Of a DNA stretch of 43,331 bases, positions 1 to 43,331 are shown piece by piece; position 1 is the first letter of the stretch, and the number at the start of each line of letters is the position of its first letter. Under the pieces are notes generated by a model that was not told the DNA's origin, searched no databases, and was given only the letters and a program-made list of their open reading frames with translations. The position numbers and the translations under genes were made by a program. The stretch comes from Candidatus Thermoplasmatota archaeon (GTDB lineage Archaea; Thermoplasmatota; SW-10-69-26; JACQPN01; JAJPHT01): assembly GCA_035540375.1 (NCBI GenBank), contig DATLGO010000009.1, forward strand, positions 1 to 43,331, given 5' to 3'.

Positions 1-1
1 C

Positions 2-1453
2 TCCTACGGGGACTCGAGCCACCCCTCCGCGGTCCGATACGACCCGTCGAACCCCGACCCCTCGCACGTCGTCACCCAGAACATCGCCATCCTCGGCCAT
101 CTCGCCTACACGTCAAGCTACCACCGCGACACCGGTGGCAACGCCCCATGGCTCCTTCCGGGCCAGCACGACGTTGCCGCTTGGTACGGCAATTGGCTCG
201 ACGACGGCGACGGCGAGATCGAGATCGAAGGTCTGTACGATGCGAATGGAAACGGCGCGGGGAATGCCCCCGGAAACGAATTCCATGCGCGCTCCGAGCA
301 GGTCCTGGCGTGGATCGAGCCCGGAAGCCATCCGACCTCGACGGATCCTCGCCGACCGATGACGCACGAGTACGACATCGAATACAACCGCAAGGCGAAC
401 CAGCTCCACGGCGCCCACGCGAACGTCCTCTTCCTCGACGGGTCGCTCCTCGAGCCCTACGTCATCGAAACGCTCGCCGCCGGCATCGCCAAGCCCGACG
501 AAGCCAACGGGCGCCCGTTCACGATCGCCCCCGGTTCGCTCCTCGACGTGGATCGGTACATGGCTCTCGCGCCGGGCCCCGTCACGACCCTGTATCAGGC
601 GGCGGCCTCGCCCTTCGTGAATGCGATCAGCACGCCGGGCGCGAACATGTGCCCGCGCAATTGCGTCGTCCCGCCGCTCCCGATCGCCCCGCCGCTCGGC
701 GCGATGGACGTCGTGTTCTCGCCGTACGAGCACGAGCTCGGGAACGGCCCCCGCGCCGCGCAGCCCGGCCGCGGCCAGGACTACATCGACGACTGGCACG
801 CGTGGATGGACGTGCTGCCCGGGATGACGCACCCCACCGGAGGCGTCGGCGCGCTGCGCAAGACCTACCCGTTGCCCGGCCTCGCGTACGACGGCGGGAT
901 TGCGATGCCCCCCGGCTTCTTCCATCCGGAGGTCCGGGTCGGCGCCTGGAAGGACTTTACGCGCGACGGCCACGTGGGACGGGTTCTCGCCCAGGACGCC
1001 TACGAAGGCGGAAACCGTCCGAGCCCCGACGACTACTATGACCATCATGGCGAATGGGTGCCGATCAGCGGGAAAGCCGTCGGGCCGCTCGGATTCCTCC
1101 TCACGCCGGAGACCGACTGGGGCCCGGCCGGCGTGTTCCGCTTCGGCCACCAGGGACTTCCGCAGACGAACGGCTCGCCGTGCCTCGCCACCGCGCCGCC
1201 CACGACGCTCTGCGTCTCCGACCTGACGCGGAACCCGAACTGGATCCGCGGCAGCGACCCGATCCTGATCCCGCCGAGCGGATCCGGCGCCGGTCACATG
1301 TTCATGACCGACTACCTGTTCTTTCCGCAGGGAACGTCCATGGGCGGCTTCGAGGTTTGCTTTGGCCCGCGCGACGTCACGTTCGAGCGCCCCGACGGAT
1401 CGACGGTCACGGAGCGCGTCTCGGACTGCGACTGGGTCGGCAGGCTGGTCTAG
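2..1453 (+). CDS. Large secreted protein of unknown function, 5'-truncated
   Basis: The frame is open from the first complete codon at position 2 to a TAG at 1451-1453. The 483 visible residues are therefore the C-terminal part of a longer protein whose start lies outside the window. The sequence is rich in Pro, Gly, Asp, Trp and Tyr and has scattered Cys residues (including MCPRNC and two near the C-terminus, VCFG and DCDW). That composition suits an extracellular folded protein with disulfides. I see no membrane segment and no sorting tail at the C-terminus, which ends DWVGRLV. I do not recognise the family. Third codon positions are strongly G/C, as in neighbouring genes, so it is a native gene and not a shadow frame. 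Next to it is the convergent minus-strand serA operon, about 100 bp away. Confidence 0.75.
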   Translation, partial: SYGDSSHPSAVRYDPSNPDPSHVVTQNIAILGHLAYTSSYHRDTGGNAPWLLPGQHDVAAWYGNWLDDGDGEIEIEGLYDANGNGAGNAPGNEFHARSEQVLAWIEPGSHPTSTDPRRPMTHEYDIEYNRKANQLHGAHANVLFLDGSLLEPYVIETLAAGIAKPDEANGRPFTIAPGSLLDVDRYMALAPGPVTTLYQAAASPFVNAISTPGANMCPRNCVVPPLPIAPPLGAMDVVFSPYEHELGNGPRAAQPGRGQDYIDDWHAWMDVLPGMTHPTGGVGALRKTYPLPGLAYDGGIAMPPGFFHPEVRVGAWKDFTRDGHVGRVLAQDAYEGGNRPSPDDYYDHHGEWVPISGKAVGPLGFLLTPETDWGPAGVFRFGHQGLPQTNGSPCLATAPPTTLCVSDLTRNPNWIRGSDPILIPPSGSGAGHMFMTDYLFFPQGTSMGGFEVCFGPRDVTFERPDGSTVTERVSDCDWVGRLV

Positions 1454-1550
1454 CGGCCCGCCGACGAAACCGTGGATTGCGTCGCCGGCGAGCGCGCGGC
1501 GCAACCGGGCCGCGCGTGCGGACCTCGTCTCCGCTCGCTCCGCTGGCTCG

Positions 1551-1721
1551 CTAACAACAGCGCGCTTGGCGGGCCCACGGGCGCTCGAGGTCGCCGGCCG
1601 CGAAGGCGAGCGTCTCGTCGCCGACCGCGACGAGGAGCGTGCCCGCGGCATCGAGCGCGAGGACGACGGTGCCGCGCTCGCCGGTCGCGCGCACGAGCAC
1701 GTCGTCGCCCGCAGCGAACAT
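1551..1721 (-). CDS. Small 56-aa protein downstream of the VOC gene
   Basis: A 56-codon ORF starts with an ATG whose A is also the last base of the upstream VOC stop (TGATG overlap at 1719-1723), and it ends at a TAG at 1551-1553. The start overlap is typical of translationally coupled archaeal genes and is the main support. The product reads MFAAGDDVLVRATGERG and continues with alternating Val/Leu/Gly and turns (GTVVLALDAAG, TLLVAVGDE). That pattern suggests a small SH3-like or KOW-like beta barrel, but this is inference from pattern only. It is the last gene of the serA-VOC operon. The family is not recognised. Confidence 0.5.
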   Translation of the reverse strand: MFAAGDDVLVRATGERGTVVLALDAAGTLLVAVGDETLAFAAGDLERPWARQARCC

Positions 1722-2089
1722 CACGCCACCTTCTGGCGGATCTCCACGCGGTTGCCGCTCGGGTCGACCGCGAGGAAGCGGCGGTGGCCTTCGAGGGGCG
1801 AGGTGTCGTGCACGCGGTACCGCTTCGCGGTGAGCGCGCGGCGGAGCGTCTCGGCGTCGTCGACGAGGATGGTCGCCTTCACGTCGGTCGAGTGCGTGAG
1901 CGTGGCCGTCGCGACGAGCACGAGCACCGTGCCCTTCGGGCCCACGAAGCGGAGGCCCGTTTCGCCGGGCTGGCGCATCGTCTCGCGCAGGCCCAAATAC
2001 TGGCCGTAGAACGTGCGCGCGGGGATCTCCTGCCCCTTCGCGAGCGGGATCGGCGCGGGCGCCGCGAGGATCTCGAGGGCGCGCGGCAT
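1721..2089 (-). CDS. VOC (glyoxalase/bleomycin-resistance fold) family protein
   Basis: This 122-aa protein shows the pattern of a single VOC half-unit. The N-terminal part has FYGQYLGLRETMRQPGETG, where the Tyr-Leu-Gly-Leu element is typical of VOC proteins. A central segment mentions a fatty beta strand (VKATILVDDAETLRRAL), and the C-terminal motif FLAVDPSGNRVEIRQK ('DPxGNxxE') supplies the usual metal-ligand Glu. VOC enzymes include lyases, dioxygenases and thiol transferases, so the substrate cannot be told. The gene begins 4 nt after the serA stop and its own stop overlaps the start of the 56-aa ORF, so the three are almost certainly one transcript. A role linked to serine or hydroxypyruvate metabolism is possible but rests only on the operon. 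Confidence 0.8.
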   Translation of the reverse strand: MPRALEILAAPAPIPLAKGQEIPARTFYGQYLGLRETMRQPGETGLRFVGPKGTVLVLVATATLTHSTDVKATILVDDAETLRRALTAKRYRVHDTSPLEGHRRFLAVDPSGNRVEIRQKVA

Positions 2090-2093
2090 CGGA

Positions 2094-3023
2094 TCACGCG
2101 ACGCGGAAGTCGGGCTTCTCGCCCGCGAGGACCTTGTTGACCTGCTCCGCGACGTCGCGGCCCGCGCGGTCCTGCGCCTCGCGCGTCGAGGCGCCGACGT
2201 GCGGCGCGAGGCGGATCTCGCGGATCCCGAGGAGCGGCGAGTCCTTCGGGAGCGGCTCGGTCTCGAAGACGTCGAGCGCGGCGCCCGCGAGGTGGCCGCT
2301 CTTCACGGCCTCCGCGAGCGCGTTTTCGTCCACGATGCCGCCGCGCGACATGTTGAGGAGGCGCGCGCCCTTCCTGAACTGGGCGAGGAGCTTCGCGTTC
2401 ACGAGGTGCTTCGTCTCGGGCGTGAGCGGGACGTGCAGGCTGACGTAATCCGCGCGCGCGACGAGGTCCTCGACGCGCGTGAAGCGGTCGCCGGGGCCGC
2501 GGCCCTCGGGGACGTAGGGATCGTAGAAGACGACGCGCATGCCGAACGCCTTCGCGATCTCGGCCACACGGCTCCCGATGCGGCCGACGCCGACGAGGCC
2601 GAGCGTCTTGCCCGAGAGTTCGGAGCCCATGAAGGCCTTCTTCTGCCACTCGCCCTGGCGCATCGAGGCATCCGAGGGCGCGAGGTGGCGCGCGAGGTCG
2701 AGCATGCGGCCGATCGTGAGCTCCGCGACCGCGTTCGTCGCGGCGAGGGGCGCGTTCACGACGGCGACGCCGCGCTCCTTCGCGGCGGCGAGGTCGACGT
2801 TGTCGACGCCGACGCCCGCGCGGCCGACGACCTTGAGCCGCTGCGCGGCCTCGAGGACGGCGCGCGTCACCTTCGTCTCGCTCCGGATCACGAGCGCCTC
2901 GTAATCGCCGATCGCGGCGACGAGCTCCTCGGGCGAGAGCTTCTTCTCCTCGACGTCGTGACCCGCCGCGCGCAGGGCGTCCACGCCTTCCTTCGCGAGG
3001 GGATCGGAGACCAGGACCCTCAT
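2094..3023 (-). CDS. serA: D-3-phosphoglycerate dehydrogenase-type 2-hydroxyacid dehydrogenase, short form
   Basis: The enzyme oxidises 3-phosphoglycerate to 3-phosphohydroxypyruvate with NAD, the first step of serine synthesis. The 309-aa product has the whole catalytic and nucleotide-binding core: VGRAGVGVDNVD near residues 66-77, the Rossmann loop GVGRIG at 145-150, catalytic Arg227 (SRGG), Glu256 (ETEP) and His275 (PHVGAS). The usual long SerA has another 200 or so residues carrying an intervening domain and a serine-binding ACT domain. Both are absent, so allosteric serine feedback of the normal kind is not expected. A related 2-hydroxyacid dehydrogenase (glyoxylate/hydroxypyruvate reductase) is the main alternative. 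The ATG at 3023 lies about 27 nt from an AT-rich box shared with the divergent translin gene. First gene of a three-gene operon. Confidence 0.85.
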   Translation of the reverse strand: MRVLVSDPLAKEGVDALRAAGHDVEEKKLSPEELVAAIGDYEALVIRSETKVTRAVLEAAQRLKVVGRAGVGVDNVDLAAAKERGVAVVNAPLAATNAVAELTIGRMLDLARHLAPSDASMRQGEWQKKAFMGSELSGKTLGLVGVGRIGSRVAEIAKAFGMRVVFYDPYVPEGRGPGDRFTRVEDLVARADYVSLHVPLTPETKHLVNAKLLAQFRKGARLLNMSRGGIVDENALAEAVKSGHLAGAALDVFETEPLPKDSPLLGIREIRLAPHVGASTREAQDRAGRDVAEQVNKVLAGEKPDFRVA

Positions 3024-3046
3024 GCGCGGGCGAACGTCCCCCCGAC

Positions 3047-3058
3047 GTTAAAGTTAAC
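3047..3058. promoter_or_regulatory. Shared TATA element between divergent serA and translin genes
   Basis: The only AT-rich stretch of the 58-bp divergent spacer reads GTTAAAGTTAAC. It is nearly symmetric and its centre is about 29 nt from both start codons (ATG at 3023 on minus, GTG at 3082 on plus). Archaeal TATA boxes lie 25-30 nt before the transcription start, so both transcripts would be leaderless. Confidence 0.55.
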
Positions 3059-3081
3059 CGCCTCCCTGGCGATCGCCCCGC

Positions 3082-3702
3082 GTGCCCTCCGGGAGCCTCG
3101 CGAACCTGAGCGCGATCGCGGACGACCTCATCCGGGACCTCGACGCGAAGGACGCGGCCCGCGAGCGCGCGATCGCGCTCTCGCGCGAGACCGTCCGTCT
3201 GTCGGGCGCGGCGATCCGCGCGGTGCAGCGCGGCGAGGACGCCGACGCGGCGCTTGCGGAGGCGCTCGCTTCGGGTCGCCGGCTCGCGGACGCGGTCGAG
3301 GGCCACATGGAGCTCGCCGCGGCCGGTTTCACGGAGAACGCGCAGCAGGAGGTCGCGGAGGCGGCGATGGTCGTCGCCATCGCGAAGGATCGCCCGCTTC
3401 CGCGCCCGCGCGACCTCCCCGTGACGCCGCAGGCGTACGTGCTCGGCCTCGGCGACGTCGTGGGCGAGCTGCGGCGGCTCGCGCTCGCGGACGTCGTCGC
3501 GGCGGACGAGAAGCGCGCCGCGCGCCATCTCGCGATGATGGAGGAGGTCCTCGACACCCTGCTGCGGTTCGACTACCCCGGCGCGCTCGTCGAGGTCCGC
3601 CGCAAGCAGGACGTGGCGCGCAGCCTCGTCGAGCGCACGCGCGGCGAGGTCGCGGTCGCGCTCGTGAGCGCGCGCCTCGAGCAGCGCCTCCGCTCCGTGT
3701 GA
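3082..3702 (+). CDS. Translin family protein
   Basis: This 206-aa all-helical protein matches archaeal translin. It has the conserved C-terminal helix RFDYPGALVEVRRKQDVARS followed by LVERTRGEVAVAL, and the acidic/basic helices with ENAQQEVAEA in the middle. Translin forms octameric barrels that bind single-stranded nucleic acid; with TRAX it acts as an RNase in RNA silencing and tRNA processing in eukaryotes. Archaeal members are mostly uncharacterised. The start is a GTG at 3082, placed by the TATA-like box about 29 nt upstream; no ribosome-binding site is seen. It is transcribed divergently from serA and is followed by a separate promoter for the next gene. Confidence 0.85.
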   Translation: MPSGSLANLSAIADDLIRDLDAKDAARERAIALSRETVRLSGAAIRAVQRGEDADAALAEALASGRRLADAVEGHMELAAAGFTENAQQEVAEAAMVVAIAKDRPLPRPRDLPVTPQAYVLGLGDVVGELRRLALADVVAADEKRAARHLAMMEEVLDTLLRFDYPGALVEVRRKQDVARSLVERTRGEVAVALVSARLEQRLRSV

Positions 3703-3759
3703 CGTGTCACGCCGCGGGGTTACACCAACGTTATCCCGGCCGCGGACCCTTGCCGGGCG

Positions 3760-4401
3760 ATGTCCCGTCGCGCGCTCGTCCTCGTCCTTGCGCTCCTCGC
3801 GTCGTCGCCTGGCCTCGCCGCCGCCGAGGAACCCCTCGACGTCGTTCCAGAGCCCTCCGTGGAAAGCGGCGCGGCGTCGAACGGATGGACCCACCGCAAC
3901 AAGACGGTCGAGACGCACCACCGCCAATCGACCGAGTGGCGCAACGTCTCGTGGGGGGTCCCCGCCGCCTCGCTCGACGTGCGCGCGCGCCAGACGACCA
4001 CCGACGACTGGGGCAGGGACGAAAGCGGCGACGCGCGGTACGACTGGCACTCGCACACGACCGAGCGCCATGCGAAAATCTCCCTCCGCGTCCTCACGAC
4101 GGACGTCTCGCAGGAGATCCTCGTCACGAACTCGACCCGCCGCGTGGCCCATCATCTGGGCGACGACCGGGACCGCAGCCGCGAGAGCCACTACGCGCTT
4201 GCCGCCCCGGGCGCGGCGGGCGCGGCGGGCGGATGGTCGATGCGCGAGCGCGGGGACGTGGACCAATGCCGGGCCTGGATCGTCGGCGCCACGTCCGTGA
4301 CGCTCCACGACGCCGCGTGCCTGCCGACCCCGAACGGGCTTGCGTGGCCCGCCCCCGCGCAGGACGGCTTCCGCGCCGCCGGCCACGACCTTCTCCCGTA
4401 G
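3760..4401 (+). CDS. Secreted protein of unknown function
   Basis: The 213-aa product begins with a clear Sec signal peptide (MSRRALVLVLALLASSPGLAAA, cleavage near residue 22). The mature part is polar and unusually rich in His, Asp, Arg, Asn and Trp, with several NxS/T sequons and three Cys, which fits an extracellular protein. There is no C-terminal membrane anchor. I do not recognise a family. A weak TATA-like element (ACGTTATC, 3728-3735) lies about 27 nt before the ATG. It is followed 52 bp later by another secreted protein with its own strong promoter. Confidence 0.7.
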   Translation: MSRRALVLVLALLASSPGLAAAEEPLDVVPEPSVESGAASNGWTHRNKTVETHHRQSTEWRNVSWGVPAASLDVRARQTTTDDWGRDESGDARYDWHSHTTERHAKISLRVLTTDVSQEILVTNSTRRVAHHLGDDRDRSRESHYALAAPGAAGAAGGWSMRERGDVDQCRAWIVGATSVTLHDAACLPTPNGLAWPAPAQDGFRAAGHDLLP

Positions 4402-4423
4402 CGGTCCGCCGAGCGGCGAAGCC

Positions 4424-4431
4424 TTATAAAT
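4424..4431 (+). promoter_or_regulatory. TATA box of the 4454 gene
   Basis: TTATAAAT, about 27 nt upstream of the ATG at 4454. It is one of the clearest TATA boxes in the window, and the transcript should be leaderless. Confidence 0.7.
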
Positions 4432-4453
4432 CGGCCGTCCGCTTTCCGGGCGG

Positions 4454-6181
4454 ATGCGCCTCAGGACGCTCGCCCTCTCGATCGCCCTTCTCGCGACCGT
4501 CCTCCCCGCGCTCGCCCCCGTCACGACCGCCGCGTCGCTCGTGCCCGTCGTCAAGAGCCTCGAGTCTCACTACGGCCCCGAGGCCTGGAAGGACGAGCGC
4601 GACACGATGGGCGACGCGCTTGCGGCCTCGAACGCGCCCCCGCTTCCCGCGGGCTACACGGGCGTCTACGACAACCCGTACGACGGCCGCCCCCACCAGG
4701 CGCCGGGCGTCGCGAACGACTGGGGCCTGAATCTCACGGCGTTCGTGGAGATCCAGGACGGGAACGGCCGGCCCATCGCGCCCGTGACCGGCGCGTACCT
4801 CCTCCGCGCGCGCATCGAGGGCCCCGCGGGCGTCGGCGTCATCCCCGCGAAGCTCACGAAGATCTCCGCGAGCCTCTTCAAGGCCGAATTCGACCTCGAC
4901 GGCGAGCGCGTCGTGCCGGGCGTCCGCTCCACGCGACCGCTGCCCCCTTCGGGCTCCTATCCGATCGTTTTCGAGGTCGTCCACGTCCCGTCCGACCCCG
5001 TGCTCGGCGTGCGCCAGACCGTCGCGAGCGCGACGCACGGCGTCCGCGTCTCGAGCGCCTTCGCGAATCTGCAGGGCATGGACTTCCCCGCCGCGCGCCT
5101 CCCCGAATTCACCGAGGTGAGCGGCCACAACCTCACCCCGCTCTACCCGACGCCCGTCGATCCCTCGCGCAAGCTGAACGTCGTCTTCGCGTTCGGCGAG
5201 GCGCACGCGGACGCGGTCATCGTGGCCGGCGCGGCGCGCAAGGCGACGGTGCTCAAGCAGGGCGTGACCGACGCCTTCGGGCGCATCGAGGCGACGATCG
5301 ACCCGGGCGCGATCCTGGAAGGCGCGCGCTCGGGCCTCGTGATCGTCGAGGGCCACCTCAAGGGCTCGAACAGCACCGTCGGCAATGCGGTCGTCGTGCT
5401 CCCGGTCACGAGCCACGCCGTGAACATCACCGCCGTCGAGCTCGTCGCGCGCGGCGTGAACGGCGGCGAGGTGCGCGAGCTCGGCACCCTCGAGATCACC
5501 GCCACCGACCGCGACGCCGCCTCGACGCCCGCGGAGGCGAGCCGCCGCGGCCAGCTCCTGCTCCTCAAGGCCGGCGGCACGGAGGTGTTCGCGAGCGCGG
5601 AGTTCGGCCCGCCCACGGCCGGCTCCCCCACGGTCCGCAAGGCGACGGTCCAGGCGAACGACGTCCGGGCCGAGGAGGGCACGAACCCCTACTCCCTCGT
5701 CGCCATCTTCACCGGCAACGACAACCGGTTCTACGGTCTCGCGACCGCCGAGCGCGGCTACGACGTGACCCTCGAGCCCATTCCCCCGCTGCACCCGCTC
5801 GAGCAGGGCGTCCTGCGGATCCACATCCGCAACTTCGCGACGAACCACGACGCGGTGGAAGATTCCGGCCTCGCCCTCGGCGTGCGCGTCGAGGTCGAAG
5901 GGCTCCCGGGCGGGAAGACGCACCTCCAGCAGGTCGTCGTCGGCGAAGGCCGCGACGAGATCCTGGAGATCCAGTTCGTCTCCGAGACGACGCAGGAGCT
6001 CACGATCCGCGTCAACACGACCGGGGCCGAGTTCGGGATGAACCGCGAGATCTCGGCGAGCGTCGTGCCGACGCCCGGCGCCTTCGACCTGCTCGTCCAG
6101 CGCCTGCCCGTGCCCGGCGTCGCATCCGCCCTCGCGGTCCTCGCGCTCGCCGCGCTCGCGCTCAGGCGCCGCGCGCCTTGA
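4454..6181 (+). CDS. Secreted cell-surface protein with PGF-CTERM-like tail
   Basis: The 575-aa protein has a signal peptide (MRLRTLALSIALLATVLPAL, then APVTTAAS) and a long beta-rich ectodomain with several Ig-like strand patterns and NxS/T sequons. It ends in LPVPGVASALAVLALAALAL followed by RRRAP. That tail (Pro-Gly, about 17 hydrophobic residues, Arg cluster) is the layout of PGF-CTERM sorting signals cleaved by archaeosortase. The canonical PGF is PGV here, so this is a variant. The function of the ectodomain is not recognised. The strong TATA box 27 nt upstream points to high, leaderless expression. Its last 20 nt overlap the convergent glycosyltransferase gene (6162-6181). Confidence 0.8.
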   Translation: MRLRTLALSIALLATVLPALAPVTTAASLVPVVKSLESHYGPEAWKDERDTMGDALAASNAPPLPAGYTGVYDNPYDGRPHQAPGVANDWGLNLTAFVEIQDGNGRPIAPVTGAYLLRARIEGPAGVGVIPAKLTKISASLFKAEFDLDGERVVPGVRSTRPLPPSGSYPIVFEVVHVPSDPVLGVRQTVASATHGVRVSSAFANLQGMDFPAARLPEFTEVSGHNLTPLYPTPVDPSRKLNVVFAFGEAHADAVIVAGAARKATVLKQGVTDAFGRIEATIDPGAILEGARSGLVIVEGHLKGSNSTVGNAVVVLPVTSHAVNITAVELVARGVNGGEVRELGTLEITATDRDAASTPAEASRRGQLLLLKAGGTEVFASAEFGPPTAGSPTVRKATVQANDVRAEEGTNPYSLVAIFTGNDNRFYGLATAERGYDVTLEPIPPLHPLEQGVLRIHIRNFATNHDAVEDSGLALGVRVEVEGLPGGKTHLQQVVVGEGRDEILEIQFVSETTQELTIRVNTTGAEFGMNREISASVVPTPGAFDLLVQRLPVPGVASALAVLALAALALRRRAP

Positions 6182-7295
6182 GCACGCGCGCGTAGACAGC
6201 TTCGAGCCCGTCCACCACGGCCCCGATCGTGAAGTTCGCGAGGATGCGCGCCCGCGCCGCCTCGCCGATCGCCCGCGCGCGTTCGCGGTCCGAGACGAGA
6301 TCCGTGATCGCCCGTCCGAGGTCCCGCGCGTCGAGCGGCTCCGCGAGAAGGCCCGTGACGCCGTCCTCGACCACCTCGTGGACGCCCGGGATGCGGCTCA
6401 CCACGACCGGCTTGCCGCACGCCTGCGCCTCGAGCGCGGCGATGCCGAAGGCCTCGAGGCGCGACGTCGACGGGAGCACGCCCACGTCCGCCGCCGCGTA
6501 GTAGGACGGAAGATCGTCGTGTCGGATCCGGCCCGCGAAGACGACCTTGCCCGGCGCATCGCGCGCGAGGCGCTCGAGACGCGCGCGCTCGGGGCCGTCC
6601 CCGACGACGACGTGCGCGACGTCCGCGGGGGTATGCGCCGCCGCCCGCACAAACGTGTCCACGCCCTTGTGGTGCGTGAGGCGACCCACGAAGAGCGCGA
6701 CCCGACGGTCGCCGAGGCCGTGCCGCTCGCGCGGGCCGCGGCCGTCGAGGCCCGGCCGGAAGCGCTCCGGATCCACGGGATTCGGGACCACCTCGACGTC
6801 CGGATGCCTCCAGAGCGAGCGCGAGGTCGCCGCGTACGTGCGCGTCGTCGCCACCACCGCGTCCGCCAACGCGACCGTCGAGCGGCCGAGGGTCCGCCTG
6901 AACACCTCGACGACGAGCGGGCCGTAGAAGGCGTTGATCTCGAGATCGCAATGATGCGTAAGCACGTGCGGAAGCCCGAGCCGGCGCGTCGCCCGCGAGG
7001 CCTGCCACGCCGTGACCGGGGGAGGCGAATGGGTGTGCACGACATCGAAGCCCCCCGAAGCGAGCGCCTCGCCCACGCCCGCGAGGACGGGCGTCGTCCA
7101 CACGTTCGCGCGCATCGGAAGGCGGACGACGTCGAAGCCGTCCCGGCGCTCCCGCGGCGCGGTCCCCGCAAGACGGCTCGTCAGCACCGTCACCGCGCGG
7201 CCCCGGCGCGCGAGCTCCGTCGCGACCGACTCCACGTGCGATTCCACGCCGCCCACGTGGGGCGAGAAATACGGCGCGACCAGACCCACCCGCAC
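6162..7295 (-). CDS. GT4 family glycosyltransferase
   Basis: The 377-aa product is a GT-B fold retaining glycosyltransferase of family GT4. It has the N-terminal loop VAPYFSPHVGGVESHV (residues 6-21), DVVHTHSPPP around 84-93, the linker VVPNPVDPERF, VALFVGRLTHHKGVDTFV at the start of the C-terminal domain, and the E-x7-E motif (Glu281 in SRLEAFG, Glu289) that contacts the nucleotide-sugar donor. Donor and acceptor cannot be told; surface glycan or glycolipid synthesis is likely. I place the start at GTG 7295. The open frame runs on to 7904, but the extra 203 codons cross a hexamer repeat array and are low-complexity. An AT-rich box (minus GGTTTTTCC, about 7320-7328) lies about 27 nt before this GTG. 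The gene overlaps its convergent neighbour by 20 nt. Confidence 0.88.
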   Translation of the reverse strand: MRVGLVAPYFSPHVGGVESHVESVATELARRGRAVTVLTSRLAGTAPRERRDGFDVVRLPMRANVWTTPVLAGVGEALASGGFDVVHTHSPPPVTAWQASRATRRLGLPHVLTHHCDLEINAFYGPLVVEVFRRTLGRSTVALADAVVATTRTYAATSRSLWRHPDVEVVPNPVDPERFRPGLDGRGPRERHGLGDRRVALFVGRLTHHKGVDTFVRAAAHTPADVAHVVVGDGPERARLERLARDAPGKVVFAGRIRHDDLPSYYAAADVGVLPSTSRLEAFGIAALEAQACGKPVVVSRIPGVHEVVEDGVTGLLAEPLDARDLGRAITDLVSDRERARAIGEAARARILANFTIGAVVDGLEAVYARVLKARGA

Positions 7296-7350
7296 AAACC
7301 GCCGCGACGGCGACCCGACGGAAAAACCTTGGCGAGAACAAGACGACGGT

Positions 7351-7642
7351 GACCGGGAGCCGGGCGTCGGGTGCCGGGACCGGGAGCCGGGCGTCGGGAC
7401 CGGGACCGGGACCCGGGCGTCGGGACCGGGACCGGGAGCCGGGCGTCGGGACCGGTGCCGGGACCGGGAGCCGGGACCGGGTGCCGGGTGCCGGGCGTCG
7501 GGTGCCGGGCGTCGGGTCCGGGACCGGGACCGGGACCGGGACCGGGAGCCGGGACCGGGTGCCGGGTGCCGGGTGCCGGGCGTCGGGTGCCGGGCGTCGG
7601 GTCCGGGACCGGGACCGGGACCGGGACCGGGGGCGACCGGGC
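7351..7642. repeat. Degenerate CCGGGN hexanucleotide array with higher-order duplication
   Basis: About 290 bp consist of 6-bp units of the form CCGGGA, CCGGGT, CCGGGC or CGTCGGG, so GGG recurs nearly every 6 nt on the plus strand. On top of the hexamer there is a larger duplication: a block of about 80 bp near 7459-7543 is repeated near 7540-7630, the second copy having one extra GTGCCG unit. The GGG spacing would allow G-quadruplexes on the plus strand. A related array in the opposite orientation lies at 32116-32263. Confidence 0.85.
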
Positions 7643-7852
7643 CACGGGACGCGGCGTCCCATCCCGGGAAGGAACATGAGTGTGACGCCGCAGGGACCCG
7701 GGACTCGAGGCAAGGGAGGTAGGCAGGCAGGGTCAGGGAAGCGACCCGGGTCCCGCGGGCACACCCCAGACTCGCCCGGGGGTTAGTTAAGGGCTCTCGG
7801 ACGAGCATCGAAGCGAGGAAGGCAGGGCGCGGGAGGGTCGCCGGATCCCTGG

Positions 7853-7862
7853 CCTTTATGAA
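7853..7862 (+). promoter_or_regulatory. TATA-like element deciding the start of the 7885 gene
   Basis: CCTTTATGAA lies 25-30 nt before the ATG at 7885. The in-frame ATG at 7858 falls inside this element, so it would lie upstream of the predicted transcription start and is unlikely to be used. Confidence 0.5.
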
Positions 7863-7884
7863 GGACCCCGTCGTCTGCGGCTTG

Positions 7885-8622
7885 ATGGTCGAAGCCGTCC
7901 GCATCCTCGTCGCCCTCGGGTTCTTCGGGGGCTTCGCGCTCTACGGTCTGCACGCCTTCACGCTCGGACGGGCCCTCCGCAAGGAGGAGCTGGACACCCA
8001 GCAGACGACGGGGTGGATCCCCTTCGTCGTTGCCGCAGGTTTCCTCCTCATCGCGGCCCTTGCGGCCGCCGCGCTCAACCTCCGCCTCCTCCCGGGCGAC
8101 GTCCTCGGCCTCAACGTCGTCCTCTCCTCGCAGATGGCCGCGGGCATCGTCCTCCTCATCGGCATGCTCAAGCATCGCTGCCCCGACGGTGTCGACCCGT
8201 CCGCCGGGCGCACCGCGAGCGGCATCCTCCTTGCGGCCGCGCTCGCGACGATCCCCGTCGCCGCGATGCAGGGCGCCTCGGCGATCGGGTTCCAGGTCCA
8301 GGTCGCGATCGCGGTCAACATCGGCACGATCGCGGCGGCGACGAGCCTCCTCGCGTGGCACGTCCGCGCGAGGGGTCTTACGGGCTCCGCGCTCGCCGCG
8401 AACCTCGCGGTCGTCGGCGCGAACGCGCTCGTGGTCTTCCTCTTCGTCCGCGCCGCGCTCGCGGCGGCGCCCGAAGACACCCAGATCCAGCTAAGGCTCG
8501 TCTCGGGCTTCTTCCTCGTCCTCGCGGCCGGTTTCGCGGCGCCCGCCTTCGGTCAGCTCGCGGCCGGGTCCGCTTCCGTCGCGGCCGAAGCCTCGCGCGC
8601 GGCGACCCGCCCCTCGACGTAG
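7885..8622 (+). CDS. Polytopic membrane protein of unknown function
   Basis: The 245-aa product has about seven hydrophobic segments: AVRILVALGFFGGFALYG, IPFVVAAGFLLIAALAAAA, LGLNVVLSSQMAAGIVLLIG, GILLAAALATIPVAAM, IAVNIGTIAAATSLLAW, AANLAVVGANALVVFLFV and VSGFFLVLAAGFAAPAFG. They are separated by short polar loops. No catalytic motif or known family is visible. I start it at ATG 7885 because CTTTATG at 7854-7860 makes a better TATA box than a start codon; the longer form from 7858 adds nine residues. Its last 70 nt overlap the convergent RNB exoribonuclease gene (8553-8622). Confidence 0.65.
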   Translation: MVEAVRILVALGFFGGFALYGLHAFTLGRALRKEELDTQQTTGWIPFVVAAGFLLIAALAAAALNLRLLPGDVLGLNVVLSSQMAAGIVLLIGMLKHRCPDGVDPSAGRTASGILLAAALATIPVAAMQGASAIGFQVQVAIAVNIGTIAAATSLLAWHVRARGLTGSALAANLAVVGANALVVFLFVRAALAAAPEDTQIQLRLVSGFFLVLAAGFAAPAFGQLAAGSASVAAEASRAATRPST

Positions 8623-11246
8623 TCGCGGCCGCGCAGCACGACGGGGATCACGTCCCCGAGGCGGAGGCGGACGCGCACCATCTCGCCCTTCTCCTCGTCC
8701 CACAGGTCGCGCCAGTTCTTCGCGCTCACCTCGCGCTCGATCTCGGGGCGGTCCACGGAACCCGCGAAGAGCATGCTGTCGGCGTCGTCGACGGCCCACG
8801 GCCCGCCCGCGAGGTCGGAGGTCGGGAGGCGCGCCTCGAGACCTCCCTCGAGCGTCAGGAACACGCCGCCCTTTGTGATGCCGCTCACGCGACCCTTGAG
8901 CGTGCCGGACCACCGTGACGTGCGCGAGGCGAACACCATCGAGGCGTTCACGAGGCCGCGCTCGAGCGCCTCGGCCGCGGCGCCCTGCGCGGAGGCGTGC
9001 TCGCAGATGGACTCGACCTCGTCGAATCCGTGCGGCGGCGCTTCCCCGCGCAGGATCGCCTTGAGCTGGCGGTGCACGACCGTGTCGGGATAGCGGCGGA
9101 TGGGAGACGTGAAGTGAGCGTAGCACGTGGACCCGAGGCCGAAGTGCCCGAGATTTGCGGTCGTGTAGAACGCGCGCCCGAGCGAGCCCAGCATCTTCAG
9201 GTGGACGAGTTCGCGCATCTCCGGATCGTCGAGGGCCGAGACCTTCGCGAGCGCGTCGCGGAACGGCGAAAGCCACGCCTCGCGCGCGGCCTCGTCGAGC
9301 TGCGCGAGGCCGCGCCACGCGGGCTTCGGCGGCGCGTCGGGAGCCTCGATCGCGGATTCGGGTTCCGGGGCGGGCTCGCGCTCCATGCGGAACCCGCCGC
9401 CGACGAGCTCGAGCTTGCCCTTCTTGAGCTGCTCGAGCAGGCTCGGCGCCTCGTCCTCGACGACGGCGGGGGCGCCCCCCGCGGCGAGGCCCGCGTCGGA
9501 TTCCGGCGGCGGAAGCTCGATCGCGACGGGCATCTCCATCGTCCGCATCTGCGCGTTGAAGCGGTCGACCCCCGCGCGATCGGGAATGGGATGGCAGCGA
9601 TAGGGGAGCGGGACGGCGCGGGCGGTGAGCATGCGCGCAACGGCCTCGTTCGCGGCGACCATGAACACCTCGATCATGCGCGTCGCGGCCGTCCCCTGCC
9701 GCTCGATCGCGTGGACCTCGCTGTCCGTGAGGCGGATCTTGCGCTCGTTCGTCTCGAGCGAGAGGCCGCGGCGGCGCGCCCCGACGAGCCGCGCGAACGC
9801 CTCCATCGACGCATAGGGCTCGTCGCCCCGCGCGATCGCGTCGTCGACCTCCCCGTAGGAGATGTTCTCGGCGACGCGGATCACGGATTCGACCGCGCGC
9901 TCGGAGACGACCGCGCCCGAGGCGTCGTATTCGAGGATGACGGTCATTGCGAGGCGGTCGACGTTCGCGTTCAGCGAGCAGAGGTCGTCCGAAAGGCGCG
10001 AGGGGAGCATCGGCAGGACGCCGATCGGGAGGTACACGCTCGTTCCGCGCTTGCGCGCGTGCCCGTCGAGGGCGGAATCCTTGGCGACAAACTCCGCGAC
10101 GTCCGCGATGTGGACCCAGAGCGTGTGCGTGCCGTCGGGGTTCCTGCGGTACGAAACGGCGTCGTCGTGGTCCTTCGCGTCCGCGGGGTCGATCGTCCAC
10201 GAGGGCAGCGCGCGGAGGTCCTCGCGGCGCGCGAGGGTTTCGGCCGGAATCGAATCCTCGAAGCGGGCCGCGGCGCGCTCGATCTCGGGCGGCGTCGCGA
10301 GGTCGAAGTACATCTCGTTCAGGACGCGCCGCGCCGCGATGAGCTCGATGACCTCCTTCTGCGTCATGAGGCCGAGATCCACGAGGAACTCGCAGAACAC
10401 GCTCGAGTTCGAGACCCCCTGCGCGCCGGTCCAATCGAGCGCGAGCCACCGCGCGTCGTTCCAGAGGCTGTAGCCGTCGATCGTGGTCACGTGCGTGCCG
10501 GCGAGGCCGACCTCGCCCGTATCGCGGTCGTGGAGGATGAACGAGGCGTAGACCCGCTTCAGGAACTGGAGACGCGCGCGGTCGTCGTCCGTGAGCTGGA
10601 GGTCGGCGAGCGGAATGCCGCGGTACACGGTCTTCGGGCGCGCCCACTTGTCGGTCTCGTCGATGACCTCCTCCGCGACGATGAGGCGCTTCCTGAGCGA
10701 ACGGAGGCCTTCGATCTCTCGCGTGATCGCCTTGTGCTCCGCGCGGGCGATCGGGCGCCAGAGCTCCGCGCGTCCCGCGACGCGCTCGAAGTAGCCGACG
10801 CCGGGCCTCAGGCAGGACTCGAGCGCGCTCTTCACCGCCTTGAGCTGCCCGCGCGAGGGCTCCTGGACGCGGAAGTGCTTCGCGGCGATGGCCTCGGGCG
10901 AAAGCGGCTCGGGCTCGTCCGCGACGGCGAACCAGATGTCGCGGTCCGTCAGCTCGCCCGATGCGCTCACGGGCACCTCCTCCACGAGCTTGCCCTTGCC
11001 GAACTCCGCGATGAGCTGCCGGAGCCGCGTGGCGAGCTCCGCCTCGGGCAGGTCTTCCGGCACGCGGGCGCTGAGCTTGCGGGCGGTCACGTTCTCGGGG
11101 CGGATCTCCTGCCGGCCCTTCGTCGTGAAGAGGATGACGTGGAAGGATCCCTTGCGCTTCACGCGCTCAAGGAAGATGCCGAGGTTCGCGGGCGCCTTGA
11201 GGCCGAAGAGACCTTCCTTGAACTCGACGAGGTCCCCCGGCTTCAT
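8553..11246 (-). CDS. RNase II/R family (RNB) exoribonuclease
   Basis: The 897-aa product contains a full RNB catalytic domain. The metal-binding Asp motif TIDPADAKDHDDAV is at residues 351-364, the signature HFTSPIRRYPDTVVHRQL at 711-728, and an S1-like beta barrel (GTLKGRVSGITKGGVFLTLE) at about 781-870. RNB enzymes degrade RNA 3' to 5' with Mg2+. The first 330 residues take the place of the cold-shock domains and lack an obvious match. Residues about 578-645, inside the RNB domain, form a Pro/Glu/Ala-rich insertion. The ATG at 11246 (MKPGDLVEFKEG) fits a beta-barrel start; the open frame continues upstream to 11831 but only as an antisense shadow of the next gene. RNB proteins are less usual in Archaea, where the exosome dominates. 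Overlaps the convergent membrane-protein gene by 70 nt. Confidence 0.88.
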   Translation of the reverse strand: MKPGDLVEFKEGLFGLKAPANLGIFLERVKRKGSFHVILFTTKGRQEIRPENVTARKLSARVPEDLPEAELATRLRQLIAEFGKGKLVEEVPVSASGELTDRDIWFAVADEPEPLSPEAIAAKHFRVQEPSRGQLKAVKSALESCLRPGVGYFERVAGRAELWRPIARAEHKAITREIEGLRSLRKRLIVAEEVIDETDKWARPKTVYRGIPLADLQLTDDDRARLQFLKRVYASFILHDRDTGEVGLAGTHVTTIDGYSLWNDARWLALDWTGAQGVSNSSVFCEFLVDLGLMTQKEVIELIAARRVLNEMYFDLATPPEIERAAARFEDSIPAETLARREDLRALPSWTIDPADAKDHDDAVSYRRNPDGTHTLWVHIADVAEFVAKDSALDGHARKRGTSVYLPIGVLPMLPSRLSDDLCSLNANVDRLAMTVILEYDASGAVVSERAVESVIRVAENISYGEVDDAIARGDEPYASMEAFARLVGARRRGLSLETNERKIRLTDSEVHAIERQGTAATRMIEVFMVAANEAVARMLTARAVPLPYRCHPIPDRAGVDRFNAQMRTMEMPVAIELPPPESDAGLAAGGAPAVVEDEAPSLLEQLKKGKLELVGGGFRMEREPAPEPESAIEAPDAPPKPAWRGLAQLDEAAREAWLSPFRDALAKVSALDDPEMRELVHLKMLGSLGRAFYTTANLGHFGLGSTCYAHFTSPIRRYPDTVVHRQLKAILRGEAPPHGFDEVESICEHASAQGAAAEALERGLVNASMVFASRTSRWSGTLKGRVSGITKGGVFLTLEGGLEARLPTSDLAGGPWAVDDADSMLFAGSVDRPEIEREVSAKNWRDLWDEEKGEMVRVRLRLGDVIPVVLRGRDYVEGRVAAREASAATEADPAAS

Positions 11247-11329
11247 GCGCGCGCAAGGGCGGGTGTCGGGGATGAAGGTTTCGCGGTCGTACCAGAAGGC
11301 GCAATGCGCGGCCCCCACCGCCGACGAGC

Positions 11330-12895
11330 GTGGCCCGCGTTGTCCCCACGCTCCTCGTCGTTGCCGCGCTCCTTCTCGCCGGTTGCGTCGCGCGTCCGCA
11401 GGCGGGGGACCCGCCGGGCGCGACGACGGGCGGGAACGGCCCGCCCGCCTTCGGCGACCCCTTCGCGGGGTGGCCGTCGCCGCGCCGCGACCGGCCCGTC
11501 GAGCCTCCGACGCCGCCCGAGGGCGTGGACGTGCACGTGCACGTCGACGGAACGCGCGTCCTCGCGCAGCTGCCGACGCGCTTCCTCGCGACGAGCATCG
11601 CGGACTGGTCGCCGCAGCTTTTCGACCCGACGCCCGATCCGACGTGGGTCGCGTACCTCGCGGCGATGCAACCCGCCTATCTCCGGTTCCCCGCGGGACA
11701 TTCGGGCCAGGATTACCATTGGGACCCGACGAACACCGTGAAGAAGGCGCCCGAGGGCTCGCGATGGGTGCTCTCCGCGGACCGTCTCGAAGCGTTCCTC
11801 GACCTCTGCGACGCGGTCGGCGCGAAGCCACTCATCGAGGTGAACCTGAAGCGCGGCACCCCCGCCATGGCCGCGGACATGGCCGAGTGGAACCTCGCGA
11901 ACGGACGCCGCATCGAGTGGTGGCAGCTCGGCAACGAGCCCGACTACAAGGCGACGAGCTGGAACCGGACGCCCGAGAGCCACGCGCGCGACTCCGAGCG
12001 CTTCGCGGCCGCGATCGCGGAGGTCGACCCCCGCGCGAGGTTCGCGGGTCCGGAGGTCATGACGCCCGCGGCGGTCACGGGCATCCGCGGCCGCGCGGAC
12101 TGGATGACGCCGTTCCTCGAGCGCAACGGCGACACCGTGGACGCGGTCACGTGGCACTACTACCCGCTCGACTCGGAGCAGACCCGCAACTCGTCCTCCG
12201 CGACGCTCACGCGCGCGCACCTTCTGCAGGAGCGCGTCACCGACTGGCCGCCCGCCGGCCTCTCGTACGTCGACGACGCGGGCGCCTACACGCGCGTCCT
12301 GCGCGATCGCCACGCGCCCGAGGCGGAATTGTGGGTGACCGAGCTCGGCCCCGATTCGGGCATCAAGGCCGGGAAGGGCGTCGGCACGACGCACGCGGGC
12401 GCGCTCTGGGCGAGCGACGTCGTGGGCCGCTTTGCGCGCCAGGGCTTCACCGGCATCTTCCAGTTCCTGTTCAGCGCGAACCCCGGCCACGGCCTCGCGC
12501 TCATCGACATGCCGAGCGAGGACGTCCGGCCGATGTACTACGCGTACTGGCTCCACGCGCGACACGCCGCGGGCGCCGCGGTGCTGAACGCCACGGCGTC
12601 GGGCGACCCGAAGGTGGCGGCGCACGCGTACCGCGCGCCCGACGGGAGCGTGAAGCTCCTCATCGTGAACCGTAACGACGCGCCGGTCACGGTGGGCCTC
12701 ACCTCGTCCGTGCGCTCGCTCCCCGCGATCGCGACCGCGTGGTGGCTCGGCGCGAGCGCGCCCGACGCGACGGACACCGCGGTGAACGGCGTGCGCTTCG
12801 CGGAGGGCCCCGTCGCGGTGGACGGCGTCCCCGCGCCCCTCCCGGGCGGCGCGCTCACGCTCCCGGGCGCGACGGCCGTGTGGCTCGCGCTCTGA
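11330..12895 (+). CDS. Lipoprotein with a clan GH-A-like glycoside hydrolase domain
   Basis: The 521-aa protein starts with a lipoprotein signal (MARVVPTLLVVAALLLAGC, lipid-modified Cys19) and a Pro/Gly-rich linker to about residue 65. A (beta/alpha)8-barrel pattern follows: LRFPAGHSGQDYHW, PLIEVNLKRG, then WWQLGNEPDY with a candidate acid/base Glu203, TWHYYPLDS, and WVTELGPDSG with candidate nucleophile Glu338. The C-terminal 120 residues look like a beta-sandwich, as in GH39, GH51 and GH79 enzymes. The Asn-Glu-Pro motif and spacing support a retaining glycosidase; the substrate is unknown. It would sit outside the membrane and trim polysaccharide or glycoprotein sugars. The start is GTG 11330, divergent from the RNB gene 83 bp away; no clear TATA box is seen. 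Confidence 0.75.
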   Translation: MARVVPTLLVVAALLLAGCVARPQAGDPPGATTGGNGPPAFGDPFAGWPSPRRDRPVEPPTPPEGVDVHVHVDGTRVLAQLPTRFLATSIADWSPQLFDPTPDPTWVAYLAAMQPAYLRFPAGHSGQDYHWDPTNTVKKAPEGSRWVLSADRLEAFLDLCDAVGAKPLIEVNLKRGTPAMAADMAEWNLANGRRIEWWQLGNEPDYKATSWNRTPESHARDSERFAAAIAEVDPRARFAGPEVMTPAAVTGIRGRADWMTPFLERNGDTVDAVTWHYYPLDSEQTRNSSSATLTRAHLLQERVTDWPPAGLSYVDDAGAYTRVLRDRHAPEAELWVTELGPDSGIKAGKGVGTTHAGALWASDVVGRFARQGFTGIFQFLFSANPGHGLALIDMPSEDVRPMYYAYWLHARHAAGAAVLNATASGDPKVAAHAYRAPDGSVKLLIVNRNDAPVTVGLTSSVRSLPAIATAWWLGASAPDATDTAVNGVRFAEGPVAVDGVPAPLPGGALTLPGATAVWLAL

Positions 12896-12946
12896 CGGGG
12901 ACCCCGACACTCTTATGACGGGGGAGCGAGGTAGCCGCATCCCCAC

Positions 12947-13031
12947 GCACGGATAACCAAGCCTGGCCAAAGGTGCTAGATTCAGGGTCTAGTCGCGAAG
13001 GCGTTCACAGGTTCGAATCCTGTTCCGTGCA
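12947..13031 (+). tRNA. tRNA-Leu(CAG)
   Basis: An 85-nt class II tRNA. The acceptor stem GCACGGA (12947-12953) pairs with TCCGTGC (13024-13030) and is followed by discriminator A. The anticodon arm is CTAGA-TTCAGGG-TCTAG, giving anticodon CAG, which reads CTG. A long variable arm and the T-loop GGTTCGAATCC follow. CCA is not encoded. TCTTATGA at 12911-12918 is a likely TATA box about 32 nt upstream. Confidence 0.95.
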
Positions 13032-13107
13032 CTATCGGTGCGTCACGCGTCGGGACGCGGGGCGCCGAGCCGCCATCCTCTTGCACCCCACCGGGCGTGG
13101 GGCCGCG

Positions 13108-13608
13108 ATGCGCATGGAGACCCGCAACGTCGCCGCTTCCGTCGTCATCGTGCTCGGCATCGCAATCGCCGCCTACGGGCTCTGGCTCGCCGCGCAACCC
13201 ATGCTGCTCGAGCCCGAGCACACCGCGCCCCTCGGCGCCGCCGGGGAGGCGCCCGCCGTGCGCGACCTTCTCGCGTTCGGCTCCTTCCAGATCGCCGCGC
13301 TCTCGTTCGCCTGGGGCGCGATGGTCGCGGGCCTCGCGCCCGCCGCGATCCGGCGGGGCGACGTGGCCGCGTACGCCGCGCTCTGGCTCGGCGGCGTCGG
13401 CGCAGGCGCCGCGACCGCCTACCGCATGGTCGCGGTCGGCGACGCGGAGGGCGCGCTCTGGAGCGCGATCCCGGTGGTCATCCTCGCGGGCGCGCTCTTC
13501 ACCGCGCTCGGCGCCGTCATCGACTCGGGCCGCCGGCTGCCGGTCGGCGCCCGCAACCCGCCGGGCCAGGCCGCGCGCGAGCGCGAGGATCCGATCCGCA
13601 AGGCGTGA
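13108..13608 (+). CDS. Four-helix membrane protein of unknown function
   Basis: The 166-aa product has four hydrophobic segments: NVAASVVIVLGIAIAAYGLW, FQIAALSFAWGAMVAGLA, YAALWLGGVGAGAATAY and IPVVILAGALFTALGAVI. A charged C-terminal tail (REREDPIRKA) follows. No family is recognised. I start it at ATG 13108 (MRMETRN); the open frame extends back into the tRNA-Leu gene, so the longer form is excluded. Its TGA is the left half of TGATCA at 13606-13611, whose right half is the stop of the convergent gene, leaving no spacer. Confidence 0.65.
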   Translation: MRMETRNVAASVVIVLGIAIAAYGLWLAAQPMLLEPEHTAPLGAAGEAPAVRDLLAFGSFQIAALSFAWGAMVAGLAPAAIRRGDVAAYAALWLGGVGAGAATAYRMVAVGDAEGALWSAIPVVILAGALFTALGAVIDSGRRLPVGARNPPGQAAREREDPIRKA

Positions 13609-15810
13609 TCAGACCCGCCGGGCGACGAAGCGCCCCAGCGCGACGAGCCCGGCAAGGGCGACGCCCGCGACGAGCGCGGCCCCCGCGTCGAACGCGAGCC
13701 CCGCGCCCGCGGCGCGCGCCGTCGCCGTCTCGCGCCAGGCGCCGAGCCCCGCGACGGCGCCGAGGGCGAGCGCCGGCGCGAAGGCCGCGGCGAGGGTCCG
13801 CGCGCCGCGCGTCGCCGCGCCGAGCGCGAAGGCGGCGACCGCCCCCGCGGCGACGGCCGCGACCGGCGGGCCCGGCGGCTCGGCGCCGGGCGCCGCGAGC
13901 GACACCGGAACGAAGCCGGCGCTCGCGGCGCCGCCGAAGAGCGCGTCGAGGTTCGAGGGCGCCACGAACACGGCGGAGGGCGCCCGGGCGTCGAGGACGC
14001 CCACGACGAGGAACTCCACGTCGCCGCCCGCGCCGGGGATGACGAGCGTCGATCCGACCCCGTGCGCGCCGGGCGTCCCGTCGGGCGCGCGCGTGAGCGG
14101 CTCCGTGACGACGGCCGCGCGCGGGCTCGTCGGCAGCACCTCGAAGACCTCCATCGTGGAGCGGAAAGTCTGGGAGGCCTCGAAGAGCGGGGGCAGGTCG
14201 GGCGCGAGGCGCGACTCCGCGCCGAGCACGACGACGCCCGCGGGCCGGGGGGAGCCGTCGAGCCGCACGACCGCGTCGTCGGGGAGCCGGACCGCGCGCC
14301 ACGGGCCCGCGTCCGTGATCTCGTAGGCTTGCTCCGAGACGCGCCCGGAGGCGGCGGCCGCCGAGGCCGAGACGACGGCGCCCGCGAGGACGACCGCGAA
14401 CGCGGCGGCGGCGAGACCCGCGGCGCCGGCCTCGCGCGGCGTGGCGCGCGCGCCGACCGCGATTGCGACGCCTCCTCCGAGGGCGACGAGCGGCGCGAGC
14501 GCGAACGAGAACGACGGCAAGAGCACCCACGCGAGGGCCAGGAGGGCCGTCCCCGCGGCGACGGCGAGCGGCAGGCGGCGCGAAATCTTGCGCGGGAAGG
14601 GCACGAGGAGGAGCGCGAGGGCGAGCGCGGCCGCGAGGACGGCGGGAGCGGCTTCGGTCGCGCGGCGCGTCCACGCTTCGAGGGCCTCCACGCGGGCCGT
14701 CTCGCGGTGGCCTTCGAGGTCGCGGACGGACAACGCCTCGCGGGCGACGTCGCGCGACGGGCCGTCCGCGAGCGACCGCGCGGCTTCCTCGAGCGCCTCC
14801 TCGGCGAGGGCCGCGGGCGCGCCGGGCGCGGTTTCCACAACGCGAGCCTCGGTGATGCGCCCGCGCGCCCCGAAGAGCGCCTGCGCGGTCTCGAGCGAGG
14901 CGACGAGGTCGGCGTCGCGGGCGGCCTCGGGGGGCGTCGCGGGCGGCGCGAACGAGAGTCGGCCGGGGACGACCGAGACCGGCGAGCGCGCGTCGGGCGC
15001 GGCGGCGCCGGGCCGCGGGGCGTCGACCGCGACGACGCCCGCGACGCCCGGCAACCGCGTGCCGTTCGCCTCGAGCGCGAAGCGCACGGTCCACGTTCCC
15101 GGCGCGAGCGTCGGCGCGCCGTCGAGCGCGAAAGGCGGCGGGAGCGCGGTCGCGCCGCGCGGCACCTCGAGGGAGAACGCCGCCGCCACGCGGCCGTCGG
15201 GGTCCTCGAACGTCCCGTTCCAACCGGCGGGTCGCTCGTCGCGGCGGAGCTCCCGCACGTCCGCGTGGAAGGCGAGCCGTCGCGCGTCCCTGGGGATCGA
15301 GACGCGGAGGACCGTGAGGTTCTCGGCCGCGATGGCCGCGTCGTCGCGGCAGACCTCGCGCTCCGCCGTGAAGCGGGGCTCGCCGCAGGCCTGGAGGAAC
15401 TCCATCTCGTGGAGCGTCGTCACGGGCGGAAGGACCCGCCGCAGCGCGAGAAGCTCCAGCTCGCCGTCGTGGTCCGAGAGCGGGCGGGCCGCGGTCGAGA
15501 CCGGCGCGGCGGTGCCGCGGGGGAGGTCCACGCCCTCGAGCCCGACGAGCGTGTAGCCGACGCCCGCGATCTGGACCTCGCCGCGGTAGGCGAAGGCGGC
15601 CCGCGACCCCGGGACCGCCGCGAGCATCGCGCGGGCGCTTGCCGCCGGGAAGTCGGTGCGGCCGTCGATCGTCACGACGGCGGGGTGGTCGCCCGGCGCG
15701 ACCCGGCCCGCGAGCGCGAGCGCGGCGTCGCGCTCGACCGCTGCGGCGCCGAGCGAGCCCGCGAGGAGGAGGGCGAGGGCGAGGCCGACGACGAGGCGGC
15801 GGGCATCCAC
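13609..15810 (-). CDS. Large membrane protein with extracellular domains, unknown function
   Basis: The 733-aa protein has an N-terminal signal or anchor (MDARRLVVGLALALLLAGSLGAAAV) and a large exported region to about residue 385. Three to four membrane segments follow (LAAALALALLLVPF, LAVAAGTALLALAWVLL, LAPLVALGGGVAIAVGA, LAAAAFAVVLAGAVVSA), then a second exported domain and two or three C-terminal helices ending FVARRV. Exported domains alternating with helix groups resemble FtsX/MacB-type permeases, but I do not see the FtsX core motif, so no function is assigned. The start is GTG 15810, with an AT-rich box (minus CGTTTTAGCCG, 15831-15841) at the right distance. Composition is extremely Ala/Arg-rich. 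Confidence 0.7.
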   Translation of the reverse strand: MDARRLVVGLALALLLAGSLGAAAVERDAALALAGRVAPGDHPAVVTIDGRTDFPAASARAMLAAVPGSRAAFAYRGEVQIAGVGYTLVGLEGVDLPRGTAAPVSTAARPLSDHDGELELLALRRVLPPVTTLHEMEFLQACGEPRFTAEREVCRDDAAIAAENLTVLRVSIPRDARRLAFHADVRELRRDERPAGWNGTFEDPDGRVAAAFSLEVPRGATALPPPFALDGAPTLAPGTWTVRFALEANGTRLPGVAGVVAVDAPRPGAAAPDARSPVSVVPGRLSFAPPATPPEAARDADLVASLETAQALFGARGRITEARVVETAPGAPAALAEEALEEAARSLADGPSRDVAREALSVRDLEGHRETARVEALEAWTRRATEAAPAVLAAALALALLLVPFPRKISRRLPLAVAAGTALLALAWVLLPSFSFALAPLVALGGGVAIAVGARATPREAGAAGLAAAAFAVVLAGAVVSASAAAASGRVSEQAYEITDAGPWRAVRLPDDAVVRLDGSPRPAGVVVLGAESRLAPDLPPLFEASQTFRSTMEVFEVLPTSPRAAVVTEPLTRAPDGTPGAHGVGSTLVIPGAGGDVEFLVVGVLDARAPSAVFVAPSNLDALFGGAASAGFVPVSLAAPGAEPPGPPVAAVAAGAVAAFALGAATRGARTLAAAFAPALALGAVAGLGAWRETATARAAGAGLAFDAGAALVAGVALAGLVALGRFVARRV

Positions 15811-15905
15811 GCGGGGTCCACGCGCGGCCTTCGGCTAAAACGTGGCGGCCGCGCCTTCCGCGCCGAGGACGCAGGGGGGAAACGCCACGGGGGAACGGGC
15901 GCGAA

Positions 15906-15915
15906 CATTCATAAG
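15906..15915 (+). promoter_or_regulatory. TATA box of pyrB
   Basis: ATTCATAAGC, centred about 28 nt before the pyrB ATG at 15940, predicting a leaderless pyrBI transcript. The divergent 733-aa gene has its own box near 15831-15841. Confidence 0.55.
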
Positions 15916-15939
15916 CCGAAGGCCGGTTTGGAGCGCGCC

Positions 15940-16881
15940 ATGACGTCGTTCCGCGGGCGCCACCTCTCGCACATCGCCGACCTCACGGTCGAGGAGATCA
16001 ACCGGGTCCTCGACGTCGCGGAGACGTACGTCCCCGCGGGCCGGGGCGAAGCCTCCCTCGCGCGCGGCCAGGGCAAGGTCCTCGCGACGCTCTTCTTCGA
16101 GCCCTCGACGCGCACGCGGCTCTCGTTCGAGTCCGCGATGGCGCGCCTCGGCGGCACGACCATCAGCGTCGCGCAGCCCGGGCAGACGTCGGTCTCGAAG
16201 GGCGAGACCTTGTCCGACACCATCCGCATGGTGGCCGCCTACTCCGACGTCATCGTCCTCCGCCACCCGCAGGAGGGCGCCGCGCGCCTCGCCGCGCAGG
16301 TGTCGCGCGTCCCCGTCATCAACGCGGGCGACGGCGCCGGTCAGCACCCGACGCAGACGCTCCTCGACCTCTTCACGATCCGCCGCGAGAAGGGCACGAT
16401 CAAGGACAACCTGGTCGCGCTCGTGGGCGACCTCAAGTACGGCCGCACGGTGCACAGCCTCGCGAACGCGCTTGCGCGCTTCGGCGCCGAGATGGCGTTC
16501 ATCGCGCCCGACTCCCTGCAGGTGCCGAAGGACACCCTTGCGCAGCTCGACGAGCTGGGCGCGAAGTATACGCTCGGCAAGCGCGTCGAGGACGTGATCG
16601 ACCGCGCCGACGTCCTCTACGTCACGCGCATCCAGCGCGAGCGCTTCCCGGACGCGGAGGAGTACAACAAGGTGCAGGGCACCTACCAGATCACGAACGA
16701 CCTCCTCGCGAAGGCGAAGAAGGGGCTCATCCTCCTCCACCCGCTCCCGCGCGTCGGCGAGATCCACCCCGAGGTGGACGCAACACCGCACGCGAAGTAC
16801 TTCACGCAGGCCGCAAACGGCGTCCCCGTCCGCATGGCCCTGCTTTCGCTCGTGCTCGGCCTCGAGGAGGGGACGCGATGA
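15940..16881 (+). CDS. pyrB: Aspartate carbamoyltransferase, catalytic chain
   Basis: PyrB condenses carbamoyl phosphate with aspartate to give N-carbamoyl-aspartate, the committed step of pyrimidine synthesis. The 313-aa product has the usual length and the carbamoyl-phosphate motif EPSTRTR (54-60), the 80s-loop Ser-Lys (SVSKGETLSD, Lys87), GAGQHPTQTLLD (132-143), VGDLKYGRTVHS and the C-terminal HPLPRVGEI (aspartate binding). The start is ATG 15940, about 28 nt after a TATA-like box; the frame is open far upstream but only as a shadow of the divergent gene. The last 4 nt overlap pyrI (ATGA), so the chains are translationally coupled, as expected for a 6+6 holoenzyme. Confidence 0.96.
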   Translation: MTSFRGRHLSHIADLTVEEINRVLDVAETYVPAGRGEASLARGQGKVLATLFFEPSTRTRLSFESAMARLGGTTISVAQPGQTSVSKGETLSDTIRMVAAYSDVIVLRHPQEGAARLAAQVSRVPVINAGDGAGQHPTQTLLDLFTIRREKGTIKDNLVALVGDLKYGRTVHSLANALARFGAEMAFIAPDSLQVPKDTLAQLDELGAKYTLGKRVEDVIDRADVLYVTRIQRERFPDAEEYNKVQGTYQITNDLLAKAKKGLILLHPLPRVGEIHPEVDATPHAKYFTQAANGVPVRMALLSLVLGLEEGTR

Positions 16882-17339
16882 AGGAGCTCAAGGTCCAGCC
16901 CATCCGCAACGGGACGGTCATCGACCACATCACGCCCAACATGGCGATCAAGGTCCTGAAGATCCTCGGCCTCCCGCGCCCCGGCGCCTCCTCCACGGTC
17001 ACGGCCGCGATCAACGTCCCGAGCGGCAAGTCGGGCGCGCGCAAGGACATCGTGAAGATCGAGGACCGCGAGATCGACGCGGGCGAGCTCAACCGCATCG
17101 CGCTCATCGCCCCCAAGGCGACGATCAACATCATCCGCGAGTACGAGGTCGCGCGCAAGGACGTCGTGCGCCTGCCCGAAAAGATCTCGGGCATCGTACG
17201 CTGCACGAACCCGAGCTGCGTCACGAACCACGAGCCCATCCAGTCGCAGTTCTGGGTGAACGGCGCCACGTCGCCCGTGCGCCTCAAGTGCATGTACTGC
17301 GACCACGAGGTCTCGGACGTGGCGGAAAGCCTGCGCTGA
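16878..17339 (+). CDS. pyrI: Aspartate carbamoyltransferase, regulatory chain
   Basis: PyrI binds allosteric nucleotides (CTP, ATP) and joins catalytic trimers. The 153-aa product has the N-terminal nucleotide-binding part (KVQPIRNGTVIDHI, IKVLKILGL) and the C-terminal zinc domain with four Cys: CTNPSC near residue 113, then KCMYCDH near 138-144. These are the C-x4-C...C-x2-C ligands that hold PyrI to PyrB. It starts within the pyrB stop (ATGA at 16878-16881). Its TGA forms the left half of TGATCA (17337-17342), shared with the stop of the SDR remnant on the other strand. Confidence 0.95.
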   Translation: MKELKVQPIRNGTVIDHITPNMAIKVLKILGLPRPGASSTVTAAINVPSGKSGARKDIVKIEDREIDAGELNRIALIAPKATINIIREYEVARKDVVRLPEKISGIVRCTNPSCVTNHEPIQSQFWVNGATSPVRLKCMYCDHEVSDVAESLR

Positions 17340-17546
17340 TCAACGCATCTCGGTCCCGCCGTCCACGACGAGGGTCTGCCCCGTCACGAAGCTCGCGGCG
17401 GGCGAGGCGAGCCACACGATCGCCTCCGCGATCTCGCGCGGTTCGCCGAACCGCCCGAGCGCGTTCTCCCGCTCGAGTGCGGCCGCTTCCTCCGCGCTCA
17501 CCTCGTCGAGCCAGGCCGTGCGGACGTTCCCCGGCGCGACGACGTT
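17340..17546 (-). pseudogene. Displaced 3' end of the SDR gene (left repeat of the island)
   Basis: These 207 bp encode the last 68 residues of the short-chain dehydrogenase at 20577-21356 plus its stop codon. By eye they differ at about 13 positions from that gene's own 3' end (20577-20783). Only three differences change the protein (Pro/Leu, Gly/Arg, Val/Ile); the rest are silent. The fragment lacks the cofactor-binding and catalytic parts, so it is non-functional. Its stop abuts the pyrI stop in TGATCA with no spacer, the arrangement seen at two other convergent pairs in the window. It is therefore probably the original gene end, cut off by insertion of the island. Confidence 0.85.
17340..17546. 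repeat. Left 207-bp direct repeat flanking the island
   Basis: It aligns without gaps to 20577-20783 (offset 3237), about 94% identical by eye. The inner edge ends in an identical 13-bp stretch, GCGCGACGACGTT, at 17534-17546 and 20771-20783. Homology stops abruptly beyond it. This stretch is the best candidate for a crossover core. Confidence 0.85.
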
Positions 17547-17554
17547 CGAGAAAA

Positions 17555-18670
17555 TCAAGGAAGCCCTACACGGGGAGCCCACATCAAGAAGCACGGGTTA
17601 CAACCTCCTGACGGATCACGGCACTCTAAAGGTGTTTCTCCATCCGAGCCACGAGCACCTGCTGAGCCCTTCGAGTGATAGGCGGAAGCCGTTTCAGGAT
17701 TCGGAAGTAAGGGACCTGAAGGCCCAGCCTTGGCCTCAGATTCGGCGCCCGATCCCCCCGAACCCGCCGGCCCGGGGGGCATGCAGTGAGGTGTAGCGTG
17801 ATAGGCCGGCGTGCAAATGAAGTTCTGGCACTCCATGGTGACGTACGTGACGAACATGAATAGTCCATCTCCTCCCTTGCCACCCGTCCCTCCTCGGCCT
17901 CCTGTAGCGCTGGCGTCGCCACCGCGGCCCCCCACGATACCGGGACCTCCTGGGCCACCTTGCGCGTAAGCTGTTCCTCCCGGCCCCCCTCGCCCACCTC
18001 TACCCGCGTCGGAGGTAGTGCTTGCGGCTCGGCCAGGGCCGCCGGGTCCCCCAGTGCCGCCGACGGCCGTGGCATCGCCACCGCGGCCCCCTACGCCTAG
18101 CGGGGATCCACCACCCGCGCCACCTGTTTTGTGGTCACCTCCACCGCGACAACCTTCTTGCCCATTCCCGTCCGAATAGGTACCACCGCAGTCCCCGCCG
18201 GGCCCCCCTAGATCAGGAATTTCGGGAACGTCTACAGGGTCAAAACTCAAAAGACCTGAGTTAGTTACGAGGATAGACTCAGCGTCACCCCCGTCCCCCC
18301 CGCGACCGCCATCAAACGAGCGCCCTCGAATGATGTCGGTAAGGTTAGAAAGGTCTCGGCCCGATCCGAGTCGCAACGCCCCGGATGCTCCGCCAGCGCC
18401 CCCTACGGCCTTTCGGGGCTCGAACCCTGAGGAATACGGTGCAAAGATTATATCTCGTACATCCCCCCCTTTGCCCCCGCTCCCGAAGATAATATCTCCG
18501 CTGAGAATCATCGATTCTGCATCTATCGAAAGGTCCCCGCCTGCGCCGCCGCGCCCCCCGACATCCGCGGCACCCGAAGGAATCAGCGAAACGGGCCGTT
18601 CTAAAGACTGCCCATCTCCACCGGCACCCGTCATCAGAACTCCTGTGACAAAGAGGAAGCCACGCGGCAC
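17555..18670 (-). CDS. Gly-rich repeat part of a secreted protein (downstream of a frameshift)
   Basis: This 371-codon frame is the C-terminal part of the gene that begins at 19089. It consists of imperfect Gly-rich modules, for example [20 protein letters not shown] then [14 protein letters not shown]. Each has a GGxGG turn and a short Leu/Ile/Val strand pair, the pattern of a Gly-rich beta-helix or fibrous surface protein. From about residue 170 it becomes almost pure Gly/Asp/Pro ([14 protein letters not shown] and similar). The last 90 residues carry several Cys, suggesting a disulfide-bonded end. A separate start at GTG 18670 is formally possible, but the sequence continues the repeats of the upstream frame, so I read the two as one broken gene. 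The stop is 9 bp from the left repeat. Confidence 0.6.
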
Positions 18671-19089
18671 GTGGAGAGAGATCCCCCCCCACGACCCCCC
18701 GGGAGAGCCTCATGCAATGAGGCGGCTATATCGCGCGAGATTCCTTGTGCAGCGATAATATTACCCTCTACGACGAGGAGATCTCGTGCAGACAAAACTA
18801 TATCATGCCCGTTACCATCTTCGCCCACTCCGCCAATAATTGTCCCCCCAACTACGATTGTATTTGCTTCAAGTATGAAGGCGGCGATTGGCTGGATTTC
18901 GACACCAGAAGGGATAATGATCGTGTCATATTCGTAGCGCCCCCCGACAAGGGATTGAGTTACGAATGAACAGGAGGCGAGTGCGAATACACCTGGGACA
19001 CAAGGAGTTGATGCCTCGCCCGCGGTGGGGGGCACAAGGGCGATCGGAATAAGCAATAGAACACTGATCGCGGCCGGACCACCAATCAC
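18634..19089 (-). CDS. N-terminal part of the Gly-rich secreted protein, truncated by a frameshift
   Basis: As read, this encodes 151 aa with a signal peptide (MIGGPAAISVLLLIPIALVPP, then TAGEAS). A beta-helix-like region follows (IIIPSGVEIQPIAAFILEAN, TIVVGGTIIGGVGEDGNGHD, IVLSARDLLVVEGNIIAAQG). The frame then goes wrong after GGRGGG and stops 18 codons later. Adding one G to the G8 run (18683-18690) joins it to the 371-codon Gly-rich frame with the repeat pattern preserved ([20 protein letters not shown]). I start it at GTG 19089 because a TATA box (minus GGTTTTATG, 19110-19118) lies about 25 nt upstream; the open frame extends to 19191. Base composition is much lower in GC than outside the island. 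Confidence 0.65.
   Translation of the reverse strand: MIGGPAAISVLLLIPIALVPPTAGEASTPCVPGVFALASCSFVTQSLVGGRYEYDTIIIPSGVEIQPIAAFILEANTIVVGGTIIGGVGEDGNGHDIVLSARDLLVVEGNIIAAQGISRDIAASLHEALPGGRGGGSLSTCRVASSLSQEF
18683..18690 (-). other. G8 homopolymer at the frameshift point
   Basis: Eight C on plus (G8 in the coding strand), next to a second run of six. Nine G would give one uninterrupted ORF from 19089 to 17555; eight stops the protein after 151 aa. It could be a phase-variation tract, a fixed mutation or a read error in a homopolymer. Confidence 0.7.
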
Positions 19090-19421
19090 GATGCGCAATC
19101 CTGCACACGCATAAAACCTATCATTTGGGTGACTGCTTAAGGAGCGATAGCACACGTTAAAGATGTGTTGATTCGGCTTACGTCTGATCACCTTCGTGCA
19201 TGTTCCCCGCGCCCCAGAAGAAGATACTGGCAGCGAAGGAGCATCCTGACAACTCTGGCGAAGCGAAACACGGGAACGCCACCACCCGTTCCATGCGCCC
19301 GATCTTCGAGAGCAATTGAACTTGTTCCCATCCGATGAGCGTGGGTGTTATGCTTGGAACGCGCACAGGGCCTGCCCGTTCAAGTGAACCCTTAAGACAC
19401 CAAAGTACCTCTTCTTGGCCG
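19090..19421. other. Divergent intergenic region inside the island
   Basis: This 332-bp gap holds two promoters: minus GGTTTTATG at 19110-19118 for the Gly-rich gene, and plus CCCTTAAGAC at 19389-19398 for the lipoprotein. Between them is a 39-codon plus-strand ORF at 19200-19319 (MFPAPQKKILAAKEHPDNSG...). CGTTAAAGAT at 19155-19164 is a possible TATA box for it. Nothing else supports that ORF as a gene. Confidence 0.45.
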
Positions 19422-20567
19422 GTGTCGGCACGCCTTCCCACCCTGATCATCGTGGCGCTCCTTCCCGCCGCGGGTTGTCTCGCAATTTCGCAACAAGATG
19501 CCGGCAGCGGAGGGACTATAGCCGACGGCTCTGGAAGCACGGCACACTGGATCAACGCTACCGCCCGTTCCTTGAGCCTCATCGTCGAAGACAAAGGAGC
19601 TTACGGACTAGCGCATGAGAGTGGGAATGGTGCCGTCCAATATACCCGTATCAACGGGCTGAATGTCACTCAGACGGAGCGCCTTCTCCCGTTGGCGGGC
19701 GGAGAACGCGTGGAATGGATCGAAGGGGATTTTCAAGGAGGCTGGGCCGCCTATTTGGTCTCGGTAGTTCACGAAGGCTCTGGCGGCGTCACCGAAAGAA
19801 GGATTTCTGCAATGGTGCGCAAGCCTTCTGAAAGGCAATGGCACCGCATCGAAATTCCTGCGAATAGCCTACATTCTTCCGCATCAGGTCCAGTGTCCTT
19901 TGCGCTCGCGCCTGACGGAACGGCTTACGCACTCGTCTTTTCGATCGCTCCAGAACCCGCCCTCACCTTAGTTACGATCCGAGGAAAAGAGATTCAGTCT
20001 GAATCCATTGGACCCCCCTCATTCGGATCGGTGGCGGTCGATACCGAAGGAAAGGCTCGCGTATGCCACTCCGACCGACAGGGAAACGTGATCGAGCGAA
20101 CTCCGGGAGGAAAATCCAGCCTTATTCACACAGGAAACCCAGGCGAATCCTACCTCTGCGTCTTCGCGATTCTATCCGACGGGAGCGCTAAGGCGGCCTT
20201 CGTGGCCCCCCCCGCCTTAGGCTCAAGTTGTTTAATCTACGATCTCTGCACTGGCAGTGTAACCAATCAGCGCTACATGCTGGGAGATCGGGAAGCAAAC
20301 GGCTCCTGGAATGTCGCCTCTTCGACGATTCCGCTCCATGGCATGCCTCAATTGTCTGAGACACCTGACGGCCGCGTCTACTTCCAGAATCCCGCGAACG
20401 AACATCTCGTCGTTTACCAAGTCGAAGCCCTCACCGCGAGTGTCGTAAGGGCCATGGAGTACCGATTCCCATTCTCGACGCCCCGCTCCAATGGGACGAC
20501 CCCGGCCTGGGCGTACCAACAGATAGAAAACCAGACGATCGTCGTCGAGCCCCTGATCCCCGCGTGA
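19422..20567 (+). CDS. Island-encoded lipoprotein of unknown function
   Basis: The 381-aa product starts with MSARLPTLIIVALLPAAGC, a short lipoprotein signal with Cys19 in the lipobox. The mature protein is beta-rich, with short repeating units such as SGPVSFALAPDGTAYALVFS, FGSVAVDTEGKARVCHSDRQ and PQLSETPDGRVYFQNPANEH. Those 'xxDGxxY' strand-turn-strand units fit a beta-propeller, but no Asp-box or known family is clear. I start it at GTG 19422, about 27 nt after a TTAAG TATA box; an open frame extends to 19335. Third codon positions are much less G/C-biased than in the flanking genes, so it is probably acquired. The stop lies 9 bp from the right repeat. Confidence 0.7.
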   Translation: MSARLPTLIIVALLPAAGCLAISQQDAGSGGTIADGSGSTAHWINATARSLSLIVEDKGAYGLAHESGNGAVQYTRINGLNVTQTERLLPLAGGERVEWIEGDFQGGWAAYLVSVVHEGSGGVTERRISAMVRKPSERQWHRIEIPANSLHSSASGPVSFALAPDGTAYALVFSIAPEPALTLVTIRGKEIQSESIGPPSFGSVAVDTEGKARVCHSDRQGNVIERTPGGKSSLIHTGNPGESYLCVFAILSDGSAKAAFVAPPALGSSCLIYDLCTGSVTNQRYMLGDREANGSWNVASSTIPLHGMPQLSETPDGRVYFQNPANEHLVVYQVEALTASVVRAMEYRFPFSTPRSNGTTPAWAYQQIENQTIVVEPLIPA

Positions 20568-20576
20568 CGCCCGCGA

Positions 20577-20783
20577 TCACCGCATCTCGGTCCCGCCGTC
20601 CACGATCAGGGTCTGCCCCGTCACGAAGCTCGCGGCGGGCGAGGCGAGCCACACGATCGCCTCCGCGATCTCGCGCGGCTCGCCGAAACGGCGAAGCGCG
20701 TTCTCCCGCTCGAGCGCGGCCGCTTCCTCCGCGCTCACCTCGTCGAGCCACGCCGTGCGGACGTTGCCGAGCGCGACGACGTT
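20577..20783. repeat. Right 207-bp direct repeat flanking the island
   Basis: This is the 3' end of the intact SDR gene and aligns to 17340-17546. Most of the roughly 13 mismatches are silent, as expected if both copies were once under selection as functional gene ends. Confidence 0.85.
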
Positions 20784-21356
20784 GGCGCGGATGCCGTCCG
20801 CGCCCGCGTGGCGCGCGATCTCCTTCGCGAGGCCGAGGAGCGCGGCCTTCGCCTCCGTGTACGGGAGGCCCTTGTAACCGGTGAGCGCTGGCGTGGAGGA
20901 GACGAGGACGATCGCGCCCGCTTTGCGCGGCGCCATCGCGCGGAGGGCTTCGCGGGCGCAGTAACGAGATCCCGCGAGGTCCACGCGCGCGACCTCGTCG
21001 AACCAGCGCGTCACCGCTTCGTCGTCCATCGCGGCAAGGGGCGTGTCCCACCACGCGGGGACGACCGGGTGGCCCGCGACGCAGGCGAGCGCGTCGAGGC
21101 GCCCGTCCGAGACGTCGAGGATCTCCTCGAAGGCGGCCTTCACGGAGGCGAGATCCGCGACGTCCGCTTCCACGCCGAGCGCGGTGACGCCGTGCGCGGC
21201 CGCGAGGTCGTGCGCGACGGCCTCCGCCTCGTGCGCCTTGCGCGAGACGACGGCGACGTTCGCGCCATGCGCGGCGAATGCCTCCGCGGTCGCGCGGCCG
21301 ATGCCTTTGGTGCCGCCGGTCACGACGGCCCACGCGCCTTGTGGATACAGACTCAC
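20577..21356 (-). CDS. Short-chain dehydrogenase/reductase (SDR)
   Basis: The 259-aa classical SDR has the cofactor loop TGGTKGIGRA (13-22), catalytic Ser153/154 (LVSSTPALTG) and the YTEAK motif with Tyr166 and Lys170, then the C-terminal [20 protein letters not shown] and VTGQTLIVDGG typical of the FabG-like group. Oxidoreduction of a keto or hydroxy group with NAD(P) is expected; the substrate is unknown. I start it at GTG 21356, eight codons before the first beta strand; a longer frame opens at 21404 but adds residues unlike an SDR N-terminus. Codons 192-259 are duplicated at 17340-17546. This copy's 3' end seems to have been supplied by the inserted element, mostly with silent changes. 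Confidence 0.9.
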   Translation of the reverse strand: MSLYPQGAWAVVTGGTKGIGRATAEAFAAHGANVAVVSRKAHEAEAVAHDLAAAHGVTALGVEADVADLASVKAAFEEILDVSDGRLDALACVAGHPVVPAWWDTPLAAMDDEAVTRWFDEVARVDLAGSRYCAREALRAMAPRKAGAIVLVSSTPALTGYKGLPYTEAKAALLGLAKEIARHAGADGIRANVVALGNVRTAWLDEVSAEEAAALERENALRRFGEPREIAEAIVWLASPAASFVTGQTLIVDGGTEMR

Positions 21357-21502
21357 GGCGTCCGAAGCGCCCCTGCTGCAGAAAAGCGCTTCGGGCGCCG
21401 CCAAGCGAGCGAAGCGAGCGTCCCCGCGCTCGCCGCAGGGTCGCAGCGAAGCGGAGACGAGGGCCGCGGGAGCGGCCCGATTGCGGCGAGCGCTCGGCCC
21501 GG

Positions 21503-21528
21503 CGACGAAATCCGACAGGATTTCGTCG
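21503..21528 (-). terminator. Hairpin just downstream of HMG-CoA reductase
   Basis: A perfect 11-bp stem (CGACGAAATCC / GGATTTCGTCG) with a 4-nt loop begins 9 nt after the HMG-CoA reductase stop. There is no T-run after it on the minus strand, so it may stabilise or process the 3' end and not terminate alone. The adjacent 21405-21500 carries GCGAGCGAAGCGAGCG-type repetition, partly echoed near 1530-1550. Confidence 0.45.
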
Positions 21529-21536
21529 ACGGGACG

Positions 21537-22793
21537 CTAGCGGCCCGCCATTTCCTTCCAGATCGCCTCGGCGCGCGAGAGCTTCACGTCGCCTTCGGCG
21601 ACGAGCCGCTCCGCGACCTCTTCGAGGCGCTCGGCGGGGACGCCCGCCATGAGCGCGAAGTTCTTCGCGTGGAGGCGCATGTGGCCCTTCTGGATGCCCT
21701 CGGAGACGAGGGCCCGCATCGCGGCGACGTTCTGCGCGAGGCCGACGCTCGCCGCGACCTCCGCGAGTTCGTTCGCGCTCTCGACCCCGAGGATCTTGAG
21801 CGCGAGGCCCGCCGTCGGATGCGCCTTCGTGGCGCCGCCGACGATGCCGAGCGCCATCGGGAGCGTGAGGCGCCCGCGCAGATGGCCTTCGGGCGTCGCG
21901 CTGAAGGTGGAGAGGGACCGGTAGCGGCCGAAGCGCGCGGCGTACGCGTGCGCGCCGGCTTCGACGGCGCGCCAGTCGTTGCCCGTCGCGACGACGACGG
22001 CATCGATGCCGTTCATGATGCCCTTGTTGTGCGTCGTCGCGCGGTACGGGTCCGCGTCGGCGAAGGCCGCGGCGTCGAGGATGCGCTCCACGACGTCGGG
22101 CCCGCCCAGCTCGTCCTTGTCGAAGACGGCCTCCGCGGTCGCGAGGCGCTGGTCGGCGAGGTTCGTGAGGATGCGCATGAGCGACGTGCCGCCCGTCATC
22201 TCCTCGAGCACGGGCGCGAGGGCCTCGGCCATCGTGTTCACCGCGTTCGCGCCCATCGCGTCCACGGTGTCGACGTGCAGGTGCACGACGACGAGCGTGC
22301 CGCGCTCGGTCGTGACGCGGCGCACCTCGATGAAGCGCGCGCCGCCGCCGCGTCTTGCGAGGCCTGGCTGGGCGGCGTTCGCGACCGCGAGAAGCTCGGT
22401 CGTCCGCGCCGCGACGAGGGCGCGCGCGGCGGCCGCGTTCGGGACGTTCTTGAGCGCGATCTGGCTCACCATCGCGCCGCCGGCCTTCGCCTTGAAGCCG
22501 CCGTGCGGGCGCGTCATCTTCGCCGCGTGGCTCGCCGCGGCGACGACGCTCGACTCCTCCACGACCATCGGGACGAGCCGGTCGCGGCCGTTCACCGTGA
22601 AGTTCGTCGCGACGCCGAACGGCAGCGGGTGCAAGCCGACGACGTTCTCGACGAGCGGGTCGAGGCGCTCGCGGTCCGGGCCCTCGGCGAGGAGCGCGAG
22701 ATCGCTCTTCGTGAGGCCCGTCTCGCGCGCCACGACGGCGGCGCGCTCGGCGGGCGGGAGCTTGAAGAAGCCGGGAAGCCGCGAGGTGGGCAC
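21537..22793 (-). CDS. hmgA: HMG-CoA reductase, class II
   Basis: The enzyme reduces HMG-CoA to mevalonate, the key step toward archaeal isoprenoid lipids. The 418-aa product shows class II features: ENVVGLHPLPFGVATNF (49-65), the catalytic Glu79/Glu80 in VVEESSVVAA, DAMGANAVNTMAE (178-190), THNKGIMNGID with Lys256, GND with Asp273, and C-terminal HMRLHAKNFA with His375. The lack of the class I His/flap and the short length separate it from the reductase of most Archaea; Thermoplasmatales and Archaeoglobus also use class II. The start is GTG 22793, about 30 nt after CTTAAGAATATCC; the open frame to 23522 is only a shadow of the ABC gene. Confidence 0.93.
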   Translation of the reverse strand: MPTSRLPGFFKLPPAERAAVVARETGLTKSDLALLAEGPDRERLDPLVENVVGLHPLPFGVATNFTVNGRDRLVPMVVEESSVVAAASHAAKMTRPHGGFKAKAGGAMVSQIALKNVPNAAAARALVAARTTELLAVANAAQPGLARRGGGARFIEVRRVTTERGTLVVVHLHVDTVDAMGANAVNTMAEALAPVLEEMTGGTSLMRILTNLADQRLATAEAVFDKDELGGPDVVERILDAAAFADADPYRATTHNKGIMNGIDAVVVATGNDWRAVEAGAHAYAARFGRYRSLSTFSATPEGHLRGRLTLPMALGIVGGATKAHPTAGLALKILGVESANELAEVAASVGLAQNVAAMRALVSEGIQKGHMRLHAKNFALMAGVPAERLEEVAERLVAEGDVKLSRAEAIWKEMAGR

Positions 22794-22817
22794 GCCTCCG
22801 CGAGCGCGGCGGCCCGC

Positions 22818-22830
22818 CTTAAGAATATCC
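22818..22830. promoter_or_regulatory. AT-rich promoter element between HMG-CoA reductase and the ABC exporter
   Basis: CTTAAGAATATCC is the only AT-rich element of the divergent spacer. It is at TATA distance from the reductase GTG (22793) and about 35 nt from the first ABC start (22860), so it may serve one or both directions. Confidence 0.5.
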
Positions 22831-22859
22831 CATCCGGGCCCGCGCGGTGGCATAGGTTG

Positions 22860-23600
22860 ATGACCGCCGGGGCGGGTTCGACGCCGATGACCCGCGCCGC
22901 GGCGCTCGAACTCCGGGGTGTCGTGAAGGAGTACGGCCAGTACGCGGAGACCGTCCGGGCGCTTCGCGGCATCGACCTCGTCATCGAGGCGGGGGAGCTC
23001 GTGGCGGTCGTGGGCGCCTCCGGGTCCGGCAAGTCGACGCTCCTCCACATGATGGGCCTCCTCGACAAGCCGACCCGCGGCGAGGTGCTCGTGGGGGGCG
23101 TCCCGACGACCCGGATGGGCCGGAGCGAGGCGGCGCGGTTCCGCGGCCGCAAGCTCGGCTACATCTTCCAGGGCTACAACCTGATCCCGCGCCTCACCGC
23201 GCTCGAGAACGTCCTGCTGCCGGGCACGTTCGCGGGCGGCGACCGCGACGCGCTCGACCGCCGCGCGCGCGAGCTGCTCCGCCTCGTCGGCCTCGGCCAC
23301 CGCCTCGACCACCGCGCCGTGCATCTTTCGGGCGGCGAGCAGCAGCGCGCCGCGATCGCGCGGGCGCTCGTGCACGACCCCGTGCTCATCCTCGCGGACG
23401 AGCCGACGGGAGCGCTTGATTCCACCGCCTCGCGCAAGGTCATGGAGATCCTCGCGCGGCTCAACGAGGAGCGCGGGGCGACGCTCGTCTTCGTGACGCA
23501 CGACCTCGGCGTCGCGGCGCACGGGCGTCGTCTCGTCCGCCTCGCGGACGGGGCCGTCGTCGAGGACGCGCCCGCCGCGAAGGTCGTCGCCGGAGGGTGA
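22860..23600 (+). CDS. ABC exporter ATP-binding protein (LolD/MacB type)
   Basis: The 246-aa ATPase has Walker A GASGSGKST (52-60), Q-loop YIFQGYNLIPRLTALENV, signature HLSGGEQQRAAIARAL (155-170), Walker B ILADEPTGALDS (177-188) and the switch His in FVTHDL. The sequence resembles the LolD/MacB group, which drives FtsX-type permeases that act mechanically on periplasmic substrates. Two starts are possible: ATG 22860 and ATG 22887 (MTRAAALELRG); CATAGGTT at 22851-22858 could be a TATA box for the second. Its last 4 nt overlap the permease start (GTGA at 23597-23600), so the two subunits are coupled. Confidence 0.93.
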   Translation: MTAGAGSTPMTRAAALELRGVVKEYGQYAETVRALRGIDLVIEAGELVAVVGASGSGKSTLLHMMGLLDKPTRGEVLVGGVPTTRMGRSEAARFRGRKLGYIFQGYNLIPRLTALENVLLPGTFAGGDRDALDRRARELLRLVGLGHRLDHRAVHLSGGEQQRAAIARALVHDPVLILADEPTGALDSTASRKVMEILARLNEERGATLVFVTHDLGVAAHGRRLVRLADGAVVEDAPAAKVVAGG

Positions 23601-26341
23601 GCGTGGGCGCGAGCGCGAGGCTGGCGTTCGGCGAGATCCGCGAGCACGCGGGCGTGTACCTCACGATCACGCTCATCGTCGCGCTCGCGATGGCCGTCTT
23701 CACCACGCAGAACGCGCTGAACGCCTACCAGGAGCACGTCAACGAGAAGACGGTGAAGCTCATGTACGGCGACGCGACCGTCACCGTCCATCCGATCGAG
23801 GCGCGGCGCCTCATGACGGGCGCGCCGCCGATGGACGACGCGGGCGCGATCGCGGAGCGCATCCGCGCGAACGGACACGAGGCCGTCCTGCGCGCGGCGG
23901 CGGACGGGACGATGTATCCGCACGCGTTCAAGGACGGCCGCTACACCGTGGACGGCGGCGCCTTCTGGGGCGTGGACGTCGCCCGCGACCCGCTCGTGAC
24001 GACGCTTCGCGAGCGCATCGTCGAGGGCGCCTACTTCGACGCGAACCGCACCTACACGCAGGCCGCGATGGGCGCGCCCATGGGCCGCGAGCACCAGAAC
24101 AAGCCGACGGTCACGGGCTATGGCGACCCGCGCGTCTCGTTCCCCCAATTCTACACGGGCCAGCAGAAGCCGTACCCGGTCATCATCGGGAAAGCGACGC
24201 AGGAGCTCTACGGGGTCGAGATCGGCGACGTCCTCCTCACGAACGTGCTCACGAGCCCCGACCAGGGCTCCTTCGCGACGCCCTTCTTCGAGGTCATCGG
24301 GGTCTACCAGATCGGACAGCCGAAGTTCGAGGAACTCATGTACTTCGCGCCGATCGAGAGCATCCAGGAGGTGCGCGCCTGGAACGCGGCGACCGCGAAC
24401 TACGTGATCGCGAAAGCCGCGCCGGGATCGACGCCCGAGGCGCTCGTCGCCGCGGCGGAGGACGCCTCGCCCGGGCGCGGCGTGCACACGGCCTCCGACC
24501 TCAAGACGCTCTGGACCGGCAACCTCGGCGCCGTCGCGACCGCGATCCTCTACACGACCGTCGCGGCGGCGCTCCTCCTCTCCGCGACCGCGGTGAAGTT
24601 CGTGATGGACTCCATCGTCGTGCGCAAGACGCGCGAGATCGGCACGCTCAAGGCCCTCGGCGCCACGGACGGCGCGGTCGCGCGGGTCTTCCTGTACCAG
24701 GCCGCGCTCGTCGGCCTCGCCGCGGGCGGCCTCGGGCTCGCGATCGCCCACCTCGTCATGGGCGAGGTCGCGAAGGCCGGCGTCACGGTCGAGAGCATGC
24801 TCGGGTCGAAGCTCGAGATCCGATTCCTTGTGACGCAGGACGCAGTCGCCCTCGCCCTTGCGCTCCCGCTCGTCGCGGCGCTCGTCGCCGCGATCGTGCC
24901 GGCCCTGCGCGTCGCGCGCCTCTCGCCCGTCGAGGCGATGCGCCGCGGCGACGTCGCCGCCGCGCCGCGCCGGTCGCGCCGCGCGAGCCGTCGCCCCACC
25001 GCGGGCCGCCTCGCGCGCGGCGACCTCGCCGATCACGCGGGGCTCTACGCGGTGATTGTCGCGGTCGTCGCGATCGCGCTTGCGGTCTACGGCCTGCAGG
25101 AGGGATTCCGCGCGAACCTCGACCAGCAGGTGCAGGTCGCGGTGCGCGACACGATCAGCGGCGACGCGATGCTGCTGGCGCAGGGCCAGTCGATCCGCGA
25201 CGCCGTCGCGGGCGCGCCCGCGATCGCCGACGCGGCGGGGCTCGCGGACGCGATCGCGAAGAAGCCCGGATGGAACGCGTCCCTGCGCACCAACATGGAG
25301 GGGCTCGTCTACTTCGGCGAGGGCGAGGAGGCCGACATCGACGCGGGCATCCTCTACGGCATCGACGTGGACCGCGACCACGACGTCCTCAGCCTCCAGG
25401 ACAAGATCGTCGCGGGCGCCTACTTCGAGCCCGGCCGCTCGTACGCGGCGGGCGTCGAGCCCGTCGCGCAGCGCACGATCCCCCTCTGGTTCCCCGCCGT
25501 CTTCGAGCCCTTCCGCGGCCCGCTCGCGCCGACGATGCCCACGTACCCGATCCTCGTCGGCGAAGCCACCGCGAAGAGCCGCAAGCTTTCGGTCGGCGAC
25601 GAGTTCGTGGGGCTCTTCAACAGCCCGACCGCGGACGACCCGCAGCGGCGCGTGAACGCGATCTTCCGCGTGCACGGCGTCTACGCGTCCGGCTTGCCGT
25701 TCAACGACCTCCTCATGTACTACATCCCGCTCGACGCCGCAAACGAGCTGCGCGGCTTCGCGCCCGGCGAGGCGTCGCTCGTCGTCGTGAAGGCGCCCGC
25801 CGGCATGGAGCGGGCCGACGTGCGCGCGACGCTCGAGCGCGACCACCCCGGCTTCGTCGTCTACACGTGGCACGACTGGGCCCTTTACTTCGTGGGCGCG
25901 GTCTTCGACGCGATGGCGCTCATGACCCTCGCCGCGATCGCGGTCACGCTCGCCCTCGCGGCGGTCGCGATCCTCTACGCGATGGACGCGACGGTGAAGC
26001 GCAAGACGCGCGAGATCGGCACGCTCAAGGCGCTCGGCGCGACCGACGCGACCATCCTCGGCCTCTTCCTCCGGCAGGCCCTCGTCGTCGGCGTCGCCGC
26101 GGGCCTCGCGGGCCTTGCGCTCCTCCACCTCGGCATCGCGTGGCTCGACGCCGCCGACGTCGCGGCGGAACTTCCGCTCGGCGTCACCGAGAAGATCCGC
26201 TTCCTCGTGACGCCCGCGACCACGCTCTTCGTCGTCGCGACGCCCGTGGCCGTCGCCGTCCTCGCGAGCGTCGTCCCCGCATGGCGCGCCGCGCGGCTCT
26301 CGCCCGTCGAGGCGCTGCGCGAGGGCGACCTCGCGCTTTGA
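23597..26341 (+). CDS. Tandem-duplicated FtsX/MacB-type ABC permease
   Basis: The 914-aa protein consists of two homologous halves. Each has an N-terminal helix (ARLAFGEIREHAGVYLTITL / ARGDLADHAGLYAVIVAVV), an exported MacB-like domain of about 230 residues, three C-terminal helices, and the cytoplasmic motif KTREIGTLKALGATD, found once per half. Each half ends in RLSPVEAM/LR. FtsX permeases usually work as dimers, so here one chain appears to supply the entire transmembrane part. With the ATPase upstream it forms an exporter or a mechanotransmission complex; the substrate is unknown. The start is GTG 23597, overlapping the ATPase stop. The stop is immediately followed by the 3' end of tRNA-Leu(CAA) on the other strand. 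Confidence 0.92.
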   Translation: MSVGASARLAFGEIREHAGVYLTITLIVALAMAVFTTQNALNAYQEHVNEKTVKLMYGDATVTVHPIEARRLMTGAPPMDDAGAIAERIRANGHEAVLRAAADGTMYPHAFKDGRYTVDGGAFWGVDVARDPLVTTLRERIVEGAYFDANRTYTQAAMGAPMGREHQNKPTVTGYGDPRVSFPQFYTGQQKPYPVIIGKATQELYGVEIGDVLLTNVLTSPDQGSFATPFFEVIGVYQIGQPKFEELMYFAPIESIQEVRAWNAATANYVIAKAAPGSTPEALVAAAEDASPGRGVHTASDLKTLWTGNLGAVATAILYTTVAAALLLSATAVKFVMDSIVVRKTREIGTLKALGATDGAVARVFLYQAALVGLAAGGLGLAIAHLVMGEVAKAGVTVESMLGSKLEIRFLVTQDAVALALALPLVAALVAAIVPALRVARLSPVEAMRRGDVAAAPRRSRRASRRPTAGRLARGDLADHAGLYAVIVAVVAIALAVYGLQEGFRANLDQQVQVAVRDTISGDAMLLAQGQSIRDAVAGAPAIADAAGLADAIAKKPGWNASLRTNMEGLVYFGEGEEADIDAGILYGIDVDRDHDVLSLQDKIVAGAYFEPGRSYAAGVEPVAQRTIPLWFPAVFEPFRGPLAPTMPTYPILVGEATAKSRKLSVGDEFVGLFNSPTADDPQRRVNAIFRVHGVYASGLPFNDLLMYYIPLDAANELRGFAPGEASLVVVKAPAGMERADVRATLERDHPGFVVYTWHDWALYFVGAVFDAMALMTLAAIAVTLALAAVAILYAMDATVKRKTREIGTLKALGATDATILGLFLRQALVVGVAAGLAGLALLHLGIAWLDAADVAAELPLGVTEKIRFLVTPATTLFVVATPVAVAVLASVVPAWRAARLSPVEALREGDLAL

Positions 26342-26426
26342 TGCCGGGAGCCGGATTTGAACCGGCGAACCCCTGCGGGAGCAGATCTTGAGTCTGCCGC
26401 CATTGGCCAGGCTCGGCCATCCCGGC
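26342..26426 (-). tRNA. tRNA-Leu(CAA)
   Basis: An 85-nt class II tRNA on minus. The acceptor GCCGGGA pairs with TCCCGGC and is followed by discriminator A (26342). The anticodon arm is GCAGA-CTCAAGA-TCTGC, giving anticodon CAA, which reads TTG. A long variable arm and T-loop GGTTCAAATCC are present, with no encoded CCA. Minus-strand CTTTAAGCG at about 26452-26460 is the likely TATA box. The gene directly abuts the permease stop codon. Confidence 0.95.
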
Positions 26427-26531
26427 TTCGGGCGTGCAGGATTCGGACGCCCGCTTAAAGGGTTTCTGAAGGGTGACGGATCGCCCGCCGCACCACAACG
26501 CTCTTGCACCGGGCGAAGGTCGCGCGGCCCG

Positions 26532-26963
26532 ATGCCCCGCGTTCCGCGCCTCGCCGTGATCGTCCTTGGCGCCCTCGTCGCGCTCGTCCTCGCGCCGCCC
26601 TTCGTCGTGGACGCCGCGCACCGCGAGGACGCGCCCGCGGGATGCGAGCCCGTCGCGACGGTCACGACCGCGCGCACCGAGCGGGCGGCCGCAAACGGCC
26701 TCGTCGTCGTCGAGGAGCGCACGACGCGGCGCGCCGTCGACTGCGAGGGCCGCGCGAGCGGGAGCCTCCTGGCCGCGCGCGAGTCGTACCGCGCGGACGC
26801 AGGGTCGCACGTCCTCGAGCTCACGTGGCGCGCGAACGGCACGAAGCAGCTCGTGGTCCTCGACGCGCGCGGCCTCGCGGGCGCCGATGCGACCGGAACG
26901 TTCGAGACCTATCCCCGCTCCGACCTCGCGGCCCGGACCCATCGCCCCCTGCTCCCGATCTGA
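26532..26963 (+). CDS. Small secreted protein of unknown function
   Basis: The 143-aa product begins MPRVPRLAVIVLGALVALVL, then APPFVVDAA: a signal peptide or N-terminal anchor. The mature part is beta-rich with two Cys (AGCEPVAT and VDCEGRA) that could form a disulfide. No family is recognised. The open frame extends back to 26388 across the tRNA gene, so I use the first ATG beyond it that opens a signal sequence. It is followed 51 bp later by the propeller lipoprotein in the same direction. Confidence 0.6.
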   Translation: MPRVPRLAVIVLGALVALVLAPPFVVDAAHREDAPAGCEPVATVTTARTERAAANGLVVVEERTTRRAVDCEGRASGSLLAARESYRADAGSHVLELTWRANGTKQLVVLDARGLAGADATGTFETYPRSDLAARTHRPLLPI

Positions 26964-27014
26964 TCAGCAAGCTGACCACAAAGGCCAAATGGACTCGAAC
27001 GGGGTGACCGGCGC

Positions 27015-28613
27015 ATGGCCGTCCGCCCCCTCGCCGTCCTGGCCGTCGCAAGCGCCCTCGCCCTCGCCGGGTGTCTCGGCGCGAGCGCCCCGCCCGCCGG
27101 CGCCCCGAGCATTGTCGAACGCGACCCCCTCCCCGCGGGTCTCACGGTGCTGAACGGGACGGGCCTCCTTCCCGCGCTTCCCGCGGGCTTCAACGGAACC
27201 CTGCCCTCGGCGCTCCAGTTCCTGCTTGGCGAGCGCGGCGGGGAGCCGAACGTCGGCGTGACCTCGAAAGGCACCGTCTTCATCACCGCGGACGACCACG
27301 TGATGCGCTCGGAGGACGGCGGCGCGACGTGGAAGTCGGTTTACGAGTTCGGAAGCGTCCACCCGCCCCAGGTGCCGGGCGTTCCCGTGAGCACGCAGGA
27401 CCCCATCGGCAACAACGATCCCTACCTGTGGGTCGACCCGATCACGGACCGCATCTTCGCGCCCCTCATGTTCCCCATCCTCACCTGCTCCGAGCACATC
27501 TGGAGCGACGACGACGGCAAGACGTGGCTCGAGAAGCCGATGGGCTGCGGCCTCCCGCTCGTCGACCACCAGCGCATGGCGACCGGCCCGCCCTCGGCGA
27601 AGGGTCCGCAGCCGATCAAGGCCGTGTACCCGAACGTCGTATACTATTGCTACTTCAAGCTCGTCTCCACGAACTGCGCCGTGAGCTACGACGGCGGCCT
27701 CACGTACCCCATCGACCAGCCGATCGCGACGCGGCAGGACGCCTGCTCCGCCCAGAACGGCACGCCCGCGGTCGCGAAGGACGGCACCGTCTACGTGCCG
27801 ATGGCGCGCTTCTGCCCGGTTCCGCAGGTCGCGGTCTCGGAGGACAACGGCCAGACGTGGGAGATCCGCAAGGCGCCCGCGACGGCCGGCACGTGGGGCG
27901 GCAACATCGACCCGGACGTGACGGTCACGCCCGACGGCACGCTCTACCTCATGTACGAGGGCGACACGACGCTCCCGACGCTCCTCCGCTCGAAGGACAA
28001 GGGCAAGACGTGGGAGGGGCCGTGGACGATGTCCCCGCCCGAGGTCAAGGGCGCGGTCTTCACCGTCATCACGAGCGGCGACGACGGCCGCCTCGCGTTC
28101 GGCTACCTCGGCACCGCGTCCGACGTGCGCGACCCGAGCGAGGCGCCCGCGGACACGCGCTGGCACGCGTACCTCGGCTGGAGCCTTGATGCGAACGCGA
28201 CGGACCCGACGTTCGTGAACCTCCGCGTGACGCCCGACGAGGACCCCGTGCAGATCGGCTGCGTGTGGCTCAAGGGCGGCGGCAACCCCTGCCGCAACCT
28301 CCTCGACTTCATCGACCTGCACGTCGGGCCCGAAGGGCGCGCGTACATGGCGATCACGGACGGATGCACGAAGGACTGCGCCGGGAACCCCTCCGCGACG
28401 AACGAGAACTCGCGCCGCCGCGACACGGCCGTGATCGTGCAGCAGGCGGGCCCCTCGCTCTTCGCCTCCGTCGGGATGCTCGCGCCGCTCCACGCGAACC
28501 TGAGCGCGAGCGCGCCGGGCCAGGTCGTGTTCGGCACGCCCGCGCACGATCCGGTCCTCGACGGGACGCCGGACGCGACCCCGCCCGCGCGCCTTCCGCG
28601 CGAACGCCGTTGA
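27015..28613 (+). CDS. Lipoprotein with Asp-box (sialidase/BNR-like) beta-propeller
   Basis: The 532-aa protein has a lipoprotein signal (MAVRPLAVLAVASALALAGC, Cys20). Five Asp-box repeats follow: SEDGGATW at 99-106, SDDDGKTW at 164-171, SYDGGLTY at 224-231, SEDNGQTW at 275-282 and SKDKGKTW at 326-333. Their spacing of 50-65 residues is that of a six-bladed propeller, as in sialidases and other BNR-repeat proteins. I do not see the full catalytic set of a sialidase (Arg triad, Tyr/Glu pair), so it may be a hydrolase or only a binding scaffold. Several Cys pairs fit an extracellular location. The ATG at 27015 gives the signal directly. A 9-bp GC hairpin lies downstream. Confidence 0.82.
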   Translation: MAVRPLAVLAVASALALAGCLGASAPPAGAPSIVERDPLPAGLTVLNGTGLLPALPAGFNGTLPSALQFLLGERGGEPNVGVTSKGTVFITADDHVMRSEDGGATWKSVYEFGSVHPPQVPGVPVSTQDPIGNNDPYLWVDPITDRIFAPLMFPILTCSEHIWSDDDGKTWLEKPMGCGLPLVDHQRMATGPPSAKGPQPIKAVYPNVVYYCYFKLVSTNCAVSYDGGLTYPIDQPIATRQDACSAQNGTPAVAKDGTVYVPMARFCPVPQVAVSEDNGQTWEIRKAPATAGTWGGNIDPDVTVTPDGTLYLMYEGDTTLPTLLRSKDKGKTWEGPWTMSPPEVKGAVFTVITSGDDGRLAFGYLGTASDVRDPSEAPADTRWHAYLGWSLDANATDPTFVNLRVTPDEDPVQIGCVWLKGGGNPCRNLLDFIDLHVGPEGRAYMAITDGCTKDCAGNPSATNENSRRRDTAVIVQQAGPSLFASVGMLAPLHANLSASAPGQVVFGTPAHDPVLDGTPDATPPARLPRERR

Positions 28614-28620
28614 TCGGGAC

Positions 28621-28642
28621 CCCCGGGGGCTTCCCCCCGGGG
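28621..28642. terminator. GC-rich hairpin between the propeller gene and the ribosomal operon
   Basis: CCCCGGGGG / CCCCCGGGG, a perfect 9-bp stem with a 4-nt loop, 8 nt after the stop at 28613. No T-run follows; it may mark the transcript end before the ribosomal promoter. Confidence 0.35.
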
Positions 28643-28670
28643 CGTCACCGGCCTCCGGGCCTGCGTTCGG

Positions 28671-28678
28671 TATAAATA
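28671..28678 (+). promoter_or_regulatory. TATA box of the ribosomal protein/RNA polymerase operon
   Basis: TATAAATA, 92 nt before the uS13 ATG, so transcription should begin near 28700 and leave a leader of about 60 nt, unlike most genes here. A Shine-Dalgarno GGAGG sits at 28750-28754, just before the ATG at 28763. Confidence 0.75.
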
Positions 28679-28762
28679 GGGCTTCGCGCATCCGAACGCT
28701 GCTCCCTGCCCTTCCGGCAAGCCCTTTGGCTCGGACCCGGAAGTCGGACGGAGGCCATTCTC

Positions 28763-29245
28763 ATGGCAGACCAGAAGGACGATTTCAAGTACATCGTGCG
28801 TATCGCCAACACCGACCTGGACGGCAACGACCAGGTCGAGGTCGGCCTTGCGGGCGTGAAGGGCATCGGCATCCGGACCGCGGCGCTCGTCGCGGAGAAG
28901 GCCGGCGTGCCGCGCTACATGAAGGTCGGCAACCTCTCGGACGAGCAGGTCAACGCCCTCGCGGGCGCCGTGGACCAGCTCGCGGAGATCGCGCCCACGT
29001 GGATGCTCAACCGCCAGAAGGAGATCGAGTCCGGCGAGGACCTCCACGTCATCGGCTCGGAGCTCGAAGGCAAGCGCCGCGACGACCTCAACCGGCTGAA
29101 GAAGATCCAGAGCTACCGCGGCATCCGCCACGGCTCGGGCCAGAAGGTCCGCGGCCAGCGCTCCCGCTCGAACGGCCGCACGGGTCTCACGATGGGCGTC
29201 ATCAAGAAGAAGGAAGGCTCCCAGCCCGCCGGAGACAAGAAGTGA
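28763..29245 (+). CDS. rps13: 30S ribosomal protein uS13
   Basis: The 160-aa product matches archaeal S13, which lies in the head of the small subunit and contacts the P-site tRNA and the B1 bridges. Visible features are FKYIVRIANTDLDGNDQVEV, the helix-hairpin-helix VGLAGVKGIGIRTAAL, and the basic C-terminal segment SYRGIRHGSGQKVRGQRSRS ending GRTGLTMGVIKKK. It is the first gene of the uS13-uS4-uS11-Rpo3 cluster, an order conserved in Archaea. It has a leader and a GGAGG ribosome-binding site. Confidence 0.96.
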   Translation: MADQKDDFKYIVRIANTDLDGNDQVEVGLAGVKGIGIRTAALVAEKAGVPRYMKVGNLSDEQVNALAGAVDQLAEIAPTWMLNRQKEIESGEDLHVIGSELEGKRRDDLNRLKKIQSYRGIRHGSGQKVRGQRSRSNGRTGLTMGVIKKKEGSQPAGDKK

Positions 29246-29256
29246 GGTGACCTGAC

Positions 29257-29952
29257 ATGGGCGACCCGAAATTCTCCCGTCCGAAGTACGAAACGCCGTC
29301 CCACCCGTGGCAGGCGCAGCGCATCAAGGAAGAGCGCGACCTCGTCAAGAAGTACGGCCTCAAGAACAAGACCGAGGTCTGGAAGGCCCGCTCGCTCCTC
29401 CGCAGCATCCGCGGCCAGGCCCGCGACCTCCAGGGCAAGCAGCGCCTGGACGACCCGCAGGTCAACCGCGAGACGCGCGGTCTCCTCTCCCGCCTCTACC
29501 GCGCGGGCATGCTCGAGGAGAACGCGACGCTCGACGACGTCCTCTCGCTCAACGTCGAGGCCGTCCTCGTGCGCCGCCTCCAGACGCAGGCCTACCTGAA
29601 GGGCCTCGCGGCGACGCCGAGCCAGGCGCGCCAGCTCATCATCCACGGCCACATCGCGATCAACGGCAGCCGCGTCACGATCCCCGGGATGATCCTTCCC
29701 CGCGCGGACGAGGGCGGCATCCAGTACACCGCGAACTCGCCGCTCACGAACGAGCAGCACCCGGTGCGCCCCAAGTTCGAGGCGCCGCCGGAGCTGCGCG
29801 ACGCCCCGGCGCCCGAAGAGCGCCGCGGTGGCGGCGGTCGCGGCGGCGGCCGCGGTCGCGGCGGCCCGGGCGGTCGCGGTCGCGGCGGCGGCTCGAAGCC
29901 CCGCGGCGGTCGCCGACCGGCCGGTGAGGGCCAGTCGCAGGGAGGTGGCTAA
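29257..29952 (+). CDS. rps4: 30S ribosomal protein uS4 with RGG-rich C-terminal tail
   Basis: The 231-aa product is archaeal S4, a primary 16S rRNA binder. It has the N-terminal [20 protein letters not shown], the helical core [20 protein letters not shown] and the S4 RNA-binding fold [20 protein letters not shown] (120-139). The core ends near residue 188, about where other archaeal S4 proteins end. The last 43 residues (189-231) are almost only Gly and Arg with RGG/RGR repeats plus a few Ser, Lys and Gln, an RGG-box tail absent from the usual family. It begins 11 nt after uS13, with GAGGTGA before the ATG, and is followed by uS11 after 2 nt. Confidence 0.96.
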
Positions 29953-29954
29953 GC

Positions 29955-30341
29955 ATGACCAGCAAGTGGGGCATCGCCAACATCTACGCCTCGTTCAACA
30001 ACATCATCATCACGGTGACGGACCTGACCGGCGCCGAGACGATCACGAAGTGCACGGGCGGCATGGTCGTCAAGGCCGCGAAGGACGAGGGCGGCCCGTA
30101 CGCCGCCATGAAGGCCGCGGAGCGCATCGCCGAGGCCGCGAAGGAGAAGGGCATCGACTCCCTCCACGTCAAGGTCCGCGCGCCCGGCGGCCACAAGAGC
30201 AAGAGCCCGGGCCCCGGCGCCCAGGCCGCGATCCGCGCGCTCGCGCGCGCGGGCATGCGCATCGGCCGCATCGAGGACGTCACGCCCATCCCCCACGACG
30301 GAACCCGCAAGAAGGGCGGCCGGCGCGGGCGGAGGGTGTGA
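29955..30341 (+). CDS. rps11: 30S ribosomal protein uS11
   Basis: The 128-aa product matches archaeal S11, a platform protein near the mRNA exit. It has [59 protein letters not shown] and the C-terminal [15 protein letters not shown]. The length is standard. A GGAGGTGG ribosome-binding site overlaps the end of uS4 (about 29941-29948), so the two are coupled. Rpo3 begins 2 nt after its stop. Confidence 0.97.
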
Positions 30342-30343
30342 GC

Positions 30344-31174
30344 ATGAAGATCGCCCTGCGCTCCTCCACCCCCAACCGCCTCGAGTTCGTGATCGAGGAC
30401 GTGACGACGGCCTTCGTGAACGCGCTCCGCCGGACCCTCCAAGCGGAGGTCCCGAAGCTCGCGATCGAGGACGTCACGATCTACGACAACACGAGCGCGC
30501 TCTTCGACGAGATGGTCGCGCACCGCCTCGGCCTCCTGCCGATCCCGACGGACCTCGCCGCGTTCAACGCGCGCGAGGGCTGCCCGTCGTGCGGCGGCGA
30601 GGGCTGCGCGAGCTGCACGGTCCTCTACACCCTGTCGAAGGAGGGCCCCGCGATGGTCACGAGCGGCGACCTCAACCCGACGGACCCGAAGTTCCGCATC
30701 GCGGACGAGCGGATCCCGATCGTGAAGCTGCTCGAGGGCCAGCGCGTCATGCTCGAAGCGGCCGCGGTGCTCGGCACGGGCACGCGCCACGCGAAGTGGA
30801 ACCCCGTGACGGCGTGCGGCTACCGCGAGATCGGCCGCGTGCAGATCGGGAACGCCTCGCTTCCCGACGCGGTCGCGCAGCACATCCGCGACACGGCGCC
30901 CGAAGGGAGCGTCGAGGTCGTGGACGGCAGGCTCAAGGTCGTCGACGAGGAGAAGGCGTACCGCTACCTCCGCGCCATCCAGGACGTCCACGCGCTCGAG
31001 GGCGTCAAGCTCTCGACGGAGGACAACAAGTTCGTCTTCTTCCTCGAGACGGACGGCGCCCTCACGGCGAAGGACGCGCTCCAGCGCGCGATCCACATCC
31101 TGATGGACAAGCTGAAGCAGGTCGAGAACGACGCCTCGGACCTCAAGCCGAAGGCGTCCCCCGTCCTGAACTAG
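30344..31174 (+). CDS. rpoD: DNA-directed RNA polymerase subunit Rpo3 (RpoD)
   Basis: The 276-aa product is the archaeal homologue of Rpb3 and bacterial alpha; with Rpo11 it nucleates polymerase assembly. The alpha-like dimerisation motif NRLEFVIEDVTTAFVNALRR is at 11-30. A zinc-type loop C80-P-S-C83...C88-A-S-C91 (C-x2-C-x4-C-x2-C) sits in domain 2, as in yeast Rpb3. The C-terminal dimerisation helix ALTAKDALQRAIHILMDKL is near 240-258. Domain 3 (about 165-215) has no Cys cluster, so it lacks the Fe-S cluster known from Sulfolobus RpoD. Last gene of the operon; a terminator follows at 31188. In many Archaea eL18, uL13, uS9 and rpoN come next, but they are absent here. Confidence 0.95.
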   Translation: MKIALRSSTPNRLEFVIEDVTTAFVNALRRTLQAEVPKLAIEDVTIYDNTSALFDEMVAHRLGLLPIPTDLAAFNAREGCPSCGGEGCASCTVLYTLSKEGPAMVTSGDLNPTDPKFRIADERIPIVKLLEGQRVMLEAAAVLGTGTRHAKWNPVTACGYREIGRVQIGNASLPDAVAQHIRDTAPEGSVEVVDGRLKVVDEEKAYRYLRAIQDVHALEGVKLSTEDNKFVFFLETDGALTAKDALQRAIHILMDKLKQVENDASDLKPKASPVLN

Positions 31175-31187
31175 GCCGACGTCCGCG

Positions 31188-31216
31188 CCCGCCCGCAAGG
31201 GCGGGACCCTTCTTTC
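31188..31216 (+). terminator. Terminator of the ribosomal/RNA polymerase operon
   Basis: A perfect 7-bp stem CCCGCCC / GGGCGGG with a GCAA tetraloop (31188-31205) is followed by the pyrimidine-rich tail ACCCTTCTTTC. It begins 14 nt after the rpo3 stop. A stem plus T-rich tail is the expected form of an intrinsic terminator. Confidence 0.65.
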
Positions 31217-31295
31217 TATCCGATGATCCAGCGCAAGCCTTGCGCGCGCGACGCGTTCCGCGCTCCTTAAGACGCGAGGCCGCCGTGGCCCCGCG

Positions 31296-31796
31296 TTGGT
31301 CGACGCGTCGCCGTTCGTCGCGCTGGAGCTCAGCCAATACGAGGTCTACGGCCTCTTCTTCCTCCTCGGCTCCTTCGTCGTCGCGAGCGTGAGCGACCTC
31401 AAGCACCTGAGCGCGCAGCGCGAGTTCATGGACGTGTGGATCGCGGTCGCGGTCATCCTGTTCATCCTCGACCTCGCGAACGCGAACTGGCGCCCCGACG
31501 CGCCGTTCCTCGTGAAATGGGGCCTCGTGATCCTGCTCTCGCTCCTCAGCTGGCAGCGCGTCGGCCTCGTGTTCCGCCTCGCGCCCGCGGACGTCGCCGC
31601 GTGCGCGGCGGCGGCCGCGCTCCTCTCGCCGCTCCTCATCCTCCTCTTCTTCATGGTGATGAAGGTCCTGAGCTGGCCTTTGGGCCCGCTCCTCGCGCGC
31701 GGCCGCAACGTCTACCCTTTCATGCCGGTCGTGACGCTCGGCGTCGTCGCCGTCCTGGGCTTTGCGGTCGCCACCGATCCGGGATTGATGGTTTAG
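31296..31796 (+). CDS. Prepilin peptidase-like (A24) membrane protein, degenerate motifs
   Basis: The 166-aa membrane protein has about five helices. Two Asp residues sit where A24 peptidases (archaeal FlaK/PibD type) have theirs: Asp34 in VASVSDLKHLSAQREFMDVW and Asp99 in RLAPADVAACAA. The second site normally reads GxGD or GGAD; here it is Ala-Pro-Ala-Asp and the usual Lys after it is missing. It therefore may be an active peptidase with an unusual loop or a non-catalytic relative. The start is TTG 31296, the only start that fits CTTAAGA (31265-31271) as a TATA box. No pilin or archaellin gene is nearby. Confidence 0.55.
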   Translation: MVDASPFVALELSQYEVYGLFFLLGSFVVASVSDLKHLSAQREFMDVWIAVAVILFILDLANANWRPDAPFLVKWGLVILLSLLSWQRVGLVFRLAPADVAACAAAAALLSPLLILLFFMVMKVLSWPLGPLLARGRNVYPFMPVVTLGVVAVLGFAVATDPGLMV

Positions 31797-31848
31797 ACGA
31801 TCGGGGTTCGGGGCCTTCAGCGGTGCACTCCGTGGCGCGCGTTTCACA

Positions 31849-31979
31849 CCGAAGGTCCCGCTGCGGCGGGACCTTCGGCGCGCGCCCCTCCTCTGGACGT
31901 TCGCCCGACCTGCGGGTCGGGCTCGCCGCGGCGGCGTATCGCCGCGGCCCACCCCCAACGCCAGGGGCTTGGCCCCTGG
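31849..31979 (+). ncRNA. Candidate structured RNA: run of four perfect hairpins, two with UNCG loops
   Basis: Hairpin 1 (31849-31878) is a 13-bp perfect stem, CCGAAGGTCCCGC, closed by a TGCG loop. Hairpin 2 (31903-31922) is an 8-bp stem, GCCCGACC, with the same TGCG loop. Hairpin 3 (31925-31948) is GCCGCGGCG / CGCCGCGGC. Hairpin 4 (31961-31979) is CCAGGGGC / GCCCCTGG with a 3-nt loop. In RNA, C(UGCG)G belongs to the very stable UNCG tetraloop class, and both copies have the C-G closing pair it needs. The strand is chosen on that ground: on minus the loop would read CGCA. No promoter was identified. Confidence 0.4.
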
Positions 31980-32115
31980 ACGCCCGCCGAGACCCGCGTT
32001 TTCTTCTCGAACGGTGCTCCGGTTCTCCGGCTCTTCTCGAGCGGGCGTGTGGGGCCCCCGTGGGGCGCCCTTCGCGCCGTTCAAGCTTCCGAACCTGAGC
32101 GCGAATACCGGCTGC

Positions 32116-32263
32116 GGTCCCGGACCCGGTCCCGGACCCGGTCCCGGACCCGGACCCGACGCCCGGCACCCGGACCCGACGCCCGATCCCGGTCCCGGCG
32201 CCCGACGCCCGGTCCCGGCGCCCGCTCCCGGCACCCGGCACCCGACGCCCGGTCCCGAAACCG
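32116..32263. repeat. Second hexamer array, opposite orientation
   Basis: About 150 bp of CCCGGT, CCCGGA and CCGACGC-type units with CCC at a 6-nt period. It is the reverse complement of the unit at 7351-7642, so the G-rich strand is minus here. It lies in a non-coding region ending at tRNA-Leu(GAG). Confidence 0.85.
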
Positions 32264-32409
32264 GTCGCCGCGGTTCCGTGCTCGCCATCGACGAGACCGG
32301 CGCGCAAGGAGGCTCGCTCTGGGTGCTCACTCTCAAATAGGGGAACAGCTTTGTCGGGATGCCCCCGGGGCCGAGGCGCTTGGCGCGCGGCAGCCCGGGA
32401 CGGTCCTCC

Positions 32410-32494
32410 GCGGAGGTAGCCAAGCCTGGCCAACGGCGCTAGCTTGAGGGGCTAGTCACGTAGGTGTTCCACGGTTCAAATCCGTGCCTCCGCA
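32410..32494 (+). tRNA. tRNA-Leu(GAG)
   Basis: An 85-nt class II tRNA. The acceptor GCGGAGG (32410-32416) pairs with CCTCCGC (32487-32493) and is followed by discriminator A. The anticodon arm is CTAGC-TTGAGGG-GCTAG, giving anticodon GAG, which reads CTC/CTT. A long variable arm and T-loop GGTTCAAATCC are present, with no encoded CCA. Confidence 0.95.
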
Positions 32495-32819
32495 CTCCGG
32501 CCGCGCGCGTCGCGCGGTCCGCTTTTCCGACCCGCGCGGCGGGTCCATGCGCGCGCGGTCCTGCGCGGGCGCCGCGTCGCCGACGGCCGCGTCCGGCGCC
32601 TCCGGCCCGACGGTTCCGCACGCCTTGGCCGCCCCCTTCGCCCCGATGAAAGACGGTATCCAATACGCTTATATGCGCACCACGGTACTTCCCGCCATCC
32701 CCCGAAGCGGGGGCAACCGGCTCGGCATCGTGACCGGGCGCCGCGAAACGACACGCGGTCGCAATCCGAACGGTTAAGTAGCGAACATGGACTCCGGTGA
32801 AAGCTCAGGAGAGGTTGTG
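32495..32819. other. Intergenic region with an orphan promoter and hairpin
   Basis: 325 bp without a supported gene. The left half is GC-rich filler after the tRNA. Then come a strong TATA-like box (32667-32676), a hairpin CCCCCG-AAG-CGGGGG (about 32699-32713), a second box GGTTAAGTA (32771-32779) and a Shine-Dalgarno GGAGAGG for the gene at 32820. A 34-codon frame (32673-32777) overlaps the first box; it has no other support. Confidence 0.5.
32667..32676. promoter_or_regulatory. Orphan TATA-like box
   Basis: GCTTATATGC resembles a strong archaeal TATA box and is nearly symmetric, but no start codon lies 25-30 nt downstream on plus. It could drive a small RNA running through the hairpin near 32700, or a long leader for the surface-protein genes. 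Confidence 0.45.
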
Positions 32820-33758
32820 ATGACCCACACGTTCAAATCGATCGCCCTTGCGGGGCTGCTGCTTGTGGCCGCCCTGTCCTCGATGGTCCCGACGGCGGCG
32901 GCGCAGGCGCTGCCCGCGCAGCCGGCCGAGTCGCGCATCAGCCTCCTGATCACGCCGGTCGACGCGCCGATCAAGCCCCTCTCGGGTGTCGCGACGGCCA
33001 AGATCACCGGCACCTACACCTACTTCTCCGGCGGCGTCGCGCTCGTCCCGACGCAGATCGACCTCAAGGTCGACGACGCGCCGGGCTGGGCGGTCGCCTC
33101 GGTGACGCCCTCCACGCTGCAGGTCACGGGCGGCACGCCGTCCGGTCAGACCGTGACGCAGACCTTCTCGGCGAACGTCGTCATCTACACGCTCGCCGAC
33201 GCGCCCGCCTTCACGCCGGGCCAGATCAAGATCTCCGCGACCGCGCTCCCGAACTCGGACATCGCGGGCAGCAAGGCGACGGAAGTCCTCCAGGTCACGG
33301 CGGACTTCTTCTCGATGATCGACGCCCAGATCACGCAGACGATCCAGCTCGCGAAGCCGCAGCAGCAGGTCTCCTACCCGATCACGGTCAAGAACCTCGG
33401 CAACGCGGACACGAAGCTCTTCTTCGAGATCGTGAGCAAGCCGGACAACTTCGAAGTCATCCCGCCCCAGCCGATCATCCTCGAGTCCAAGCAGCGCGGC
33501 GGCAAGACCACGCAGCAGGACGTGTTCCTCACGATCCAGACGCCGTACAAGAACGGCTACATGAACTCGGTCGGCGCGGTCACGATGAAGATCCGCTCGA
33601 ACTACGCGCTGGACGCGACGAAGATCGGCGATTCGACGCAGCTCTCGGTCCTCACGACGACCAAGGGCTTCTACGTGCCCGGCCCCGACGCGGCGTTCTT
33701 CGTGATCGCCCTCGGCCTCGTCGCGGTCGCGCTCGGCGGCCGCCGCCGGTCGGCGTAG
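32820..33758 (+). CDS. Secreted surface protein with C-terminal anchor
   Basis: The 312-aa protein has a signal peptide (MTHTFKSIALAGLLLVAALS, then SMVPTAAAQA). Two beta-sandwich regions follow; the second (QQVSYPITVKNLGNADTKLF onward) looks like a NEW3/CARDB-type extracellular domain. The tail reads FYVPGPDAAFFVIALGLVAV then ALGGRRRSA, a hydrophobic segment with an Arg cluster close to archaeal sorting tails. I start it at ATG 32820 because a GGAGAGG ribosome-binding site precedes it and the TATA box at 32771-32779 puts the transcript start near 32800, downstream of the alternative ATG 32787. It forms a pair with the next gene, which has a similar ectodomain. Confidence 0.75.
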   Translation: MTHTFKSIALAGLLLVAALSSMVPTAAAQALPAQPAESRISLLITPVDAPIKPLSGVATAKITGTYTYFSGGVALVPTQIDLKVDDAPGWAVASVTPSTLQVTGGTPSGQTVTQTFSANVVIYTLADAPAFTPGQIKISATALPNSDIAGSKATEVLQVTADFFSMIDAQITQTIQLAKPQQQVSYPITVKNLGNADTKLFFEIVSKPDNFEVIPPQPIILESKQRGGKTTQQDVFLTIQTPYKNGYMNSVGAVTMKIRSNYALDATKIGDSTQLSVLTTTKGFYVPGPDAAFFVIALGLVAVALGGRRRSA

Positions 33759-33778
33759 GGTCGCCGCTGGGGTGACCC

Positions 33779-35224
33779 ATGCGGCGTGCCCCGATCGTCC
33801 TCGCCATCGTCCTCGCGACGACCACCCTCGTCGCGGGGGCGCCCCCCGCCTCGGCGCAGTATCAGAAGGAGCTCGTCGCGGTCTCGCTCGAGGTCCTCGA
33901 TCCACCCCAGTTCGTGCCGTACCTCGGCGACGCCCGCTGGCGTCTCGTCATGCGGGACCTGAGCCGCGACGCCGTGCCCGAGGCGAGCCTCCAGGGCGAT
34001 CCCGGCTTCGCCCACATGACGACCTTCGAGGTCCAATTCGTCAACGTCCCCGCCAATGCGTCCCTGAACGGCTGGGAGGCGGCGCTCACCAACACGACCG
34101 TCTTCACCTCGGGCGGCATGGTCCGCGAGACGACCCTCATCGTGCAGGCGCTCGGCCCGGTCTCCCTCAACCACGTCACGCTGAAGGTCGTCGCGACCAT
34201 GCGCGCGAGCGACGGCGGGACGAAGTCGGCGGAGGTCCACGTGAACGCGTTCCTCGAGCCGTTCCGGCTCGCGAACGTGTTCATCAAGACGCCCCCGAGG
34301 TTCGTCGAGCAGCAGAAGGTCGTCACGTATCTCGTCCAGGTCGACAACGTGGGGACGTACATCGACACGTTCCTCCTCAACGTCTCCATCACTCCGGGCT
34401 GGAAGGCGATGATCACGCCCCGCGTCGTGATCGAAGGCAAATCGTCCGCGTTCGTGAACCTCACGATCCAATCGCCTTCGGGACAGCTCTGGCATCCCGG
34501 CGAGACCGCGATCATCCGCGTCTCCGCCCGATCGATCCACGAACCGGAGGTGGCCTTCACGGGCGCGAGCGTCATCATGGTCGACGGACCCTACGTTTCG
34601 GCCCTCTGGCGACCGCTCGCCGCGCTCTCCCTCGTCGCCCTCGCGCTGCTCACTGTCCGCGCATGGCGCGACCGCGACCTCGCGGCGCTCGAGAAGGGGC
34701 GACCCCGCAAGCCGCGTCCCACGCCCCGCCAGGCCGTCCTCCTCGCCGCCCTCGCGAAGCGCGACCCGCCCGCGTGGCGCGCCCGGAAGGCGGAGCAGCT
34801 CGCCCTCTGGCGCGAGCGTCGCCGCGCGTACCGCGCCGAGATGCGGGCCCGCCGCCGCGACGAGCGCAGGCTTCTCCGCGAGGAGCGCCGCGAGCTGCGC
34901 GCAACCCGCGCGAAGATGCGGAAGGCCGAGAAGCTCCGCCGCAAGGCCGAGAAGCTGCGCCTGCGCGAGGAGGCGAAGCAGCTCCACGCGACCCGCAAGG
35001 CGCAGAAGGCGGCCGACAAGGTCGCCCGCAAGGACGCGAAGCGTCAGGCGAAGGTCGACGCGAAGGAATCGAAGCGCCTCGCGAAGCTCGCGAAGGCCAA
35101 GGAGAAGCAGCTCGCGGCGGCGAAGAAAACGCTCGACAAGGCGCGCGCCAAGGCCGAGAAGGCGGAGAAGCGGGCGGCAAAGGCGGCAAAGCGCGCCGAG
35201 AAGCGCGGCCGAAAGGGGTCTTGA
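33779..35224 (+). CDS. Single-pass membrane protein with a long basic coiled-coil cytoplasmic tail
   Basis: The 481-aa protein has a signal peptide (1-26) and an exported part to about 274 with beta-sandwich repeats resembling the upstream protein (VTYLVQVDNVGTYIDTFLLN, SSAFVNLTIQSPSGQ). One membrane helix follows (WRPLAALSLVALALLTVRAW, 277-296), then about 185 residues made almost only of Lys, Arg, Ala and Glu with a coiled-coil pattern (RRKAEKLRLREEAKQLHATR). Orientation rules put that tail inside the cell. A high positive charge in a long helix suggests binding to DNA, RNA or the membrane, but that is inference. It starts 20 bp after the previous gene with GGGGTGAC before the ATG, so the two are co-transcribed. 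Family not recognised. Confidence 0.75.
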   Translation: MRRAPIVLAIVLATTTLVAGAPPASAQYQKELVAVSLEVLDPPQFVPYLGDARWRLVMRDLSRDAVPEASLQGDPGFAHMTTFEVQFVNVPANASLNGWEAALTNTTVFTSGGMVRETTLIVQALGPVSLNHVTLKVVATMRASDGGTKSAEVHVNAFLEPFRLANVFIKTPPRFVEQQKVVTYLVQVDNVGTYIDTFLLNVSITPGWKAMITPRVVIEGKSSAFVNLTIQSPSGQLWHPGETAIIRVSARSIHEPEVAFTGASVIMVDGPYVSALWRPLAALSLVALALLTVRAWRDRDLAALEKGRPRKPRPTPRQAVLLAALAKRDPPAWRARKAEQLALWRERRRAYRAEMRARRRDERRLLREERRELRATRAKMRKAEKLRRKAEKLRLREEAKQLHATRKAQKAADKVARKDAKRQAKVDAKESKRLAKLAKAKEKQLAAAKKTLDKARAKAEKAEKRAAKAAKRAEKRGRKGS

Positions 35225-35259
35225 GCAAGGCTTAACGTTCCACAAGGAGACGCGAAACC

Positions 35260-36018
35260 ATGGACGGACCGAGGCTGTCCCGAGCGGCCCTCGTCGCGCT
35301 CCTCGCGCTCGCGCCGGCCTTCGCCGGCTGCCTGGGCGGAGGCGGCGAGCGGCCCGTCGTCGCGGCGAGCGCGCCGCGCGAAGCCTCCGGGATGACCGTT
35401 TTCTTCGCGGCCCCCCACAGGCTCATCGGGCTTGCTCCGCCGCAAGCGGAGCTCCAGGTCCTGTACAACGGCAAGCCGGCCTACCCCGCAGGCGGCATGT
35501 GGGCGACGTTCCCGGTGAGCGATCGGCAAGGCGCGTTCTACCTCCCCTACTCCTTCTTCGTCGTGGGAAACGGGCAGTACGAGGTCCGTCTGCGGTACGA
35601 CGGCGAGATCGCGACGACCCGCGTCAGCGTCGACAAGTGGGTCGAATACGTGTATCTGCATCCCTACCCGACGGACCGGCGCACGATCGCGGTGGACCTG
35701 CAGCTGTCGCGCCAGTCCGGCGGCGACCCCTCCAATCGCATCATGGCCTACGGCGATCTGACGATCCACGTCTACTACCGCGGCGAAGACACCTCGGGCT
35801 CGACGCGGGAATACGTGCACCGGGTCGCCCTCAAGACGAGCGGCGAGAAGGATTTCACCCGCCTCGAGATCCCGCGATCCGTGTTCAACCGCGGCCCGGG
35901 ATACTATTCCTTCGAAAGCAAGTTCGACAACCTCGATGCGAAGGGCAACCACGGGGTCGGCAACGACCCGAGCCTGGCGGCCCGGTCGCCCCCCTGGAAC
36001 TGGATCCGCATCGAATGA
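35260..36018 (+). CDS. Lipoprotein of unknown function
   Basis: The 252-aa protein has a lipoprotein signal (MDGPRLSRAALVALLALAPA then FAGC, Cys24) and a Gly-rich linker. A mostly beta mature domain rich in Tyr and Arg follows (YLPYSFFVVGNGQYEVRLRY, YGDLTIHVYYRGEDTSGSTR). No motif is recognised. GGCTTAACG at 35229-35237 is a TATA-like box about 27 nt before the ATG, so it has its own leaderless promoter despite lying close behind the coiled-coil gene. Confidence 0.7.
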   Translation: MDGPRLSRAALVALLALAPAFAGCLGGGGERPVVAASAPREASGMTVFFAAPHRLIGLAPPQAELQVLYNGKPAYPAGGMWATFPVSDRQGAFYLPYSFFVVGNGQYEVRLRYDGEIATTRVSVDKWVEYVYLHPYPTDRRTIAVDLQLSRQSGGDPSNRIMAYGDLTIHVYYRGEDTSGSTREYVHRVALKTSGEKDFTRLEIPRSVFNRGPGYYSFESKFDNLDAKGNHGVGNDPSLAARSPPWNWIRIE

Positions 36019-36054
36019 GCAACGTTTATGGCGCATTCCATGCGTGGGCGCCGC

Positions 36055-37125
36055 ATGTCGCGCGCGCTCGCCCTCGGCCTCGTCCTGGTCGCCTCCACGC
36101 TCGCGGGCTGCGCGTCGCCGACGGGCGAGCCGCTTGACTCCGATGGCGACCGACTCCCCGACGAGGTCGAGGTGTCGCCGCGAAGCATCTCCGTGCTCCG
36201 GCCGGACGGCGAAACGACCCTCGAGGTCACGAGCGACCCCAAGCTCGCGGATACGGACGGCGACGGCTTGAGCGACCGCGACGAGTTCCTCCTTGGCACG
36301 GACCCCCGGAGCCTCGACACGGACGGCGACGGCCTCCTCGACGGCCGCAGCATCACCGCACAACCGGGCACCGACCTCCACGCCCGGCTCGTCGCGGCGG
36401 GCATCCATACCGCGCGCGACGACCCGACGACGTTCCTCGGCGAGGCCTCCATCTGCGAGGGCGGAGACGGCCTCAATCCCACCCAGCACAACAGCGACCG
36501 CCCCCTCGTCGACGGCCTCGGCGACGGCGAGGAGGCGGCGGGCGGCTGGAACGTGACCGTGCGCGGCGTCACGACGTTCGTCCAGTCGAGCCCGTGCGTG
36601 CCCGACACCGACAGCGACGGTCTCGCGGACGACCTCGAGAAGGCCGCGGGCACCGACCCGACGAAGCGCGACACGGACGGCGACTCGACGCCCGACCGCA
36701 TCGACGCCGATCCGCTCGCGAACCTCGGCCTGCGCCTCACGCTCGACCGCGTCACGCAGAAGACGCCGCGCAACCCGCTTGGCGACGACGTTCGGTTCAT
36801 CATCCAGAGCGGCCAGGATTCGCGGACCTTCACGGCGAAGGTGGGCGCCTCGACGGACGTCCGCATCACGTTCGCGTCCGATTCGGACGACGCGACGGCC
36901 GAGCCCGGGCGACTCCCGACGCAGGTCACCATCACGGCGCTCTACGACGTGGCGGGCAACCCGCAGCCCATGCGCATCGCGGGGTCGGGCCACATCCTGT
37001 CGCTCACCTACGACCTCATGACGGGGGAATGGTCCACGCAGGCGGGCGCGAAGGGGCGCTCGACCGGCACGAGCGAGGGCGAGGACGCGACGGTCGCGTT
37101 CTCCCTCGCGACCACGCGGTCCTGA
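36055..37125 (+). CDS. Lipoprotein with thrombospondin type 3 (calcium-binding) repeats
   Basis: The 356-aa protein starts MSRALALGLVLVASTLAGC, a lipoprotein signal with Cys19. The mature part carries TSP3-type calcium loops: LDSDGDRLPDEVE, LADTDGDGLSDRDEFLLGTD, LDTDGDGLLDG, and later PDTDSDGLADDLEKAAGTDP and RDTDGDSTPDRIDADP. The C-terminal 120 residues form a beta-rich domain without recognised motifs. TSP3 repeats bind Ca2+ and stiffen extracellular stalks. I start it at ATG 36055 because GTTTATG at 36024-36030 is then at TATA distance; in-frame ATGs at 36028 and 36040 give longer forms. Its TGA shares TGATCA (37123-37128) with the convergent stop. Confidence 0.82.
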   Translation: MSRALALGLVLVASTLAGCASPTGEPLDSDGDRLPDEVEVSPRSISVLRPDGETTLEVTSDPKLADTDGDGLSDRDEFLLGTDPRSLDTDGDGLLDGRSITAQPGTDLHARLVAAGIHTARDDPTTFLGEASICEGGDGLNPTQHNSDRPLVDGLGDGEEAAGGWNVTVRGVTTFVQSSPCVPDTDSDGLADDLEKAAGTDPTKRDTDGDSTPDRIDADPLANLGLRLTLDRVTQKTPRNPLGDDVRFIIQSGQDSRTFTAKVGASTDVRITFASDSDDATAEPGRLPTQVTITALYDVAGNPQPMRIAGSGHILSLTYDLMTGEWSTQAGAKGRSTGTSEGEDATVAFSLATTRS

Positions 37126-37884
37126 TCAGGCGGCCTTCCACCAGGGGCCAAGAAGCGCGTCCCACGCGGCGCGCATCCGCGCGTACTCCTCGGGGCAGCC
37201 TTCGGCGCGCTCCGCGGTAAGCCCGTCGCCGCCCGCGAGATCGGCGAAGCGGTCGGGATCGCTCCCGTAGACCCAGCAGAGGATGTTGTGGAAGCGCTGC
37301 GCGTCGAGGCTGTGCGCGTCGGCGAAGGAGGCCTCGTCCGGGTCCGCGGACCCGGCCTCGAGCGCGAACCATTCGGCGGCGGAGAGCGCGACGCCCTCGC
37401 CGCCCTCCTCCGCGAGCACGATCAAGGCGCTCAGCTGGTCGACCGCGTCCTCCTCGCGGCCCGTGGCGGGAATCCCGTTCACGTCGATGATCGCGTGTCC
37501 CGCTTCGTGGAAGAAGACGAAGGTCCACGTCCTGACGGCGTTCTCGACCGCGCTCGCATCGTCGTGGCCCGCGGCCTCGAAGAGCGCGCGCACGTGCTCG
37601 AGGAGATCGTGGCACATCGTGATGCGCCGCGTCTCGGGATCGTAGAACGCGTTCGCCTCTCCGCAGTCCGCGGCCGCGACCTCGACGTCGCGCGCGAGGC
37701 GGAGGTTCGCGTTGAGGTCTTCCACGAGCGCGGCGGGAAGGCCCGACGTTTCGAGCGCCCGCGCCGCGGTCCCGGGTTTGACCGCGACGACGAGAAAACG
37801 ACCTTCGGTCGCGTCCGCGGCGGGCGCGGCGCAGCCCGCGAGGGCGACGGTCGAGAGGAGCGCGGCGACGACGGCCGCCCGCAC
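37126..37884 (-). CDS. DUF4344-like metallopeptidase lipoprotein
   Basis: The 252-aa protein begins with a lipobox signal (MRAAVVAALLSTVALAGC, Cys18). It has a zincin motif HEAGH at 126-130 followed 14-15 residues later by Glu144/Glu145 (GREEDAVDQLSALIV), the third-ligand pattern of DUF4344 putative metallopeptidases. Conserved family features YDPETRRITMCHDLLEH and the C-terminal CPEEY are also visible. The substrate is unknown; it should act outside the membrane. The start is GTG 37884, one base after the stop of the site-2 protease gene, so the two are one operon. Confidence 0.8.
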   Translation of the reverse strand: MRAAVVAALLSTVALAGCAAPAADATEGRFLVVAVKPGTAARALETSGLPAALVEDLNANLRLARDVEVAAADCGEANAFYDPETRRITMCHDLLEHVRALFEAAGHDDASAVENAVRTWTFVFFHEAGHAIIDVNGIPATGREEDAVDQLSALIVLAEEGGEGVALSAAEWFALEAGSADPDEASFADAHSLDAQRFHNILCWVYGSDPDRFADLAGGDGLTAERAEGCPEEYARMRAAWDALLGPWWKAA

Positions 37885-37885
37885 G

Positions 37886-38614
37886 TCAGCACCCCGTCGC
37901 GGGGCTCACGCCCGGCACGACGCTTGGATCGAAGACGACGTAGGCAAAGGCCGCGATGACGAGGAGCGTGCTGAGGTACGCGAGCTTGCTCCAGGCCCAC
38001 ACCTTGCTCCCGTCGAGCGGCGGGATGGGGAGCATGTTGAAGCCCGCGAGGAAGACGTTCACGAACACGACGACCTGCCAGAGGTTCGCGTGGCGGGCGA
38101 CGCAGAGCTCGGGCGTGAAGAGGAACATCGGAAGCGCGATGAGCGCGAGGCCGAGGTTGAGGGCGGGACCCACGATGCTGATGACGCCCGAGTCCCGTCG
38201 GGTCGCCTGGCCGTAGATGTGGACCGCGCCCGGCGCCGCGAACACGACGCCGAGGCCCATGCTCACGAGAAGTCCCACGAGGAGGTTGGTCCAGCTCGCG
38301 CGGAACTCCGCCCACATGTAGCGGCGCTGGGCGACGACCTTGTGCGCGAGCTCGTGGAGCACGAACGACGTGATGACGATGCCCACCGCATAGGGGAGGA
38401 TCGCGAGGAGCGTGGACTCGTCGAGCTTGCCGTCGATCGCAAGCGCGGTGCCGGAGAGGGCGAACGTGAAGGCCACCGAGAGCACCGCGACGCTCAGCGC
38501 GAGGTGGAGGATCTCCTCGCCGCTGAAGGACACGGTGGGCTCGTCCTCCGTCTCGTCCCAGCGGTCGATCGCCCCGGTCGGCTGCACGGGGCCGTCACCC
38601 GTGTCGCGGTTCAA
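37886..38614 (-). CDS. Site-2 protease-like intramembrane metalloprotease (M50)
   Basis: The 242-aa polytopic protein has the zinc motif HELAH (87-91) in a membrane helix and the second motif NMLPIPPLDG (193-202), with Asp201 as the third ligand. This is the core layout of M50 proteases that cut membrane-bound regulators within the bilayer. A soluble acidic stretch of about 30 residues precedes the first helix; no PDZ or CBS domain is present. The start is TTG 38614 (MNRDTGDG). Directly downstream is a metallopeptidase lipoprotein in the same transcript, suggesting linked envelope proteolysis. Confidence 0.88.
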   Translation of the reverse strand: MNRDTGDGPVQPTGAIDRWDETEDEPTVSFSGEEILHLALSVAVLSVAFTFALSGTALAIDGKLDESTLLAILPYAVGIVITSFVLHELAHKVVAQRRYMWAEFRASWTNLLVGLLVSMGLGVVFAAPGAVHIYGQATRRDSGVISIVGPALNLGLALIALPMFLFTPELCVARHANLWQVVVFVNVFLAGFNMLPIPPLDGSKVWAWSKLAYLSTLLVIAAFAYVVFDPSVVPGVSPATGC

Positions 38615-38641
38615 GACACTTCTGAAAGAGACGCGAAACCC

Positions 38642-39082
38642 TCATTCGCGGCGGCCGAAGGTGAAGAGCAGCGCGCCGAGGGCGAGGACCGCGAGGACCC
38701 CCGCGAAGCCGGGGCCGGGCAGCTCGCCCGGGGCGGCGTGCTCGACGCGGTATTCGAGCTCGATGGTCCGCGTGTTGGGATTCTCGAAGGTGAACCGGTA
38801 GGCGCCGGTCACGGGAGCCTCGAACGTCCCGTCGCGGGCGTTCTCGCGCGCGGGGGGGAAGATCGTGGTCGCGTTCGGACCCGCCGTCTGGATCGTGAGG
38901 AAGACCTCGTAATAGCGAGGCTCCTTGACGAGATAGGACCAGGCCACCTTCTGGCCCTTTCCGAGGCTCACGGTCACGGTCTCGCTCGTCCCCGGGGCGA
39001 GCGTGAGGGCGTCGGCCTTCACCGCGGCGAGCGCGGTGGGGGCCAGGAGAACGAGGGCGAGCGCAAGGAGAACCGGGCGCAC
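38642..39082 (-). CDS. Secreted protein with canonical PGF-CTERM tail
   Basis: The 146-aa protein has a signal peptide (MRPVLLALALVLLAPTALAA) and a single beta-sandwich domain (VTVSLGKGQKVAWSYLVKEP ... GAYRFTFENPNTRTIELEYR) that resembles GOLD-type domains; that likeness is by eye only. The C-terminus LPGPGFAGVLAVLALGALLF then TFGRRE is an almost ideal PGF-CTERM signal, expected to be processed by an archaeosortase. The start is GTG 39082, with minus GGTTTAAGG (39106-39114) as TATA box, so it is leaderless. It is followed, on the same strand, by the site-2 protease gene. Confidence 0.75.
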   Translation of the reverse strand: MRPVLLALALVLLAPTALAAVKADALTLAPGTSETVTVSLGKGQKVAWSYLVKEPRYYEVFLTIQTAGPNATTIFPPARENARDGTFEAPVTGAYRFTFENPNTRTIELEYRVEHAAPGELPGPGFAGVLAVLALGALLFTFGRRE

Positions 39083-39113
39083 GGCGCGCGAACCCCCTGG
39101 ATCGCCTTAAACC

Positions 39114-39596
39114 TCACCTTCGGCGCCACGGGCGCGCGGCGAGCGCGAGCGCGGCGAGGGCCGCGACGAGGGCCGGCGCCGGGATGAAGGGGCGCGGGGG
39201 CTCGTTAGCGGGGTCGGGGAGCGGCTTCACGTAGACCCCGCCGCGCATGCCGCTGTGCACTTCGCAAACGAAAGGGACGACGCCGGCGGCGGTCGCGTTG
39301 AACGCGACAACGTCGGTCGGGCGCGATTCGCCGGGCAGGCGCACGGGCGTCCCCTGGTTCACGTCGCCCTGGACGCGGAGGCTGTGCGGGGCCGCGTTCG
39401 AGGCGGGGTTCGCGAACCGGAGGACGACGCGGTCGCCGACGTCGACCGTGATGTTCGTCGCGGACCAGCAGAAGCCGGCGCGATCGCACCCGGACTCGCG
39501 CGGCTCGAGGTCGACGGCGCGCTCGGCGGCGGATGCCGCGGGCGCGAGGGCGACGAGGGCGAGCGCGAGGGCGGGAACCACGATCCGGGGGCTCAC
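39114..39596 (-). CDS. Secreted cupredoxin (plastocyanin/halocyanin-like), copy 1
   Basis: The 160-aa type 1 copper protein has a signal peptide (1-23) and a disulfide pair (Cys37, Cys43). Copper ligands are His71 (APHSLRV) and Cys111, His114 and Met117 in FVCEVHSGM. The C-terminus is a hydrophobic anchor ending RPWRRR, with Pro-Ala-Pro in place of PGF. Such proteins carry electrons at the outer face of the membrane. I start it at GTG 39596, with minus GGATTCAAAT (39620-39629) at TATA distance; the frame is open to 39668 but that extension would precede the signal peptide. First of three paralogous copies in a row. Confidence 0.85.
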   Translation of the reverse strand: MSPRIVVPALALALVALAPAASAAERAVDLEPRESGCDRAGFCWSATNITVDVGDRVVLRFANPASNAAPHSLRVQGDVNQGTPVRLPGESRPTDVVAFNATAAGVVPFVCEVHSGMRGGVYVKPLPDPANEPPRPFIPAPALVAALAALALAARPWRRR

Positions 39597-39612
39597 GGGC
39601 CCCCGACGGCCG

Positions 39613-40080
39613 TCACCGCATTTGAATCCGACGCGCGAGGAGGGCCGCGAGCGCGCCGCCCGCCGCAAGGAGCGCGAGGCCCGGCGCGGGCGTCGGCGCG
39701 TTCGTCGCTTCCGAGGCGACGACGATCGTCCCCTTCATCTGCGGATGCACGTCGCAGATGAACGGGATCTCGCCGGCCTCCGTCGCCGTGAAGGTGATCG
39801 TGTCGTTCGCCTGGGCGCCGCCGGGGTCGCGGATCGGGGTGCTCTCGTTCACGTACCCGAGGACCGCGAGGTTGTGCGACATGAAGTTGGTCGCCTCGTC
39901 CTTGTACACGAGGGTGACGTTGTCGCCGACGTTCACGGTGATGTTCTGGGGCTCCCAGCAGTAGGGCGCGCCGCCCGGGCATCCCGTCTCCTTCGCGAGG
40001 ACCGTGATGCGACGGTCTTCCGCGTGGACGGTGGGGGCGATCAGGGTGGCGAGAAGGAGGAGGGCGAGGACGCCGCGCAT
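39613..40080 (-). CDS. Secreted cupredoxin (plastocyanin/halocyanin-like), copy 2
   Basis: The 155-aa paralogue has a signal peptide (MRGVLALLLLATLIAPTVHA) and Cys34/Cys41 as probable disulfide. Ligands are His69 (SHNLAVLG) and Cys109, His112 and Met115 in FICDVHPQM. The tail TPAPGLALLAAGGALAALLA then RRIQMR is a PGF-CTERM-like anchor with PGL. The ATG at 40080 opens the signal peptide; the longer open frame to 40695 is an antisense/frame shadow. The promoter of copy 1 (39620-39629) lies inside the 3' end of this gene, so the copies are probably transcribed separately. Confidence 0.87.
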   Translation of the reverse strand: MRGVLALLLLATLIAPTVHAEDRRITVLAKETGCPGGAPYCWEPQNITVNVGDNVTLVYKDEATNFMSHNLAVLGYVNESTPIRDPGGAQANDTITFTATEAGEIPFICDVHPQMKGTIVVASEATNAPTPAPGLALLAAGGALAALLARRIQMR

Positions 40081-40163
40081 GGGTGCGCGGCGCGCCTCGC
40101 GATGCTTGAGGGTGGCGCCTACCGGCAAGGCCGGCGGGCGCCCGGGATCGAACGGTCCCCGGA

Positions 40164-40652
40164 TCAGCCGCGGCGGCGCAGCACGACCGCGACCGCGAGG
40201 GCGCCCGCGGCGAGGAGAGCGACCTCGAAGCCCGGCGTGCGCGTCGGGGCCGTGGGGGTCTCGTCGCCCGTTCCGTTCGCGCTCTGGACGACGATCTTCC
40301 CGACCATCGTCGGGTGGACGTCGCAGATGAACTGGATCTCGCCCGTCTTCGTGGGCGTGAAGGTGATGGAGGCGTTCTCGGGCGTCGTCGTGATCGGCGT
40401 CTTCTCGTTCACGGGGGCCTTGATGTGGAGGTTGTGGGGCTGGATGCTGCCGTTCGCCTGGACCCATTCGAGGGTCACGTTGTCGCCGACCCTCGCCGTG
40501 AAGGTGGCTGGCTTCCAGCAGAACGTCCCGACGGGGCAGTTGGCCTCGAGGGCCTCGGTCACGAACATCTTGTTCTCCGCGGCGGCCGTGGGGACCGCAA
40601 GGAGCGCGAGCGCGAGGACGCCGACGAGGGCGAGCTTGGAGTTGCCGAGCAT
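40164..40652 (-). CDS. Secreted cupredoxin (plastocyanin/halocyanin-like), copy 3
   Basis: The 162-aa paralogue has a signal peptide (MLGNSKLALVGVLALALLAV then PTAAAE), the Cys39/Cys45 pair, and ligands His73 (PHNLHIKA), Cys110, His113 and Met116 in FICDVHPTM. The tail TRTPGFEVALLAAGALAVAV then VLRRRG has the canonical PGF motif. I start it at ATG 40652, with minus TTTTCTTCGG (about 40673-40682) as the TATA region; an ATG four codons upstream is possible. It lies directly downstream of the TrkA-N/DHH gene on the same strand with a gap of 89 bp. Confidence 0.87.
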   Translation of the reverse strand: MLGNSKLALVGVLALALLAVPTAAAENKMFVTEALEANCPVGTFCWKPATFTARVGDNVTLEWVQANGSIQPHNLHIKAPVNEKTPITTTPENASITFTPTKTGEIQFICDVHPTMVGKIVVQSANGTGDETPTAPTRTPGFEVALLAAGALAVAVVLRRRG

Positions 40653-40741
40653 GCGGGCGGGCAAAAGGCGCGCCGAAGAAAAGCGTTTGGGTCATATTGT
40701 TGGGCTATCGCGGCCCGTTCACGGACCGGTCCCTTGAGGCG

Positions 40742-42172
40742 CTATTCCTCTTCCGCATCGCGCTTCTCCTCGAGACCGAGGACCGCGAGCACCTGCTTGC
40801 GGACGGCGTCCTCGGCGAGCTTGAGGAGCGCCTCGCGCTCGTCCACGTCCCCGAAGATGCCGAGCTTGATCTGGCCGCCCGCCATCTTCGCGTGGCCGCC
40901 CGCGGACTGCTTGCCGAAGGCCTTTTCCAGGGCCTCGCCGAGGTTCACGCGCACGTCGTTCGTGCGCGCGCTGATGTGGATGACGTCCTCGACGATGCCG
41001 AAGACGATGACCGTGGAGATGCCTTCGAGGCCGAGGAGGAAGTCCGCGGCCTGGGGCAGGGTGTCGCGGTCGCGGATGAACTCGACGCTCGTGATGAGGG
41101 TCGAGCCGTAGCTCTCGCGGTTGCGGACGGCCTTGCCGAGCACGTCCACGGTCTCGGCCGCCATCGGCGGGTTCTCGATCTTCTCGAGCAGGTCCATGTC
41201 CGCGTACGAGGAGAGGAACGTCGCGGCCATCATGTCCTCGGCCGTCGCGCCGCGCGTGTAGTCCTTCGTGTCGGTGCGGATACCGTAGAGGAGCGCGACC
41301 GCGAGCTTCGGCGAGACGGGGATGCCGAGCTGCTGCAGGTACTTCGTGAGGATGGTGCTCGTCGCGCCGATGCCGACGCGCACGTCCGCGAAGTCTGCGA
41401 CGATCTCCTCCTCCTCGATCTGATGGTGGTCGAACACGATGTTCGGCACGACCTCGGGCGGGAGGATGTTGTTCTTGCCGGGAAGCGAGGCCTCGACGAG
41501 CGCGACCTTGTCGTGCGCGTTCACGATCTCGAGGACGTCGTCGCGCGGCCCGACCTGCGTGAGCTCGAGGTCGAGCAGGTTCACGAAGGCGCGGTTCTCC
41601 TGGTGGCCGATGTTGCCGCCGTAGTAGATCGTCGCGGGGACGTCGTAGTGCTCGCAGATCGTCTGGAGCGCGAGGCCCGACCCGAGGGCGTCGGGGTCCG
41701 GGTTGGACTGGATGAAGATGGCGATGCTCTTCGCCGACTGGATGATGTCCGTGAGCGCGTTGCCCGCGCGCTGGACCTCGTATTCCTGGAGCTCCCGGAG
41801 CACCGACCGGGCGATGACGTCCGAGGGCTGGATGACCCGGTCCGCGCCCGCCTTCGTGAAGGCGTCCGCGCTCACGGGGTCGAGGGCGCGGACGATGACC
41901 ATGGACTTCGGCATCTCGCTCTTGACGTACTTGAGCGCCTGGAGGTTGCCCTCCATGTTGCTCGACATGAGGAGGATCGCGGTCGCGCTCGCGAGCTCCT
42001 CCCGGAACTCGCCGAGCTGGTCCATGTCCCCGACGACGGCCTCCATCTCGGAGTCCCGGAGATCCTCGACCCGTTTCCGGTTCTTGTCGATGATGAGGAT
42101 CTCCTTGTCCCGGCTTTTCAGCAGCTTCGCCGTCTGGTAGCCGACGGAGCCGCAGCCGAGGATGACGTACAC
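40742..42172 (-). CDS. TrkA-N plus DHH/DHHA1 phosphoesterase
   Basis: The 476-aa fusion has an N-terminal Rossmann RCK domain (GCGSVG at 6-11, IIDKNRKRVE, VVGDMDQ) like KTN domains of K+ channels. A DHH domain follows (SNPDPDALGS with Asp159/Asp161, FDHHQIEE at 247-254, GIRTDTKDYTR at 297-307), then a C-terminal DHHA1 domain with SAGGHAKMAGG (423-433). DHH/DHHA1 proteins cleave nanoRNA, pAp or cyclic dinucleotides; the RCK part suggests control by a nucleotide or ion. I start it at GTG 42172 because a perfect GGAGGT (42181-42186) lies 8 nt upstream and the TATA box (42213-42222) puts the transcript start near 42191, which excludes ATG 42199. Confidence 0.9.
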   Translation of the reverse strand: MYVILGCGSVGYQTAKLLKSRDKEILIIDKNRKRVEDLRDSEMEAVVGDMDQLGEFREELASATAILLMSSNMEGNLQALKYVKSEMPKSMVIVRALDPVSADAFTKAGADRVIQPSDVIARSVLRELQEYEVQRAGNALTDIIQSAKSIAIFIQSNPDPDALGSGLALQTICEHYDVPATIYYGGNIGHQENRAFVNLLDLELTQVGPRDDVLEIVNAHDKVALVEASLPGKNNILPPEVVPNIVFDHHQIEEEEIVADFADVRVGIGATSTILTKYLQQLGIPVSPKLAVALLYGIRTDTKDYTRGATAEDMMAATFLSSYADMDLLEKIENPPMAAETVDVLGKAVRNRESYGSTLITSVEFIRDRDTLPQAADFLLGLEGISTVIVFGIVEDVIHISARTNDVRVNLGEALEKAFGKQSAGGHAKMAGGQIKLGIFGDVDEREALLKLAEDAVRKQVLAVLGLEEKRDAEEE

Positions 42173-42180
42173 TGCCAGGG

Positions 42181-42186
42181 ACCTCC
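42181..42186 (-). promoter_or_regulatory. Shine-Dalgarno site deciding the DHH start
   Basis: Minus-strand GGAGGT, 8 nt before GTG 42172. It lies inside the reading frame that would begin at ATG 42199, so the shorter protein is the more likely product. Confidence 0.6.
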
Positions 42187-42212
42187 GCGTGCAACGCATC
42201 AGCCGGGTGACC

Positions 42213-42222
42213 GTATTTAAAT
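42213..42222 (-). promoter_or_regulatory. TATA box of the TrkA-N/DHH gene
   Basis: Minus GATTTAAATA, a clear AT-rich box in a GC-rich spacer. The predicted transcript start near 42191 leaves a 19-nt leader containing the Shine-Dalgarno site. Confidence 0.65.
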
Positions 42223-42395
42223 CTGTGCGGGCGGTGAGGACGCCCGACCCCAATCTTCGATCCGACGCCACCCGGACAGGTTCAAGCGGGCGGGCGCCCA
42301 CGTGCGCCAGCCTCGACGCGGCGCTCGGGGGTCCCGGAGCGGCGCCGCCCCTCCTCGACATGGGCTGGAGACGCAAGACCGCCGGGCGGCCGAGG

Positions 42396-43157
42396 TCAGA
42401 TTCCCGCCGCCGCGAGCGCTTCCCCGCAGCGGCACGCCTTGCGCTCCGGGATCTCCCCGAGGGCCCTCGCGAGCGCCTTCCCGACCGCGTCCGCAAGCGC
42501 CTTCGCCGAGGCCGCGATGTCGACCGCCCGCACGGGGCCGGGTGCGACGCCGGGGGCCGGGTTCGTGACGAGGCAGAGCGACGCGTAGCAGAGGCCCTTC
42601 TCGCGCGCGAGCGCCGCCTCGGGGCAACCGGTCATCCCGACGACGTCCCCGAGCGTCGCGTACCAACGCGTCTCCGCGGGGGTCTCGAGTCGCGGGCCCG
42701 GGGAGGCGACGTAGACGCCGTGGCCGCGCGCCGCGAGGCCGGCGTCCGAGGCCGCGGCGACGAGCGCGCGCCTCACCTCGGGGCAGTACGGCTCCGAGAG
42801 GTCCACGTGCACGGCCCGCTCGTCGTGGAACGTCCGCTCGTCGGCGCGGCCCGAGAGGTCCACGAAATCGTGCGGCACGAAAAACGAGGGCGTGGGGATG
42901 GTGGCGTGGAGCGCGCCCACGGTGTTCACGGCCACGACGCGGTCGACCTTCGCCGCGGCGAGGGCCCACACGTTCGCCCGGAAGCGGACGCGGTGCGGGG
43001 GCCGCGCGGGGTCGCCGTGGCGCGCCACGAAGGCCGTCTCGAGGCGGCCGGATCGGCCGAAGACCACGTCGACGGGTCCCCACGGGGTCTCGACCGGGAG
43101 GCGCTCGCCCGACATGAGGTTCCCGAGCCCGGTCCCGCCGACGACCCCGACGCGCAC
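42396..43157 (-). CDS. MTA/purine nucleoside phosphorylase family protein
   Basis: The 253-aa product belongs to the MTAP/PNP (NP-I) family. It has VGVVGGTGLG at the N-terminus (phosphate loop), FVARHG, PPHRVRFRANVWAL, VVAVNTVGALH, VPHDFVDLSGR, ASPGPRLETPAETRWYA and GDVVGMTGCPEAALAREKGL. These enzymes split methylthioadenosine, methylthioinosine or 6-oxopurine nucleosides with phosphate for salvage. Specificity cannot be fixed by eye: the Met-Thr-Gly region suggests an MTAP/MTIP-type enzyme. The start is GTG 43157. No operon partner is evident; a 223-bp spacer separates it from the DHH gene downstream. Confidence 0.87.
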   Translation of the reverse strand: MRVGVVGGTGLGNLMSGERLPVETPWGPVDVVFGRSGRLETAFVARHGDPARPPHRVRFRANVWALAAAKVDRVVAVNTVGALHATIPTPSFFVPHDFVDLSGRADERTFHDERAVHVDLSEPYCPEVRRALVAAASDAGLAARGHGVYVASPGPRLETPAETRWYATLGDVVGMTGCPEAALAREKGLCYASLCLVTNPAPGVAPGPVRAVDIAASAKALADAVGKALARALGEIPERKACRCGEALAAAGI

Positions 43158-43260
43158 GCCCCGCGAAGGCCCGCGCGCCTCATAAGCTCCGCCGGAGGCT
43201 GAGCCCCGCTACAAGAAAGGCTAAAAAAGGAGGGCCCAATCGGGACCCGGGGACCCGGAC

Positions 43261-43331
43261 ATGCGCGCGACCCTCCTCACGTACACCCTGGCCCTCGTCC
43301 TCCTCGCGGCCCCCGCCGCGGCCCTCGGCCC
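43261..43331 (+). CDS. N-terminus of a secreted protein, cut by the window end
   Basis: 23 complete codons are visible: MRATLLTYTLALVLLAAPAA then ALG, a typical Sec signal peptide. GGCTAAAAAAGG at 43219-43230 is a likely TATA region on plus, 30-40 nt before the ATG. The mature protein lies beyond the window. Confidence 0.6.
   Translation, partial: MRATLLTYTLALVLLAAPAAALG

Follow-up and report, generated by a model that had tools for sequence, protein, structure and literature searches.

The open reading frame at 33779-35224 (+) of the window, by which we mean the whole 43,331-nucleotide stretch analysed here, runs from ATG to TGA and encodes a protein of 481 residues (hereafter the subject). 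It belongs to a family distributed across the window's phylum, Thermoplasmatota, a range that is a lower bound. An exported beta domain, a single membrane helix and a basic cytoplasmic tail, the layout put forward in the original prediction, are supported by the sequence, by hydropathy and by a structural model. A paralogous surface protein is encoded directly upstream, and in five families the pair follows a gene for a PRC-barrel protein of the CdpB1 type. We tentatively propose that the subject acts as a bitopic linker, joining a surface partner to the CdpB1/FtsZ division apparatus.

Architecture of the protein

The features of the gene and of its closest neighbours are collected in Table 1. 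The signal peptide region was modelled as a helix over residues 4-14, and an equivalent signal peptide is present in almost every homologue whose N-terminus is complete. AlphaFold2 was run on the subject and its paralogue, and the beta region stayed below a pLDDT of 60. The exported region of the subject is probably composed of two Ig-like sandwiches, the second of which bears a conserved VxNxG...GxYV signature; across 20 homologues, N190 and G270 of the ectodomain are invariant and W99 is near-invariant.

Table 1. Positions of the features of the subject gene and of the genes next to it
Feature	Positions	Strand	Basis or remark
Paralogue P0002	32820..33758	+	Signal peptide, beta domains, PGP/PGF-type C-terminal hydrophobic-Arg anchor
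Signal peptide, residues 1-27	33779..33859	+	Inferred from sequence: RR, hydrophobic core, ASAQ; Sec-type
Exported beta region, residues 28-275	33860..34603	+	Modelled strands 68-268, low confidence
Single transmembrane helix, about residues 276-295	34604..34663	+	Hydropathy 1.87; modelled helix 278-305
Cytoplasmic juxtamembrane segment, residues 296-354	34664..34840	+	Alignments; conserved
Continuous basic helix (predicted), residues 330-477	34766..35209	+	Model, pLDDT mostly 80-94
Downstream lipoprotein	35260..36018	+	Similar lipoproteins 3' of the subject in G003, G004, G005, G006, G012

The tail that follows the membrane helix, about 187 residues long, contains 72 K/R, 25 D/E and 42 Ala, giving a net charge of +47. 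Its GC content by codon position (0.76/0.53/0.94) is like that of the rest of the gene, the ectodomain having a GC3 of 0.92; the GC3 of 0.94 indicates that the tail is genuine coding sequence and rules out that it is the shadow of a long antisense frame.

On the inner side, the AlphaFold2 model passes from the membrane helix (278-305) through a Pro-rich break to a helix at 316-326 and then, after a DPP break, to a long helix at 330-477. Given this composition and a shallow alignment, a long helix modelled with confidence is to be expected, and taken alone it is weak evidence. The hydrophobic periodicity of the window tail is significant, none of 500 shuffles being as strong; it peaks at 100.0 degrees (residues 329-476), as compared with 102.9 degrees for heptads. 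Periodicity near 102.9 degrees, as in a heptad coiled coil, was thus not found in the window tail, and the position of the peak makes a straight amphipathic basic helix a better fit than a classic coiled coil. The original prediction, that everything after the membrane helix is one coiled coil, therefore needs amendment: a long basic helix is indeed predicted, but breaks precede it and heptad structure is unsupported. A classic ER/K single helix was also considered and dropped, as the salt-bridge spacing in the window tail is not above that of shuffles (p 0.99). Significant periodicity (p<0.05) was seen in only three of nine relatives tested and so is not constant within the family.

A search of Pfam with both window proteins revealed no family that covers the subject, a PHROG search with the subject gave no match, and a PDB profile search of its core returned Ig/MSP-like matches only, all insignificant (best 0.03). 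A whole-protein scan of genome contigs produced a low-complexity tail match in Prevotella, which was discarded as chance. The nearest named model is NCBIfam NF041740 (choice-of-anchor T), which the subject matches at 3.1e-9 (36.3 bits) and the paralogue at 1e-11 (44.5 bits), both under its 70-bit cut-off. These searches bear out the view that no described family has this layout; they do not bear out the ‘NEW3 type’ label given to the exported domain, since neither window protein matches Pfam NEW3/NPCBM_assoc (PF10633) at E<=1. The paralogue of one homologue reaches NEW3 at E=0.012, with 16.2 bits against a cut-off of 24.4.

Conservation of the layout and of the gene order

In a first search, which covered 116 relatives, homologues of the subject turned up in the window's own family, order, class and phylum; a profile search of 390 genomes then extended the set. 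From the fetched loci, 64 subject proteins were picked with a profile covering the juxtamembrane segment as well, and all 64 keep both the membrane helix and the tail. The tail is net positive in 63 of them (median +24, up to +113), a count in which the helix of G224 was misplaced by the script and several f5 tails were partly masked; the tails of G005, G156 and G134 have almost no net charge. Tail length ranges from about 70 to over 500 residues. Loss of the tail, or its replacement by unrelated low-complexity sequence, which had been named as the outcome that would indicate drift, was therefore not seen among these homologues.

The pattern within the tail is one of conserved ends and a drifting middle. 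Over 263 related pairs, mean pairwise identity is 0.50 in the ectodomain, 0.53 in the 60 juxtamembrane residues, and 0.39 in both the mid-tail and the last 25 residues. Outside the window's class the juxtamembrane consensus reads GKPxKPWxIPEExxYLxxLKxxDPxxYxxxxxMMxxEYxSALLWY, and of the 64 homologues 51 have the KPW element and 50 the EYxSA element; the window's class is a diverged branch, in which this motif has diverged too. At the extreme C-terminus of the f16 and f34 proteins, a motif near IKREQEKQxRK is kept in 25 of 33. In G076, a 130-residue protein encoded directly 3' of the subject (L043 11097-11489, +) is almost wholly a K/A/E-rich helix.

The paralogue P0002 ends 20 bases before the subject on the same strand. 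The ectodomains of the two proteins are homologous by family profile (E 2.1e-20) and weakly so by BLASTP (E 0.044), so that the earlier description of the neighbour as a paralogue was correct. Wherever sequence 5' of the subject was available (61 loci), its immediate neighbour on that side is the paralogue, on the same strand. P0002 terminates in a PGF/PGP-type hydrophobic segment followed by a basic stop, which resembles a sorting signal. No curated CTERM model matches P0002 itself; in one homologue the score with Heimdall-CTERM is 23.9 bits against a cut-off of 24, and the window's genome encodes an exosortase-like gene (5.7e-45), which together make processing of such a signal in the paralogue plausible at the level of sequence. 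Exosortase-like genes scored above cut-off in 14 of 26 genomes.

A short PRC-barrel gene precedes the paralogue in all 46 loci with room for it in five families: f5 (15), f16 (26), f29 (3), f34 (1) and f36 (1). The order PRC-paralogue-subject is maintained across these though the subject proteins are only about 20% identical. In two f16 genomes, the paralogue-subject pair is tandemly duplicated behind a single PRC gene (L086 4679-10926 and L091 4764-11917). The PRC gene is absent beside the pair in 10 of 10 loci with room from f1-f4, f31, f32 and f39, the window included.

The neighbouring PRC protein scores 43.9 bits with PF05239, against a cut-off of 21.2, and matches 8onw_A (9.3e-14) and domain 1 of 8qzo (2.3e-13); it scores 47.7 bits with 8qzo domain 1 versus 5.5 with domain 2. 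We take 8onw and 8qzo to be structures of Archaeoglobus CdpB1/CdpB2; the PDB file labels the molecule only as ‘PRC-barrel domain-containing protein’. With a PRC barrel over the Pfam cut-off and its best match to a CdpB1-like PDB domain, the neighbour is of the CdpB1 type. A second short PRC protein of G018, encoded elsewhere, matches 8qzo domain 2 and 8onw_H, so that the two proteins mirror the pairing of CdpB1 with CdpB2. The window's genome has one CdpB1-type and one CdpB2-type protein, both encoded away from the subject, the CdpB1-type gene on another contig. A role of PRC-barrel proteins in cell division is established for Haloferax (PMC12186497), and those of arCOG02155 have been described as division factors (PMC12134362).

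Nearly all members of the phylum (33 of 36 genomes) have a CdpB1-type gene and the subject is not so widespread, which indicates that division can proceed without the subject and counts against the proposal made above. FtsZ is encoded in all 55 subject-bearing genomes tested and SepF in 46 of the 55. The genes for FtsZ and the subject are 2.4 kb apart in G090 and no more than 20 kb apart in five other genomes; because four of the cases are from one genus, we give this proximity little weight.

By family median, the C-terminal tails of CdpB1-type proteins are net acidic in all 10 families that have the subject, and those of 19 families without it centre on 0 (p 0.0007); the comparison was post hoc, with shared ancestry uncontrolled and family medians entered by hand, and we treat the acidic tails as a lead only. 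The idea that the tails of the PRC protein and of the subject simply pair by charge fits the family medians and is contradicted by about ten f16 genomes, in which the PRC tail is slightly positive, so that such pairing is not general. The CdpB1-type C-termini also carry conserved terminal motifs, (K/D)ID(V/M)(I/V)E in f16 (e.g. L044 11861-12208, -) and EIETIDEPI(L/V)RE in f34.

Several other genes near the subject in the window encode exported or membrane proteins. A TSP3-repeat lipoprotein (36028-37125, +) has similar genes near the subject in G001, G002, G005, G006, G062 and G076. It is followed by a lipoprotein with a DUF4344 metallopeptidase domain (37126-37884, -; 2.8e-69) and by an M50-family intramembrane protease (37886-38614, -); genes of M50-like type are also found close to the subject in G001, G006, G076 and G099, the window copy being the only one scored. 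An exported, membrane-anchored protein of 146 residues (38642-39082, -) matches EMP24_GP25L/GOLD with 29 bits, over the Pfam cut-off of 25.9; this domain is best known from eukaryotic p24 cargo receptors. An imperfect GC-rich repeat of GGTCCCGGACCC-like units occupies 32118-32240, just upstream of a tRNA-Leu(gag) gene (32410-32495).

Possible roles of the conserved pair

The linker proposed above builds on what was directly observed, namely the layout, its conservation, the pairing of the paralogous genes and the CdpB1-type third gene in five families. The presence of FtsZ in every subject-bearing genome tested and of SepF in most of them, and the conserved C-terminal motif of the f16/f34 proteins, agree with it. 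Outside the membrane, the ectodomain of the subject would pair with the surface protein encoded by the upstream paralogue. Inside, the juxtamembrane segment and the long basic helix would extend about 20 nm into the cytoplasm, where the cytoplasmic part may dock on the PRC-barrel CdpB1, or on a CdpB1 partner, of the FtsZ/SepF apparatus. Such docking, presumably at the division site, would connect the division ring with the S-layer side of the envelope. The same function may extend to the class of the window itself, in which the CdpB1-type gene is found away from the pair. Function is read here from gene order, which is no proof of contact. Linkage of the subject to division genes was seen in every locus with room from the five families and in none of those from the window's class, f31, f32 and f39; in the window's class, the lack of an adjoining PRC gene and the diverged juxtamembrane motif weaken the proposal. 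The original prediction had suggested a link from the envelope to an internal nucleic acid or protein. Gene order points to the latter, a protein of the CdpB1 type, a nucleic acid being the less probable target.

A more ambitious claim, which we regard as possible but doubtful, is that the CdpB1-paralogue-subject cluster encodes a previously undescribed trans-envelope division complex, in which the long basic helix joins an Ig-like surface pair to the Z-ring at its CdpB1/CdpB2 layer. If this were true, FtsZ archaea would gain a physical link between constriction on the inside and remodelling of the protein coat on the outside.

The best of the alternatives, rather unlikely in our estimation, is that subject and paralogue form a structural pair of the envelope that is unlinked to division. 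They would serve as an anchor for the S-layer or pseudoperiplasm, with the basic rod stiffening or anchoring the membrane via acidic lipids and cytosolic partners, and co-location with the PRC gene would reflect joint housekeeping control. Preservation of the three-gene order across five families at so low an identity exceeds what is usual for housekeeping. The constancy of the pair, which stays together even at loci that lack the PRC gene, is nevertheless as expected for an envelope structure, as are the sorting-signal-like end of the paralogue, the frequency of exosortase-like genes and, in the window's class, the other exported genes (lipoproteins, M50 protease) that follow the subject.

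It is less probable still, and in our view quite unlikely, that the Lys/Arg helix tethers DNA, RNA or ribosomes to the membrane, as the nucleic acid part of the earlier suggestion would have it. The near-constant and at times very high positive charge of the tails is in keeping with such a tether, and the window protein ends in a 60-residue K/A/E repeat whose composition resembles that of H1-like tails. The best conserved part is, however, the juxtamembrane segment and not the charge-rich middle, three homologues have a tail charge near zero, and no nucleic-acid or ribosome neighbour is conserved across families. That the tail is mostly drift, a short functional juxtamembrane segment being followed by low-complexity positive sequence that has no specific partner and serves as a positive-inside topology signal, would account for the lower identity of the mid-tail than of the ectodomain, the variable tail length and the short DNA repeats inside the tail, but is very unlikely given that every homologue keeps the tail, that the C-terminal motif persists in most f16/f34 proteins and that topology by itself needs few residues only.

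For the proposed linker to the division apparatus, a conserved membrane pair beside a CdpB1-type gene in five families makes a direct binding and localisation experiment possible, and the acidic and basic tails, together with the conserved cytoplasmic segment, constitute a candidate contact to test. The analysis also names and delimits a family that is missing from Pfam.

Relation to known systems

As far as these libraries show, both the layout and the family are new, whereas a bitopic linker from envelope to ring is already known in bacteria. NF041740 covers the exported domain of both window proteins; unlike the subject, the model stops before the membrane helix and has no basic tail. The NEW3/NPCBM-associated domain (PF10633) is a beta-sandwich of similar type, yet is not reached by either window protein. 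A published secretion cluster of vWA, MoxR and Ig-like proteins (PMC5898192) was set aside as a match, as no vWA or MoxR gene was noticed adjoining the subject.

CdpB1 and CdpB2 form a two-partner arrangement. As compared with that of Haloferax, the third gene of the cluster described here is CdpB1-type by sequence and the CdpB2-type protein is encoded elsewhere; CdpB1 and CdpB2 carry a PRC barrel, whereas the subject is without one and is the membrane neighbour of one. Archaeal SepF and CdpB proteins act inside the cell; to our knowledge, few of their membrane partners are known, and how the ring is connected to the coat in FtsZ archaea is largely open. Bitopic divisome proteins of the bacterial FtsN, ZipA and EzrA type, and haloarchaeal CdpA, have one membrane helix, with an envelope side and a side that contacts the ring. 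Their resemblance to the proposed role of the subject is in the way they work only, and the exported Ig-like domain joined to a long basic helix sets the layout of the subject apart from all of them.
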